From Pseudomonadota bacterium (GTDB lineage: Bacteria > Pseudomonadota > Gammaproteobacteria > Burkholderiales > JABEVD01): DNA of 64,000 nucleotides. The notes under the pieces were generated by a model. It did no database searches. It was not told the DNA's origin and saw only the letters and a program-made list of their open reading frames with translations. How positions within the stretch are numbered: position 1 is the stretch's first letter; the number at the start of each line of letters is the position of its first letter. Shown here piece by piece: positions 1 to 64,000 of the stretch. The translations under genes were made by a program, and so were the position numbers. The stretch spans positions 1 to 64,000 of the forward strand of contig JAJZRS010000014.1 in assembly GCA_021802545.1 (NCBI GenBank). Reading direction: 5' to 3'.

Positions 1-17
1 TGTGCAATAATCAAAAA

Positions 18-575
18 ATGAAGGAAGCGATCAAATCAGGGCGAGGCGGCCATCGGACGGGGGCGGGCAGGAAGCCGGGTTCCGGGACATACAGCGAACC
101 CACCAAGCCGATCAGGGTTCCATTGAGCCAGGTCGAAAAAATTCTCGTCTACCTTTCAGATTGCAGACAGGCTTCGCTCGATGTCCCGAGCAGGACGATC
201 CCGGTCATGTCCCACTGCATTCCTGCGGGGTTTCCGAGCCCCGCGGAAGATCATGTCGAAGACAGGGTGGACCTCAACGAGCATTTGATCCTGCACCGGG
301 AGGCCTCCTTCATCCTGAGGGTTTCCGGATGGTCTATGGTCGGGGCGGGCATCCATGACGGGGACGAAATCATCGTCGACCGCGCGATCGAGCCGAATGA
401 CGGGCATGTCGTCGTGGCCGTGGTCGACGGGGAGCTCACGGTGAAGCGATTAAGGAAATCAGGCAAGACCGTCAGGCTTGTCGCCGAAAATCCCGAATAT
501 CCCGACATCGAATTCATTGAAGGGGAAGAGCTCGTCGTCTGGGGCGTTGTCACGCGCGTGTTGCACAAGCTATGA
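18..575 (+). CDS. umuD: UmuD-like translesion polymerase V accessory protein (S24 peptidase)
   Basis: 185 aa; S24 core with GWSM serine and TVKRL lysine, likely autocleavage site CIPAGF; overlaps start of UmuC. Confidence 0.9.
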
Positions 576-1840
576 AGATCGCGCTGGTGGACGTCAACAA
601 CTGCTTCGTCAGCTGCGAAAGGGTCTTTGCGCCCAACCTGGAGGGAAGGCCGGTGGTGGTGCTTTCCAGCAACGACGGCTGCGTGGTGGCGAGATCGAAC
701 GAGGCGAAGGCGCTCGGCATCCCCATGGGAATACCCTGGTTCAAGGCGAAGGGCATCGCACAAGGCGTCGTTCCGCTTTCAAGCAATTTTGCGCTCTACG
801 CGGACATGTCGAACCGGTTCATGTCCATCCTCTCGACCTTTTCTCCGAATATCGAAACCTATTCGATAGACGAATGTTTCCTCGATTTTTCCGGTTTTTC
901 CTTCGATCTTTCAGGATATGCGCAGCAGATCAGGAAAAGGGTGAAGCAATGGATAGGACTTCCGGTCTGCGTCGGGATCGGTTCCACCAAGACGCTCGCC
1001 AAGCTCGCCAACCATGTCGCGAAGAAGCGGAGCGAATGGCAAGGGGTGTGCGATTTCACTTCCATGGAAGAGGCAAGACTCGACAGGCTGTTTTCCGAAA
1101 TCGACGTCGGAGAAGTGTGGGGGGTTGGAAAAAAACTGAAAGAAGGGCTGGATTCGATCGGCATCGGATCGGTGTTCGAGCTCAAATCTGCAGACCAGGC
1201 CAGGATGAAGGCGCTTTTCGGCATCAACCTCGGTCGAATGGTTTCGGAATTGAATGGGAATGCCTGCCGCGACCTCGAGATAGTCTCCCCGAACCAGCAT
1301 GGCATCATGTCGAGCCGCTCATTCGGAAGGGGCGTTTTCGCCTGCGAGGAGCTTGAGGAAGCGGCCTCTCTCCATGTCTCGATCGCAGCGCAAAAGCTGA
1401 GAGCCCAGGGATCGGTATGCGGCGCCGTCCAGGTTTATATCAGGACAAGCCCGTTCTCGCTTGATGCCTATGCCATGGGATCGACAGTACCTTTGATGGA
1501 CTCCACGGACGATACCCTCCTCCTGATCAAAGCCGCGTTGTCCGGATTGCGGCGGATATATCGCCCCGGATATGCCTACGCCAAGGCGGGCATCGTGTTG
1601 ATCGAGCTGTCGGACAAGCGCCGACAGACAGCGGATCTCTTCGCCGACAGGGAAGAGGCCTCGAAGCGGTCAAGGCTGATGAAAACGCTGGATGAAATCA
1701 ATCTCCGCCATGGGCGGAACAAGGTCGGCCCCGGGATTTCCGGCATTTCGGCAGACCGGTCATGGTCGACGAAGAAGGGAAACAGAACGCCTGCCTATAC
1801 CACTGACTGGAAAGCGCTTCCGGTCGCGCTTGCACTGTAA
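572..1840 (+). CDS. umuC: Y-family DNA polymerase V catalytic subunit UmuC
   Basis: 422 aa; [43 protein letters not shown] motifs; ATGA overlap with umuD. Confidence 0.95.
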
Positions 1841-1922
1841 CCATACTGTCATGATATCCTATAGATATTTTCTTTCGGCATGCCTATAATGCAAGCCTTT
1901 TCATATCGATGCGGAAGGCTTC

Positions 1923-2075
1923 ATGGGGCAAGTCATAGACGACAGGAGCGAAGACTGGTTCAGGCTCATCATGGATGCAGTGAAAAAAGGCACTGGGGGA
2001 GAATCGATCGCGGAATTGATTTCCGCCGAGATCGAAGGCAGAAAGCCTGAAGAAAAGGACGCTGCCCAGCGCTGA
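1923..2075 (+). CDS. small hypothetical protein (50 aa)
   Basis: Read directly: MGQVIDDRSEDWFRLIMDAVKKGTGGESIAELISAEIEGRKPEEKDAAQR; GGAAGG ribosome-binding site just upstream and TATAAT at 1885-1890; below ORF-track length cutoff. Confidence 0.5.
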   Translation: MGQVIDDRSEDWFRLIMDAVKKGTGGESIAELISAEIEGRKPEEKDAAQR

Positions 2076-2167
2076 GATGTTCGGTCTTCTGTCCTGAAAG
2101 GCGAAAAGGTGAGGGTGAATGAAGCCCTGAACCCTGTTATCATCGCCTAAAAAGAACGGGAGGCTTC

Positions 2168-3526
2168 ATGAGAATTTCCTTTCACGGCGCGGACCGCGGC
2201 GTCACCGGATCCTGCCACATGGTGGAATGCTGCGGGAAAAAAATCCTGATAGACTGCGGCCTCTACCAGGGAGGCAGGGAACTCGAGGAAGAGAATGCGG
2301 AGCCTTTCGGCTTCGAGCCTGCGGAAATCGATTACGTTCTGCTCACCCATGCCCATCTCGACCATTGCGGCAGGCTGCCGCTGCTCGTGAAGCGGGGTTT
2401 CAGGGGGGAGATCGTGACGACTGCTGCAACAAGGGAACTTGCGCGTCTCGTCATGATCGATTCGGCCCATCTTCAGGAAGAAGAGGTCCGCCACCATCGC
2501 AATCATTCGACACCGCTTTACACCATCCTGGACGCCTTTTACGTGCTGGATTTTTTCGGACGCATTGCAAGCTACGGCAGGCCTGTGGATATTGCGCCGA
2601 ACCTGCGCGCGACCTTTTTCGATGCGGGCCATATCCTGGGGTCGGCCAGCATCCTGCTCGAGATGCAGGAAAAGGGGGAAAAGCGGTCCGTCCTTTTTTC
2701 GGGAGACATCGGCAATACGGGAAGGCCCATATTGAGAAGCCCGGCAACCCCTGATGCGGCCGACTACGTCGTCATGGAAACCACCTATGGAGACCGCCTG
2801 CACAAGCCGTTCGAGCCGTCCGTCGAGGAGCTCTATGAAGTCGTCGAGGATACCTTCAGGCGGGGCGGGAACGTGGTCATCCCGACATTCGCCCTGGAGC
2901 GCGCGCAGGAGCTTCTGTATTTCCTGAGGGACGGCGTGGATAAGGGCAGGCTTTCCAGAACCACCCAGGTTTACCTGGATTCGCCGATGGCCATTTCGGC
3001 AACCCAGATTTTCGAGAAGCATCCCGAATGCTACGAGGAGAGGACGGCGGCGATGTTCCGCAAGGGGCGCGATCCCTTCCATCTCCAGGGCCTGCATTTC
3101 ACGCGCGAGACGGCGGAATCGATTGCCATCAACGGGATCAACGGCGGGGCAGTGATCATGGCCGGGGCAGGCATGTGCACAGGGGGGAGAATCAGGCATC
3201 ACCTCCAGAACAATCTGTGGAAGGAAAACTGCGCGGTCGTCTTCGTGGGCTATGCGGCAACCGGAACGCTGGCCAGGAAAATCATCGACGGCGCGGACGA
3301 AGTGCACATCTACGGCAGGGAAGTGCCGGTTCGCGCCCGCATCAGAACCATCAACGGCTTCTCGGCCCATGCCGATCAGGCCGAACTGCTCTCCTGGCAC
3401 GACGGCATAGGGGGGGTGAAGGCCACTTTCCTGGTCCATGGAGAGGAAGAATGCATGAGCCGTTTTGCTTCCCTCCTGAAAGGCAAGACCGTGATGCCCG
3501 CCTTGGGCAGCAGTTTCGAACTCTGA
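2168..3526 (+). CDS. MBL-fold / beta-CASP RNA-processing metallo-hydrolase
   Basis: 452 aa; LTHAHLDHCGRLP, FSGDIGNTGRPI, beta-CASP region and FSAHADQ C-terminal motif. Confidence 0.9.
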   Translation: MRISFHGADRGVTGSCHMVECCGKKILIDCGLYQGGRELEEENAEPFGFEPAEIDYVLLTHAHLDHCGRLPLLVKRGFRGEIVTTAATRELARLVMIDSAHLQEEEVRHHRNHSTPLYTILDAFYVLDFFGRIASYGRPVDIAPNLRATFFDAGHILGSASILLEMQEKGEKRSVLFSGDIGNTGRPILRSPATPDAADYVVMETTYGDRLHKPFEPSVEELYEVVEDTFRRGGNVVIPTFALERAQELLYFLRDGVDKGRLSRTTQVYLDSPMAISATQIFEKHPECYEERTAAMFRKGRDPFHLQGLHFTRETAESIAINGINGGAVIMAGAGMCTGGRIRHHLQNNLWKENCAVVFVGYAATGTLARKIIDGADEVHIYGREVPVRARIRTINGFSAHADQAELLSWHDGIGGVKATFLVHGEEECMSRFASLLKGKTVMPALGSSFEL

Positions 3527-3610
3527 GCAAAAAAAACCCGCCAAGGGGAAAGGCGGGCGCCGAATGATTCAATATAGACCACGGAAAATATTTTTCAAAT
3601 CGGAGATGAC

Positions 3611-3955
3611 ATGCCGAAAATAGGGCTGGGTTTGCTTTTGCTATTTTATGCCGCTGCCGCTTGCGCCGGCGGCTATCTCGACGGGAAGACGCTGCTCGAA
3701 AGATTTGATGCCAGGCAAAGGATGATCGGGGATACCGGGAATCTCGGCTCGGATGCGATCGATGCGGGCTTTTACATCGGCTACGTGCAGGGCGCGGTCG
3801 AGAGCATGGCGCTGTGCATTCCGGACAAGCTTGCAGCCTCCCGTGCGGAGGAGATCGTCGGAAAATACCTGAAATCCCATGCCAAGGAACTCGACAGGCC
3901 TGCAAGCCTCTTGGTGAAGAAGGCGATCGAGGAGACCTATCCGTGCAAGCGCTGA
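3611..3955 (+). CDS. secreted Rap1a/Tai-like protein
   Basis: 114 aa with signal peptide; GYVQGAVESMALCIPDKL...IVGKYLKSHAKEL...LVKKAIEETYPCKR resembles the Rap1a/Tai family pattern. Confidence 0.6.
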   Translation: MPKIGLGLLLLFYAAAACAGGYLDGKTLLERFDARQRMIGDTGNLGSDAIDAGFYIGYVQGAVESMALCIPDKLAASRAEEIVGKYLKSHAKELDRPASLLVKKAIEETYPCKR

Positions 3956-3963
3956 GGTGTGAC

Positions 3964-4572
3964 ATGGCCAGGTCCTCCATGAGCCTTGTCGAACTTGGAC
4001 TCAACAGGGGATCTTCGGGCAATCTTTCCGCGAGGTGCGAAGGCGGTTTTCTCGTCACCCCTTCAGCCATGCCGCCTGAGGCGATGAAGCCTGAAGACAT
4101 GGTGTTCATGGATTTCGAGGGCCATGTCTTATCGGGAGAGCGGCCATCCAGCGAATGGCGCTTTCACAAGGATATCCTGAAGGGCAGGCCTGAATTCGGC
4201 GCGGTCGTTCATGTCCATTCGCCATTCGCCACGACGCTTGCCTGCCTGGGGATGGAAATACCGCCTTTCCACTACATGATCGCCGCAGCAGGCGGCCATA
4301 CCATACGCTGCGCACCCTATGCGCTGTTCGGCACGCAGGCGCTTTCCGATCATGCCTTGTGCGCTCTGGAAGACAGGCGCGCCTGCCTGCTCGGCAACCA
4401 TGGCATGATCGCCTGCGGACGGGATCTGCCTGAAGCATTGGGGCTTGCCGTGGAGGTGGAATCTCTCTGCGAGCAGTACTGGAGAGCCAAGCAGATCGGC
4501 GAGCCGCGTCTCCTGACTGAAGCGGAAATGGATGAAGTGATGGAAAAATTCAGGGGATACTGGCGGCGTTAG
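3964..4572 (+). CDS. class II aldolase/adducin family protein
   Basis: NRGSSGNLSARCEGGFLVTPSAM, VVHVHSPFATTLACL, LLGNHGMIACG motifs; start chosen at ATG 3964 inside longer ORF. Confidence 0.85.
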   Translation: MARSSMSLVELGLNRGSSGNLSARCEGGFLVTPSAMPPEAMKPEDMVFMDFEGHVLSGERPSSEWRFHKDILKGRPEFGAVVHVHSPFATTLACLGMEIPPFHYMIAAAGGHTIRCAPYALFGTQALSDHALCALEDRRACLLGNHGMIACGRDLPEALGLAVEVESLCEQYWRAKQIGEPRLLTEAEMDEVMEKFRGYWRR

Positions 4573-5668
4573 TTCTGGCGGACGTCCTTCTTTCAAGCGG
4601 GATGGAAAGCGTCACGCGCGTTCCTCTCGGTTTTGCCGCCTGCACCGAAAGGGCGCCGCCCAGGGCCTGGGCGCGCTCGATCATGCCGAGGATGCCGAGG
4701 GACTTGGATGCTGCGGATTTTTTCGGGTCGATTCCCTTGCCGTCGTCGCTGACCGTCAGCACGATGTCCCGTTCGTTGGCCTTGAATTCCACTTTCACGT
4801 TCGCCGCTTCCGCATGACGTGCGATGTTCGTGAGCGTTTCCTGGAAGATGCGGAAAATGCCGGTCGCGACATCCTGGGGCACGGCAGGCTCATTGCCTTT
4901 CGTCTCGATCTTGCAGCGGATTCCGGATTTTTTTCCGAATTGCCCGAGCTGCCATTCGAGCGCGGCGAGCAATCCCAGATCGTCCAGGACGGCTGGCCTC
5001 AAAGACGTGCAGATCCGCTTGACGCTCTGGATGGCCGAATCCAGACCTTTGAAGATGTCTTCGAACTGTGCCCGGTTTCCCGATTTTTCTGCAGACCAGC
5101 TGAGATCGAATTTGATCGAGGTGAGCGTCGAGCCGAGTTCGTCGTGGATTTCCCTGGCAATGCTCGCCCTTTCCACTTCACGCGCATGCTGCAGCCTGAA
5201 GGAGAGTTCGCGCAATGCGCTGTAGGATTGCTGGAGCGCTTCCTGCTGCCGTTTGTGCTCGCTGATGTCGGAAAAGGAGAACATGACGGCGAAGGGCTGT
5301 AATTCGCTCGCAAGGACTTCCGAACTGACTTTAATCCAGGTGATGTTCCCCGCTTGCCTGGAAATCCCCATGATCACGTCCTTGCATGGTTCTCCGGTGC
5401 GCAGGGTGACGGATGGAGGGAGGTTTTTCTCGGGGAGGCGCGATCCATTTTCCCTGAAAAAATGCCAGCCCATTTCGTTCAGCTTCTTGCCGCGCATCAG
5501 ATCGCAGGGCAAGCCGAGGATGCGTTCAGCGCTGGGATTGCATCCGATAAACATGCCCGAATGGTCGAACAGCAGGATGCCGTCAGCTACGGCATCGATC
5601 ACGGACATGCATTTCTCTGCGCTGCCGAGAAATGACTGGAGTTGTCGATCGGTCATTTTCATGGACAT
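4550..5668 (-). CDS. PAS-domain sensor histidine kinase (HisKA_3/NarL-type)
   Basis: PAS region (VADGILLFDHSGMFIGCNPSAERILG), REIHDELGSTLTSIKFDLSW dimerisation motif, VSDDGKGIDP HATPase motif; likely start inside the ORF at MSMKMTDRQ. Confidence 0.85.
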   Translation of the reverse strand: MSMKMTDRQLQSFLGSAEKCMSVIDAVADGILLFDHSGMFIGCNPSAERILGLPCDLMRGKKLNEMGWHFFRENGSRLPEKNLPPSVTLRTGEPCKDVIMGISRQAGNITWIKVSSEVLASELQPFAVMFSFSDISEHKRQQEALQQSYSALRELSFRLQHAREVERASIAREIHDELGSTLTSIKFDLSWSAEKSGNRAQFEDIFKGLDSAIQSVKRICTSLRPAVLDDLGLLAALEWQLGQFGKKSGIRCKIETKGNEPAVPQDVATGIFRIFQETLTNIARHAEAANVKVEFKANERDIVLTVSDDGKGIDPKKSAASKSLGILGMIERAQALGGALSVQAAKPRGTRVTLSIPLERRTSARTNAASIP

Positions 5669-5710
5669 GGCATAAAATAAAATCATTATAGGCAGACAAG
5701 GGGCGGGGAA

Positions 5711-7399
5711 ATGAAAAAAATTCTCAAATATGCCGCGCTCTCTATTGCTGCGCTGCTGGCCATTTTCGTTGCGCTTGTCGCCTATGTCGCCATCACGGTC
5801 AATCCGAACGAATACAAGCCGCATATCGTCGATTTCGTCAGGCAGGAGACGCACCGCTCCCTGAATCTGGAAGGAAACATCGGCCTCGAGTTTTTCCCGA
5901 GGCTGGCGCTAGATCTCGGCAAGGCTTCCATGAGCGGATCAGGTGGACAGGGAGAGTTCGCGTCCGTCAACAATGCCGTCCTCGATGTCGCATGGCTTCC
6001 CCTGCTCCACGGTGCATTGCAGATCGACAAGATAGACATCGACGGGTTGCGCATCGGACTGGTCCGTCACAAGGACGGCACGACGAATTACGATGATCTT
6101 TCCGGCGGCGGAAAGGGAAAAACAGAATTCGACATCGGCGGAATCGAAGTGAAGAACGGCGCGATTTCATACGAAGACCAGAAATCGGGGAGCAAGCTCA
6201 CGCTGGACAATATCGCTCTCAAAACGGGCAGGCTGAAATCAGGGGTGCATACCGGCATTGCCCTCAAGATGGACATCGATCGGGGCGGAGAGAAATCGCA
6301 TCTCGATTTCTCGAGCGGCCTTCTCATGGAGCAGGAAAAATACAAGTTCGACAATATCGATTTGAGTTACAAGAGCGGAAAGCTTGCGGCAGCCGTCAAG
6401 GGATCTGCCGATGTCGATACGAAAGAGGAAACCGCATCGGCCGATCTTTCTTCGAGTTTCGACGCAAGCCATGTCGATGCGAAGCTCACTATGCAAGGCT
6501 TTTCTTCCCCCTTCTACCGTTTCGATGTCAGTGTCGACAAGCTTGATGCGGACAGGTATGTGTCTAAAGAGAAGGGGCCGGCCAAGCCGTTCGATCTTTC
6601 CTTTTTGAAGAAATTGAATGGGGAGGGCAAGCTTGCTGTCGGTGCGCTGAAGGTACATGGTCTCACGATTTCCAATTTGGGCGTTTCGGCGAAGGCTGCC
6701 GACGGGAGACTCGATCTCGATCCTCTCAAAGCCGACCTTTACCAGGGGAAAGCGTCAGGAAAAATCGGCATCCAGGCGATATCCTTCCCGAGATTTTCGG
6801 TCAAGGAAACGCTTTCCGGGATCAGTATCGCTCCGCTCATCAAGGATCTTGCGAACAAGGACATTGTCGAAGGCAGGGGCAATGTTTCCGTCGACTTGGC
6901 TGCGACAGGGAATGATGTCGGCGTGCTGAAGAAAACGCTGAATGGCAAGGCTGCGGTGCGTCTTGCCGACGGCGCGGTGAAGGGATTCGACATTGCCGCC
7001 ATGCTGAGAGGCTTGAAAGCGAAGGCGGGGTCTGCAAATGTGTCAGAGAAAACCGATTTCTCGGAGCTTTCGGCCACCTTCGACATCAGGAACGGCATCG
7101 CCCACAACAGCGACCTTTCCGGCAAATCTCCCCTGCTGCGCGTGGGCGGGGCAGGCGATATCGATATCGGCAGGAGCGCCATGAATTATGTCGCGAAGGT
7201 ATCGGTCGTCGGGACGCTCGAAGGACAGGGCGGGGCGGAGCTTTCATCCCTCAAGGGGCTGACCTTCCCAGTGCGCATCTCGGGTCCGTTCGATGCGCTG
7301 CATTATTCGCTCGATATGGGCGCCATGGCATCCAATGTCCTGAAATCGAAGATCGAGCAGAAGCGGAACGACCTCCTCAAAGGTCTGTTCGGACATTAA
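5711..7399 (+). CDS. AsmA family protein
   Basis: 562 aa; N-terminal TM helix and AsmA C-terminal region (GRGNVSVDLAATGNDVGVLKKTLNGKAAVRLADGAVKGFDIAAMLR). Confidence 0.9.
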   Translation: MKKILKYAALSIAALLAIFVALVAYVAITVNPNEYKPHIVDFVRQETHRSLNLEGNIGLEFFPRLALDLGKASMSGSGGQGEFASVNNAVLDVAWLPLLHGALQIDKIDIDGLRIGLVRHKDGTTNYDDLSGGGKGKTEFDIGGIEVKNGAISYEDQKSGSKLTLDNIALKTGRLKSGVHTGIALKMDIDRGGEKSHLDFSSGLLMEQEKYKFDNIDLSYKSGKLAAAVKGSADVDTKEETASADLSSSFDASHVDAKLTMQGFSSPFYRFDVSVDKLDADRYVSKEKGPAKPFDLSFLKKLNGEGKLAVGALKVHGLTISNLGVSAKAADGRLDLDPLKADLYQGKASGKIGIQAISFPRFSVKETLSGISIAPLIKDLANKDIVEGRGNVSVDLAATGNDVGVLKKTLNGKAAVRLADGAVKGFDIAAMLRGLKAKAGSANVSEKTDFSELSATFDIRNGIAHNSDLSGKSPLLRVGGAGDIDIGRSAMNYVAKVSVVGTLEGQGGAELSSLKGLTFPVRISGPFDALHYSLDMGAMASNVLKSKIEQKRNDLLKGLFGH

Positions 7400-7474
7400 C
7401 CGCCAATTTTCGCGCTTGTCAAAATATGCGCTTTTGGCTATATTGATTATCTCTATCGACAGCCGAAAATTTCC

Positions 7475-8419
7475 ATGACACTCACCGAGTTCAAGTACAT
7501 CGTGGCCCTGGCCAGGGAGAGGCATTTCGGCCGGGCGGCCAAGGCCTGTTTTGTCAGCCAGCCGACGCTGAGCGTTGCGGTCAGGAAGCTCGAAGACGAA
7601 CTCGGCGTCACGCTGTTCGAACGCGGCATGAGCGATGTTTCCGTGACGCCGATCGGGGAGATGATCGTCGTTCAGGCAAAGCGCGTGCTGGAGGAAACGA
7701 CTGCGATCAGGCAGATGGCGCACAAGGGCAAGGACCAGCTGAACGGCTCGCTCAGGATAGGCGCGATCTACACCATCGCCCCGTATCTTTTTCCGAAGCT
7801 GATCCCGATTCTGCACGAGCGCGCGCCGCTCATGCCGCTTCTGATCCAGGAGAATTTCACAAGCCGTCTTTCCGATCTTTTGAAGCGCGGAGAACTGGAC
7901 ATTGCAGTCATTTCCGCTCCCTTTTCAGAACCAGGCATCCTGACCCAGGAGCTTTACGCGGAGCCTTTCAGGGTCGCGCTGCCGGCGAACCACAAATGGG
8001 TTTCGAAGCCGTCCATCTCTGCATCGCAACTCGCCCAGGACAATCTTTTCCTGCTCGCCGCAGGAAACTGTTTCAGGGATCAGGTCCTGCAGGCGAGCCC
8101 CGCGCTCAGCAAGACCATCGCCACGACTTCGGGTCTGCAGAAGACCGTGGAAGGCAGTTCCCTGGAGACGATACGCTATATGGTCGCCTCCGGATCGGGG
8201 ATCACCGTGCTGCCGTCTACCGCGGCGGATGCCGAAGAATCGAAGAGCCCGCTGATCGAAATCAGACCGTTCGCGTCCCCTGTGCCTACGCGCCGTGTCC
8301 TGCTCGCATGGCGAAAGAGTTTCTACAGACCGCAGGCCGTGGACATGATCAGGCAGGGCATCCTGGACTGCAACCTTCCGGGCGTGACATGGCTTGAAGG
8401 CGCTATCAAAGATTCATAG
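7475..8419 (+). CDS. oxyR: LysR-family hydrogen peroxide regulator OxyR homologue (variant redox site)
   Basis: 314 aa; MTLTEFKYIVALARERHFGRAAKACFVSQPTLS and SSLETIRYMVASGSGITVLPS; Cys at codon 199, Ser at codon 208. Confidence 0.88.
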   Translation: MTLTEFKYIVALARERHFGRAAKACFVSQPTLSVAVRKLEDELGVTLFERGMSDVSVTPIGEMIVVQAKRVLEETTAIRQMAHKGKDQLNGSLRIGAIYTIAPYLFPKLIPILHERAPLMPLLIQENFTSRLSDLLKRGELDIAVISAPFSEPGILTQELYAEPFRVALPANHKWVSKPSISASQLAQDNLFLLAAGNCFRDQVLQASPALSKTIATTSGLQKTVEGSSLETIRYMVASGSGITVLPSTAADAEESKSPLIEIRPFASPVPTRRVLLAWRKSFYRPQAVDMIRQGILDCNLPGVTWLEGAIKDS

Positions 8420-8430
8420 CAAAGAGCTAT
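8416..8430 (+). promoter_or_regulatory. candidate OxyR half-operator ATAG-N7-CTAT
   Basis: ATAGCAAAGAGCTAT between oxyR and rubrerythrin gene; matches ATAG-N7-CTAT spacing of the OxyR consensus. Confidence 0.35.
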
Positions 8431-8525
8431 CAAAAGCAGGGAAACAATCAATTGGACGGGCGGTTTCTCCATCCGTAACATGGTACTTGAGCATATGCTC
8501 TTGACCATGCAAAGGAGAACAGGAA

Positions 8526-8999
8526 ATGAAACCATCGCCTACCCTGAGGAACGTCGAATCCGCCTTCGCCGGCGAATCGATGGCCCACATCAAATACCTC
8601 TATTTCGCCATGCAGTGCCGACGTTCGGGTGATGCCGAGACAGCGAAAGTGTTCGAGGGAACCGCAGCGCAGGAAATACGCCATGCCTTCGGCCACCTCG
8701 ATCTGCTCTATCCTCAATTGTCCCCGGCAGCCTGCCTGGAAATGGCGATAGAGGGAGAAACCTACGAGTACACCGAGATGTATCCTTCGTTCAGGCGGAT
8801 CGCCGAGGAAGAAGGAAGGCTGGACGCAGTGTCCGAGATCGACGAGCAGATCGCCGAATCGAAGGATCATGCGCAGCGATTCAGTTCGACGCTGAAGATG
8901 GCGGAAAAACGCTTTTCCGCCTTGGCGAAGGTCGAGGAGCGTCACGCTGCCCATTATCGGGCGACGCTCGACAAGATTTCAACCGGGAGAGCATCATGA
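8526..8999 (+). CDS. rubrerythrin family protein (no fused rubredoxin domain)
   Basis: 157 aa; [20 protein letters not shown]...[13 protein letters not shown] di-iron motifs. Confidence 0.88.
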
Positions 9000-9160
9000 A
9001 GAAATGGCAATGCGTGGTATGCGGCTTCGTTTACGACGAGGCGATGGGAATGCCCGAAGAGGGGATCAGCCCCGGGACGCGTTGGGACGACATTCCGGAG
9101 GGCTGGAATTGTCCGGACTGCGGCGTGGCGAAATCTGATTTCGAAATGGCCGAAATCTGA
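8996..9160 (+). CDS. rubredoxin
   Basis: 54 aa read directly: [54 protein letters not shown], two CxxC motifs; ATGA overlap with rubrerythrin; missing from ORF track by length. Confidence 0.95.
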
Positions 9161-9163
9161 ACC

Positions 9164-10270
9164 ATGGAACCCATCGTGATCGTGGGGGCGGGTCTCGCCG
9201 GCTACCAGTGCGCCAAGGAGGTCAGGCGCCTTGACGAGACCGTTCCCCTCCTCATCGTCGCATCGGATTCCGGAAATTACTATTCCAAGCCCATGCTTTC
9301 GAATGCGTTCGCATCGCAAAAGACGCCGGATGCCCTCGTTCTCAAGGGATCGGTGAAGATGGGGGAGGAACTTGGCGCCCAGATTCTGCCCTATGCCGAG
9401 GTGGATGCGATTTTTCCGGAGGATCGCGAGATTTCTGTCCGAGGGAGGAGAATCGGCTATTCGAAGCTGGTCTTGGCCCTGGGGGCCGACCCGATCATGC
9501 TTCATGAAGGCGCCTTTTCAATCAACGATCTTGCCGATTATGCGAAATTCAGGCAGGCGCTCGATGGGAAGAACAAGGTGGCCATTCTCGGGGCGGGTCT
9601 GGTCGGCTGCGAGTTCGCCGATGATCTGAGCAGAGCGGGATTTGTCGTCGATGTGTTCGATATCGCGGACCGTCCCCTGGGACGCCTCGTTCCGCCCGAA
9701 TGCGGGCACTGGATCGAGCGTTCATTGAAAGTGAACTGGCATTTCAATGCGAAAATCTCGAAGATCGAAAAGGGGAATATCCATCTCGAAGACGGGTCGG
9801 TCATTGAAGCCGAAATCGTTCTTTCCGCAGTCGGACTGAAGCCCAGGACGAAGCTCGCCATCGATGCGGGAATCGAAGTGGGTCGTGGCATCCGCGTCGA
9901 CCGTCATCTCGAGACGAGCGCGAAAGAGGTTTATGCGATCGGCGACTGCATGGAAGTGGAAGGGACGGTGCTGCCTTTCGTGATGCCCATCATGCATGCT
10001 TCCAAGATTCTCGCGGCGAATCTTCTCGGGAAGCGGGAGAAGCTTGTCTATCCCGCCATGCCCGTGGTCGTCAAAACGCCTTCATGCCCGCTCGTGGTTT
10101 CTCCCCCGAAACCGGGGGCAAAGGGGCAATGGCAGTCCGAATCCGGTCAGGACGGCGTGAAGTCCGTGTTTGTCGGGGATGACGGGAAAATGCTCGGCTT
10201 TGCGCTTTGCGGCAAGGCCGTGTCCGAAAAGAACGCACTGGCCAAGGAGCTGCCGGGAATCCTTTCCTGA
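9164..10270 (+). CDS. FAD-dependent rubredoxin-NAD(+) reductase
   Basis: 368 aa; IVGAGLAGYQCAKEVRRLD, VAILGAGLVGCEFADDLSRAG, VYAIGDCMEVEG; adjacent to rubredoxin. Confidence 0.9.
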   Translation: MEPIVIVGAGLAGYQCAKEVRRLDETVPLLIVASDSGNYYSKPMLSNAFASQKTPDALVLKGSVKMGEELGAQILPYAEVDAIFPEDREISVRGRRIGYSKLVLALGADPIMLHEGAFSINDLADYAKFRQALDGKNKVAILGAGLVGCEFADDLSRAGFVVDVFDIADRPLGRLVPPECGHWIERSLKVNWHFNAKISKIEKGNIHLEDGSVIEAEIVLSAVGLKPRTKLAIDAGIEVGRGIRVDRHLETSAKEVYAIGDCMEVEGTVLPFVMPIMHASKILAANLLGKREKLVYPAMPVVVKTPSCPLVVSPPKPGAKGQWQSESGQDGVKSVFVGDDGKMLGFALCGKAVSEKNALAKELPGILS

Positions 10271-10295
10271 GCTATGCTGTAGGAAAGGAGGGCCT

Positions 10296-10928
10296 ATGTT
10301 CTCAGACAGATCCGATGCGGCAAGAAAGCTCGCAAAAGCGCTGGTGAAATACAAGGGAAAGCACCCCCTCGTGCTCGCCATACCCAGAGGCGCCGTTCCC
10401 ATGGGACAAATCATCGCTGAAGAGCTTCAAGGGGAGCTCGACGTCGTTCTGGTCAGAAAGCTGAGATCCCCTTACAGCCCGGAATTCGCAGTGGGATCCG
10501 TGGACGAGACGGGCTGGAGTTATGTCGCCGACTATGCGGCAAGGGAAGGGGCGGGCCCTGAATACATCGAGCGGGAAAAGCAGATTCAGCTCGAGATTCT
10601 TGCGCAAAGGCGCGCGAAATACACTCCGCCTGTGGACCCGGAGGGGCGCATCGCCATCGTCGTCGACGATGGACTCGCCACCGGCTCGACCATGATTTCT
10701 GCGCTGCATGCGCTGCGCTCGAAGCATCCCGCTGTCCTGGTCTGCGCTGTGCCTGTCTCGCCGCCTGACACGCTGGAAAAAGTGAAAAAGCTTGCGGATG
10801 AAACCGTTTGCCTCGAAACTCCGGAATATTTCCAGGCGGTCGGGCAATTCTACGGCAGCTTCCCTCAGGTGGAAGACGAGGAAGTGATGACGATATTGAA
10901 GAAATTTCATGAAAAACAGCTACGCTGA
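10296..10928 (+). CDS. phosphoribosyltransferase family protein
   Basis: LAIPRGAVPMG, VVDDGLATGSTMISALHALR PRPP loop; start at ATG 10296. Confidence 0.85.
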   Translation: MFSDRSDAARKLAKALVKYKGKHPLVLAIPRGAVPMGQIIAEELQGELDVVLVRKLRSPYSPEFAVGSVDETGWSYVADYAAREGAGPEYIEREKQIQLEILAQRRAKYTPPVDPEGRIAIVVDDGLATGSTMISALHALRSKHPAVLVCAVPVSPPDTLEKVKKLADETVCLETPEYFQAVGQFYGSFPQVEDEEVMTILKKFHEKQLR

Positions 10929-11265
10929 CATCCCCGCCTACGTCACCCGTGACGGCTCGCTGATCCGGGAACTGATGCACCCGCAAAGCCATGGAAACCT
11001 GAATCAGAGCCTGGCGGAGGCAAGCGTTTCAGTCGGCATGGAAACGCTGCTGCACAGGCATCTGAAGAGCGAGGAGCTCTACCATGTCACCCAGGGAGAA
11101 GGGGAGATGACGCTGGGGCAATCGGTTTTCCTCGTTGCAGAGGGCGACACCGTCTGCATTTTTCCGGGGAATCCCCACAAGATCAGAAATACCGGAAAGG
11201 TCGAACTCAAGATTCTCTGCGCATCGTCGCCGTCTTATTCACACGAGGACACCGAGCTGCTCTAG
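10909..11265 (+). CDS. cupin domain protein
   Basis: 118 aa; LLHRHLKSEELYHVTQGEGEMTLG and FPGNPHKIRNTG cupin motifs. Confidence 0.85.
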   Translation: MKNSYADIPAYVTRDGSLIRELMHPQSHGNLNQSLAEASVSVGMETLLHRHLKSEELYHVTQGEGEMTLGQSVFLVAEGDTVCIFPGNPHKIRNTGKVELKILCASSPSYSHEDTELL

Positions 11266-11780
11266 TAGCGCCAATCGCGCCGCAACAGGGCATGCAGCGA
11301 CATGTCGCGGAAGCATCCCTTCCAGAAGCCGAATTCGCGCATGACGCCTTCCGTTCTGAAGCCGAGCTTCGTAAGCACCCTGATCGATGCAGCATTGTCC
11401 GGATAGGTGAGGGCGTTGATCCGGTTGAGTCCCATCGAGAGAAAGCCGTATCCGAGCAGCGCTATCAAGGCTTCGGTCATGATGCCGCGTCCCCAGTATT
11501 CATGGGCGAGGTCGTATCCCAGCGAAGCAGAATAGTGCTCCTGGTTGATCGAGAAAATCCCGCAGCTTCCGATGATTTTTTCGCTTCCTTTCGGCACGAT
11601 GCCGAGCCGGCCGATGGCGATGAATTGATCGAGCAGCTTTTCGGCCTGCGCCGGCTCGGTCATGGTTTCGACTTCGTAATATCGCGTCACTTCGGGATTC
11701 GAAAAGATCGCAAGGAAAGTCTCCAGATCGTCCTTCTGCAGCGGTCTCAGCACCAGCCTTTCCGTCGTAAGGGTGATCAT
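11262..11780 (-). CDS. GNAT family N-acetyltransferase (RimJ/RimL type)
   Basis: 172 aa; ERLVLRPLQKDDLE, YDLAHEYWGRGIMTEAL, NAASIRVLTKLGFRTEG. Confidence 0.9.
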   Translation of the reverse strand: MITLTTERLVLRPLQKDDLETFLAIFSNPEVTRYYEVETMTEPAQAEKLLDQFIAIGRLGIVPKGSEKIIGSCGIFSINQEHYSASLGYDLAHEYWGRGIMTEALIALLGYGFLSMGLNRINALTYPDNAASIRVLTKLGFRTEGVMREFGFWKGCFRDMSLHALLRRDWRY

Positions 11781-14700
11781 TTCCAGCGCTTTCCGGAAAG
11801 CACGAGCTTCTCGAGGTCCTCTGCCGGGACGGGTTTAGAGAAAAGATAGCCTTGCGCGTAATCGCATCCCATGGCATCCAGCAGATCAAGCTGATCGGGC
11901 GTCTCCACGCCTTCTGCGACGACCTTCATTCTGAGCTTGTGCGCCATGACAACGATCGCTTCGCAGAGCGTCGCATCGTTCGGATCCGATGTCATGTCCC
12001 GGACGAAGGACTGGTCGATCTTGATGTAATCGATGCTGTAGCGCTTGAGGTAGGAGAGGGATGAATAGCCCGTCCCGAAGTCGTCGAGGGAGATCTGCAG
12101 CCCGGCTTGACGCATTGCAAGCAGGCGTTCCATCGTGCTGCTTTCGGTATCGAGGAGCAGCCCTTCGGTGATTTCGATGGCGATGCGATTTCCTTCCAGA
12201 TCGATCGCTTTCAGGTAATCCGTCCAGGAACCGAAATGGTCGGCGACGCTGTGGAACTGGGCCGGAGATGCATTGATGCTGATCTGGAAATCCAGGGAAT
12301 CGAGACGCTTGGCAAGATTCGCCGCTTCGCGGAATACCCAGTTGCCTATTTCGACGATCATGCCTGTTTCTTCGGCGAGCGGAATGAAATCCAACGGGCT
12401 GATCATGCCGCGCTCGGGATGCTCCCAGCGCAGCAGGGCTTCCGCCTTGTAGGCGAGGCCCGAGGCAAGATCGACGATGGGCTGGTAATGGATCCTGAAC
12501 TGACCTTCGACGAGTGCAATGCGCATGTCGCTGGCCATCCTGAGACGCTTGAGCGCTTCTTCCTGGAGTGCGGGCGTGAAATAGCTGAAGCGGTTGCGTC
12601 CCTTGTTTTTTGCGACATACATGGCCTGATCTGCATTCTTGATCATGCTGTGCGCATCCGATGCGTCGTTCGGATAGAAGGTGATGCCGATGCTGGCGGA
12701 AATGTAGGCGGTTTCTCCTTCGAGATGGAAGGGATTTGCTATCTTATGAATGATTTCCTGGGCCACGCGCTCGATTCTCGTCTCGTCGGTCAATCCTTCG
12801 AGAATCACGGTGAATTCGTCGCCGCCCAGGCGCGCCACGGTATCCGATTCCCTCACGCAGGAAATGATGCGGCGGGCCGCCTCGACGAGCAGCTCGTCGC
12901 CGACATGGTGGCCAAGCGTGTCGTTGACCTCCTTGAAGCGGTCGAGATCGATGAAGAACAATCCAAGCGCAGTATTGTTTCTTTGGGCTTTCTTGATTTC
13001 ACGCTCAAGCTGCTCACGGAACATGTTGCGGTTGGGCAGCTCCGTGAGGGGGTCGAAATTGGCCTGCCGCCAGATCATTTCCTCGGATTGCTTTTTCTTG
13101 GTGATGTCTGAAAAAAGCGCAACGCGCTGGCGCACCTGGCCTTCTTCGTCGTATATGGTGCTGATGGTCATCCATTCTGCGATCAGTTCGCCGTCCTTGC
13201 GCCTGTCCCATATCTCGCCTTGCCATTCGCCCGTGTCGGAAAGAGATTGCCACATTTCCCTGTAGAATTCGCTGTCGTGGCGGCCGGAGCTCAGGATGTT
13301 CGGGTTCCTGCCGAGCACTTCCTCTGCCGTGTAGCCGGTGAGCCTGATGAAAGCGGGGTTGACTGCGATGATGCGGTGCTGGGCGTCGGTCACTGTCAGG
13401 GCTTCGTTGATATTCTGGAACACAGTCATCGCCAGCTTCTTTTCCTCGTCCTGGCGCTTGTGCTCGGTGATGTCCCTGCAGAAGACGAAGAAGCGCCCCC
13501 CTTCCATCGGCCAGAAGCTGGCGACGACTTCGACCGGCCAGACCGTGCCGTCCTTTTTTCTGTGCAAGGATTCGAAGCGATCGTAACCGTTTTTCATCAC
13601 GGTTTCCATGTGCACCGCAGTGTCTTCGGGGCTTTCCTTCGCCTCCAGGTCTGGAATGCGCATGGCAAGCAGCTCTTCATGGCTGTATCCTGAAATCTTC
13701 GCATAGGTGTCGTTGGCTTCCAGGAGCTGTCCGTTCATGTCGACCACCCAGAATCCCTCGGCCGAGGTTTCGATAACGCCCCTGTAGCGCGCTTCCCTTG
13801 TGGCAAGCTGGCCTTCCATGCGTTTCCTGTCGGTAATATCGCGAACAACGCTGAGGATGCGCACATCTTCCCCGATTTCGATGATCCTGGCATTGACCTC
13901 GACCGGGATGATGGTGCCGTTCTTGTGCGCATGGGCCGATTCGAAGATGGCGTGGCCGTTTCTTTTGACTTGGGTAACGCGTTCAGACACCCTTCCAGCG
14001 TATTCCGGCGAATCGAATTCGGAGATGCTCCTGCCAGTCATTTCATCCTTCCTGTAACCCAGCTTCTCGTGCCAGGTTCGGTTGATGTCCATGATCTGGC
14101 CGCTTTCAGCGAGCAGCAGCATGCCGTCGCTGGCTTCGTCGAAAAGAATCTGAAGCTTGCGCTCGCTTTCCGCAAGACCCCTGGCGTATGCTTCGCTCTT
14201 TTTGAATTCGGAAAGGATTTTTCGGGTGACCGATGCGACGAACAGGGAGATCAGGGCAGCAAGACCGCCGATCAGCCACCAGATGCTGTAGATGCTGGAA
14301 GCCGATTTGTTGGCTGCTTTTCTGGCAAAGAACGCGGCTTTTTCTCCAGCAAAGGCGACGACGTAATCGGTGTCGCCGTTGACCGCCAGAAAGATGCGCT
14401 CTCCTTCGTCAGCGACAAGCTGCTTTGCTTCGTTTCGTTGGCCGTGCGAAATGAGGGAAATGATCCGTGCCCTCATGAGTCGCCACTTGCCGAGTTCCCC
14501 GTCGATCTGGTCGAGGCGGTTCATGTCGCCGAGAAAGGCTGAGCGCACCGTTTTGAAGTCGTTTGTGATCTTGTCGTCGAGAGCGACCGTCTCGGAGGCG
14601 ATCTGTGCATGCTTCTCAGGGTCTTCGTAAAGGAGGAGACCCATCATGTGATTGCGCATCTTGTAGATATTGGTCTGCGCATCCCTTGCGGCGTTGCTGA

Positions 14701-14848
14701 CCAGGAAGGGGTGGTTGTAGAGATCGTTCGAGATCGACTGGAGGCCATCAATGGTCGAGACGATCGCCCATCCCAGCCCGACGATGAGCGTCAGGATGAC
14801 GGCATAGGTCAGGGATATCAGAAGACTGAGGTTACCCGCCTTGGGCAT
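11777..14848 (-). CDS. membrane sensor protein with PAS, GGDEF and EAL domains
   Basis: 1023 aa; two TM segments, repeated PAS domains, RESDTVARLGGDEF (GGDEF plus I-site RxxD) and AEALLRWEHPERG EAL motif. Confidence 0.93.
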   Translation of the reverse strand: MPKAGNLSLLISLTYAVILTLIVGLGWAIVSTIDGLQSISNDLYNHPFLVSNAARDAQTNIYKMRNHMMGLLLYEDPEKHAQIASETVALDDKITNDFKTVRSAFLGDMNRLDQIDGELGKWRLMRARIISLISHGQRNEAKQLVADEGERIFLAVNGDTDYVVAFAGEKAAFFARKAANKSASSIYSIWWLIGGLAALISLFVASVTRKILSEFKKSEAYARGLAESERKLQILFDEASDGMLLLAESGQIMDINRTWHEKLGYRKDEMTGRSISEFDSPEYAGRVSERVTQVKRNGHAIFESAHAHKNGTIIPVEVNARIIEIGEDVRILSVVRDITDRKRMEGQLATREARYRGVIETSAEGFWVVDMNGQLLEANDTYAKISGYSHEELLAMRIPDLEAKESPEDTAVHMETVMKNGYDRFESLHRKKDGTVWPVEVVASFWPMEGGRFFVFCRDITEHKRQDEEKKLAMTVFQNINEALTVTDAQHRIIAVNPAFIRLTGYTAEEVLGRNPNILSSGRHDSEFYREMWQSLSDTGEWQGEIWDRRKDGELIAEWMTISTIYDEEGQVRQRVALFSDITKKKQSEEMIWRQANFDPLTELPNRNMFREQLEREIKKAQRNNTALGLFFIDLDRFKEVNDTLGHHVGDELLVEAARRIISCVRESDTVARLGGDEFTVILEGLTDETRIERVAQEIIHKIANPFHLEGETAYISASIGITFYPNDASDAHSMIKNADQAMYVAKNKGRNRFSYFTPALQEEALKRLRMASDMRIALVEGQFRIHYQPIVDLASGLAYKAEALLRWEHPERGMISPLDFIPLAEETGMIVEIGNWVFREAANLAKRLDSLDFQISINASPAQFHSVADHFGSWTDYLKAIDLEGNRIAIEITEGLLLDTESSTMERLLAMRQAGLQISLDDFGTGYSSLSYLKRYSIDYIKIDQSFVRDMTSDPNDATLCEAIVVMAHKLRMKVVAEGVETPDQLDLLDAMGCDYAQGYLFSKPVPAEDLEKLVLSGKRWK

Positions 14849-14906
14849 GGATTCGCGAAACCCGCTTTAAATTATGAAATAATTATGAAAGATTGCGGCT
14901 CCCTGT

Positions 14907-16163
14907 TCAAGGCTGTCTTCTTTCCATGGCTGCTGCGAAGAAGCCGTCCGTGCCGTGCCTGTCCGGCCTCAGCTCGAGATATTTTCCCGTGTCGAGTTCG
15001 ATGTGCTGGCCTTTCAGTATCTCGGATGCGTCGAGCAGCCTGAAATCGGGATGGGATTCGAGAAAATGGGAAACGATGGCCTGGTTTTCTTCCTGCAAGA
15101 TGCTGCACGTCGCATACACGATCCTCCCGCCGGGCTTGACCAGAACGGACGCGCCTTCGAGTATGGAAGACTGCTTTTTCCTGAGTTCGTCCAGGGAATC
15201 TTCCGACTGGCGCCATTTCAGGTCGGGATTGCGGCGCAATGTGCCCATGCCGCTGCAGGGCGCATCGACCAGCACCCTGTCGATCTTTCCGGAGAGCCTT
15301 TTCACCCGGATGTCGTTTTCGTTCTGTATCCATTGCGGGGTGACGTTTGAAAGTCCGGAGCGCTTGAGGCGGGGAGAAAGCTTTTCCAGCCTTTTCTCGG
15401 AGACATCGAAGGCATAAAGCCTGCCCGTGGAGCCCATCAGCGCACCGAGCATCAATGTCTTGCCGCCGGCTCCGGCGCAGAAATCGACGACCATTTCCCG
15501 CCTTTTCGGCGAAAGCAGGAAACCGAGGAGCTGGCTCCCCTCGTCCTGGACTTCCACCTTGCCTTCCAGGAAGAGCGGATTCTCGTTGAGCGGGAACTTG
15601 TCCTTGATGCGTATGCCTATCGGGGAATACGGGGTCGCTTCTCCGCCGATTATCGCTATCGCTTCTTCACGTTTTGTCTTGATCGTGTTCACCCTGAGAT
15701 CCATGGGCGCTTTCTGCTGCATGGCACGGCCCAGGGAAAGGATATCCTCGGTGCTCATGTGCTGCTTCAGCTTCGCGACGACCCATTCCGGCAGATCCGC
15801 TCTTGCCTCGAAGGGGAGCGCGTCAAGCGCGATCGCCTTGATCGACGCAAGCCATTTTTCCTCCGGCTCGGAAAGATAGGGATGGAGTTCCTTGAGGTTC
15901 ATGCCCTCTATCCTGGACAGCCAGGCGAGAACCAGTTTCCTGGGGGTGCCCTGCTCTCCGGATTTTTCGATCAGGTGATCGATCATCATTTTCCTGCGCA
16001 GGATGGAGAAGGCGGCTTCAGCTGCAAAAGCGCGCTCCGATTTGCCTGCCCTGGTTTCCTGGAAGAAGCGGCGCAAGGCCACGTCAGCAGGCTCCTTCAT
16101 CGGGAGCAGCCTGCGCAAGGCCTCGACGGTCAGGTCGATGCGCATTCCGTTCAGTTTTTTCAT
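14907..16163 (-). CDS. RsmB/NOP family rRNA cytosine-C5 methyltransferase
   Basis: DFCAGAGGKTLMLGALM, VDAPCSGMGTLRRNPDLKW, VYATCSILQEENQ; start chosen at MKKLNG. Confidence 0.85.
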   Translation of the reverse strand: MKKLNGMRIDLTVEALRRLLPMKEPADVALRRFFQETRAGKSERAFAAEAAFSILRRKMMIDHLIEKSGEQGTPRKLVLAWLSRIEGMNLKELHPYLSEPEEKWLASIKAIALDALPFEARADLPEWVVAKLKQHMSTEDILSLGRAMQQKAPMDLRVNTIKTKREEAIAIIGGEATPYSPIGIRIKDKFPLNENPLFLEGKVEVQDEGSQLLGFLLSPKRREMVVDFCAGAGGKTLMLGALMGSTGRLYAFDVSEKRLEKLSPRLKRSGLSNVTPQWIQNENDIRVKRLSGKIDRVLVDAPCSGMGTLRRNPDLKWRQSEDSLDELRKKQSSILEGASVLVKPGGRIVYATCSILQEENQAIVSHFLESHPDFRLLDASEILKGQHIELDTGKYLELRPDRHGTDGFFAAAMERRQP

Positions 16164-16279
16164 TGGATTCGATATCAGAATAATTGGAGGATTGTACCCC
16201 ATTCGGCTTGCCGGATTGAACGCGCGCAGCAGCTTGGGGTCAAACAGGTAAATGCCGAACGACCTGTATGTGAAGGGAG

Positions 16280-16687
16280 GTGAGAATAATGAGAAGAATG
16301 ATTGCCTTAGTTTTCTTGCTGGTTTCGCTTGTGCCGTCTGCCTTTGCTAGCGTGGGTGAGGTGAGGATAATCTCTCCCGCCAACGGGGCTTCGGTGGATT
16401 CTGATGCCCAGTTTCACGTCGTTTTTATGGCCAAATTCGACGGCACAGGAGACCATGTCCATTTGTATGTGGACGGGAAGGGACATGAAACCTTGCGCAA
16501 TCGGGCCATCAGCCGGACGGTGGATACCTATAGCGGCGGGAAATGGAAAGAAGTCAGCCGCGAAATCGATGGGAGGAAAGCTATGGGCCCGCTTGCGCCC
16601 GGCAAACACCGGCTGTGCATTGGCGTCGTCGACAGTTCGCACAAGCCTACCGGTCTTGAAAAGTGCATCAACGTCGTTTCGAAATGA
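16280..16687 (+). CDS. secreted hypothetical protein
   Basis: 135 aa; N-terminal signal peptide; VRIISPANGASV...DHVHLYVDGKGHE...LAPGKHRLCIGVVDSSHKP looks like a small beta-sandwich domain. Confidence 0.65.
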   Translation: MRIMRRMIALVFLLVSLVPSAFASVGEVRIISPANGASVDSDAQFHVVFMAKFDGTGDHVHLYVDGKGHETLRNRAISRTVDTYSGGKWKEVSREIDGRKAMGPLAPGKHRLCIGVVDSSHKPTGLEKCINVVSK

Positions 16688-16693
16688 ATGGAC

Positions 16694-17962
16694 TCATTTC
16701 TTTGCGCTGAAAAGCCGGCCTGCGACAGGGTGCGCATTTTCCAGGCGAATGGGCGCATCCATGGTGCGGATGAGGGTGAGTCCGGTGCTCGCCAATAACT
16801 TTGCTACGTAATCGTTCTCATGGCGATACCGGCCAGTGATGTCCAGAAAGAAGTCCTTTTCTCCTGTTTCGGTGGTGAATACGAAAAATCCGCCTGGTTT
16901 CAGCGTGTCATGGGCTTTGCGAAATACCGCTTCGAGATTTCCGAAATAGATCAGCGTGTCGATGCAGGTGATCAGGTCGAAGCGAGCGCTTTCCTGATCC
17001 AGATACGCGCAGATTTCCGATTTGAAGAGAAAGTCGTAGCAGTTTCTTTCCTTCGCCTTGTCCAGCATCGCCCGGCTGAGATCGACTCCGGTGAGGGTTT
17101 TTGATACCGGCTTCAGAACGAGGCCGTTCAACCCAGTGCCGCAACCCAAATCCAGAGCGTTCAGGCTGCTTGCCCTGAAATCCAGGCGGCCAAGCTCCTC
17201 TTTCAGCAGCTGCGGTCCGGCATAATCCAGCCTGGCAAGAACTGCATCGAAATCATGGGCGAAATTGTCGAAAGTTGCCTCGACATACCGGTCGGCGCAG
17301 CGTTCTGGCGGCTCCATCCCGCTGAATGCGGCGAGCATGTGCAAGGCAACCGGATTTTCGGGTTCGGCATCACGCCAGCTTTTCATGAGCCCAATCGCGT
17401 CATCTTGCCGCCCTGTTTCGCAAAGGGCGAGACCGAGCTTGATTTTTGACTTGTTCTCAGCTGGGTCCACCACGATGCCCATGCAATTGCAGTATCTGGC
17501 TTCTTCGAATCTGCCCTGGGAGGCGAGCAGGGAAGCGAGCAGATAATAGGCGTCCATGCATTGCGGGTTCAGCATGGCAGCTTCCCGGTAGGCCTTTTCG
17601 GCAAGATCGGGAGCGTCGGTTTTTTCGAACACGGCGCCCAGGTTCGTCCAGCAGAAGTAATTGTTTCGGTTCAGCTCCAGGGAGCGTGAGAACGCTTTGG
17701 CGGCATCTTCGCACCTTCCGAGTTTGTCGAGCACGATGCCGTGATTGTAATGCCACTCGGCATGCGCGTTGTCGATGGAGAGGGAGCGTTCGATGAAATC
17801 GAGCGATTCTTCGAGACGGCCTGTCTGCTGCAGCAGGAAACTCAGGCAATGCATGATCTTGGCTGAATCGGGATGCTCATCGAGCAGTTGCCTGTAGAGC
17901 GCTTCGCTTTCGGCGTACCGTCCTGCGAGATGAAGCTGCATTGCCTGATCCAGGTCGGTCAT
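16694..17962 (-). CDS. TPR-repeat protein with C-terminal SAM-dependent methyltransferase domain
   Basis: 422 aa; N-terminal TPR units, then LNALDLGCGTGLNGLVLKP and LITCIDTLIYFGNLEAVF. Confidence 0.88.
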   Translation of the reverse strand: MTDLDQAMQLHLAGRYAESEALYRQLLDEHPDSAKIMHCLSFLLQQTGRLEESLDFIERSLSIDNAHAEWHYNHGIVLDKLGRCEDAAKAFSRSLELNRNNYFCWTNLGAVFEKTDAPDLAEKAYREAAMLNPQCMDAYYLLASLLASQGRFEEARYCNCMGIVVDPAENKSKIKLGLALCETGRQDDAIGLMKSWRDAEPENPVALHMLAAFSGMEPPERCADRYVEATFDNFAHDFDAVLARLDYAGPQLLKEELGRLDFRASSLNALDLGCGTGLNGLVLKPVSKTLTGVDLSRAMLDKAKERNCYDFLFKSEICAYLDQESARFDLITCIDTLIYFGNLEAVFRKAHDTLKPGGFFVFTTETGEKDFFLDITGRYRHENDYVAKLLASTGLTLIRTMDAPIRLENAHPVAGRLFSAKK

Positions 17963-18078
17963 GTCTCAAGGCTCGTGTAGGGCGTTGGTTGAAATCTACT
18001 TCAGCAATCCGATAGGCGTCAAGATCCGAGAGTATGGTAACCTTGGAATGGAATTGCACAAATGAATTCGGACTGCAT

Positions 18079-18996
18079 ATGACGCAAGACGATTCCCTGT
18101 TCAGGCAGATGTTCGAGCGGCATGCCGCGGTCATGCTGTTGATCGACCCCGAGGCGCGCATCATCGTCGACGCCAATTTCGCGGCTGCGCATTTCTACGG
18201 CTATCCGCGTGAAGTGATGCGCGGCATGCCAGTGAGCCGGATCAATGCGCAACCTGAATCCGAAATTTCCTCTCAAAGAGAACTGGCAATGCGGGGAGAA
18301 AAATCCAGCTTCGTTTTCAGCCACCGGTTGGCGGACGACGCAATCCGCATCGTCGAGGTCCAGATCTCGACGATCAATTACAAGGGCAAGAAACTGTTCT
18401 TTTCGATTGTCCACGACATCACGGAACGAAAGCGGGCAGAGGAGCTTATCCGCGAGCTGGCTTTCCACGATGCCTTGACGGAACTGCCCAATCGCCGTCT
18501 TCTGAATGACCGTCTGTTGCAGACGATGGCAGCCAGCAAGCGCAGCGGCAGTTATGCAGCGCTGATGCTGCTCGATCTGGATAGCTTCAAGCCGTTCAAC
18601 GACAAGTATGGGCATGCGTTTGGCGACAGGGTGCTGGTGGCATTCGCGAAACGGCTGAAAAGCTGCATGCGCGAGATCGACACTTTGGCAAGATTCGGCG
18701 GCGACGAGTTCGTCGTGATCCTTGGACAGCTGGCAGAGGACAGGGATGATTCATTGTCGCTGGTCAAGGCTATTGCCGAAAAAATTCGGGCCAGAATGGC
18801 TGAGCCCTATGTTCTAGAGGTCGACGAGGGAGAGCGCGGCCCGGTCGAATATGCCTGCGCAACGAGCATAGGCGTGGTGGTTTTCCATGGTTGCGAAATC
18901 GCCGCAGAGGTCATTCTCAGGCGGGCTGACGAGGCCATGTATAGCGCGAAAACGTCGGGCGGCAACCAGGTCAGGTTCCATCAGGAAGAGGCATGA
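18079..18996 (+). CDS. PAS-GGDEF diguanylate cyclase
   Basis: PAS (VMLLIDPEARIIVDANFAAAHFYGY) and MREIDTLARFGGDEF (active site plus RxxD I-site). Confidence 0.9.
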   Translation: MTQDDSLFRQMFERHAAVMLLIDPEARIIVDANFAAAHFYGYPREVMRGMPVSRINAQPESEISSQRELAMRGEKSSFVFSHRLADDAIRIVEVQISTINYKGKKLFFSIVHDITERKRAEELIRELAFHDALTELPNRRLLNDRLLQTMAASKRSGSYAALMLLDLDSFKPFNDKYGHAFGDRVLVAFAKRLKSCMREIDTLARFGGDEFVVILGQLAEDRDDSLSLVKAIAEKIRARMAEPYVLEVDEGERGPVEYACATSIGVVVFHGCEIAAEVILRRADEAMYSAKTSGGNQVRFHQEEA

Positions 18997-19000
18997 CGCA

Positions 19001-19951
19001 TCAATTTCTTTCCTCGATCGACGTGATCAGCTGCCTCATCGAGTTGCCCTGTTTGTCCGTCATCAGAACCTGCACCGGCCAGTAGTAATGATCCTCGTCG
19101 AGCCAGATTTCGGTCCCCTCGACCCCGGACTGATGCAGTTTCTTGAGGTGTATCGTCCTGAGTTTCATGGTGCCTGAGAGGATTTCCTCCTCCCCGATGA
19201 TCTGGTAATCGTAAATATCGAGTTTCCTGCCGTCGGTCGCGTGGAAGCTGAAAATGCCCTCCTTAGGCGGCGTATAGGCGAACTGGTAGAGAAAGCTCAG
19301 CTGGTCCTGGGTCATGGGCAGGAGTATGACCTGCTTTTTGGTTCCGTTCGAGAGGAGATCGAGCTTCATGTCCGGCCAGTCGAAATCGGCTTCCTGCCTG
19401 TTCGATTCGCTTCCACGGGTAATGGTGTAGCGGTCGGGCCGCAGGCCCCGGTCGGTCACGCGCCCCTCGCTTGTCTGGATTATTTCGCCCTTGACGAAAA
19501 GCGAGAAAATGCCGATCGCGCCTACCGTGCTCGTGATCTTGTAATGACTGTCGTCCAAGATGTCCCAGGTCTGCACGCCTCTGCCCACGATTGCGTTATC
19601 CTTGATGACGTTGAACACGAGCTTCGCGTGCGCCGGCACTTCGGGTCCTTTCTTGGCCGGCTTCTCAGTGCCGGGCGCGCTTTGCGCAATCGGGGTGCTC
19701 GCTGCAACCGGGGCACTTGCGGCCTCTTTAAGTCTGGCCGGCGCTTCTGGCGCACGCTTCGCTTTCGGCCTGGGCGGAGTGAGCGGCTTGAACTTGACGG
19801 GTTTTTCAGGCGGGACGATGCGCGCTTGCAGCGTGATCGTCTTCTTTGAGAAATCGGGCCATGAGATCTTCGGGATGAGGCCGAGCAGGAAGATGTGGAT
19901 CAGGAACGAAACCAGCAGCGCATAAATCAGGATCCTGGGGATGCGGCTCAT
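19001..19951 (-). CDS. DUF3108 domain protein
   Basis: 316 aa; TM anchor, Pro/Ala-rich linker, conserved TSTVGAIGIFSLFVKGEI...EGTEIWLDEDHYYWPVQVLMTDKQGN. Confidence 0.75.
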   Translation of the reverse strand: MSRIPRILIYALLVSFLIHIFLLGLIPKISWPDFSKKTITLQARIVPPEKPVKFKPLTPPRPKAKRAPEAPARLKEAASAPVAASTPIAQSAPGTEKPAKKGPEVPAHAKLVFNVIKDNAIVGRGVQTWDILDDSHYKITSTVGAIGIFSLFVKGEIIQTSEGRVTDRGLRPDRYTITRGSESNRQEADFDWPDMKLDLLSNGTKKQVILLPMTQDQLSFLYQFAYTPPKEGIFSFHATDGRKLDIYDYQIIGEEEILSGTMKLRTIHLKKLHQSGVEGTEIWLDEDHYYWPVQVLMTDKQGNSMRQLITSIEERN

Positions 19952-20586
19952 CGCTCATCGGCTATGTCCGGCGAAGCCAGGATGCCGCGTCCGGGCGGGC
20001 CGCCGAAAACCCGTCCGCCTGCCATCCTCAACCTGCCTTCGAGCAGCCATCGGATTGCCGCCGGGTAGATTCTGTGTTCCTGCGCAAGCACACGTGCGGC
20101 GAGATCATCTTCCGTGTCACTGTCTAGAACGGGAACGGCCGCCTGGACGATGATGGCGCCATGGTCGAGCTGGTCGGTGACGAAATGAACCGTGCAGCCA
20201 TGGATCTTGACCCCTTCCTCGAGCGCCCTTTTGTGGGTGTTCGTGCCGGGAAAGGCGGGGAGGAGCGAGGGATGGATGTTGATGAGCCTGCCCGAATAGC
20301 GCGCTACGAAGGCATTTCCCAGGATGCGCATGAAGCCCGCGAGGACGACGTAATCAGGGGAAAGAGCATCTATTTTCTCGGCGAGCGCATCGTCGAATGC
20401 TTCGCGCGAAGGGTAATTCGCGTGTTCGACGGTGCAGGTTTCGATGCCTCGCTCGCGAGCGAGGTGCAGGCCTTCGGAATCGCGCCTGTTGCTGATGACG
20501 GCGGACACCTCTAGAGGCAGACCCGCTTCCAGGATGGAAAGCATGTTGCTTCCCCGTCCGGAAATCAGGATGACGATGCGCTTCAT
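19948..20586 (-). CDS. purN: phosphoribosylglycinamide formyltransferase
   Basis: [60 protein letters not shown]. Confidence 0.95.
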
Positions 20587-21617
20587 TCGACGAAAGTCTG
20601 GGCCTGGCCGGGTTCCCTGCGCCTGATTTCGCCGATCTTCCATACGCTCTCTCCCGATTCCTTCAGGAGACGCATGGATGTTTCAGCATTTTCCCTGGAC
20701 GTCACGACGATCATGCCGATGCCGCAATTGAACACCCGGTGCATTTCGGAATCGAGAACGTTGCCACGCTCCTGAAGCCAGGAGAAAAGCGGGGGCATGG
20801 GCCAGGCATCCTTTTGCAGGGCGGCGGTCATGTTTTCCGGCAGGATGCGCGGGATGTTTTCGATGAGCCCGCCTCCGGTGATGTGGGCGAGTCCCTTCGG
20901 CGCGCATTTTTCGAAAAGCTGAAGGATTGATTTCACGTAAATCCTGGTCGGGGCCATGATGGCTTCCGCAAGCGGTCTCGATTCTCCGGGCAGGACCATG
21001 GAAAGGTCGGTATGGTCCCGTTCGAGTATCTTCCTGATCAGCGAATAGCCGTTCGAGTGCGCGCCGCTGGAAGCGAGCCCGAGGACGACGTCGCCTTCGG
21101 CGATGTCTTTGCCGTCGATGATTTCGGATTTTTCCACTGCGCCCACCGCGAAACCGGCAAGATCGTATTCCCCATCGGGATACATACCGGGCATTTCCGC
21201 GGTCTCTCCTCCGATCAGCGCGCAGCCCGACATTTCACAGCCCCTGGCGATGCCCTTGATGACGTCGGTCGCAGCAGCGACGTCGAGCTTCCCGCATGCG
21301 AAATAATCGAGGAAGAAGAGGGGCTCTGCTCCCTGGACAAGAATGTCGTTGACGCTCATCGCGACGAGATCGATGCCGACCGTGTCGTGCTTTTCCAGCA
21401 TGAAGGCGAGCCTGAGTTTGGTGCCCACGCCGTCCGTGCCGGATACCAGAACGGGTTCCTTGTATTTCTTGGAAATCTCGAAAAGCGCGCCGAATCCGCC
21501 TATGCCGGCAAGCACGCCTTCCCGCATGGTTTTCAAGGCATGAGGCTTGATGTTTTCGATCAGTTTGTCGCCTGCATCGATGTCTACGCCTGCGTCTTTG
21601 TATGATAGGTGGCTCAC
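20583..21617 (-). CDS. purM: phosphoribosylformylglycinamidine cyclo-ligase
   Basis: 344 aa; [47 protein letters not shown]. Confidence 0.96.
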
Positions 21618-21696
21618 TTGGGTTCTTTCGAAGTCGAGGATGCACTAGAATAGGGACTTTGTCTTGCCCCCAATTTTACCGCAAGCCCGACGTCTA

Positions 21697-22353
21697 ATGA
21701 AACAGTTGCTCCTTGATTTTCCATCCCAAAGCCCCACGCTTGCCAATTTTGTTCCCGGGGAAAACGGCGAGCTGCTTTACCAGTTGCGCGAACTGGCTGC
21801 GGGGCGATCGAAAGAGCGCATGGTCTATCTTTGGGGTGAGGCGGGGTGCGGCAGGACGCATCTTCTTCGCGCATGCGCCGAAGAGGCGCATGGCATCTAT
21901 GTCTCGTGCGGCAGCGCAAGCACATTCGATTGCGAATCAGGATTCGTCGCGGTCGACGATGCGGGCGCCCTGAATGAGGCGGGGCAGATCGCGCTTTTCC
22001 ACCTGTACAACAGGCTGAAGGAGGCAGGCGGCGCGCTGCTTGTTTCCGGGGATGCCCCGCCTGCACGAATGGGCCTCAGGGAAGATCTCGCCACGAGGCT
22101 GGGATGGGGGCTCGTCTACCAGGTCCGTTCCCTGCTCGACGAGGAAAAACGCTCTGCCCTGAGCGCCCATGCCAAGGCCATGGGATTCGAAATATCGGTG
22201 GAAGTGGTCGATTATTTGATGCATCATATCCGCCGCGACCTGCACACGCTCATGAAGATGCTCGATGCGCTCGACGAATTTTCGCGAGAGGCCAAGCGCC
22301 CGATCACGATACCCCTGCTGAAAGAAGTCATTGAAAGGATGAAATGCGCCTGA
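21697..22353 (+). CDS. hda: DnaA regulatory inactivator Hda
   Basis: MKQLLLDFPSQSPTLANFVPGEN, WGEAGCGRTHLLRA; divergent from purM as in related genomes. Confidence 0.92.
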   Translation: MKQLLLDFPSQSPTLANFVPGENGELLYQLRELAAGRSKERMVYLWGEAGCGRTHLLRACAEEAHGIYVSCGSASTFDCESGFVAVDDAGALNEAGQIALFHLYNRLKEAGGALLVSGDAPPARMGLREDLATRLGWGLVYQVRSLLDEEKRSALSAHAKAMGFEISVEVVDYLMHHIRRDLHTLMKMLDALDEFSREAKRPITIPLLKEVIERMKCA

Positions 22354-23000
22354 CCCTGTTCGACCTCGACAATACCCTGCTTGGCGGGGACAGCGACTTC
22401 GAATGGGCACAATTCCTGATCGAAAAGGGGGTGCTCGACCGCGAGGTCTTTGAAGCGAGAAACCGCAAATTCTACGAGGATTACAAGGCTGGAACGCTCG
22501 ATATCAACGAATTTCTCGCCTTTCAGCTGAACCCCTTGTCCAGGCACAAGCGAACCCAGCTGGACGCCTGGCATGCAGAATTCATGGAAAACAAGGTCAG
22601 GCCGATGATGCTGGAGGCCGCATTCAGGCTGGTCGAATCGCACAAAGGAGACCTCTGCGCCATCGTGACGGCGACCAACAGCTTCGTCACGGGGCCGATC
22701 GCCACGGCTTTCGGCATAGAAAACCTGCTGGCCACAGAACCGGAGGAGGACGGGGGCGAATTCACTGGTGGGGTGAAGGGCGTGCCCTGCTTCAGGGAAG
22801 GCAAGGTCACCCGCCTTGAAGCATGGCTCGCTTCAAGAGGCGAAAGCCTGGAATCCTTTGCCGAAACCCGTTTCTACAGCGATTCGCTCAACGACCTGCC
22901 GCTCCTCGAAAAAGTGAGCCATCCGGTCGCCGTCGACCCCGATCCCACCCTGATGCGCCATGCCGAAAGAATGGGTTGGCAAATCATGAGCTTGCGCTAG
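22344..23000 (+). CDS. HAD-superfamily hydrolase (SerB-like, IB)
   Basis: 218 aa; LFDLDNTLLGGDSD, TATNSFVT, FYSDSLNDLPLLE. Confidence 0.92.
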   Translation: MRLTLFDLDNTLLGGDSDFEWAQFLIEKGVLDREVFEARNRKFYEDYKAGTLDINEFLAFQLNPLSRHKRTQLDAWHAEFMENKVRPMMLEAAFRLVESHKGDLCAIVTATNSFVTGPIATAFGIENLLATEPEEDGGEFTGGVKGVPCFREGKVTRLEAWLASRGESLESFAETRFYSDSLNDLPLLEKVSHPVAVDPDPTLMRHAERMGWQIMSLR

Positions 23001-23051
23001 GTTTTTCGGCTATAATCCGCGGATGCATTTCGATTACTTTCCTGCGCCAGA

Positions 23052-24350
23052 ATGATCCGCAAATTCCTTAAACGCGTTTTTGACAAGCCGAAGCGCGTCG
23101 TCATACCGCTTTCCCAGCACGGCATCCACAAGGAGGGCGTGAGTTCATGCGCCAGGAAGGTCACCTCCAGCCTTCAGGAAGCGGGGTTTTCGGCTTTCAT
23201 CGTGGGCGGCGCGGTCAGGGATCTCCTGCTCGGCAAGAGGCCCAAGGATTTCGACGTGGCGACCGATGCCGATCCTGACGAGGTCAGGGCGATCTTCAGG
23301 CGGTCGAGGATCATAGGCAGGCGCTTCAGGCTTGTCCACGTGATGTGCGGCGCGGACATGATCGAAGTCTCGACTTTCAGGCGCGGACATTCCCCGGAGG
23401 AAGAGGAAGACGGAAGGACGGACGCCCACGGGCGCGTGCTCGCTGACAACGTTTTCGGCAACCAGGAGGAGGATGCGCAGCGGCGGGATTTCACGGTCAA
23501 TGCCCTGTTCTACGATCCCTCTACCCAGGAAATCCTGGATTATCACGGCGGTTTTTCCGATCTGAAGGCGGGCAAGCTGAGGATGATCGGGGATCCTGCA
23601 ACCCGCTACCGGGAAGATCCCGTGCGCATGCTGCGCGCAGTGCGCTTCGCAGCGAAACTCGGATTGAAGCTCGACAGGCATACGGAAGCGCCCATCAAAA
23701 CCATGGGGGAGTTGCTGCAGCATGTTCCCGCTGCGCGGCTTTTCGAGGAAATGCTGAAGCTGCTGCTTTCGGGCCATTCGGTCGAGTGCATCCTGGAATT
23801 GAGGCGCGCAGGCCTTCACCATGGCCTGCTGCCCATGCTGGATGTGATTCTGGAGCAGCCGATGGGCGAGCGCTTCGTCATGGCGGCGCTCAAGAATACC
23901 GACGAGCGCATCGCCCAGGACAAGCCTGTTTCCCCCTCCTTCCTGTTCGCATCCTTGCTCTGGCACGAGGTGCTGTCCGTCTGGAAGGCGGCCAAGGACA
24001 AGGGAGGGAAGCCCTATCCTGCGCTTTTCCAGGCGATGGACCAAGTGCTCGACGCCCAGCAGGAGAAGCTCGCCATTCCGCGAAGATATACGGCGACCAT
24101 GAAGGAGATCTGGTCCTTGCAGCTGCGCTTCATGCAGCGTTCCGGAAGAAGGCCGTATCTGCTCCTGGAGCATCCCAGGTTCCGCGCGGCCTACGATTTC
24201 CTCCTGCTGCGCTGCGAGAGCGGCGAAATTGAGCAGGAAGTCGGAGCATGGTGGGAAGCATTCCAGAATGCTGAAAGCGGCGCGCGGGAAGGCATGCTGA
24301 TCGCAGACGAAGCGCCGAAGCGCCGCCGCAGGCGGCGGCCAAGGGCCTGA
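23052..24350 (+). CDS. pcnB: poly(A) polymerase I
   Basis: 432 aa; AFIVGGAVRDLLLGKRPKDFDVATDADP, RRDFTVNALFYDP, arginine-rich C terminus. Confidence 0.95.
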   Translation: MIRKFLKRVFDKPKRVVIPLSQHGIHKEGVSSCARKVTSSLQEAGFSAFIVGGAVRDLLLGKRPKDFDVATDADPDEVRAIFRRSRIIGRRFRLVHVMCGADMIEVSTFRRGHSPEEEEDGRTDAHGRVLADNVFGNQEEDAQRRDFTVNALFYDPSTQEILDYHGGFSDLKAGKLRMIGDPATRYREDPVRMLRAVRFAAKLGLKLDRHTEAPIKTMGELLQHVPAARLFEEMLKLLLSGHSVECILELRRAGLHHGLLPMLDVILEQPMGERFVMAALKNTDERIAQDKPVSPSFLFASLLWHEVLSVWKAAKDKGGKPYPALFQAMDQVLDAQQEKLAIPRRYTATMKEIWSLQLRFMQRSGRRPYLLLEHPRFRAAYDFLLLRCESGEIEQEVGAWWEAFQNAESGAREGMLIADEAPKRRRRRRPRA

Positions 24351-24351
24351 C

Positions 24352-24834
24352 ATGGCCAGGGCCTACATTGCCTTGGGCAGCAATCTCGATACGCCGAAAT
24401 GCCAGATCGATTCTGCCTTTTTCGAGCTCGGAAAATTGCCGGAAACGCATCTTCTCGCATGCTCCAGTCTCTATCTCAGCGCGCCGATATCCGACATCGT
24501 CCAGCCTGATTACGTCAATGCCGTTGCGCTTGTCGAGACGCAGCTCGACCCGCATCGGCTGCTCGAATACCTGCTCGAGATAGAGCGTTCGCACGGCAGG
24601 GTGAGGGAAGCGCAAAACGCCCCGAGAACGCTCGATCTCGACATCCTGTTGTATAATGACCTCGTCCTGTCGGACGAGCACCTGATCATCCCGCATCCCC
24701 GCATGCATGAACGCAGGTTCGTGCTCTGTCCTCTTCTCGAGATCGAGCCTTCCTGCACCATTCCGGGGATAGGCAGGGCGCAGGATTTGCTGCCCGGACT
24801 CGCTGGCCAAGTTCTGCAGAAAATGACGGAGTAG
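24352..24834 (+). CDS. folK: 2-amino-4-hydroxy-6-hydroxymethyldihydropteridine diphosphokinase
   Basis: 160 aa; AYIALGSNLDTP, APRTLDLDILLYNDL, IPHPRMHERRFVL. Confidence 0.96.
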   Translation: MARAYIALGSNLDTPKCQIDSAFFELGKLPETHLLACSSLYLSAPISDIVQPDYVNAVALVETQLDPHRLLEYLLEIERSHGRVREAQNAPRTLDLDILLYNDLVLSDEHLIIPHPRMHERRFVLCPLLEIEPSCTIPGIGRAQDLLPGLAGQVLQKMTE

Positions 24835-24837
24835 CGC

Positions 24838-25485
24838 ATGCTTTTCGAGAAATACAGTTACATCGCTGTCGAGGGACCGATCGGCGTCGGAAAGACGAGT
24901 CTCGCCAGGCGTCTTGCCTCCCATTTCGGCGATTTTTCCAGGCTTCTCCTGGAAAAACCTGAAAGGAACCCTTTTCTCGCCAGGTTCTACGAGGACCCGC
25001 AGCGTTACGCGCTCTCCACCCAGCTGTTCTTTCTCTTCCAGCGCATGCAGGATCTTCAGGACCTGGTGCAGCCCGACATGTTCAGCCGGGCGACCGTGAC
25101 CGATTTCTTGATCGAGAAGGACCCGCTGTTCGCAAGGCTCAATCTGAGCGACGAAGAATTCCATTTGTACCAGCAGATGTACAGGCATCTGCAGCCCCAG
25201 GTCCCCGTTCCGGATCTCGTGATCTATCTTCAGGCCTCCCCGGACAAGCTCGTCGAGCGCGTGAGAAGGCGCGGGACGGCTTACGAGAAGGGCATCACGG
25301 AGGAATACCTCGCCGGGCTGGTGGAGAGCTACAGCCGCTTCTTTCTGCATTACGAGGCGGCGCCGGTGTTCATGGTCAACAGCGACAATTTCAATTTCGT
25401 CGAGGAGAGCGGGGATTTCGAACTGCTTCTCGAGCGCATCGAGCAGATGCGCGGCGGGAGAGAATTCTTCAGCAGGGGAGCATGA
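24838..25485 (+). CDS. deoxynucleoside kinase
   Basis: 215 aa; [21 protein letters not shown]-loop, [17 protein letters not shown]-like [11 protein letters not shown] region. Confidence 0.88.
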
Positions 25486-26273
25486 TGCTGACCTTGAACG
25501 ATCTCCTTAAAATGCGCGAGGAAGGCATGCCGATCGCGGCGCTCACCTGCTACGACGCGAGCTTCGCCGCCCTGCTCGAGGGAGCCGGCGTCGACATCCT
25601 GCTGGTCGGCGATTCGCTCGGCATGGTGATCCAGGGAAAAGGCACGACCCTTTCCGTTTCCATGGAAGAGATGGTCTACCATACGCGTTGCGTTGCGGAA
25701 GGCGCCTCGCGGGCTTTCATCATGGCCGACATGCCCTTCGGCAGCTACCAGGAAAATCCGGAGAAGGCTTTTTCCAACGCGGCGCAGCTGCTTGCGGCAG
25801 GCGCGCACATGGTCAAGATCGAAGGGGGGCTGCCCATGGTCGAGACGGTCCGATTCCTGGCCGACCGCGGGGTTCCCGTCTGCGCCCACATCGGCTTGAC
25901 GCCCCAATCCGTGCACAGGCTCGGCGGATACAGGGTGCAAGGGAAAACGGAAGTGGAGGCAAGCCGGCTGCTCAATGACGCCGCAGCCCTCGAGGCGGCC
26001 GGCGCATCCTTCCTGCTGATGGAGGCGATTCCAGGGGAACTCGCAGGGGAGATCACGGAAAGCCTTTCGATTCCCACCATCGGCATCGGCGCAGGGCGTG
26101 CCTGCTCCGGCCAGGTGCTCGTATTGCACGACATGCTGGGGATTTATCCGGGCAAGCAGGCGAAGTTCGTGAAGAATTTCATGATTGGGGCAGGCAGTAT
26201 CCAGGATGCGGTCAGGCATTATGTCGACGAAGTGAAAAGCGGCGATTTTCCCGGCATAGAGCATACCTTCTGA
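25482..26273 (+). CDS. panB: 3-methyl-2-oxobutanoate hydroxymethyltransferase
   Basis: 263 aa; [71 protein letters not shown]. Confidence 0.97.
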
Positions 26274-27097
26274 TGGAAGTGGCAAGCACCATTGCGGATT
26301 TTCGCAATTCCCTGAAAGGCGACATCGCATTCGTGCCGACCATGGGCAATCTGCACGACGGGCATCTGGAACTCGTGCGCATCGCGAAAAGGAATGCTTC
26401 CTGCGTGGCGGCAAGCATTTTCGTCAACCGCCTGCAGTTCGGGGAAGGCGAGGATTTCGAACGCTATCCGAGGACGTTCGAGCAGGACTGCGAAAAACTG
26501 GAAGCGGAAGGCGTGGACGTTCTTTTCGCGCCGATTGAGGCTGAACTCTATCCGGTTCCACAGGAAGTCACGGTGAATCTTCCCAAAATCGCAGCCGAAC
26601 TGTGCGGGGCGAGCAGGCCCGGACATTTCAACGGCATGGCGACCGTCGTGCTCAAGCTTTTCAACATCGCAAGACCTGCTTATGCCGTTTTCGGCAGGAA
26701 GGACTACCAGCAGCTCCATCTCGTCAAGCAGATGGTTTCCCAGTTCAATCTTTCCGTCGCCATACTCGAAGGGGAGACGGTGCGTGAGGAGGACGGTCTC
26801 GCCATGAGCTCAAGAAACCGCTATCTTTCTGAAATCGAAAGGAGAGAGGCGCCCAGGCTCTATCACCGTCTGCAGGAGATCGCCCAAGCCATCACCATGG
26901 GCAGCAGGGATTTTTCGGTTTTGGAGAAACAGGCGACAGCCGATCTTGAAAGCCGAGGCTGGCAGGTCGATTATGTCGAGATCAGGCATGCCGATACGCT
27001 CGAGACGCCGCATGAAACGGACGCGAGGCTGATTGTACTCGGCGCGGCAAGACTGGGGAAGACCCGTCTCATAGACAACATTTGTCTCGAAGGTTGA
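26273..27097 (+). CDS. panC: pantothenate synthetase
   Basis: 274 aa; FVPTMGNLHDGHLELV, GKDYQQLHLVKQMV-type motif, GLAMSSRNRYLS. Confidence 0.97.
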   Translation: MEVASTIADFRNSLKGDIAFVPTMGNLHDGHLELVRIAKRNASCVAASIFVNRLQFGEGEDFERYPRTFEQDCEKLEAEGVDVLFAPIEAELYPVPQEVTVNLPKIAAELCGASRPGHFNGMATVVLKLFNIARPAYAVFGRKDYQQLHLVKQMVSQFNLSVAILEGETVREEDGLAMSSRNRYLSEIERREAPRLYHRLQEIAQAITMGSRDFSVLEKQATADLESRGWQVDYVEIRHADTLETPHETDARLIVLGAARLGKTRLIDNICLEG

Positions 27098-27139
27098 GTC
27101 GCTTTATACTGTAGCGCTTTTTCTCAACCAGAGGCTCCC

Positions 27140-27520
27140 ATGCAAAGAACGATGCTGAGTTCGAAGCTCCACAGGGTCACGGTCACGCATTCCGAACTGC
27201 ATTATGAAGGCTCATGCGCGATCGACGAGAACCTGATGGACGCGGCCGACATCCGCGAGTATCAGCAAATCGATATCTACAACGTGACGAACGGAGAGCG
27301 CTTCACGACCTATGCGATCAGGGCTGAAAGGGGATCGGGCATCATTTCCGTGAACGGCGCGGCCGCTCACAAGGCATCCCCTGGAGATATCGTGATCATC
27401 GCCGCCTATGCCGCCTATGGGGAAGCGGAGCTCCCCCTGTATGCGCCGAGACTGGTTTACGTAGACGGATCCAACCGCATCATCGACGAGCGCAGCAGCA
27501 TTCCCCTTCAGGCAGCTTAG
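27140..27520 (+). CDS. panD: aspartate 1-decarboxylase
   Basis: 126 aa; [25 protein letters not shown] with GS self-processing site. Confidence 0.97.
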
Positions 27521-28029
27521 TGATGGTGCCCGTCGTCGTGGGTATGGCCGTGCGCGATTTCCTCTGACGTGGCGGGACGAACGGCGGTGACCGTGCAGCT
27601 GAACGTGAGCTTCATCCCGGCAAGAGGGTGGTTTCCGTCGACCACTACCTTTTCAGGGGTCACGTCGGTTACCGTATAGATCATCACGTCTTCAGTGCCT
27701 TCTTCTCCGCCTTCGAAGCGCATGCCGACTTCGACTTCTGCGGGAAAAAGGTTCCTCGGCTCCACGCGGATCAGGTTCGGGTCGATTTCCCCGAAAGCAT
27801 TTTCCGGTTCCATGTCGACCGAACAGGAAAAACCCACCATCTGCTCGTGCAGCGTTTCCTCGACCTGGGGGAAGATGCCATCGTAGCCGCCATGAAGATA
27901 GCTGACCGGGGAATCCGTTTTTTCGAGCAGGTTGCCGGATTCGTCCTTCAGTTCAAAATCGAGGGATACGACAGTGTTTTTTTCGATGCGCATTGAGAGG
28001 CCGTCCGTGATAATGTGTGGATCAACCAT
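27517..28029 (-). CDS. slyD: SlyD-type FKBP peptidyl-prolyl isomerase
   Basis: 170 aa; [43 protein letters not shown], His-rich tail [11 protein letters not shown]. Confidence 0.9.
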
Positions 28030-28070
28030 TCTAACCGATTTTGTTCAGGATTTTTAGATATAATTGGCAA

Positions 28071-29186
28071 ATGCTGGGAGATATTACGCCACGCGATTTC
28101 CTGCGCGATTACTGGCACAAGAAGCCGCTCATTATCCGAAAGGCCTTTCCGGGCTTCACGGGGCTCATGACCCCAAGTGAGCTGATCGAGCTTTCCCTGA
28201 GCGAGGATGCGCAATCCAGGCTCGTGACCTTCGACAAGGAAAAATGGTCGCTCAAGGAAGGCCCTTTTGAAAAAAGGCATTTCAAGAAGCTGCCGAAAAG
28301 CTGGACCCTGCTCGTCCAGGGTGTCAATCACCATCTAGCCTCGGGCGGGAGGCTTCTCAAAGAATTCGACTTCGTCCCCCATGCGCGGCTCGACGATCTC
28401 ATGGTCAGTTATGCGCCGGATGGTGGGGGAGTGGGTCCTCACTACGACTCATACGACGTCTTCCTGCTGCAGGGGATGGGAAAGAGGCGCTGGCAGATTT
28501 CATCGAGCGCCGACCGGACGCTGGTGCCGGATGCGCCGCTCAGGATCCTCTCGAGCTTCGAGCCCGAAGAGGAATGGGTGCTGGAATCCGGCGACATGCT
28601 GTATCTTCCTCCGAAGTACGCGCACAACGGCATCGCTGTGGGCGATTCGATGACCTATTCGATCGGCTTCAGGGCGCCCTCCAATATCGAACTGGCGAGG
28701 GAATTCCTGGTGTACCTCCAGGACCATATCGAGATGGAAGGCATGTACGAGGACCCGGACCTCGCCCTGCAGGATCATCCTGCCGAAATAGGCGAATCCA
28801 TGCTGGAGAAAGTATCCGAAGTGCTTTTGCGCATCCGGTGGGGAAAAAGCGATGTGGAGCGCTTTCTAGGCATCTATCTTTCCGAGCCCAAGCCACACCT
28901 CTTTTTCGATCCGCCGGACCGCCCCATTTCGGAGAAGCGCTTTGTCGAAGCAATGGGGAAGCGTGGCGTCCGTCTCGATCCCAAGTCCCAGATGCTTTTC
29001 ACTCAGGATCATCTTTTCATCAACGGCGAAGCGCTGTCTTTCGTTGGGCTGGATGAGGAATACCTGAAATCCTTCGCCGATGCGCGCTCGTCGCCTGCGG
29101 CTTCAACCGATCCTGAAACCATGTCCCTGCTTTACCAGTGGTACAGGGACGGCTATATTGAAATCGGAGAGGAGGGCGATGACTGA
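28071..29186 (+). CDS. cupin / JmjC-like ribosomal protein oxygenase (RoxA family)
   Basis: MLGDITPRDFLRDYWHKKPLIIRKAFP, GVGPHYDSYDVFLLQGMGKRRWQI, LYLPPKYAHNGIAVGD. Confidence 0.88.
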   Translation: MLGDITPRDFLRDYWHKKPLIIRKAFPGFTGLMTPSELIELSLSEDAQSRLVTFDKEKWSLKEGPFEKRHFKKLPKSWTLLVQGVNHHLASGGRLLKEFDFVPHARLDDLMVSYAPDGGGVGPHYDSYDVFLLQGMGKRRWQISSSADRTLVPDAPLRILSSFEPEEEWVLESGDMLYLPPKYAHNGIAVGDSMTYSIGFRAPSNIELAREFLVYLQDHIEMEGMYEDPDLALQDHPAEIGESMLEKVSEVLLRIRWGKSDVERFLGIYLSEPKPHLFFDPPDRPISEKRFVEAMGKRGVRLDPKSQMLFTQDHLFINGEALSFVGLDEEYLKSFADARSSPAASTDPETMSLLYQWYRDGYIEIGEEGDD

Positions 29187-29664
29187 ACCTGCGCACAGGA
29201 AACTCGACGGGCTTGCCGAATATGCCGATGCCATCGACGAAATCATCGGGCTCGCCAAGCGTCATATCCACATTTTCGACTACAGTCTCGAGAACATGGC
29301 ATTCAACAGCGTGGCCCGGTACGATGCGTTGCATGCCTTCCTGATCGCCAATGCGCAGAACCGCCTGTCCATTGTCGTAAAGGACTCGGATTATCTGGAC
29401 AGGCATTGTCCGCGCATGATCACGCTGCTCAAGCGCTTCGGCCACAACATGGCGATCAACAGGACGCGCAATGAGGCGGCCGATGCCTGCGATCCCTTCT
29501 GCGTCGTCGACGGGGAGCATTTCGTGCGCCGTTTTCATTTCGACGATTCGAGAGGGATTTTCGCCATGTGCGATCCGCATGAAGCCAGGATGCTTGAAAT
29601 GCGTTTCGAGCAGATATGGGAAGCTTCCGAGACGGCTATTTATGGGGACTTGGCGGGGTTATGA
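29179..29664 (+). CDS. DUF7931-like hypothetical protein
   Basis: MTEPAHRKLDGLAEYADAIDEIIGLAKRHIHIFDYSLENM...; overlaps stop of the RoxA-like gene. Confidence 0.6.
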   Translation: MTEPAHRKLDGLAEYADAIDEIIGLAKRHIHIFDYSLENMAFNSVARYDALHAFLIANAQNRLSIVVKDSDYLDRHCPRMITLLKRFGHNMAINRTRNEAADACDPFCVVDGEHFVRRFHFDDSRGIFAMCDPHEARMLEMRFEQIWEASETAIYGDLAGL

Positions 29665-29776
29665 GAAAATTCTAATGGATACTGGAAAATTCCATTAAAC
29701 CTGCTAAAATCGCAAGGTCGGTCCGTGCTATAAATTCGGCCGCAATTTCGTGTCAACTAAACTAGGGAATAATATA

Positions 29777-29998
29777 ATGAATCGCTCGCTCCTCCTCGCC
29801 GCTCTGCTCGGCATCGCTCTGACTGCTTGTGGTGAAAAGCCCGCTCCTGCTCCTGAGTCCGCTCCTGCTCCTGCAGAAGCTCCTGCTGCGCCTGCCGCTC
29901 CTGCTGCGCCTGCCGCTCCCGCAGCAAGCGACGCATCTGCTGCCGCTCCTGCAGCTGCTGCTCCTGCTGCAAGCGACGCCGCTCCCGCAGCCAACTAA
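29777..29998 (+). CDS. small Ala/Pro-rich lipoprotein
   Basis: MNRSLLLAALLGIALTACGEKPAPAPESAPAPAEAPAAPAAP...; lipobox LTAC; followed by strong terminator. Confidence 0.7.
   Translation: MNRSLLLAALLGIALTACGEKPAPAPESAPAPAEAPAAPAAPAAPAAPAASDASAAAPAAAAPAASDAAPAAN
29879..29914 (+). repeat. 18-bp tandem repeat, two perfect copies (GCTCCTGCTGCGCCTGCC) coding APAAPA
   Basis: 29879-29896 and 29897-29914 identical; embedded in low-complexity coding sequence. Confidence 0.9.
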
Positions 29999-30011
29999 GC
30001 TCTAGGGCTGT

Positions 30012-30040
30012 AAAAAAAGCCGGCTCACGCCGGCTTTTTT
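30012..30040. terminator. bidirectional intrinsic terminator
   Basis: AAAAAAAGCCGGC-TCAC-GCCGGCTTTTTT between convergent genes. Confidence 0.9.
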
Positions 30041-30807
30041 CATGCCACTACCTGCCGCCAGCTGAACCCTTCCTTCTGGCAGGCGATCCCTATCCATTCC
30101 CCATTGCAGTTCATTGCCCTGGCCAGCGCGCTTCTTGCGAGATCAGGCGTGTTGTTTTTCTGGCTGAGATGGGCAGCGACGACATGCTGCAACCTGCGCT
30201 GATCGATTCTTGAGAGCAAGGAGGCTGCTGCCTCGTTGTCGAGATGGCCGAATCGCCCCGAGATTCTCTGGACGAGCTTGGGGGGATAGCTGCTGTTGGC
30301 CAGCATTTCGGTATCGTGGTTGCACTCCAGAACCAGTGCATGGCATCCGCTCAGGGTGGCCTCGATGTGCGGCGTGGACGAACCCGTGTCGGTGAGCACG
30401 CCGATGCGAATCGACCCGTCGCCGAACACGAATTGAACCGGTTCTCGCGCATCGTGCGGGACAGGATAGGGTTCTACTTCGATGTTCCCGATGGAGAACC
30501 GCTGGTATCCTTCTATCAGGCCGATATTCAGGTCATCGTAGGCTGTCTTGTGCGCCCTGAAGGTGCCGTGGGTCAGCCAGACGGGCAGGCCGTACTTCCT
30601 GGCGAAGCGAAAAACGCCGCTCGCATGGTCCTCGTGCTCGTGCGTGACGAGAATGGCCGACAGATCTTCGGGAAGGAGCGAGAGGCGGGAAAGCCTCGAG
30701 ACCGTATCCTTCAGGCCGAGCCCGCAGTCGAGCATGATGCGCGTTCTGCCGGACTCGACGATGAGCGCATTGCCTTCGCTGCCGCTGGCCAGCGATGCGA
30801 AGCGCAT
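30040..30807 (-). CDS. MBL-fold metallo-hydrolase (YycJ/WalJ-like)
   Basis: 255 aa; MRFASLASGSEGNALIVESG, LVTHEHEDHASGVFRFARKY. Confidence 0.9.
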   Translation of the reverse strand: MRFASLASGSEGNALIVESGRTRIMLDCGLGLKDTVSRLSRLSLLPEDLSAILVTHEHEDHASGVFRFARKYGLPVWLTHGTFRAHKTAYDDLNIGLIEGYQRFSIGNIEVEPYPVPHDAREPVQFVFGDGSIRIGVLTDTGSSTPHIEATLSGCHALVLECNHDTEMLANSSYPPKLVQRISGRFGHLDNEAAASLLSRIDQRRLQHVVAAHLSQKNNTPDLARSALARAMNCNGEWIGIACQKEGFSWRQVVA

Positions 30808-30810
30808 GGC

Positions 30811-31941
30811 TTACTTGAGTTGTTCGAAAATCAGCCGCAGTATCTTCGCCGAGGTTTCGGTGTGTACATGGAAGCCGTCCCTGTCGAGCACGGAAACGAT
30901 GCTTCCGTTGCCTGATGTGCCGACCTGGATCTGGAATTTCTGGGGCTCAAGCGGTTTCTTGTCCTTCCAGAATTCGAGGTTCGAGAGGAATCCCTCATCC
31001 GCCTTCTTTGCATCCGGATCGGCATAACTCACGAAATAAGTGCCTTTCGCCCTGTTCTGGTCGTCGACGGTGAAACCGACCTTGTCCAGTGCAAGACCGA
31101 CTCGCCGCCATGCGCGATCGACGGGCAGGTCGAGCGTGATGTCGTTGTCCTGTTCGGAAAGTTTCGCATGAGTCGGTTCGGAAGGCGTGCTTTCGGCTTC
31201 GGCCGCAGGCGCTGCGTTAGCCGATGCGGTTTCGATTTTCTTGGCTGCCTTTTCAGTGCTGCCGATACTGACCATGAGTCTTTGCAGCATTTCAGCCTGA
31301 AGCTCGGGGTCCGACTTGACGGGTTCCCATACCGACGTGCTTTCATCGCTGAAGTCGTCCTTCTTCGTGACTTGCTGCATGCCTTTCTGGCTGATGTAGA
31401 CTCGGGTCGATGTGCCTGCGCGCTCGAGCCTCGCGGTGAATTGATTGCGAACGCCGCTCGAGTAATTGATGCCCAGGTGCTTGTGGAGGAAGCTGTGCAT
31501 GCCGTTTGAATCGACGTCGGGATGGTATTCCTGCCAGTCCGTTTGCATCACGCCGATCTTCGGGTCTTCGCTTTTGATCTTGTAGCCCAGGCTCAGCCAG
31601 AACGCCTTCACCATGGGCCATACTATTTCGGGCGCCTCATAGACGACAAGCCGTTTGCCGCCAACCGCATCCTCGATTTTGACCGAAGTGAATTGAGGCA
31701 GGACGGCCACTTTTTCCTGGTGAACGGCGGGTGCGCTTTCCTGGGAAGGTGCGGCGTTCTCACCCGCTTGCGGGACGTCGTAGCGGTCGCTCACCGAAGG
31801 GTGGGTGAGATCGGGCGGAATCTGGAGCTGGGTGCCAGGCTTCGCGGCGGAATAATCGTCCTTGTGCGAGAAAGGCCAGTGACTGCAGCCCGTGAGCAAA
31901 CATGCCGAGGCGATCATGACGTGCAAGCGGTATCTTTTCAT
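30811..31941 (-). CDS. bamC: outer membrane protein assembly factor BamC
   Basis: MKRYRLHVMIASACLLTGCSHW lipobox; PPDLTHPSVSDRY; upstream dapA as in many gamma/betaproteobacteria. Confidence 0.88.
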   Translation of the reverse strand: MKRYRLHVMIASACLLTGCSHWPFSHKDDYSAAKPGTQLQIPPDLTHPSVSDRYDVPQAGENAAPSQESAPAVHQEKVAVLPQFTSVKIEDAVGGKRLVVYEAPEIVWPMVKAFWLSLGYKIKSEDPKIGVMQTDWQEYHPDVDSNGMHSFLHKHLGINYSSGVRNQFTARLERAGTSTRVYISQKGMQQVTKKDDFSDESTSVWEPVKSDPELQAEMLQRLMVSIGSTEKAAKKIETASANAAPAAEAESTPSEPTHAKLSEQDNDITLDLPVDRAWRRVGLALDKVGFTVDDQNRAKGTYFVSYADPDAKKADEGFLSNLEFWKDKKPLEPQKFQIQVGTSGNGSIVSVLDRDGFHVHTETSAKILRLIFEQLK

Positions 31942-31964
31942 AATTCCGTTCCGAATCATACGGT

Positions 31965-32843
31965 TCATAAGTTTATCCCGGCGCTTCTCATTGCGGCGAG
32001 TACTGTTTCGTGGTAGCAAGGCTGCAGCTCTGTCAGGGGCAGCCTCAAGGCGGGACCGATCAGCCCCATTTTCGATACGGCCCATTTTACAGGAATCGGA
32101 TTGGCTTCGACGAAAAGCCTGCGGTGCAGCGGCAACAGCTTTTCATTGATGACGCGCGCATGCTCCACTTCCCCGGAGAATGCGGCTTCGCACAGTTCGT
32201 GCATCAGCCTGGGCGCCACGTTGGCCGTGACGGAAATGACTCCCTTGCCGCCGAGCAGCATCAGGGCAAGCGCGCTCGCGTCGTCCCCGCTGTAGATTGC
32301 AAAATCTTCGGGGGCGTTCCTGATGAGGTCGGAGCCGCGTTCGATGTTCGCCGTCGCATCCTTGATGCCGACGATGTTGCTGATTTCGGCGAGCCTCAAC
32401 ACGATTTCGTTGGACATGTCGGCAACCGTCCTGCCGGGCACGTTGTAGAGGATCATCGGGATGTCGACGGCTTCCGCGATCGCCTTGAAATGCAGAAAAA
32501 GCCCTTCCTGGGTGGGCTTGTTGTAATAGGGGACGACGGACAGGGTGGCATCTGCCCCGGCTTCCTTGGCGAAGCGGGAAAGCTCGATCGCCTCCTTGGT
32601 CGAGTTTGCACCTGTTCCGGCAATCACCGGGATTCTGCCTGCGGCATGTTCGACGACCGTGGCGATCAGACGGTGATGCTCATCGAAGTCTACGGTAGGG
32701 GATTCGCCTGTCGTGCCGACGACGACGATGCCGTCAGAGCCTTCCTGGACATGGAAATCTACGAGCGCCCTGAGCCCCGCAAAATCGAGGGACCCATCGT
32801 TGTGCATGGGTGTGACTATCGCAACCAGACTGCCTTTTAACAT
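31965..32843 (-). CDS. dapA: 4-hydroxy-tetrahydrodipicolinate synthase
   Basis: [66 protein letters not shown]. Confidence 0.97.
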
Positions 32844-32880
32844 ATTCAAGCGGCTGATGAAAATTGATTATTCTACCCGA

Positions 32881-34638
32881 TTATTCACGTGACCCGTAAT
32901 CTTTTTCCTGCTGCTGCAGCATCCACATGTGGGCGTATGCGCCGTTTGCATCGAGCAATTCCCGGTGCGTTCCCCGTTCGATGATCCGCCCCTTTTCCAT
33001 GACGAGGATCTGGTCCGAATCGACTATGGTGGACAGCCTGTGCGCGATGACAAGGGTGGTCCTGTTCCTGGCGATTTTCTTGAGTTCGTTCTGGATGGCC
33101 TTTTCGGATTTCGAGTCGAGCGCGGATGTCGCCTCGTCGAAGATCAGGATGGAAGGGCGCTTCAAGATCGTCCTGGCGATGGCGACGCGCTGCTTTTCTC
33201 CTCCGGAAAGCTTGAGTCCGCGTTCTCCGACCAGCGTTTCGTAGCCTTGCGGCAGCGAGGAGATGAAATCATGGATGTGCGCCATTTTTGCGGCCTCGAT
33301 GACTTCGTCATGGCTCGCTGATAGGCGTCCGTATGCGATGTTGTAATAGATGCTGTCGTTGAACAGCACGGTGTCCTGAGGCACGATGCCGATGGCGGCG
33401 CGAAGCGACTGCTGAGTGACTTCCCGGACATCCTGTCCGCCGATCAGGATCTTGCCTCGGTCGGTCTCGTAGAATCTGAACAGGAGTCGTGAAAGCGTCG
33501 ATTTTCCGGATCCGCTGTGCCCGACCACGGCGACCGTCTTGCCGGGCGGTATTTCGAAATTGATGTCGTAAAGGATCTGCCTGTCCTTCCCATAGCCGAA
33601 ATCGACATGCTCGAAGCGCACGGACGTATCGCCTTGGACAAGATCCGTGGCGCCTTCCCTGTCTCTGATCTCGGGGAACTGGTCCATCAGGCTGAACATT
33701 CTTTCCATGTCGGCGAGCGAATGCCTGATTTCCCTGTACACGAAGCCCAGGAAATTGAGCGGCATGTAGAGCTGGAGCATGTAGGCGTTCACCAGGACGA
33801 GGTCGCCGAGCGTCATTTTTTTCTCGACCACGCCCTTTGACGCCAGCCACATGAGTATCGTGATGCCGATCGCGATGATCGCGCTTTGTCCGGCATTGAG
33901 CCAGGCGAGCGAAGTCTGGTTGCGCACCGCTGCCTTTTCCCAGCTTTCCAGGCTTTCGTCGTAGCGCTTCGCTTCGAACGATTCGTTGGAGAAATACTTC
34001 ACCGTTTCGTAATTGAGCAGGCTGTCGATGGCGCGGGTATTGGCCTTCGAATCCATGTCGTTCATCGTCCTGCGAAAGATCATGCGCCATTCGGTGATGG
34101 CCAGCGTGAACCCGATGTAGACGATCAGCGTGACGGAGATGATGATCGCGAACCATGCGTCGTATTTCGAAAGCAGGATGATCGCGACGAGCAGTATCTC
34201 GACCAGGGTCGGGATGATGTTGAACAGCATGAAATTGAGCAGGAAGCTGATGCCCTTCGTTCCGCGCTCGATGTCCCTCGACATGCCGCCTGTTTGGCGT
34301 TCGAGGTGGAAGCGCAGGCCGAGCGAATGCAGATGAAGGAAAACCTTGAGCGCGACGCGACGGATCGCGCGCTGGGTTACCTTGGCGAAAACGGCATCCC
34401 GCAGTTCGCCGAAAAGCGTGTTGAAGAATCTCAGGATGCCGTATGCGAGTAGCATGAGCACTGGAAAGAAAACGAGTTTTCCATCGAGCGCGTCGACCAC
34501 ATGCTTGAACACGATGGGAACAGTGACGCCTGCTGCCTTGGCCAGGACCAGGCAGCACATCGCGAGCAGCACCCTTCCCCTGAATTCCATGAGATAGGGA
34601 ATCAGCGTCTTGACGGTCTTCCAGTCACCTGAATTCAT
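32881..34638 (-). CDS. ABC transporter, Atm1/HMT-type exporter (fused TMD-NBD)
   Basis: 585 aa; VAVVGHSGSGKSTLSRLLFRFYE, LSGGEKQRVAIARTILK, Atm1-like N-terminus TVPIVFKHVVDALDG. Confidence 0.93.
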   Translation of the reverse strand: MNSGDWKTVKTLIPYLMEFRGRVLLAMCCLVLAKAAGVTVPIVFKHVVDALDGKLVFFPVLMLLAYGILRFFNTLFGELRDAVFAKVTQRAIRRVALKVFLHLHSLGLRFHLERQTGGMSRDIERGTKGISFLLNFMLFNIIPTLVEILLVAIILLSKYDAWFAIIISVTLIVYIGFTLAITEWRMIFRRTMNDMDSKANTRAIDSLLNYETVKYFSNESFEAKRYDESLESWEKAAVRNQTSLAWLNAGQSAIIAIGITILMWLASKGVVEKKMTLGDLVLVNAYMLQLYMPLNFLGFVYREIRHSLADMERMFSLMDQFPEIRDREGATDLVQGDTSVRFEHVDFGYGKDRQILYDINFEIPPGKTVAVVGHSGSGKSTLSRLLFRFYETDRGKILIGGQDVREVTQQSLRAAIGIVPQDTVLFNDSIYYNIAYGRLSASHDEVIEAAKMAHIHDFISSLPQGYETLVGERGLKLSGGEKQRVAIARTILKRPSILIFDEATSALDSKSEKAIQNELKKIARNRTTLVIAHRLSTIVDSDQILVMEKGRIIERGTHRELLDANGAYAHMWMLQQQEKDYGSRE

Positions 34639-35812
34639 GTTCCCTTCCGTAGCCGGCCATGCCCGTCATGAACCTGACGAGGCCGTAACTCAGCCATGTC
34701 TTGAAGCGGATGGAGAGAGGCTGCTTGGCCCAGCTGTCGGGGTACAGCCTGCTTGAATCCTGGTCGATTGCGGCGAACAGGTCTTCCCGCAGCTGTTCGG
34801 CGAAGGCTTCGTCGCGGATGAAGACATTCGCCTCCCTGGCGAGAAGCAGGCTGAACGGATCGATGTTGGACGAACCTACCGTGGTCCATGATCTGTCGAT
34901 CACCGCCACCTTGGCGTGCAGAAGACTCTTGTGATATTCGTGGATTTCTATGCCTGAATCGAGGAATTTTCCGTAAAGCGCGCGGGTTGCATAATGGAGC
35001 AGCATGTATTCGACTCTTCCCTGCAGGAGCAGCACCACCCTGACGCCCCGGGTGGCTGCATCGACCAGCGCATGACGGAAGCCGAGCCCAGGAAAGAAAT
35101 AGGCGTTTGCGATGATGATCTCATCCTTGGCCGACTGGATCGCGCGCAGGTAGGCGAGTTCAATGTCGCGGCGATGGCGCAGGTTGTCCCGCACCAGAAA
35201 GGCTGCGAACTGGTTTCCGGGCCGGTCGTGGTTTTTCGGGAAGCTGCCTTCTTCCTTCCAGGGTCTCTGGAAATGCATCCAGGCGCGCATGATCCACAGG
35301 TTTCTGACGGAATGATGGATTTCCGAAACCAGGGGGCCGGCGACCTCCACGGCGTAATCGAAGCGCGGCGGAATGCTTTCCCCCTTGATCGGTATGCCGG
35401 GGATGTTCCTGTCGTCGATGATGTTGATGCCGCCGACGTAGGCGAGCCTGGCATCGATCACGGCAAGCTTCCTGTGCAGCCGTCTCAACCTGCTCCGCCT
35501 CAAGGTCCAGGGAGATGTCCGCTGCCCGAAGAAAAGCACGTTCACACCGTCCTGCTCAAGCTGTTCGACGAATGCTTCGGGGAGCTTTCTCGAGCCGAAA
35601 CCGTCGATCATGAGATGCACCATCACCCCTCTTTTCGCGGCATTCGAAAGCGCAGCGCCTATCCTGATGCCGGCCTTGTCATGCTCGAAAATATAGGTTT
35701 CAAGGAAAATTTCGCGGGTTGCCTGCTCGATTGCTTCTTCCAGCACGGGAAAATATTCGTCGCCGTTCTTCAGCAGACGGATGGCGTTTCCCGAAAAGAA
35801 GTGCTCTTTCAT
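34625..35812 (-). CDS. clsB: cardiolipin synthase ClsB-type
   Basis: two HKD motifs (LHRKLAVIDARLAYVGGINI; LLHAKVAVIDRSWTTVGSSNID). Confidence 0.9.
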   Translation of the reverse strand: MKEHFFSGNAIRLLKNGDEYFPVLEEAIEQATREIFLETYIFEHDKAGIRIGAALSNAAKRGVMVHLMIDGFGSRKLPEAFVEQLEQDGVNVLFFGQRTSPWTLRRSRLRRLHRKLAVIDARLAYVGGINIIDDRNIPGIPIKGESIPPRFDYAVEVAGPLVSEIHHSVRNLWIMRAWMHFQRPWKEEGSFPKNHDRPGNQFAAFLVRDNLRHRRDIELAYLRAIQSAKDEIIIANAYFFPGLGFRHALVDAATRGVRVVLLLQGRVEYMLLHYATRALYGKFLDSGIEIHEYHKSLLHAKVAVIDRSWTTVGSSNIDPFSLLLAREANVFIRDEAFAEQLREDLFAAIDQDSSRLYPDSWAKQPLSIRFKTWLSYGLVRFMTGMAGYGREHEFR

Positions 35813-36561
35813 TTGAGGACGAGGGTGGTCGAGAGCGGCGCATGATCGGAGATCTTCGACCATGGGCGCCCTTGGTGGACTGCGGCTTCCCGGATGTTGA
35901 AGCCCCTCACGTAAATCCTGTCGAGACGGAAAAGCGGGACTGAGGAGGGAAAGGTCTTGGCCACCTTGCCCTGGGTTGTCTCGAACACTTCATTCAACAT
36001 GCGGCCGTCCACCATGATTTTTTCGGCGCGGCAGGACCAGTCGTTGAAATCGCCTGCCACGATGAGAGGCGCGTGCTCGGGGACGAGCTCCTCGATTTTC
36101 TTCTGGAGCGCGGCAACCTGCTTTCTCCTCACCCTGGAGGAGAGGCCCATGTGGATGCAGATGCAGTGCAGCGGGATTTCCCAGTTGGGAATTTCGATTT
36201 CGCAGTGGAGCAGCCCGCGGCTTTCGAATCGGTGGCCGGAAATGTCGTAATTGTCCCATTTCAGGATGGGGAAGCGGCTCAGGATCGCATTCCCGTGATG
36301 CCCTTCCTCGTAGACGGCGTTCTTGCCGTAGGCGAATTCGGGCCACATCGATTCGGCCAGGAATTCGTACTGGGGGGCAATCGGCCAGTTCTCGTGAGTG
36401 AGCGCATGCTCCTGGTGTGATCCAAGAACTTCCTGGAGGAATAGAAGGTCGGCCCCCATGCCGTGAAGGCTTTCGCGCAATTCGTGCACCATCAGGCGCC
36501 TGTTGAAATGGGAGAATCCCTTGTGGATGTTGTAGGTCGCGATGCGCAGCGTTTTCGCCAT
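35809..36561 (-). CDS. endonuclease/exonuclease/phosphatase family protein
   Basis: 250 aa; RIATYNIHKGFSHFNRR, LFLQEVLG, IVAGDFNDW, ISDHAPLSTTL. Confidence 0.9.
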   Translation of the reverse strand: MAKTLRIATYNIHKGFSHFNRRLMVHELRESLHGMGADLLFLQEVLGSHQEHALTHENWPIAPQYEFLAESMWPEFAYGKNAVYEEGHHGNAILSRFPILKWDNYDISGHRFESRGLLHCEIEIPNWEIPLHCICIHMGLSSRVRRKQVAALQKKIEELVPEHAPLIVAGDFNDWSCRAEKIMVDGRMLNEVFETTQGKVAKTFPSSVPLFRLDRIYVRGFNIREAAVHQGRPWSKISDHAPLSTTLVLK

Positions 36562-36562
36562 T

Positions 36563-37666
36563 TCAGGAGACTTCGAGCATGCGCGACAAGGCCAGCCTCG
36601 CGAGCTCGGCCTCGTCCTGCGGCACCGTGATGCGGTTGACTACGTGGCCTGCGACGAGGTTTTCCAGCGTCCAGGCAAGATGCTGGGGATCGATCCTGGC
36701 CATGGTCGAGCACATGCACACGGTAGGCGACATGAACTGGACGGTTTTTCCCTGGGAGGCGAATTCGTTCGCCAGCCGCTCCACCAGATTGAGCTCCGTT
36801 CCGACCAGCCAGTGCGTGCCTTCGGGCGCATCATGTATGGTCTTGATGATGGTTTCGGTCGATCCGACGTAATCGGAAAGCCTGCATACATCGAAATTGC
36901 ACTCGGGGTGGGAGATCACGATGCCGTCAGGATGCTGGCTCCTGAAGCGCTCGACATGCTGCGGCTGGAACATCTGATGCACAGAACAATGTCCTTTCCA
37001 GAGGATCATTTTGGCCGCCTTGATGGCCTCGATGCTGTGTCCGCCCATGGGCTGATCGTAATCCCATACCAGCATGTCGTCCAGCGGCACCCCCATCTTG
37101 TGTGCGGACCATCGCCCGAGATGCTGGTCGGGGAAGAACAGCACCTTTTCCCGCCTGGAGAAGGACCAGTCCAGGATTTTTCCTGCATTGCTGGACGTGC
37201 AGACGATGCCGCCGTGCTCGCCGCAGAAAGCCTTAAGATCGGCTGCCGAATTGATGTAGGTCACGGGGGTGACGACTTCATCCGGGTCGAAGACCGTGGA
37301 GAGTTCATGCCATGCGCGTTCGACCTTGGCCAGGTTCGCCATGTCGGCCATGGAGCAGCCGGCCGAAAGATCGGGCAGGATCGAGACCTGCTCGGGTCCG
37401 GTCAGGACGTCGGCCACTTCGGCCATGAAGTGCACGCCGCAGAAAACGATGTATTTCGCTTCCGATTGAGCGGCCAGGCGGGAGAGTTTGAGCGAGTCTC
37501 CGGTCAGGTCGGCATGGCGATAGACGTCTTCCCGCTGGTAATGATGGCCGAGAATGACCGCGTTCTTTCCCAGCTCGGATTTGGCCTCGAGGATGCGCGC
37601 CTGGCATGCGGCGTCGTCCAGGCTGCGGTAAGAATCGAAGGCAATCGCCATGTTCGCTCCATTCAT
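36563..37666 (-). CDS. nadA: quinolinate synthase
   Basis: 367 aa; VILGHHYQREDVYRHADLTGDSLKLS, SMADMA, HPECNFDV, MSPTVCMCSTMARIDP. Confidence 0.97.
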   Translation of the reverse strand: MNGANMAIAFDSYRSLDDAACQARILEAKSELGKNAVILGHHYQREDVYRHADLTGDSLKLSRLAAQSEAKYIVFCGVHFMAEVADVLTGPEQVSILPDLSAGCSMADMANLAKVERAWHELSTVFDPDEVVTPVTYINSAADLKAFCGEHGGIVCTSSNAGKILDWSFSRREKVLFFPDQHLGRWSAHKMGVPLDDMLVWDYDQPMGGHSIEAIKAAKMILWKGHCSVHQMFQPQHVERFRSQHPDGIVISHPECNFDVCRLSDYVGSTETIIKTIHDAPEGTHWLVGTELNLVERLANEFASQGKTVQFMSPTVCMCSTMARIDPQHLAWTLENLVAGHVVNRITVPQDEAELARLALSRMLEVS

Positions 37667-38106
37667 TTGTTCAGCATCTCCGGCAATTTCATTATGGCCG
37701 ATGCATTGCTCGAAGAGAAAACCTTGGGTGCTGCATCCCTGTAGGGAAGCCAGACGTAGTTCAAGTGCTCTCTCGGGGAAAGCCGGACGTTAACCCGCTC
37801 ATTTACCGTGAAGCCGAAGACATGCTCGAGGTTGCGGGTGACGCCTGGGGCATAGCGATGCCGCCATTCAGGATAGATCACGTATTCGCTTTCCATCTTC
37901 CAATCGAGGAGTTTACCTTCTTCGAGCCCCGTTTCCTCAAGGAGTTCTCGCATCGCGGCGGCTCCGAGGCTTTCGTCCTGCTCCAGGCTTCCGGTCACGG
38001 ATTGCCAGTAGCCGGGGTGGTCGGCGCGTTCGAGGAGCAGCACGTCGAGGTCGGTGGTGTGCACGACGACGAGAACGGATTCCGGGCGCTTGTAGTGCTC
38101 AGCCAA
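37663..38106 (-). CDS. nudB: dihydroneopterin triphosphate diphosphatase (Nudix)
   Basis: 147 aa; RADHPGYWQSVTGSLEQDESLGAAAMRELLEETGL Nudix box. Confidence 0.92.
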   Translation of the reverse strand: MAEHYKRPESVLVVVHTTDLDVLLLERADHPGYWQSVTGSLEQDESLGAAAMRELLEETGLEEGKLLDWKMESEYVIYPEWRHRYAPGVTRNLEHVFGFTVNERVNVRLSPREHLNYVWLPYRDAAPKVFSSSNASAIMKLPEMLNK

Positions 38107-38425
38107 GTTGGACCAGCGGGTTGCCGGATGCGATCCAGCCGAGGATCCCGCCCTGAAGATTGGCCAGGTCGCTCCAGCCTTTGGCCGAAAGAAAACCGCA
38201 TGCCTGCCCGGAGCGCCCGCCCGACTGACAGTAGATGACGGTCGATAAGTTGCCGTCCATTTCGCTCATCTTCACGGGAATGAGATGCAGTGGTATGTGG
38301 ATGGCGCCCGGGATGACTCCTCTCGCCACTTCGGCGTCCGTCCTCACATCGATCAGTCTGATCTGGCCGGATTTCTGCAGCTCGACAAGGCCGGCTGCAT
38401 CGACGTTCTTGAAACTCATCATGAT
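38099..38425 (-). CDS. rhodanese-like domain protein
   Basis: RLIDVRTDAEVARGVIPGAIHIPL, VIYCQSGGRSGQAC active-site Cys. Confidence 0.92.
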   Translation of the reverse strand: MMMSFKNVDAAGLVELQKSGQIRLIDVRTDAEVARGVIPGAIHIPLHLIPVKMSEMDGNLSTVIYCQSGGRSGQACGFLSAKGWSDLANLQGGILGWIASGNPLVQLG

Positions 38426-38553
38426 GTCTTGAAAATTCGATATGCTAATTACGGTTTGCCGATATGGCAAGCGCCTCTGCGCTAGATAGGGGTGGTTTTC
38501 CGGTTTTCAAGCACTTGTAGGAACTATATCGCAAAAGAATTATCATAGAGGCC

Positions 38554-39990
38554 ATGAAATTGGCCATTACCTTATTCCTCCTGCTTTTTTCCCTTTCCGG
38601 GCATGCCGAAGGGTTGCCGGACATCGCCGACGCTTCACAGGCCGCGGTTTCCCCGGAACAGGAAAAGGAGCTCGGCGAGCAGGTCATGCGAAACATCAGG
38701 AGCGATCCGTCCTACCTGGACGATCCTCAGCTTTCGCAATATCTGGACGGCATCGGGCAGCGGCTCATCATCAACAGTTCCATGCCCGGCATGAAGCTGC
38801 ATTTCTTCATGATGCAGGACAATACGATCAATGCATTCGCGCTTCCCGGCGGCTTCATCGGCGTCAACACGGGGCTGCTCCTGGCTGCTGAAAGCGAGTC
38901 GGAACTGGCGAGCGTGCTTTCCCACGAAATCGGCCATATCACCCAGGGGCATTATGCACGGATGATGACCGAAACGAAGGGAAGCTCGATCGAATCGCTC
39001 GCAGCGCTTGCGCTCGCCATCCTGACCGCTAGAGGCGGGAGCCAGGTGAGCCAGGCTGCGCTTGCCGCGGCTCAGGCCAATTCCATCCAGTCCCAGATCG
39101 ACGTGACCCGGGAGCACGAGGAGGAAGCGGACAGGGTCGGGCTTGCCGTGCTCTCCAGATCCGGGTTCGACCCGCGTGCGATGGCTTCCTTCTTCGAGCG
39201 GCTGCAGAAGGCGACGCGCCTGTACGACAACAACGCGCCGGTTTATCTGCACGACCACCCGCTCACCAGTCAGCGTATCGCCGCAATCGAGAACAGGGTG
39301 CAGAACTACCCGTACAGGCAGGTCCTCGACAGTCCGGATTTCTGGCTGCTCAGGGAAAAACTGGCTGCCGACCAGGGCAATGCGGAGGACGCCTTGTCTT
39401 TTTTCCAGACGTCCTTGAAGCTCGGCAAATACGAGAACGAAGCGGCCTATCGATTCGGCCTTGCCGAAGCGCTGATCCGCCTCGGACAATACAGGCGGGC
39501 GAATCAGGCGCTAGACAAGGTCGAAAAGGCCGTCGGGCAGGATCCCGTCATTGCGATCATGCGCGGCAAGCTGTTGCTCGCGCTGGGTCAAAACAGGGCT
39601 GCGCTCGACTATTACAGGAATGCGCTTTCAAACTACCCGGACTACAGGGCATTGAACTACGATTATGTGGGTGCACTGATCGACAACGGCAGAGCCGGTC
39701 AGGCGCTCGATCTCATCGCCTCCCGCCTGCAGATGGATCCCAAGGATATCCATCTTTTCCAGTTGCGCGCGAGAAGCTATGCGTCGTTGGGCAAGAATCT
39801 CCTGCAGCATCAGGCGCAGGCCGAAGTCTATTATCTTTCGGGCAATCTTCCGGGCGCCATCGAGCAGCTCCAGCTTGCCGACAAATCCGACGACGGCGAC
39901 TTTTACGCACGCTCCATGGTCGAGGCGAGGCTGAGGGAGCTCAAGAAGATGGCAGCAAGCTTGCCCGCCAAGAAGAAGCGCAGATTCTAG
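38554..39990 (+). CDS. bepA: M48 family metalloprotease with TPRs (BepA-like)
   Basis: 478 aa; signal peptide, [13 protein letters not shown] (HExxH), [23 protein letters not shown]-terminal TPRs. Confidence 0.92.
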
Positions 39991-41450
39991 AGCCCGAGGT
40001 CTTTCCAGATCGCATCGATGCGGTCTTTCACTTCCCTGCTCATCGCAATGGGCTTGCCCCACTCCCTGGTCGTTTCCCCCGTCCATTTGTTGGTCGCATC
40101 CATGCCCATCTTGCTCCCGAGCCCCGACACGGGACTCGCGAAATCCAGGTAGTCGATCGGCGTATTCTCCACCAGCAGGGTGTCGCGCGCAGGATCCATC
40201 CTGGTCGTGATCGCCCAGATCACTTCCTTCCAGTCGCGGATGTCGATATCGTCGTCGACGACCACGATAAATTTCGTGTACATGAATTGCCTGAGGTAAG
40301 ACCAGACGCCGAACATCACCCTTTTGGCGTGTCCCGGATACTGCTTTTTGATTGAGACGACCGCCAGCCTGTAGGAGCAGCCTTCGGGCGGGAGATAGAA
40401 GTCTTTGATTTCAGGAAACTGCTTCTGCAGAAGCGGGACGAACACTTCGTTGAGGGCGACCCCCAGGACTGCAGGTTCGTCCGGGGGTTTTCCGGTATAG
40501 GTGCTGTGGTAGATCGGATCCTTGCGCATCGTGATGCGCTCGATCGTGAATACAGGGAATCTGTCCTGCTCGTTGTAATAGCCGGTATGGTCGCCGAAAG
40601 GCCCTTCGACGGCAGTGTCTTCCGGATGGATCACGCCTTCGAGGACGATTTCGGCGCTCGCCGGGACTTCCAGGCTCGAACCCAGGCATTTCACGAGCTC
40701 GGTCTTCGATCCTCTCAAGAGTCCGGCGAACTGGTATTCGCTCAGGCTGTCCGGGACGGGGGTGACCGCGCCCAATATGGTTGCGGGATCTGCGCCGAGT
40801 GCGACCGCGACCGGGAAGGGTTTTCCCGGATTTTCAAGGCTGTGGTCCCTGAAATCCAGGGCTCCTCCCCTGTGGGCGAGCCAGCGCATGATCACCTTGT
40901 TCTTGCCGATCACCTGCTGCCGGTAGATGCCAAGGTTCTGGCGGGGCTTGGCAGGGCCGCGGGTCACCACGAGTCCCCAGGTGATGAGCGGCGCTGCATC
41001 ATCCGGCCAGCAGGTCTGGATGGGCAGTCTTGAAAGATCGACGTCTTCGCCTTCCCAGACGATTTCCTGGCAGGGCGCGTTCTTGACGATTTTTGGGGCC
41101 ATGTTGAGCACCTGCTTGAGGACCGGCCATTTTTCCCAGGCATCCTTCAGTCCCCTGGGCGGCTCAGGCTCCTTGAGGTAGGCGAGCAGCTTGCCTATCT
41201 CGCGCAACGCGCCGATGCTTTCTTCCCCCATGCCGAGCGCAACGCGTTCGGGCGTGCCGAACAGGTTGGCGAGTACCGGGAACGCGGAATCCTTGGGGTG
41301 CTCGAAAAGGATGGCCGGGCCATTCGACCGCAATACCCTGTCGCAGATTTCGGTCATTTCGAGATTCGGGTCGATTTCGAGCGAGATGCGCTTCAATTCG
41401 CCGCGCGCTTCGAGCTGCGCGATGAAGTCCCTGAGGTCCTTGTATTTCAT
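39987..41450 (-). CDS. ubiD: 4-hydroxy-3-polyprenylbenzoate decarboxylase
   Basis: 487 aa; [42 protein letters not shown]. Confidence 0.97.
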
Positions 41451-41460
41451 TTGACTGCCT

Positions 41461-41778
41461 TCAACTGTACATTTCCTTTCCGTCGCTGAAATAGAGCCAG
41501 CCCTTGGTGATGCGGTAAATGACCCAGATCGCGTCGATGCCCAGGATGACCCACCCGATCAGAAGAAAATAGGTGATCGATCCGATGAGCGCCCATAATA
41601 TGCTGTACCAGAATGTCCTGATCTGCCATCTGAAATGCGATTCCAGCCAGGTTCCCCTGACATCGGGGAGCTTGACGTAGTTGATGATGACGGCGATCAG
41701 GTAGGTGATGCCGAAAAAGAAGGAGGCCGCTTGCAGCGCATAGACCGCAGGCGTGATGGTCTGTGCCGAATCACGCAA
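41461..41778 (-). CDS. DUF4870-like membrane protein
   Basis: 105 aa; three predicted TM helices, [27 protein letters not shown]. Confidence 0.75.
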
Positions 41779-42046
41779 GGAGTTTTTCCCGTGCGTTCTT
41801 ATACACGCCCCACAGGAACCAGCCGCGCTTCAGCCATTTGAATGCCCTTGCAGGTTTCCATAGCGCGAACGCGAATGCGGCAAGCGCAGGGATCAAGGGA
41901 TGCGCGCCAAGATAGCGGCCGAGCGCGATGCCTTTGTCGGCTTTGGCAAGCGGCGCCTTCAGGATCTGCGCGCCAGCCGCAAGATCGAGACGCTGCCTCG
42001 CGATTTTGGCCACAAGCGCCTTTTTTCTGCGTTCGAGCGGGCTCAT
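41771..42046 (-). CDS. YqjK-like protein
   Basis: MSPLERRKKALVAKIARQRLDLAAG...FKWLKRGWFLWGVYKN; next to yqjE/yqjD-like genes. Confidence 0.65.
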   Translation of the reverse strand: MSPLERRKKALVAKIARQRLDLAAGAQILKAPLAKADKGIALGRYLGAHPLIPALAAFAFALWKPARAFKWLKRGWFLWGVYKNAREKLLA

Positions 42047-42411
42047 TCCAGTTCGCTCAGGTCTTTGGAGAATTCGGCGAGGCTCTGGGAAAAGAGCCTG
42101 GACCGGGATTTTGCTTTTTTCAGGAAGAGGGCGCCGGAATAGAGGCCGATGATCGAGAAGAAGGCGGCGAGGAGGGAAAGGGCGAGCAGCTTGTCGTTTT
42201 CCCAGAAAGCCACCACGATCAGGATGGCGACGAGGACGACGGCCACCCCCAGGAAGAACAGGGAAAGAATGGCGCAAAGCGCAAGCTTCGCAAACCGCTC
42301 GACTTCTTCCTCGACCTCCAGAGACAAGAGCTCGGCACGGGTTCTTGCTATGCCGATCAGGCTCGCCAGAAGTTGCTTCAGCGAATGGAACAGCCCTTGC
42401 CCTTCACCCAT
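42043..42411 (-). CDS. phage-holin-family/YqjE-like membrane protein
   Basis: 122 aa; two central TM helices, GLFHSLKQLLASLIGIARTRAELLSLEVEEE. Confidence 0.85.
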   Translation of the reverse strand: MGEGQGLFHSLKQLLASLIGIARTRAELLSLEVEEEVERFAKLALCAILSLFFLGVAVVLVAILIVVAFWENDKLLALSLLAAFFSIIGLYSGALFLKKAKSRSRLFSQSLAEFSKDLSELE

Positions 42412-42417
42412 GAAGCT

Positions 42418-42723
42418 TCAACGGCGGCCGATCAGCATGCCGATGACGAGACCGACGCCTGCGGCGATGCCGACGGATTTCCATGGATTTTCCTGGACAT
42501 AATTGTCTGCGACCTCGGCCGCTTCCTTGCCCTTGCCGACCAGAATGTTCTCGGCATCTTTCAGCTTTGCCTTGGCGTCAACGATTTTCTTCTCGAGCTT
42601 TACGCGGCTGGCCGCGAATTTCTCGCCCGCTTCGTTCGCGGTTGCATGGAGAAGTTCTTCTGCATCGGCAATGACGACCTTGAAATCGGCGATCAGCTTG
42701 TCTTTTGATTCGATTGTGCTCAT
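42418..42723 (-). CDS. DUF883 (ElaB/YqjD) family protein
   Basis: 101 aa; helical, C-terminal SVGIAAGVGLVIGMLIGRR anchor. Confidence 0.92.
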   Translation of the reverse strand: MSTIESKDKLIADFKVVIADAEELLHATANEAGEKFAASRVKLEKKIVDAKAKLKDAENILVGKGKEAAEVADNYVQENPWKSVGIAAGVGLVIGMLIGRR

Positions 42724-42793
42724 GAGAACCCCTTTATGTAACTGGTTGTCTTGCTTTCATTATAGGCACGAAGATGGGGGTTTGCCAGCCCAT

Positions 42794-43717
42794 TCAGCCT
42801 GTCAGCGGTTTGGGAATGGGGAATGAAACATTCTCGATCATGCCTTGCTGTTCCGAGACCTCTTCCGCGCCAAGCGCCTTCAGTTTTTCGATCACTTCCC
42901 TGACCAGCGCTTCGGGAGCCGATGCGCCTGCGGTGACGCCCACCGTGTTCTTTCCGAGGAGCCAGGATTCCTGCAGTTCGCCGGCATTGTCGATCATGTG
43001 CGATTCGACATTCCTGGATTGGGCGACTTCCCTCAGCCTGTTGGAATTGGAGCTGTTGGGGGAACCGACAACGATGACCAGATCGCATTTTTCCGAAAGC
43101 GCCTTGACCGCATCCTGGCGATTCTGCGTGGCATAGCAGATGTCGTCCTTTTTCGGGCCGACGATATTGGGAAAGCGGGCCTTGAGGGCTGCGACGGTTT
43201 TCGATGCGTCGTCCATCGAAAGGGTGGTCTGGGTCACGAAGGCGAGACGCTCTGGATCATTCACACGGAGACCCGGCACGTCTTCGGGGCCCTCGACGAG
43301 ATACATGCCGCCCACCGACTGGCCCATGGTGCCTTCGACTTCCGGATGTCCGGCATGGCCGATCATGATCACTTCGCGGCCGCTCTCCCGCATCCGGGTC
43401 ACCTCGACATGGACTTTCGTGACGAGCGGGCAGGTGGCGTCGAAAAGCCTGAATCCGGCCTCCTCAGCCTGCCTGCGCACGGAAAGCGGCACGCCGTGCG
43501 CGCTGAATACCAGGGTCGCGCCCTGCGGGACGTCGGCAAGATCCTCGACGAATACCGCCCCCTTCTTCTTGAGATCGTCGACCACGAACTTGTTGTGGAC
43601 GACCTCGTGGCGCACGTAGATGGGCGCGCCGAAACTGGCGAGCGCCCGTTCTACAATCTCGATGGCGCGGTCGACGCCGGCGCAGAAGCCCCTCGGGTTG
43701 GCGAGCAGCACTTTCAT
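42794..43717 (-). CDS. ispH: 4-hydroxy-3-methylbut-2-enyl diphosphate reductase
   Basis: [54 protein letters not shown]; start at ATG 43717. Confidence 0.97.
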
Positions 43718-44181
43718 GATTTTCCCTTCTTCATGCTGTCCAGGATCAGAAGGGCCGCGCCCAGCGTGATGGCCGAGTCGGCCAGGTTGAAGGCGGGAAA
43801 ATGATGGTTCGCGAGATGGAAATCCAGGAAATCGACGACATGGCCGATCCTGATCCTGTCGACGAGGTTCCCCAGTGCGCCGCCCAGGACCATGCTCAGG
43901 GCAAAGCTGAACAGCATCTCTTTCCTGTGTTTTCTGAGCAGGTGGAGGATGAAAAGGGATGCGGCGAGCGCAATGGCGATGAAGAAGCCGCGCTGCCATC
44001 CGCTCGCGTCGTTCAGCATGCTGAACGCAGCGCCCTTGTTGTAGAGCAGGACGAGGCTGAAGACGGGCGCGACAACGATTTCACCCTTGTCGGCCAGCAA
44101 TGACACGATTTCGAATTTGCTCGCCTGGTCGATGATGACGATCAGGATGCTCAGGAGGAGCCAGCGCGTCCAATCAGGCAT
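43714..44181 (-). CDS. lspA: signal peptidase II
   Basis: [37 protein letters not shown]. Confidence 0.97.
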
Positions 44182-46936
44182 GGTGCCGCTCCTCTCCTTT
44201 GCCGTAGAGATTCTGAGTGCAGCGGCCGCAGATCGACGGGTGATCCGGGTCGATTCCGACATCCTCGCGGTAATGCCAGCAGCGTTCGCATTTGGCGTGC
44301 GTGCTGGCTTTCACTGTCACGTATTCATCCTCGGTCTTTTTCAGAACCGCTTTCGAGGTCACCAGAACGAAGCGCAAATCGTCTCCGAGCGAAAACAGCA
44401 GATCGTATTTCTCGCCGCTTGCCCCGATTTCGATTTCGGCGGCAAGGGACGAGCCGATGAGTCCGGATTGCCTCGTCTCTTCCAGGTGTTTCTGCGCCTC
44501 CGACCGGTATTCGCGAAGCTTCGCCCATTTCGAAAGGAGGGCGTCTGCATCTTCGAATATGGGAAATTCGTGCCATGTCTGATAAAAGACGCTTTGCTCG
44601 GCATTCGACGTGAAATGCTCCCAGGCTTCTTCGGCGGTGAAGGAGAGGATCGGGGCGAGGAGCTTCACGAGGCTCTGCAGAAGATGGTGAAGCGCGCTCT
44701 GCGCCGAGCGGCGCGCGGCCGATTGCTCGCCGGACGTGTACAGCCTGTCCTTCAGAATGTCTAGATAGAAGCCGCCCAGATCTTCAGAGCAGAAATGATG
44801 CAGGCGCTGGGCGACGACGTGGAACTCGTATTGGGCGTAATGGCCGTCCAGTTCCTTTTGCAGGCTCGCTGCAAGCGCCACGGCATAGCGGTCTATTTCA
44901 AGCCAGTGCGAAGGCGGCAGGCCGTCTTTTTCCATGTCGAAATCGGCGAGGTTGGCGAGCAGGAAGCGGATCGTGTTTCTGATCCTCCTGTAGCTTTCCG
45001 TGACCCGCTTCAATATTTCGTCGGAGATCGACAACTCGCCCGAGTAATCGGTCGATGCGACCCAGAGCCTCAGTATATCGGCGCCCAGTGTATCCATCAC
45101 CTTCTGGGGGCTGACGACGTTGCCCTTCGATTTGCTCATCTTGTGGCCCTGGGCGTCGACGACGAAACCATGGGTGAGGAGCGCTGCGTAGGGCGCCTGG
45201 GAATCGATCGCGCAACCCGAAAGGAGCGAAGACTGGAACCATCCCCTGTGCTGATCCGACCCTTCGAGATAGAGGTCGGCGGGGTAGGCGAGGGCTTCCC
45301 TTTTTCTCAGCACGGAAAAATGCGTGGTGCCCGAGTCGAACCAGACGTCCAGCGTGTCGCTCAGTTTCTCGTATGCAGGATCGATCCCGAGATCCATGGG
45401 ATTCAGGGAGAACCAGGCCTCGATCCCCGATTGCTCGATTTTTTTCGCGACTTGCTCGAGGATCGCAGGCGTATCGGGATGAAGTTCGCCTGTTTCCTTG
45501 TGGACGAAGAAGGGAATGGGCACGCCCCAGTTCCGCTGCCTGGAAATGCACCAGTCCGGCCGTTTGGCGATCATGCCTTCCAGCCTCGCCCTTCCCCAAG
45601 AGGGGAAGAATTCCGTTTTTTCGACTGCTCTTTCAGCGATCTCCCTGAGGTTCTTCGAATCCATGCCGATGAACCATTGGGCGGTGGCGCGGAAAATGAT
45701 CGGGCTTTTGTGCCGCCAGCAATGGGGATAGCTGTGCCGGATCTGCTCGGCTTTCAGCAGATGGCCGCTTTTCTCGAGGAGTTCGATGACGGCCGGATTC
45801 GCCTTCCATACGGAGAGCCCGCCGAAAAGCGGCACGCTCGTGAAGAATTTTCCGTCTCCCCCGACCGGATTGTCGACCTTCAGCCTGTAGGTCAGGCCGA
45901 CGAGATAGTCGTCGAGGCCGTGCGCAGGTGCGGTGTGGACGGCGCCCGTTCCGGCGTCCAGCGTGACATGCTCGCCGAGAATGACAGGCACCTGCCTGTC
46001 GTAGAAGGGATGCTTCAGCAATACATGCTCGAGGCGGCTTCCCGAAGCGCCTCCCGAGATGATTGCCTGATCGATCCCGTAGCGCTTCAAGGCGTCCTCG
46101 CGCAGCTCATCGGCGAGCACCAGATATTCGCGGCCTGTGTCGATGACGTCGTAATGGAAATGGGGATTCAGGCAGACCGCTTCGTTTGCGGGCAGCGTCC
46201 ATGGGGTCGTGGTCCAGATCACGAAGTGCACGGGTTTGTCGCGATCGAAGGCATGGGCGCCTTCGATCCTGCCCCAGAAACCTGCCCTGTCGATGACCTC
46301 GAATTTCACGTCGATCGCAGGAGAAGTCTTGTCCTCGTACTCGACTTCGGCTTCAGCCAGGGCGGAGCCGCAATCGGTGCACCAGTTGACGGGCTTCTGC
46401 CCCCTGTAGACATGCCCGTTTTCGAGTATTTTGCCGAGCGCCCTCACGATGTCTGCTTCTGTTGCGAAATTCATGGTGAGATAGGGATTGTCCCAGTCGC
46501 CCAGGACGCCGAGACGGATGAAGTCGCGCTTCTGGTTCTCGACCTGGGTTGCCGCGTAATCCCTGCACAGCCGTCTGAATTCTTCGGGAGAGACCTCTTT
46601 GTCGCCGAGCTGCTTCTCCACCATCAGTTCGATGGGCAGGCCGTGGCAATCCCATCCCGGCACGTAGGGGGCGTCAAATCCCGAGAGTGTCTTGGACTTG
46701 ACGATGATGTCCTTCAGGATCTTGTTGACTGCATGACCGATGTGGATGTCGCCGTTGGCATAGGGCGGGCCGTCGTGGAGGACGAATTTCTTCCTGCCTG
46801 ACGAAGCTGCCCTGATTTTTTCATAGCGATTCTGTTTGCGCCATGCATCGAGCATGCCCGGCTCGCGCTTCGCGAGATCGCCGCGCATCGGAAAAAGCGT
46901 GTCGGGGAGATTCAGTGTCTTCTTGTAGTCTGTCAT
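44174..46936 (-). CDS. ileS: isoleucyl-tRNA synthetase
   Basis: [47 protein letters not shown]-terminal zinc motif [12 protein letters not shown]. Confidence 0.98.
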
Positions 46937-46937
46937 A

Positions 46938-47858
46938 TCATTTTTCAAAATATCGCCTGGCATCGAGAACGTCCTGCCCGATCCTTGCCTTCAACGTTTC
47001 GAGGTCGGGAAATTTCTCTTCCTCGCGCAATTTGAACAGAAAATCGACCTGTACGCGAGTGCCATAGATATTCCCTGCGAAATCGAAAAGATGCACCTCG
47101 AGCACCGGCTTTCCTTCGCGCACGACGGTGGGGCGGACGCCCAGGCTCGCCACGCCCCTGACCGGCGCATCATGGATGCCGCGAACTTCGACCACGTGGA
47201 TGCCGGAAAGGGGAGGCTTGTTGTGCTTGAGCCTGATGTTCGCGGTCGGAAAGCCGAGCGTATGGCCGAGCTTGTTGCCGTGGATGACGCGTCCGACGAT
47301 GCTGTAGTTTCGCCCCAGGAAGCGTTTCGCCAATTCGAAGTTTCCCGACCCTACAGCCTCCCTGACGAGGGTGCTGGAAATCCTCTGGTTTTCCGCCTTC
47401 ACGCTGTGCATCGCCTCGACTTCGAATCCCAGTTTTTTCCCGGCTGCCAGTATCGAAGCGAAATTGCCGGTTCGATTCGCGCCGTAGCGGAAATCGTCGC
47501 CGATCAGCACCCATTTCGCATTCAGGTGCGAATGGATCTTGGTTTCGAATTCGGAGGCTTTCATTTCGGCGAAATGCGCATTAAATCTGCAAATATGCAC
47601 GCGTTTTATGCCGAGTTTCGCGAAGATGGACAGCTTTTCGCGTATGTCCGTCAGCCTGGCGGGCGCATGTTCCGGATCGAAGAATTCGCGCGGATGCGGT
47701 TCGAAAGTCATGACGCAGGGTGGGATCCCGAGGCGCCCCGCCTGCTCGACAAGCCGCCCGAGTACGGCCTGATGGCCGATGTGGACGCCGTCGAAATTGC
47801 CTATCGTGAGCGCGACGGGTGGTCCGGATTGTTCGGGGATTCCTCGGAAAACCAGCAT
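46938..47858 (-). CDS. ribF: bifunctional riboflavin kinase/FAD synthetase
   Basis: 306 aa; [28 protein letters not shown]. Confidence 0.97.
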
Positions 47859-47903
47859 GACTTCAAGATGAAATGAATGATTTTACTGCTTGTTCCCGCG
47901 AAT

Positions 47904-49031
47904 TCAAAGCATGGCCTTGAGGGCATTCCACCAGTGGGTCAGCCACCCCGCCTTTTCCACAGGGGTCAATGCGACCAGCGGCGCTTGAACGATTTCGCGG
48001 TTTCCGTCGCCCAATGTCAGCTTGCCGACGATCTGGCCCTTCTGCAATGGGAGGGGAGCGTTCTTCTGGAGGTCCATGACGGGCTTCAGCCCGGCATAGC
48101 CGCCCCTGGGCACGGTCACCCAGACGTCTTTTGCAGGGCCAACCGGGATTTGCGCAGGGTTTGCCGCAAAATCCTTCATCCGTCCGATTTCCTGCCCTGC
48201 GCTGTAGGCCTTGTGCGTCTCGAAAAAGCGATAGCCGTAATCCAGCAGCGCTTCGGCCGCCTTCGCGCTCGCTTCCCGCGTCGAAGAGCCGAGCACGACT
48301 GCGATCAGCCTGTGTCCGTCGCGCACTGCCGTGGCGTCCAGGCAGAAACCGGCCTCGTCGGTATGCCCTGTTTTCATTCCAGTCACGGTCGCATCGCTGA
48401 ACACCAGCGGGTTCCAGTTCTTTTGGGTGATGCGGTTGTAGGTGAAGGTTTTTTCTCCGAAATAGTGCAGGTACTGGGGATAGCTTCCGATGATGGCTTC
48501 GGTCAAAAGGCCGATATCCCTTGCACTGGTCAGATGATCGGGAGAAGGCAGTCCGTTCACGTCGACGAAATGCGTTTCCGTCATGCCGAGCTTCTGCGCC
48601 GTGGCATTCATCATCTGCACGAAGCTTGTCGCATTGCCTGCAATGGCCTCAGCGATCGCGATCGCTGCATCGTTTCCCGATACCACCACCATGCCCTGCA
48701 GCGCTTCTTCAACCGTGACCGGCAGTCCTGGCTGAAGAAACATGGTCGAGCCGCCGGCCTTCCATGCTGCCACGCTGACATTCAGGTTCTGGTCGAGCTT
48801 GAGGCTGCCGCTCGATAAAGCCTGGAAGGCGAGATAGGCCGTCATCAGCTTCGTCAGGCTTGCAGGCGGAACACGTTTGTCGGCATCGTGCGCTGCCAGC
48901 AGCTGTCCCGATGCGGGGTCGAATAGCGCGTAATTGCGCGCGTCAACCATTGGTGCGCCCGGGACGGGCAGGGGGTCGGCGAGCGCATTGAGCGCAACGA
49001 AGAGCATTGCGCCGGGGATGAGTCGTTTCAT
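47904..49031 (-). CDS. dacC: D-alanyl-D-alanine carboxypeptidase (PBP5/6 type)
   Basis: 375 aa; signal peptide, PPASLTKLMTAY (SxxK), SGNDAAIAIAEAIAG (SGN), MKTGHTDEAG (KTG). Confidence 0.93.
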   Translation of the reverse strand: MKRLIPGAMLFVALNALADPLPVPGAPMVDARNYALFDPASGQLLAAHDADKRVPPASLTKLMTAYLAFQALSSGSLKLDQNLNVSVAAWKAGGSTMFLQPGLPVTVEEALQGMVVVSGNDAAIAIAEAIAGNATSFVQMMNATAQKLGMTETHFVDVNGLPSPDHLTSARDIGLLTEAIIGSYPQYLHYFGEKTFTYNRITQKNWNPLVFSDATVTGMKTGHTDEAGFCLDATAVRDGHRLIAVVLGSSTREASAKAAEALLDYGYRFFETHKAYSAGQEIGRMKDFAANPAQIPVGPAKDVWVTVPRGGYAGLKPVMDLQKNAPLPLQKGQIVGKLTLGDGNREIVQAPLVALTPVEKAGWLTHWWNALKAML

Positions 49032-49076
49032 GGGGTTTCCTATGCAGTCGAGGATCCAGGCAAGTCAGATCGAAGA

Positions 49077-49097
49077 CGGGGGGAGAAGTTCCCCCCG
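49077..49097. terminator. GC-rich hairpin (CGGGGGGA-GAAGT-TCCCCCCG), terminator-like
   Basis: 8-bp perfect stem just downstream of cysN (minus strand); no clear U tract. Confidence 0.4.
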
Positions 49098-49125
49098 ATT
49101 CTGCAATTATACGGAAACCTGAAAT

Positions 49126-50361
49126 TCAGGTCATCATGCCTGCAGCGACCGTGTTGTTGGTCGCCTCGTCGATCAGGATGAAGCTTCCCGTCGCCCGGTT
49201 CTTCGCATAGCTGTCAGAGGCGAGCGCCTGCTGGACCTTGAAGCCGATTTTCGCGATGTCGTTCATGGAAAGTGCATCCTGCCCCGTTTCCTTTTCCAGG
49301 GTGTTGACGTTCACCCTGTAATCGATGCTGCTGAAGGCTATCCTTGCCGTTTTCGTCGCATGCTTGATCAGGTATCTGCGCTGCATGTCTAGCGGCTCGT
49401 CCGCGAGCCAGCAGAGCATCGCCTCGAACTGCTTGTCGAGCTGGGGAAGATTGCCCGCTTTGACGATCATGTCGCCCCGGGAGATGTCGATCTCGTCTTC
49501 GAGCAGCAGGGTGACCGACTGGGGTGCGACGGCTTCGATGAGCGGGCCGTCATAGGTCGATATTTCCCTGATTTTAGTCGTTCTCCCGGAAGGCAGGATC
49601 GCGACTTCGTCTCCGACCATGATGCTGCCCGATTCGATCCGGCCCATGTATCCTCTGAAATCGCCCCATTTGCATACCCACTGCACGGGGAAACGGAAGT
49701 CTTCGGTATTGATGTCGTGGTCGATCTCGATATTCTCGAGTACCGACATCAGCGTTTCTCCTTCGTACCACGGCATGCTGTTTCCGCGCTCGACGACATT
49801 GTCTCCGACCAGCGCCGACATCGGGATGGGAATGATGTTCGCGAGGCCGAGCTTTGCCGCGAAATCGTGAAATTCGGCCATGATGGATTCGAACACTTCC
49901 CTGGAATACCCGACGAGGTCCATCTTGTTGACTGCGACGACGAGATGCGGGATGCCGACCAGGCTGGCGAGATAGGCGTGGCGTTTCGTCTGGGTGAGCA
50001 CTCCGCGTCTTGCGTCGATCAGGATGATGGCGAGATTCGCGGTGGATGCGCCGGTCACCATGTTCCGGGTGTACTGTTCGTGCCCAGGGGTGTCGGCAAT
50101 GATGAATTTCCGCTTGGGGGTCGCGAAATAGCGGTAGGCGACATCGATCGTGATGCCCTGTTCCCGCTCGGCCTGCAGCCCGTCGGTGAGGAGCGAGAGA
50201 TCGATGCCTTCGATGCCGCGGCGTCTCGTGGTGTGCTCGATTGCATTGAGCTGGTCTTCGAAGATCGACTTGGAGTCGTGCAGCAGCCTGCCGATCAGGG
50301 TGCTCTTCCCGTCGTCCACGCTCCCCGAGGTGATGAAGCGCAAGAGTTCGATATGTTCCAT
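49126..50361 (-). CDS. cysN: sulfate adenylyltransferase subunit 1
   Basis: 411 aa; SGSVDDGKSTLIGRLLHDSK, ADTPGHEQYTRNMVTGAS, VVAVNKMDLV GTPase motifs. Confidence 0.96.
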   Translation of the reverse strand: MEHIELLRFITSGSVDDGKSTLIGRLLHDSKSIFEDQLNAIEHTTRRRGIEGIDLSLLTDGLQAEREQGITIDVAYRYFATPKRKFIIADTPGHEQYTRNMVTGASTANLAIILIDARRGVLTQTKRHAYLASLVGIPHLVVAVNKMDLVGYSREVFESIMAEFHDFAAKLGLANIIPIPMSALVGDNVVERGNSMPWYEGETLMSVLENIEIDHDINTEDFRFPVQWVCKWGDFRGYMGRIESGSIMVGDEVAILPSGRTTKIREISTYDGPLIEAVAPQSVTLLLEDEIDISRGDMIVKAGNLPQLDKQFEAMLCWLADEPLDMQRRYLIKHATKTARIAFSSIDYRVNVNTLEKETGQDALSMNDIAKIGFKVQQALASDSYAKNRATGSFILIDEATNNTVAAGMMT

Positions 50362-51281
50362 CAGAAATATCCTTCCTTTTTCCTGAGTTCCATGGAAGCT
50401 TCGGAGGTCTGGTCGTCCATCCTGGTTGCTCCCCGTTCGGTGATTCTCGTCACCGCCGTCTCATTGATGATCTCGTCATAGGTGGAGGCGCTCGATTCGA
50501 CAGGGCAGGTGCAGGTCATGTCGCCGACCGTCCTGAAGCGCACCGAGATTTCCTCGACCTTTTCTCCGTCGAGCGGCGCAACGAGATCGGAGACGGGGAC
50601 GAGGCTGTTTCCTCTTCTGATCACCTGTCTCTTGTGGGCGAAATAAATATTCGGGATTTCGAGCTGCTCCCTGGCGATGTACTGCCAGACATCCATTTCC
50701 GTCCAGTTGCTGATGGGAAAGACGCGGATGTTTTCTCCGGGATGAACCCTTGCGTTGTAGAGGTCCCACAATTCCGGTCGCTGGTTCTTGGGATCCCACT
50801 GGCCGAATTCGTCCCTGAAGGAGAAGATGCGCTCCTTGGCCCTCGCCTTTTCCTCGTCCCGCCTGGCACCGCCTATGCAGGCATCGAACCTGTGTTCGGC
50901 GATCGCATCGAGCAGGGTGATTGACTGGAAGGCGTTTCTGCTCTGTCCCGGGTGCTTCAGGATGACGCGCTTTTGCCTGATCGAATCTTCCATGGAGCTC
51001 ACGACCAACCGCTCCCCGAGCTCGAGCGCACGCTTGTTCCTGAAGTAGATCACCTCCGGAAAATTGTGCCCCGTATCGATGTGCAGCAGCGGGAATGGAA
51101 ATTTCGCAGGCCTGAACGCCTTTTCGGCCAGGCGCAAGAGGACGATGGAATCCTTGCCTCCGGAAAAGAGCAAGGCAGGGTTGCTGCATTCTGCGGCAAC
51201 TTCGCGCATGATGTGGATCGCTTCGCTCTCGAGTATGTCGAGGTGGTCGAGCTTTTTGTGGAATGCCTGAAGGTTCCCCAT
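50361..51281 (-). CDS. cysD: sulfate adenylyltransferase subunit 2
   Basis: 306 aa; LLFSGGKDSIVLLRLAEKAF, HIDTGHNFPEVIYFR. Confidence 0.97.
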   Translation of the reverse strand: MGNLQAFHKKLDHLDILESEAIHIMREVAAECSNPALLFSGGKDSIVLLRLAEKAFRPAKFPFPLLHIDTGHNFPEVIYFRNKRALELGERLVVSSMEDSIRQKRVILKHPGQSRNAFQSITLLDAIAEHRFDACIGGARRDEEKARAKERIFSFRDEFGQWDPKNQRPELWDLYNARVHPGENIRVFPISNWTEMDVWQYIAREQLEIPNIYFAHKRQVIRRGNSLVPVSDLVAPLDGEKVEEISVRFRTVGDMTCTCPVESSASTYDEIINETAVTRITERGATRMDDQTSEASMELRKKEGYF

Positions 51282-51282
51282 G

Positions 51283-51957
51283 TTATGCCTTTTTCCTGTG
51301 TAGTCCGCATTCTTTGCTTGAGGTGTCTTCCCACCACCAGCGCCCTGCGCGAATGTCCTCGCCTTTTGTGATGGCGCGCGTGCAGGGGGAGCAGCCTATG
51401 CTGGGATATCCCCGGTCGTGCAGTGCATTGTAGGGAACGCCTTGCAATTGGATGTAATTCCATATTTCAGCTTCGCTCCATTCGAGGAGCGGGTTGAACT
51501 TGTAAAGGCCGTTGCCCGAATCAAACTCGGATGCATTGAGGCCGGTCCTGGTTTGCGACTGCTGACGACGCATGCCGGTGATCCACGAGCCATGGCCTTC
51601 GAGCGCTCTTGAGAGCGGCTCGACCTTCCTGATCTCGCAGCAGGAACGCCTCAGCTCGACCGAATCGTAGAAGGCGTTCGGCCCGTGCGTCTCGAGATAG
51701 GCTTCGACCGCCTGCGCCTTCGGGAAATAGACGGAAAGGTCGATCCGGTAGTGCTCCTTCGTCTTTTGCATGAGCGCATAGGTTTCCTCGGGAAGGCGCC
51801 CCGTGTCGATCGTGAAGACCGAGACGGGAATGCCGTGCCTTGCGATCATGTCGGTCAGCACCATGTCCTCCAGGCTGAAACTGCTCGCGAAGCATGCCTT
51901 TGCATGGTTTGCGGCAATGAATTCCAGATCGATGCGCAGTTTTTCGATTTTTTCCAT
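51283..51957 (-). CDS. cysH: assimilatory adenylyl-sulfate (APS) reductase
   Basis: 224 aa; CCEIRKVEPL and GCSPCTRA four-Cys [4Fe-4S] signature, SSKECGLH C-terminal motif. Confidence 0.94.
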   Translation of the reverse strand: MEKIEKLRIDLEFIAANHAKACFASSFSLEDMVLTDMIARHGIPVSVFTIDTGRLPEETYALMQKTKEHYRIDLSVYFPKAQAVEAYLETHGPNAFYDSVELRRSCCEIRKVEPLSRALEGHGSWITGMRRQQSQTRTGLNASEFDSGNGLYKFNPLLEWSEAEIWNYIQLQGVPYNALHDRGYPSIGCSPCTRAITKGEDIRAGRWWWEDTSSKECGLHRKKA

Positions 51958-53964
51958 TTAGGCTGCCCTCGGCAATGCTTCTGAAAGATCGAGCTGCCTG
52001 TCGTGCAGCAGGCAGTATTCGGCAGCGTCGTGCGTCCAGGCGTCGAGCGATTTGAACAGGCAGGAGAGCGACTCGGACTCGGCGCCGAGCAGCCTGTTCA
52101 CGATGTCCTCGTACAGATCGCTCAATTCCCCGGGCACCAGGGACTTGAGGCTGTCTGAGATCTCGGGCAGGGTGTCTCCGGAATTGCCGTTGTTGAGGTG
52201 CACGATGCCCTGCCCAATCAGGGTGAGGATGGATTCGGCGCATCTTGCCGCCTCGCCGTACTTGCGCTGCATGAAGAGCGCATCGCGGTGACGGCGCTCG
52301 TGGGCCGCCTCGAAGAAGCTCGATCCGATTCTGACCTGGGACGCGCCGGCGCATTCTCCTCCGCCCAACTGGAGGACCTTGAATTCCCTCGACTCGCCAT
52401 GGTCGTGCAGCACCGAGAGAATTTCCTCAGGCTTGACCTCGACAAGATCCTGCAGCAGTTCGCCGACGAAATCCTGTTCCTGGCTTCTCACCCAGGAATG
52501 GAATGTCCCTTTGCCGTCGTGGGCCGTTTTCAGGCGAGCAATTGCTTCTTCTATCCTCGCTGCGGGAACGGAAGGTCCCTTGATCGCGAGACCGCCTTCT
52601 CCGGTGCCGTCCCCGCCGAGATAGATCTGGTAATGCGGGATCAGCTTTCCGTGAAGACGTCTGCCTTCTCCATAGATGCCGATGTCGCCCGTCTCCGGCT
52701 GGGCGCAGCCGTTGTGGCACCCTGACACCCTGATGCGCAGATCGCTTCTTCCGCCGTCGAGCTTTGTGGCTGCGATCATGCTGGAGGTGATTCCCAGCCT
52801 GCAGGTGGACGTTCCGGGGCAGGCCGTCACGTTGTCGCCCTGCGCGGGAACGTCGAGGCCGATCGCCGACAATGCGTTGCGCAGATCGGGCAAAATGGTT
52901 TTGGGGACGTTCAGAATCATCAGGTTCTGATCCTGTGTCGTGCGCAGGTCCTGCAGGCCGTATCGATTCACGATCGCTGCAAGTTGCCGCAGCTGGATCG
53001 AGGAAATATGGCCGAGAGGGAGCGCAATCGGGAAAACATAAAGCCCTTCCTGTTTCTGCTGTGCGACCGTTCTCGGCGCGCCCTGTCCGCAGGGGAGGCC
53101 TGTTTCTCCTTTCTTCCAGTCAGCTTGCGGATAGGGATGCTTGGCGAGCGCGCTCCTGGTGATATCGAGTTCTTCGCGGTATTTCATGACGAATCCTTCC
53201 TGACCGAAACGTTCGACCAGGAACTTGATCCTGGATTTCGCGCGCTTGGTCCTGTCGGAATAGCGATTGTGCAGCGACACCAGCGCCTCCATCACGATGA
53301 GCAGATCTTTTTCCTCGATGAAGGGTTCGACCACGATGGCTTCGCGCGGCTTGTGGCCGAGGCCGCCCCCTGCGGTCACCCTGAATCCGAATTTACCTTC
53401 CCGGTGCACGGCAGTGACCCCCAGATCGTGGATCATGGACTGGGCGCAATCCGATTCGCATCCGGAGAAGCTGATCTTGAATTTCCTGGGCATCTGCTGA
53501 TTGAGCGGATTCCTCAGAAAATGCATCACCGCGCCTTCGAGATGGGTTGACACGTCGGCGTGCTCTTTGGGGCAGACGCCGGCCATCGGGCAGAGGGTGA
53601 TGTTGCGCACTGTGTTGCCGCACGCTTCGCGCGTGGTGAGATTCGCCGCATCCAGGATGCGCAGGGCGCTGGACGTTTGTTCGAGAGGCACCGAATGCAC
53701 CTGGATGTCCTGGCGGGTCGTGACATGAGCCGTATCCAGCTGAGAGTGCGCGTCGACCACCTCTGCGATGGCCTCGAGCTGGGCAGGATTGATCGAGCCG
53801 CCGGGGATCTTCACGCGCAGCATGTTGATGCCTTCCTGGCGCTGACCGTAGACGCCCTGCTGCAGTCTGATCGCCGTGAAGCGTTCAGCGTCGATTTGCA
53901 GATTGAGGTAGCCTTTGAGGGCTTCCTCGAAGCGATCAATTTCTTCTGAATTGGTCGGGTTCAT
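51958..53964 (-). CDS. siroheme-[4Fe-4S] nitrite/sulfite reductase with C-terminal extension
   Basis: 668 aa; TACPGTSTCRLGI (C-x5-C) and VSGCHNGCAQ (C-x3-C); context next to cysH. Confidence 0.93.
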   Translation of the reverse strand: MNPTNSEEIDRFEEALKGYLNLQIDAERFTAIRLQQGVYGQRQEGINMLRVKIPGGSINPAQLEAIAEVVDAHSQLDTAHVTTRQDIQVHSVPLEQTSSALRILDAANLTTREACGNTVRNITLCPMAGVCPKEHADVSTHLEGAVMHFLRNPLNQQMPRKFKISFSGCESDCAQSMIHDLGVTAVHREGKFGFRVTAGGGLGHKPREAIVVEPFIEEKDLLIVMEALVSLHNRYSDRTKRAKSRIKFLVERFGQEGFVMKYREELDITRSALAKHPYPQADWKKGETGLPCGQGAPRTVAQQKQEGLYVFPIALPLGHISSIQLRQLAAIVNRYGLQDLRTTQDQNLMILNVPKTILPDLRNALSAIGLDVPAQGDNVTACPGTSTCRLGITSSMIAATKLDGGRSDLRIRVSGCHNGCAQPETGDIGIYGEGRRLHGKLIPHYQIYLGGDGTGEGGLAIKGPSVPAARIEEAIARLKTAHDGKGTFHSWVRSQEQDFVGELLQDLVEVKPEEILSVLHDHGESREFKVLQLGGGECAGASQVRIGSSFFEAAHERRHRDALFMQRKYGEAARCAESILTLIGQGIVHLNNGNSGDTLPEISDSLKSLVPGELSDLYEDIVNRLLGAESESLSCLFKSLDAWTHDAAEYCLLHDRQLDLSEALPRAA

Positions 53965-53977
53965 GGCTTTTCCTTTG

Positions 53978-54733
53978 TCAAAATATCAATTTGCCGCCAA
54001 CGAGGATCAGCATGCATGCCAGAATTCCTCTCAGCATTTTTTCGGGGATTTTCGATCCGATCCGGCTGCCGAAAAAGATGCCGGGCAGGGAGCCGATCAG
54101 CAGGCTTTCCAGCAAATGGAAGTCGACCGTGCCGATGGACGCATGTCCGATGCCCGCAATCAGGGTCAGCGGCACGGCATGCGCAATGTCAGTTCCGATC
54201 ACCCTGATGGTGGACAGGCGCGGATACAGATAAAAAAGGGCGACCGTGCCCAGCGCGCCGGCACCCACTGATGAGACGGTGACGAGGATGCCGAGCATGG
54301 CGCCCGTGACCACGGTTGCGAGGCGAAGTCTGTTTTCCGGGAGAGGGCTCAAGCGCCTGATCTTTTCCCTGTAGAGGAGCGCAATGGACGTGAGAATGAG
54401 CGCGATGCCCAGTGTGGTCGTGATGACGGAAACCATGGCATACTTGTCCACGGCCTTCAGGAAGGCGACGCCGAGAAGCGAAGCGGGCACGCTGCCCGAA
54501 GCCAAGAGGCCTGCGATCTTCCAGTCGACATGCCCGCTTCTTCCATGCACCCATGCGCCGCCGGCCTTGGTGATCGCGGCATAGAGGAGGTCTGTACCGA
54601 CCGCAACCGGCGCCTGTATTCCGAAGGCGATCACCAGCAGGGGCGTCATCAGGGAGCCGCCGCCGACCCCGGTCATGCCGACGATCGTGCCTATTAGCAG
54701 CCCGGACAGGACGTATCCGAAGTCCATTGTCAT
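53978..54733 (-). CDS. TauE/SafE family sulfite/anion exporter
   Basis: multi-TM; GTIVGMTGVGGGSLMTPLLV, VSSVGAGALGTVALFYLYP, GSLPGIFFGSRIGSK. Confidence 0.92.
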   Translation of the reverse strand: MTMDFGYVLSGLLIGTIVGMTGVGGGSLMTPLLVIAFGIQAPVAVGTDLLYAAITKAGGAWVHGRSGHVDWKIAGLLASGSVPASLLGVAFLKAVDKYAMVSVITTTLGIALILTSIALLYREKIRRLSPLPENRLRLATVVTGAMLGILVTVSSVGAGALGTVALFYLYPRLSTIRVIGTDIAHAVPLTLIAGIGHASIGTVDFHLLESLLIGSLPGIFFGSRIGSKIPEKMLRGILACMLILVGGKLIF

Positions 54734-54833
54734 CCTCAAAAATTCGAGATGACCCATCATAGCAAGCGCCCTATATATTACTAAATAATTTTGTGTTAGA
54801 GTTTTATTCCAATATGGAATTAAGAGGGCGGGA

Positions 54834-55748
54834 ATGAAACTCCAGCAATTGCGCTATCTCTGCGAAATCGTGAAGCAGGAACTGAATGTTTCCAATGCGG
54901 CCGATTCGCTTTATACTTCGCAGCCGGGCATCAGCAAGCAGATCAAGCAGCTCGAGGAAGAGCTTGGCATCGATATTTTCGTGAGAAATGGAAAGCGCCT
55001 CGTTGCCGTCACCGAACCGGGGCTGGCGGTGGTTTCGATCGCGCAGCGGATGCTGCAGGATGCGGAGAATCTGAAGCGGGTCGGAGACGAGTTCGGAAGC
55101 CAGCCTGAGGGCAGCCTCAGTCTGGCCACGACGCATACGCAGGCACGCTACGTGCTGCCCACCGTGGTGAAACGCTTCATTGCATTGTATCCGAAGGTCA
55201 CGCTAAACCTGCATCAGGGCAGCCCGTTGCAGATCGCGGAAATGGTCAGATCGGGCGAGGTCGATATCGGGATCGCCACGGAGGCACTCGAACTGTTCGA
55301 GGATCTGGCGATGCTGCCATGTTACGAATGGAACCGTTGCGTCGTGACGCCGCCCGGACATCCTTTGCTCGAAAAGCAAACGATTCGGATCGAGGACATC
55401 GCGCAATTTCCCATCATCACCTACGACTTTGCTTTCACCGGGCGTTCGAAGATCAACAAGGCGTTCGAGGAGAAAGGGCTGAGTCCGAATGTGGTGCTGA
55501 CCGCGATCGACTCGGACATCATCAAGACCTATGTCGAAATGGGGCTGGGGATAGGGATACTCGCCAAGATGGCTTTCGATCCGCAGCGGGACACGAATCT
55601 TCGGGCGATCGATGCTGCGCATCTGTTCGAGCCCAGCACGACAAGGATAGCGATCAGGAAAAACAGTTATCTGAGAGGATACATGTACGACTTCATTCAC
55701 CTTTTCGCGCCGCACCTGGATCGCGCAAAGGTGAACGAACTACTCTGA
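54834..55748 (+). CDS. cysB: LysR-type sulfur assimilation regulator CysB
   Basis: 304 aa; MKLQQLRYLCEIVKQELNVSNAADSLYTSQPGISKQIKQLEEELG, TTHTQARYVLP. Confidence 0.95.
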   Translation: MKLQQLRYLCEIVKQELNVSNAADSLYTSQPGISKQIKQLEEELGIDIFVRNGKRLVAVTEPGLAVVSIAQRMLQDAENLKRVGDEFGSQPEGSLSLATTHTQARYVLPTVVKRFIALYPKVTLNLHQGSPLQIAEMVRSGEVDIGIATEALELFEDLAMLPCYEWNRCVVTPPGHPLLEKQTIRIEDIAQFPIITYDFAFTGRSKINKAFEEKGLSPNVVLTAIDSDIIKTYVEMGLGIGILAKMAFDPQRDTNLRAIDAAHLFEPSTTRIAIRKNSYLRGYMYDFIHLFAPHLDRAKVNELL

Positions 55749-57668
55749 GGCGTAGGTCCAGGAAATCTTGCCGTCCAGCAGGCGGATCCGGTCTTCGATC
55801 CGGCCCGGTCTGCGCAACAGGACGATCAGCTCTTTCGGGGGCGTGCTGAGGAGCGCATCCGGGTCCCCCTGCTTTCTCCACACCAGCGTGTCCTTGGAGC
55901 CTATCTTGATTTCACAGGAAATTCCGTGTTCTGCATCCTTCTTGGTCTGCTCGACGGATTCGCGTTCTTCTTCGAGCGTTTTCTGCTCCTCCTGAAGCGC
56001 CTTGACCCTTGCGTTGTTGGCTGAGACGGCTTTCAGGGCAGGCGCGATCTTCACGCCAAGCTTTTGCAGGTTCGATTTCTGTTCGTCGGTCAGGACGATT
56101 TCCTTTCGCTGGGCCTTGCCGGAAATGATCAGGTAGTTCCTGAGCTCGGGCTGTTGCATGAAATCCTTCGATTCCTGGCGCTTTGTTTCGATTTCGAGAT
56201 TGATTCCCTCGATCTGCTTGTCTATTGTGCTGACCCGCTCATTGAAAACGGAAAAGTCCGGGACGAGAATGGACAGTATGGTCTGGTTTTCCTTGCGGGA
56301 ATAAGCGTTGGCCACGCTGATCGACTTGGCTGATATGGCGCATCCTTCGGACGTTTCGATTTCGGCGCTTTCGGCGACGACCGTGCAGTTCACCATGGAT
56401 TCCGCGACCACATGCTTGCCGAGGATGATGGAATTTTCTGCGCGCCTGATCGTGATCTCGCCGTGCTTGGAAACCAGCAGCGCATTGGAAGCCAGGCCTT
56501 CCACGGCGATATTGCCTTCATGGTTGATGGCCGCCCCGCCGACAAGGTTGAGCTTGATGAGAATGTTTCCGCCGTTCGAGACGACCTTGCCGAAGACGTT
56601 GGCCAGAATGGTGATGTTCCTGCCTTCGACGACCCGGTTTTCCTGGACGTCGCCATGCTCTTCGAAATTTTCGCCATCCAGCGAAATGTCGCCCGTCGTC
56701 CTGATGCTGACGCCGGTGTAATTGACGATCTTTTCCATGACGGCGATGCAGTTCGTCGTGGTATCGATGTTGAGAAACCCATCGATGGCCGAGACGATGC
56801 ATTCGCCCTGGGCGGAATTTTCGATGCGCGTTCCTTCGCCCGCCAGGCTGGCCAGATCGAAGTCCTGCGGCATGGGCGCCTCGATCGCTTTGCCATGGAT
56901 GTCCATGCCTGGAATGCCCAGGATTCTGGGTGTTTTCTTGAGCAGGCGCTCTCCGTTCCTCACCTGGGGGAAACGGTTCCTGAATTGCCTGAGGTCGATT
57001 TTTCCGTTCGGAAGTTCACGCGGCGCATTGTCCCTGTGCAGCCTGTCGGTTTCTTCCTTCAGCTCGGCGTCTTTGCCGTTCTTTGGCGGCACCGGCCTTG
57101 CGATGGTGATCCTGCCGGTTTTTCCGGTTTCGATCATGCCCCTTATCGCATCCGCATCCAGGCCGAAGCGTACCCCTTGCAGCCACATGTTGGCGACGAA
57201 TTCGTCGAAAATCAGCGCATCCTTGACGAAAGTCGATCTTTTCTCCGTCCCGACGACTTCGAGCTCGCCTTCGGCGTTTTCCGCGTAAAGGGGTTCTTCC
57301 GTTATTTTCTCGATAGAGACGGTTTCGAAGAGATATTCCGCTTTTCCCGAAGAGATTCTCGGCGCCTTGTAGAGACGAATTCTTTCTTCCGGCATGACCA
57401 GAATGTCAGAGGCAAACCTGATCTTGCCCGTTTTTTCCACATTCTTCGCTGCCATCATCTCGGGGGTGAATTCGCCGAGCAACTTGAGGAAGGCCGCATA
57501 ATCCAGACCGGCGAAATAGTAGCCGGACGTGAACACCCGTTCCGCGAAAAGCGCGAATTGTTCGGATGATTCGAGCTTGTCGAGATGGACGTGGACGCCG
57601 TCCCCGCTCTTGATGACGAAGCTGGAAGCGCCGAACTGGATCAGATTGTTTGATGGTTTTTCTGGCAT
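55740..57668 (-). CDS. FapA/DUF342 family protein
   Basis: 642 aa; GIPGMDIHGKAI, beta-helix repeats around NITILANVFGKVVSNGGNILIK, C-terminal coiled coil. Confidence 0.88.
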   Translation of the reverse strand: MPEKPSNNLIQFGASSFVIKSGDGVHVHLDKLESSEQFALFAERVFTSGYYFAGLDYAAFLKLLGEFTPEMMAAKNVEKTGKIRFASDILVMPEERIRLYKAPRISSGKAEYLFETVSIEKITEEPLYAENAEGELEVVGTEKRSTFVKDALIFDEFVANMWLQGVRFGLDADAIRGMIETGKTGRITIARPVPPKNGKDAELKEETDRLHRDNAPRELPNGKIDLRQFRNRFPQVRNGERLLKKTPRILGIPGMDIHGKAIEAPMPQDFDLASLAGEGTRIENSAQGECIVSAIDGFLNIDTTTNCIAVMEKIVNYTGVSIRTTGDISLDGENFEEHGDVQENRVVEGRNITILANVFGKVVSNGGNILIKLNLVGGAAINHEGNIAVEGLASNALLVSKHGEITIRRAENSIILGKHVVAESMVNCTVVAESAEIETSEGCAISAKSISVANAYSRKENQTILSILVPDFSVFNERVSTIDKQIEGINLEIETKRQESKDFMQQPELRNYLIISGKAQRKEIVLTDEQKSNLQKLGVKIAPALKAVSANNARVKALQEEQKTLEEERESVEQTKKDAEHGISCEIKIGSKDTLVWRKQGDPDALLSTPPKELIVLLRRPGRIEDRIRLLDGKISWTYASE

Positions 57669-57962
57669 ATTGCATGGTTATCGGCTGCCTGACCCCCGAA
57701 GTTTAGAAGTTTTACTCTATGTTTACAACAAATCTGTTTGGTTTTGAAGGTATTTTTGCCATTTCAGACCGCGTCTTCCCGTTTGCGGCCCATGAGTGAG
57801 GTGTTCAAATGCTCGCGAATCGCCTGTTCCGCCGCAGCGTGGTGTTTCATGCCTGAAGTATATCAATTCGATGTGTTCTATGTGTGAGATAGCGTACATA
57901 CCGGACAGGTGGGCGGCTATATAATTAGCTGAGGAGATACTCTGGCCAAATCGGAGCTGATA

Positions 57963-58670
57963 ATGAAAAAAAATATGATTGATCCATGCCAGAACCATCT
58001 TTTGGCGAGGCTGCATGCGGACGAACGGGAGCGGCTCTTCTCGGAACTTGAGCAGGTGGACCTCAAGGACGGGGATATTCTTTCAGAGCCGAACAAGATA
58101 TCGCGTTACGTCTATTTTCCCGTAGCCAGTACGGTTTCACTCTACTACCCGATGGACCACGGGATCTCGTCGGAAATCGCTCTCATCGGCAACGAAGGCA
58201 TGTTCAGCATCGTGCCTGTCCTGGGCGGCGAGACGCTTCCCTATATGGCCATGGTTGAGACGCCGGGATTTGCCTATCGCATGGAATGGAAGGCGTTCAA
58301 GCGCGAGCTGGACCGGTCCAGGAACCTGAGGGAGGTCATTCTCCTGTATACCCAGGCGCTCTTTACCCAGATGGCGCAACTGTCGATATGCGGCAGGCAT
58401 CATTCGCTTCGCCAGCAGCTTTGCCTGCATTTGCTGCTGCTGCATGACAGGTCCTCTGCCGACAGGTTCGTTCTGACGCAGCAGACCATCGCCCATATGC
58501 TCGGCGTGCGCAGGGAAAGCGTGACCAAGGCTTCAGTCGAATTGCGCGAAAACGGGTTCATAGACTATCGCCGCGGATACCTCACGGTACTCAATCGCAG
58601 CGGTCTCGAAGGCCAGTGCTGCGAGTGCTACGGCGTGGTGAGAGAGGAGTTCTATCGGTTGCTGGGCTGA
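57963..58670 (+). CDS. Crp/Fnr family transcriptional regulator
   Basis: 235 aa; cyclic-nucleotide-binding-like fold and HTH LTQQTIAHMLGVRRESVTKASVEL. Confidence 0.9.
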   Translation: MKKNMIDPCQNHLLARLHADERERLFSELEQVDLKDGDILSEPNKISRYVYFPVASTVSLYYPMDHGISSEIALIGNEGMFSIVPVLGGETLPYMAMVETPGFAYRMEWKAFKRELDRSRNLREVILLYTQALFTQMAQLSICGRHHSLRQQLCLHLLLLHDRSSADRFVLTQQTIAHMLGVRRESVTKASVELRENGFIDYRRGYLTVLNRSGLEGQCCECYGVVREEFYRLLG

Positions 58671-58736
58671 GGTTTTGCACGCCAAATAACCATACTTCTA
58701 GTCGCGTTAATTTTCAAAGAAACGATGCAATAATGT

Positions 58737-58754
58737 CCGTGCCGTAAGGCACGG
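58737..58754 (+). other. 5'-UTR hairpin CCGTGCC-GTAA-GGCACGG (GNRA tetraloop)
   Basis: 7-bp perfect stem 31 nt upstream of small ORF start. Confidence 0.7.
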
Positions 58755-58785
58755 AGCATAAATTAACACGATAAGGAGATACAAT

Positions 58786-58890
58786 ATGGCTGATGCAATC
58801 CACTTCACGAATATGGGCGGTGTATTCGTTTTGCTCGCTTTTGCTGCTGTTTATCTGGGAAGCTGCTTCGCTCACCAGAAAGGCAAGTGA
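58786..58890 (+). CDS. 34-aa single-TM small protein
   Basis: Read directly: MADAIHFTNMGGVFVLLAFAAVYLGSCFAHQKGK; AAGGAG Shine-Dalgarno upstream; terminator downstream; not in ORF track. Confidence 0.7.
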   Translation: MADAIHFTNMGGVFVLLAFAAVYLGSCFAHQKGK

Positions 58891-58895
58891 GCTGC

Positions 58896-58911
58896 GCCGG
58901 TCTTGACCGGC
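58896..58911 (+). other. hairpin GCCGGT-CTTG-ACCGGC just after small ORF stop
   Basis: 6-bp perfect stem. Confidence 0.65.
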
Positions 58912-58920
58912 AGAGCATGA

Positions 58921-58942
58921 CGGGCCGCAAGGCCCGTTTTCA
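58921..58942 (+). terminator. intrinsic terminator CGGGCC-GCAA-GGCCCG-TTTTC
   Basis: 6-bp GC stem with GCAA loop followed by T-rich tract. Confidence 0.8.
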
Positions 58943-59266
58943 TTTTGAAAGTATCTTCGGGGTGGTCCAAACTCCGCGCGCCCCTGGCGATCTTTCCGGG
59001 CGAACGCGTATCATGCCGCCGTCCACTTCGGCAACCGTCAGGGTGGCCGCCGCCGGCAGAGGCGTGCACAGGCCGCCTCCTTCGAGAAGCATCCCTTTGT
59101 AATCCTTTTCGTCCTTCGCCGTCTCGTATTCCGTGATTTTTTCGAGCATTTCTTTCGTCGGGCAGGTGACGACGGATGGATTGGGGGAAAATACCGTTCC
59201 GACTTTGGGGCCGCCGGCCGAACAGGCAGCAAGGGCTAGCAGCAGAAGAAGCGATGCGGTTCTCAT
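58940..59266 (-). CDS. hypothetical lipoprotein
   Basis: 108 aa; MRTASLLLLLALAACSAGG lipobox. Confidence 0.7.
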   Translation of the reverse strand: MRTASLLLLLALAACSAGGPKVGTVFSPNPSVVTCPTKEMLEKITEYETAKDEKDYKGMLLEGGGLCTPLPAAATLTVAEVDGGMIRVRPERSPGARGVWTTPKILSK

Positions 59267-59272
59267 GGAAGG

Positions 59273-60193
59273 CTATTTGCGAGCAAACCTGATCAGCATC
59301 GTTTTCGGATCGATGGCGCGCCCGTTCTTGAGGATTTCGTAGTGGAGATGCGGCCCGGTCGAGCGGCCAGTGCTCCCGGTCAGCCCGATCAGCTTGTGCT
59401 GAACTACCTGCTCTCCCGGCTTGACCATGATGCGGCTGAGATGGGCATACCTCGTCGCGTACCCGTCTCCGTGGTCGATGATGATGTTGTAGCCGTATTG
59501 CGCGTCCCAACCGGCCACTTCCACAGTGCCTTTCGCCGTGGAAAAGACCTGCGTGCCGATCGCTTCCTGGAAATCGAGGCCAGGGTGGAAGCCCAGCCTG
59601 CCCACGATCGGGTCGACCCGCTTGCCGAATGGGCTGGTGATGGCAATGTTTCCCTGCAGCGGGAACAGGATGGGCTTCGTCTCGAGCCAGTTCACCTCGT
59701 TTTTCCAGTATTCGATGGAATCGTCGGCATATTTCAGGAGCAGACTCTCGTTTTCATGGATGTCGTTGAACTGGCCGATCAGGTCCGAGTCGCTCTTTTG
59801 GGAGAGGCTCAACAGCGGCCCTCCCATGGCGTCGGCTGCGCCGCGTTGCGTGATGAAGGGGGGAGGGGTCGCCATGAACTTGAGCTTCTTGTTCAGGCTG
59901 TCCAGCACGGCCAGGCGATTCTGGAAAGCGGAAAGATCCTGTTCGATCTTGTCCATTCGCGTTTCGTAAACATTCTTGAGGTTGTCGAACTCTTCCTCGG
60001 AATAGAAATTGCCCATCTTGTGGGCGAGTTGGGGATCGTACTCGATGGCGAAGCGGAATCCTGCGAATTCGAGGCATACGCCCAGAAAGACCAGGGCGAG
60101 CCCGGTAATTGCGGCAATCACCAGGAGATGGCGCAATGTCAGGTTTATTCTTCTGATTCGGCCTACAGGCCCCGAAACCCAGATGAGCTGCAT
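59273..60193 (-). CDS. M23 family metallopeptidase
   Basis: 306 aa; TM anchor, coiled coil, FGKRVDPIVGRLGFHPGLDFQEAIGT and GPHLHYEILKNGRAIDP. Confidence 0.93.
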   Translation of the reverse strand: MQLIWVSGPVGRIRRINLTLRHLLVIAAITGLALVFLGVCLEFAGFRFAIEYDPQLAHKMGNFYSEEEFDNLKNVYETRMDKIEQDLSAFQNRLAVLDSLNKKLKFMATPPPFITQRGAADAMGGPLLSLSQKSDSDLIGQFNDIHENESLLLKYADDSIEYWKNEVNWLETKPILFPLQGNIAITSPFGKRVDPIVGRLGFHPGLDFQEAIGTQVFSTAKGTVEVAGWDAQYGYNIIIDHGDGYATRYAHLSRIMVKPGEQVVQHKLIGLTGSTGRSTGPHLHYEILKNGRAIDPKTMLIRFARK

Positions 60194-60197
60194 GGTC

Positions 60198-60635
60198 TTA
60201 GGAGTGCTGTTTCAGTTTTCCGTCCGATACGAGAAGATTCAGCGGGGCTGCTCTTTCTTCCGCTTTCTCCTCGGTCTGGTTGAGACGGCCGAAGATCTTT
60301 GCGCCGGGCTCGATCCTGATCGATTTGTAGCTCAGGTCGCCCTGGATGTAGGCGGTATGGAGGATCTCGATCCTGTCTGCGAAGATGCATCCGGTGATTT
60401 TTCCTGAGACGATGACGTGTCCCGCCTTGACCGTGCCGTTGATTTTCGCGCCGTCAGCGATGGCGACCGTTGCTGCATGGCCTTCCTGCTGGGTGATGTT
60501 GCCGTCGAGATGACCGTCGATGCGGATGCCGTTGGAAACCATGATGTCGCCTTCCATGCTCACCGACTTGCCGATGATGGTTTCCAGGTTCTTGATCGAA
60601 ATGCCTTGAGTCCCTTTTGCCTTCTTGCCGAACAT
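60198..60635 (-). CDS. bactofilin family protein
   Basis: TIIGKSVSMEGDIMVSNGIRIDGHLDGNI...INGTVKAGHVIVSGKITGCIFADRIEI; adjacent M23 peptidase. Confidence 0.92.
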   Translation of the reverse strand: MFGKKAKGTQGISIKNLETIIGKSVSMEGDIMVSNGIRIDGHLDGNITQQEGHAATVAIADGAKINGTVKAGHVIVSGKITGCIFADRIEILHTAYIQGDLSYKSIRIEPGAKIFGRLNQTEEKAEERAAPLNLLVSDGKLKQHS

Positions 60636-60955
60636 TGAATATCCCTTCACACAATGACGAGTGATGCGTCAGACGGTTTTTTATCGGACCTGCTTTATAT
60701 TTATGTGAATATTTTCGCGAAAAGCCTATCAACAAAACGCTTGAAGATCAACAGTTAATTGAATTGTTTGGAAAACTTGCATTCGCCTGATTCGATGGAT
60801 TCGGCAGAAAAACAGAAGGAAAAGAAGTTTTCTTGATGTGATTTCTCAGGTTCCGGAGCGGGGGGGACTGCCCTGAGACTGCGAATCGTTTCATCCGTCC
60901 GCTTTTTGGCTATACTTGTATCGCGTACATTTGGCGAACAGCACCTTTTTCAGGC

Positions 60956-61288
60956 GTGTACAGATTGAAAAATGCACTTGCCATCATCCTGGCCATCTGG
61001 TTGCCGCTTTTCAGCGGCAATGCGGTCTCCGTTTCCTTGTCGATGACAACCTTGTGCCAGGCAGGCTCGGCGCAAAAAGGGATGAAGAGCATGGACAATC
61101 AAGCGCACAAGTATGGATCGTGCGCTGATTGCGGATTCTGCCGCATCGCCGGTAACGGCTTCATGGCATCTTCCGGTTTGTCGCGGGCATGGCTTGCGGA
61201 ATCGCCCTTCGTGCCTTATTTTTACCTGTTCTCGTTCAATTCGGTCACCTCCGCGCCGCTCGATCCGCCGCCCTTAGCCTCCCTCTGA
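60956..61288 (+). CDS. small secreted Cys-containing protein upstream of CusC-like gene
   Basis: 110 aa; N-terminal hydrophobic segment, SCADCGFCRIAG; GTG start uncertain. Confidence 0.55.
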   Translation: MYRLKNALAIILAIWLPLFSGNAVSVSLSMTTLCQAGSAQKGMKSMDNQAHKYGSCADCGFCRIAGNGFMASSGLSRAWLAESPFVPYFYLFSFNSVTSAPLDPPPLASL

Positions 61289-61377
61289 CAGGGGCGGTCC
61301 GTCCATCGATTCCGCTCCCCTTATCGCGGCGGCATTTCCATGTCGCCAATCATCAGGCATTGCAGGAGTGATGAATC

Positions 61378-62679
61378 ATGTTTTTCAGAAAAAAATACCC
61401 TGGCTCGGCCGTCCTGCTGTTCGTCTATCTGGCGGCATTCGCGCAGCAGGCGAACGCGGATATCCTAAATCTCGGCCGGGCAGTGGCGATTGCGCTGAAG
61501 GGTAATCCGGGGCTCTCCGAGATCAGGGAAAGGGCGAAAGCGCTGGCGCAGGTTCCGGACCAGGTCGGCACGCTGCCCGATCCCACACTCTCCCTCGGGG
61601 CGCTCAGCCTGCCCACGGACACGTTTTCACAGACCCAGGAAGCGATGACCCAGATGCAGGTGGGCCTGGGCTTGACGCTGCCGTTCCCCGGGAAGCTCGG
61701 GCTGCGCAGGGAAGCCGCCGATTTCGAGGCCAGGGCGGCAGGCTACGACGTGCGGGAAGCGCAGCTGGTCCTCGTCAGGAGCGTGCGCACGACCTGGTGG
61801 AACCTGTTCTTCATCGATCGCGCGATCGGGATCGTGAAGCGCAACCAGGCTCTCTTCCGCGGGCTCGTCAGAATTGCGCAGACGAAATACGAAACGGGGC
61901 AGGGCTTGCAGTCCGACGTGCTGCTCGCCCAGGTCGAGCTTTCCAGGCTGCTCGATGCCGGGCTGAATCTGGATGAGGCTAGGCGCGTCCAGCGCGCAAG
62001 GCTGAATGCATTGCTCGGGAGAATCGCATCGCTTCCTGTCGATTTGCCCGATCATGTTGAAGAAGCGCTTCCGGCCACGCCAGAGGAGGCCGCGCTTGAC
62101 GGGGAAGCGCTCAAGGAAAACCCCGCGCTCGAATCCTTGCGTTCATCCGTCAAGGCGGCGGGCAGCCGGGTCGCGCTCGCCGAAAAGGACTACTATCCCG
62201 ACTTCAAAATCGGGGCGGCCTACGGATCGCGCCGGGGATACAACGCAAACGGCAGTCCCAGGGCCGATCTTGCGAGCTTCACCGTGTCGATGAACCTGCC
62301 GATTTTCACGGGCGCCAAGCAGGACAGGGAACTCGGCCAGCGCAAGATGGAGGCGCTGAAGAAGGAATATGCATTGCAGGACGGCATCGTGCAGGTGAAC
62401 GAGCGGATCGGCGAAGCGCTGGCCGCCTTGAAATCGAGCAGGCAGAGGGCCAGCCTGTTCAAGTCAGGGATCATTCCCCAGGCAAGCCAGACGGTTGCGG
62501 CCATGCTTTCATCCTACCAGGTCGACAAGGCGGATTTCCTGAACCTTGTCCGGTCCGAGGTCACGCTCTACAACTACGAAACAGAATACTGGAAGGCGCT
62601 GAGCGCCGGCTGGCAGGCATGGGCGAAGCTGCAGTCGGAAATCGGCGCGCCCGTCGACAAGGACACGAATCATGAATAG
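61378..62679 (+). CDS. TolC-family outer membrane efflux protein (CusC-like)
   Basis: 433 aa; outer membrane factor repeat pattern, first gene of efflux operon. Confidence 0.9.
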   Translation: MFFRKKYPGSAVLLFVYLAAFAQQANADILNLGRAVAIALKGNPGLSEIRERAKALAQVPDQVGTLPDPTLSLGALSLPTDTFSQTQEAMTQMQVGLGLTLPFPGKLGLRREAADFEARAAGYDVREAQLVLVRSVRTTWWNLFFIDRAIGIVKRNQALFRGLVRIAQTKYETGQGLQSDVLLAQVELSRLLDAGLNLDEARRVQRARLNALLGRIASLPVDLPDHVEEALPATPEEAALDGEALKENPALESLRSSVKAAGSRVALAEKDYYPDFKIGAAYGSRRGYNANGSPRADLASFTVSMNLPIFTGAKQDRELGQRKMEALKKEYALQDGIVQVNERIGEALAALKSSRQRASLFKSGIIPQASQTVAAMLSSYQVDKADFLNLVRSEVTLYNYETEYWKALSAGWQAWAKLQSEIGAPVDKDTNHE

Positions 62680-63943
62680 GCTCGCAATCGCAATCCTGGC
62701 CCTGGCGGTCGGCGCAGGCATCGGCTACCTGGCTTCCCATGAGAAGTCGAAGCAGGCCGCCGTATCCGTGGCGAAAAAGCCGCTCTATTACCGCAATCCC
62801 ATGAATCCGGAAATCACCTCCCCGGTGCCTGCCAGGGACGACATGGGCATGGACTACATCCCTGTCTATGCAGAAAGCGATCAGGGCAAGGCGTCCCCGG
62901 GCGAAGTCAGGATCGACCCGGCCGTCGTCCAGGACATCGGCATCAGGACAGCCCAGGCCAAGCGCGAAGCGATTGCCAGGGAAATCCGCACGGTGGGGCG
63001 CATCGCCTATGACGAGGACAGGCTGATGCGCCTTCATCCGAAATACTCGGGCTGGGTCGACAAGGTTTACGCGGACAAGACGGGCCAGCCCGTTAAAGCC
63101 GGAGAAGCGCTGCTCGCAGTCTATTCGCCGCAGCTCGTCTCTTCCCAGCAGGAGTATCTGCTCGCCCTGGAAAACGAATCGGCTCTGGAAAAGAGCCCAT
63201 TTCCCGACGTGAGAAGCGGGGCGGCCAGCCTCGTTGATTCGGCCAGGCAGCGCCTTGCGCTCTTCGACATGCCGGCGAGCCAGATCAGGCAGATCGAACG
63301 GAACAGGAAGGTGCTGAAGGATGTGATCATTGAATCTCCCATGGCGGGAATCGTGACTGCCATCGGCGCGAGGGAAGGAGACAGGATAGGGCCCGAGACC
63401 GAGATTTATTCGATCGCCGATCTTTCGAGGGTATGGGTGCTGGCCGACCTGTATGAGAACGACATGTCCTGGGTCAGAAAAGGGGACGAGGTAATCATCC
63501 GCCTTGCCGACATTCCGGGGCGCGCCTTCAATGGCAAGGTCGATTACATCTATCCCTATCTCGACGCGAAAACGAGGACGGTCAAGGTCAGGGTCGAGCT
63601 GGCCAATCCCGGTCTTCTCCTCAAGCCGGACATGTATGCGGACGTGGGTCTTCATTCGGACAGGAAGATCGATGCGTTGACGATCCCGCGTGAGGCGGTG
63701 ATCAGGACGGGAACGAGAGACATCGTCTTCATCCAGAAATCCCCCGGCAGGTTCGAGCCCAGGGAAGTTGTTCTCGGCGTCTCTGCACGCGGCCGCGTGC
63801 AGATCGTCGAAGGGCTCAAGGAAGGCGAGCAGGTCGTGACTTCGGCGCAGTTCCTCATCGATTCGGAATCCAATATCAGGGAAGCGGCCGAAAGAATGGC
63901 CTCGGGAAAACATGAAGGCATGAAGATGGGGGGCGGAAAATGA
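62672..63943 (+). CDS. efflux RND transporter periplasmic adaptor (CusB-like)
   Basis: 423 aa; heavy-metal-binding segment YRNPMNPEITSPVPARDDMGMDYIPVY, adaptor core. Confidence 0.93.
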   Translation: MNRLAIAILALAVGAGIGYLASHEKSKQAAVSVAKKPLYYRNPMNPEITSPVPARDDMGMDYIPVYAESDQGKASPGEVRIDPAVVQDIGIRTAQAKREAIAREIRTVGRIAYDEDRLMRLHPKYSGWVDKVYADKTGQPVKAGEALLAVYSPQLVSSQQEYLLALENESALEKSPFPDVRSGAASLVDSARQRLALFDMPASQIRQIERNRKVLKDVIIESPMAGIVTAIGAREGDRIGPETEIYSIADLSRVWVLADLYENDMSWVRKGDEVIIRLADIPGRAFNGKVDYIYPYLDAKTRTVKVRVELANPGLLLKPDMYADVGLHSDRKIDALTIPREAVIRTGTRDIVFIQKSPGRFEPREVVLGVSARGRVQIVEGLKEGEQVVTSAQFLIDSESNIREAAERMASGKHEGMKMGGGK

Positions 63944-64000
63944 TCCGGAAACTCATCGATCTCTCGATCAGGAACAGGCTTCTCGTCCTGATTGCCGTGA
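63940..64000 (+). CDS. CusA/CzcA-type RND transporter, truncated by window end
   Basis: MIRKLIDLSIRNRLLVLIAV typical N-terminus; ATGA overlap with adaptor. Confidence 0.85.
   Translation, partial: MIRKLIDLSIRNRLLVLIAV

Follow-up and report, generated by a model that had tools for sequence, protein, structure and literature searches.

A conserved 34-codon gene for a predicted single-helix membrane protein in a Burkholderiales genus of acid mine drainage

The window, which is the whole 64,000-nucleotide stretch of contig JAJZRS010000014.1 that was analysed, has a G+C content of 57.4% and contains, on its forward strand, a gene of 34 codons for a protein with a single predicted membrane helix (MADAIHFTNMGGVFVLLAFAAVYLGSCFAHQKGK, 58786–58890). 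This gene was characterised by ORF search, alignment, dN/dS, hydropathy and structure prediction, and was compared among nine genomes of the window's genus (individual genomes are given G numbers below). Five features on the same strand precede the ORF: an upstream promoter motif (TAACCAT-N12-GTTAAT, 58687–58711), an extended −10 element (TGC-AATAAT, 58726–58734), a leader hairpin with a GUAA loop (58736–58755), a near-invariant leader element (TGCCGNAAGGCACGGAGCA, 58740–58758) and a ribosome-binding site (AAGGAG, 58773–58778). Between the stop codon and the terminator, folding reveals a further hairpin (GCCGGUC-UU-GACCGGC, 58896–58911), and the unit closes with an intrinsic terminator that has a GCAA loop and a TTCATTTT tail (58919–58946; stem, 58919–58938). 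An earlier sequence-only reading of the locus had picked out the ORF, the ribosome-binding site, both hairpins and the terminator. All five were recovered, and the leader hairpin, originally placed at 58737–58754, is extended by one U–A pair to 8 bp.

The start codon, stop codon and 34-codon length of the ORF are kept in 9/9 genomes of the genus with one copy in each, and the window's own genome holds a single match. At the protein level, the other eight copies are 62–79% identical to that of the window, and the nine DNA sequences encode eight distinct proteins, those of G002 and G004 being identical. Variable sites are most frequent at third codon positions (25, versus 18 and 12 at the others). 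Pairwise dN/dS values among the nine copies are mostly 0.1–0.35, with the value for any single pair being rough, as dS is near or above 1 and the ORF is short. Because the start, stop and length are kept in all nine genomes and dN/dS is mostly in this range, 58786–58890 is, judged by comparison of the genus copies, a real protein-coding gene under purifying selection. The conserved reading frame in homologues and the codon conservation that were expected when the ORF was first proposed are both present. Residues M1, D3, F7, T8, N9, G12, L16, A20, Y23, L24, G25, S26, Q31 and K32 are invariant in the nine copies. As a separate observation, codons 25–26 (58858–58863) read GGA AGC in 9/9 genomes, while the codon for the conserved Gly at position 12 varies freely; this fixity possibly reflects a constraint at the RNA level.

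In agreement with the proposal of a single transmembrane segment, the protein contains a hydrophobic stretch of 19 residues with a mean Kyte–Doolittle value of about 2.0–2.35. Structure prediction from the single sequence gives one confident helix for residues 2–32 (mean pLDDT of 88.6), which is a common result for hydrophobic peptides. With 34 amino acids (below about 60), one membrane-spanning stretch and a coding sequence under selection, the product is predicted to fall among the small single-pass membrane proteins. The charge flanking the hydrophobic stretch is −1 on the N side and 0 to +2 on the C side; a negative charge before the stretch and a mostly positive one after it suggest an N-out, C-in arrangement, in which the QKGK tail probably lies inside. 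One Cys and one His near the end of the helix had been offered as a functional clue, which the alignment takes away: Cys27 is Ser in 4/9 genomes and His30 is Tyr in 4/9, so a metal or haem site at these positions is unlikely.

The extended −10 element, as TGN-[CA]ATAAT, and the ribosome-binding site, as AGGAG, are found in 9/9 genomes. The −35 is poor beside this conserved extended −10, and the −35 position is occupied by the GTTAAT of the upstream motif. This motif, which varies in G001 (TATCCAT), G006 (TACCCAT) and G004 (GTTATT), is a possible activator or UP site; a second site of the full promoter pattern was not found in the window's genome at up to three mismatches. Fur-like GATAAT repeats, present in some promoters of the genus, were set aside, as they are absent from the window's copy. 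Based on the −10, we infer a transcription start near 58740, and in each genome the conserved −10 puts the corresponding start near the base of a GCC-GNAA-GGC hairpin, with which the mRNA therefore probably begins. Throughout the genus, the order of the unit is upstream motif, extended −10, leader, AGGAG, ORF and terminator-like stem. The conserved promoter, leader and terminator-like stems support the short, separate mRNA with a 5′ hairpin and a terminator that had been proposed, and a stand-alone single-gene mRNA of about 170–210 nt is very likely.

The surroundings of the unit are less constant. A gene for a Crp/Fnr-family regulator lies upstream in the window, outside the conserved unit (57963–58670, forward strand; PF13545 above cut-off and PF00027 just below), as the sequence-only reading had remarked. 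A functional meaning of this adjacency is not supported, as it is found only in G000, G001, G005 and G006 (4/9 genomes). In G003, G007 and G008, the orthologue sits on a different contig; a more distant relative is all that G002 has, and none was detected in G004. One different neighbour is common to G003 and G008 and another to G002 and G004, and no neighbour common to all nine loci was found, so the genomic context names no partner for the protein. Because the flanking genes differ between subgroups and the unit stays intact, selection acts on the unit itself.

The three hairpins of this unit had been described as stable. The 226-nt region does fold better than expected by chance (z = −3.6, with none of 200 shuffles as low), and the leader alone folds at z = −5.0; however, not all of this structure belongs to the genus. 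For the leader hairpin, the GCC-GNAA-GGC core is kept across the genus, whereas the long 8-bp stem is peculiar to the window's species; outside it, the core has 3–4 bp and the lower pairs are mostly broken. A hairpin similar to that at 58896–58911 is seen in G001, G005 and G006 and is not general in the genus. In 9/9 genomes, the ORF is directly followed by a terminator-like stem whose tail contains T; the sequence of this stem differs between genomes, and the tails in G007 and G008 are weak. The leader element GCCGNAAGGCACGGAGCA is near-invariant in the nine genomes (G007 has one extra A), and its unpaired portion, ACGGAGCA, is conserved to the same degree as the stem. No covariation was found in the leader stem in the alignment of genus copies, no Rfam family scored above its cut-off (the best, CRISPR-DR33, reached 23 bits versus the 39 needed), and no second copy of the element occurs in the window's genome at up to two mismatches.

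A profile of the protein family gives E-values down to 1e-24 for the genus copies and, in an order sample of 399 genomes, convincing matches in the window's genus alone. The same profile returned no convincing match in a class sample of 369 genomes, and the window's own gene and nothing further in a phylum sample of 399. Weak matches outside the genus (E of 0.002–0.05) were rejected: the five inspected are chance-like, in other frames or in longer proteins, and the remainder, including two in the class sample, were dismissed on score and frame length alone. The 34-residue protein was not found in the plasmids and phages searched; it has no match in the PDB and no meaningful match in Pfam, NCBIfam or PHROGs. 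A search with the leader pattern yielded 112 stretches, of which seven are from the genus (L038, L045, L065, L075, L083, L108 and L113), namely SKS and DS bins (‘Proteobacteria bacterium’) and ‘Burkholderiales bacterium MAG 21’. No corresponding ORF was seen in the stretches from elsewhere, which mostly lie in coding sequence, where L-P-K-G-T-E-H recurs, or are chance matches. When 390 order genomes from outside the genus were searched with a sequence-structure model of the −10, leader and ORF start, no match was convincing; the best of them (E of 0.014) was a ribosome site and ATGGCTGA before an unrelated longer ORF. The gene is therefore core to the genus and so far found nowhere else in the samples examined, which, being samples, may miss a relative in an unsampled family and would let strongly diverged 34-residue homologues escape. 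On this comparison, it is an apparently undescribed small gene that encodes a predicted lineage-specific membrane protein, with unusually clear comparative support.

The host genus is an acid-mine-drainage lineage of the Burkholderiales. Its member MAG 21 was obtained at a site of this type, has no classification below the order and has a G+C content of 57% (PMC8357290). Its gene content reportedly includes form II RuBisCO, nitrogenase, dsrAB/aprA, and bo and bd oxidases (PMC8357290).

The explanation we favour, which we regard as evenly poised between right and wrong, is that the gene specifies a single-pass membrane protein that docks on and tunes a larger complex and is translated from an mRNA protected by a 5′-terminal hairpin. 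This mRNA, of ~170–210 nt, would begin with the GCC-GNAA-GGC hairpin or immediately ahead of it; the hairpin would shield the 5′ end from RppH and RNase E and make the mRNA long-lived. The protein would insert as one helix, and the invariant residues D3, F7-T8-N9, G12, L16, A20, Y23-L24-G25-S26 and Q31-K32 would provide the docking face for a larger membrane protein complex, the activity or stability of which would then be tuned. In E. coli, 5′-terminal hairpins stabilise mRNA by hindering RppH and RNase E (PMC3997798). Like the ompA and papA mRNAs (PMC3997798), the mRNA considered here would present a 5′-terminal hairpin before a short leader; in contrast to them, its core has 3–4 bp in most species and invariant sequence continues beyond it. 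Since the core is this short in most species and no covariation is seen, the protective effect of the hairpin may be modest. With respect to the protein, MgtS of E. coli provides an example of a stand-alone small single-helix regulator of a large membrane protein. AcrZ is likewise a single-helix tuner of a large membrane protein and is not necessarily encoded beside its partner (PMC7267776). No similarity in sequence between either of these and the 34-residue protein was detected by Pfam or NCBIfam. Many characterised small membrane proteins act on a larger complex, as do CydX (PMC4325964) and AcrZ (PMC7267776), and it is by analogy with these two that the 34-residue protein is proposed to bind and tune one.

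The fixity of ACGGAGCA is not explained by simple end-protection, which makes a second role for the leader a serious rival. Here, the leader would be a regulatory RNA: an RNA-binding protein, such as CsrA/RsmA, or a small RNA would recognise GCCGNAAGGCACGGAGCA, and translation of the small protein would be controlled in this way. This tentative reading draws on the 18 bases that are almost invariant in stem and single strand alike, while most of the other 5′ UTR differs between genomes both in its sequence and in its length, and on candidate CsrA/RsmA ANGGA sites: ACGGA in 9/9 genomes, plus AAGGA at the ribosome site in some species. However, the GGA lies outside the hairpin loop, the ribosome site of G002 and G004 is TAGGA rather than ANGGA, and the lack of covariation, of an Rfam family above cut-off and of a second genomic copy also speaks against it. 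More doubtful is the joint proposition that the leader represents a novel regulatory RNA of this genus, responding to a protein, small RNA or ligand and serving the one core small membrane protein alone, and that this protein is an energy-metabolism subunit or regulator of acid-mine bacteria.

A type I toxin–antitoxin system, in which an antisense RNA would silence a small hydrophobic toxin whose mRNA is stable and structured, is improbable. The type I toxins TisB and LdrD are short hydrophobic peptides with structured mRNAs, and the present unit similarly combines a short hydrophobic peptide and a structured 5′ end with its own promoter and terminator. It differs in being core to the genus, in single copy in every genome, and in showing no positionally conserved antisense promoter-like site over the ORF in a consensus scan; purifying selection with specific invariant residues and absence from the searched phages and plasmids likewise argue against a toxin.

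The probability is slighter again that the protein is an accessory subunit of cytochrome bd oxidase of the type of CydX, a bd oxidase subunit of about 37 aa (PMC4325964). The two resemble each other as small membrane proteins of similar size and topology with a single helix, and bd oxidase is present in 7/9 genomes of the genus. In contrast, CydX is encoded with cydAB, whereas the 34-residue gene stands alone with the cyd operon elsewhere in the genome; its product matches no CydX-type family model in Pfam or NCBIfam and is missing the Trp and Glu of CydX. In addition, cydB of the bd operon is followed by a separate CydX-like ORF (MWYFSWILGVGLAMAFGIINVLWLEAEYFC) in the five genomes in which that stretch is readable, a 60-residue hydrophobic ORF precedes cydA in the window's genome, and G003, which is 96% complete, carries the 34-residue gene and has no CydA match. 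Because its operon already encodes CydX, bd oxidase is unlikely to be the partner complex. Strong full-length COX1 matches occur in some genus genomes only, and COX1 thus does not track a gene found in 9/9.

Some further features of these oxidase loci were observed. The bd operon of L155 (G000, contig C29) comprises a sulfide:quinone-oxidoreductase-like gene, the 60-residue hydrophobic ORF, cydA, cydB and the cydX-like ORF. A COX1-family match of some kind is found in 9/9 genomes. At L175 (1366–1971, reverse strand) and L170 (1378–1902, reverse strand), a short COX1-family protein of ~175–200 residues, covering family positions of about 305–411, is encoded beside an ABC transporter gene; these proteins are possibly truncated and haem-copper-oxidase-like.

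Finally, a mainly regulatory small RNA with an incidental ORF would suit the compact, structured and separately transcribed unit, but is highly improbable given that selection on the ORF is at the protein level and that the 3′ part lacks sequence conservation.

Genes of this size often escape notice; in this case the comparative evidence is firm, since nine genomes share the frame, promoter, leader and terminator in changing neighbourhoods. The general picture is unchanged, as lineage-restricted small membrane proteins are expected. The gene offers a defined target in the search for a membrane partner specific to this lineage of uncultured acid-mine bacteria.
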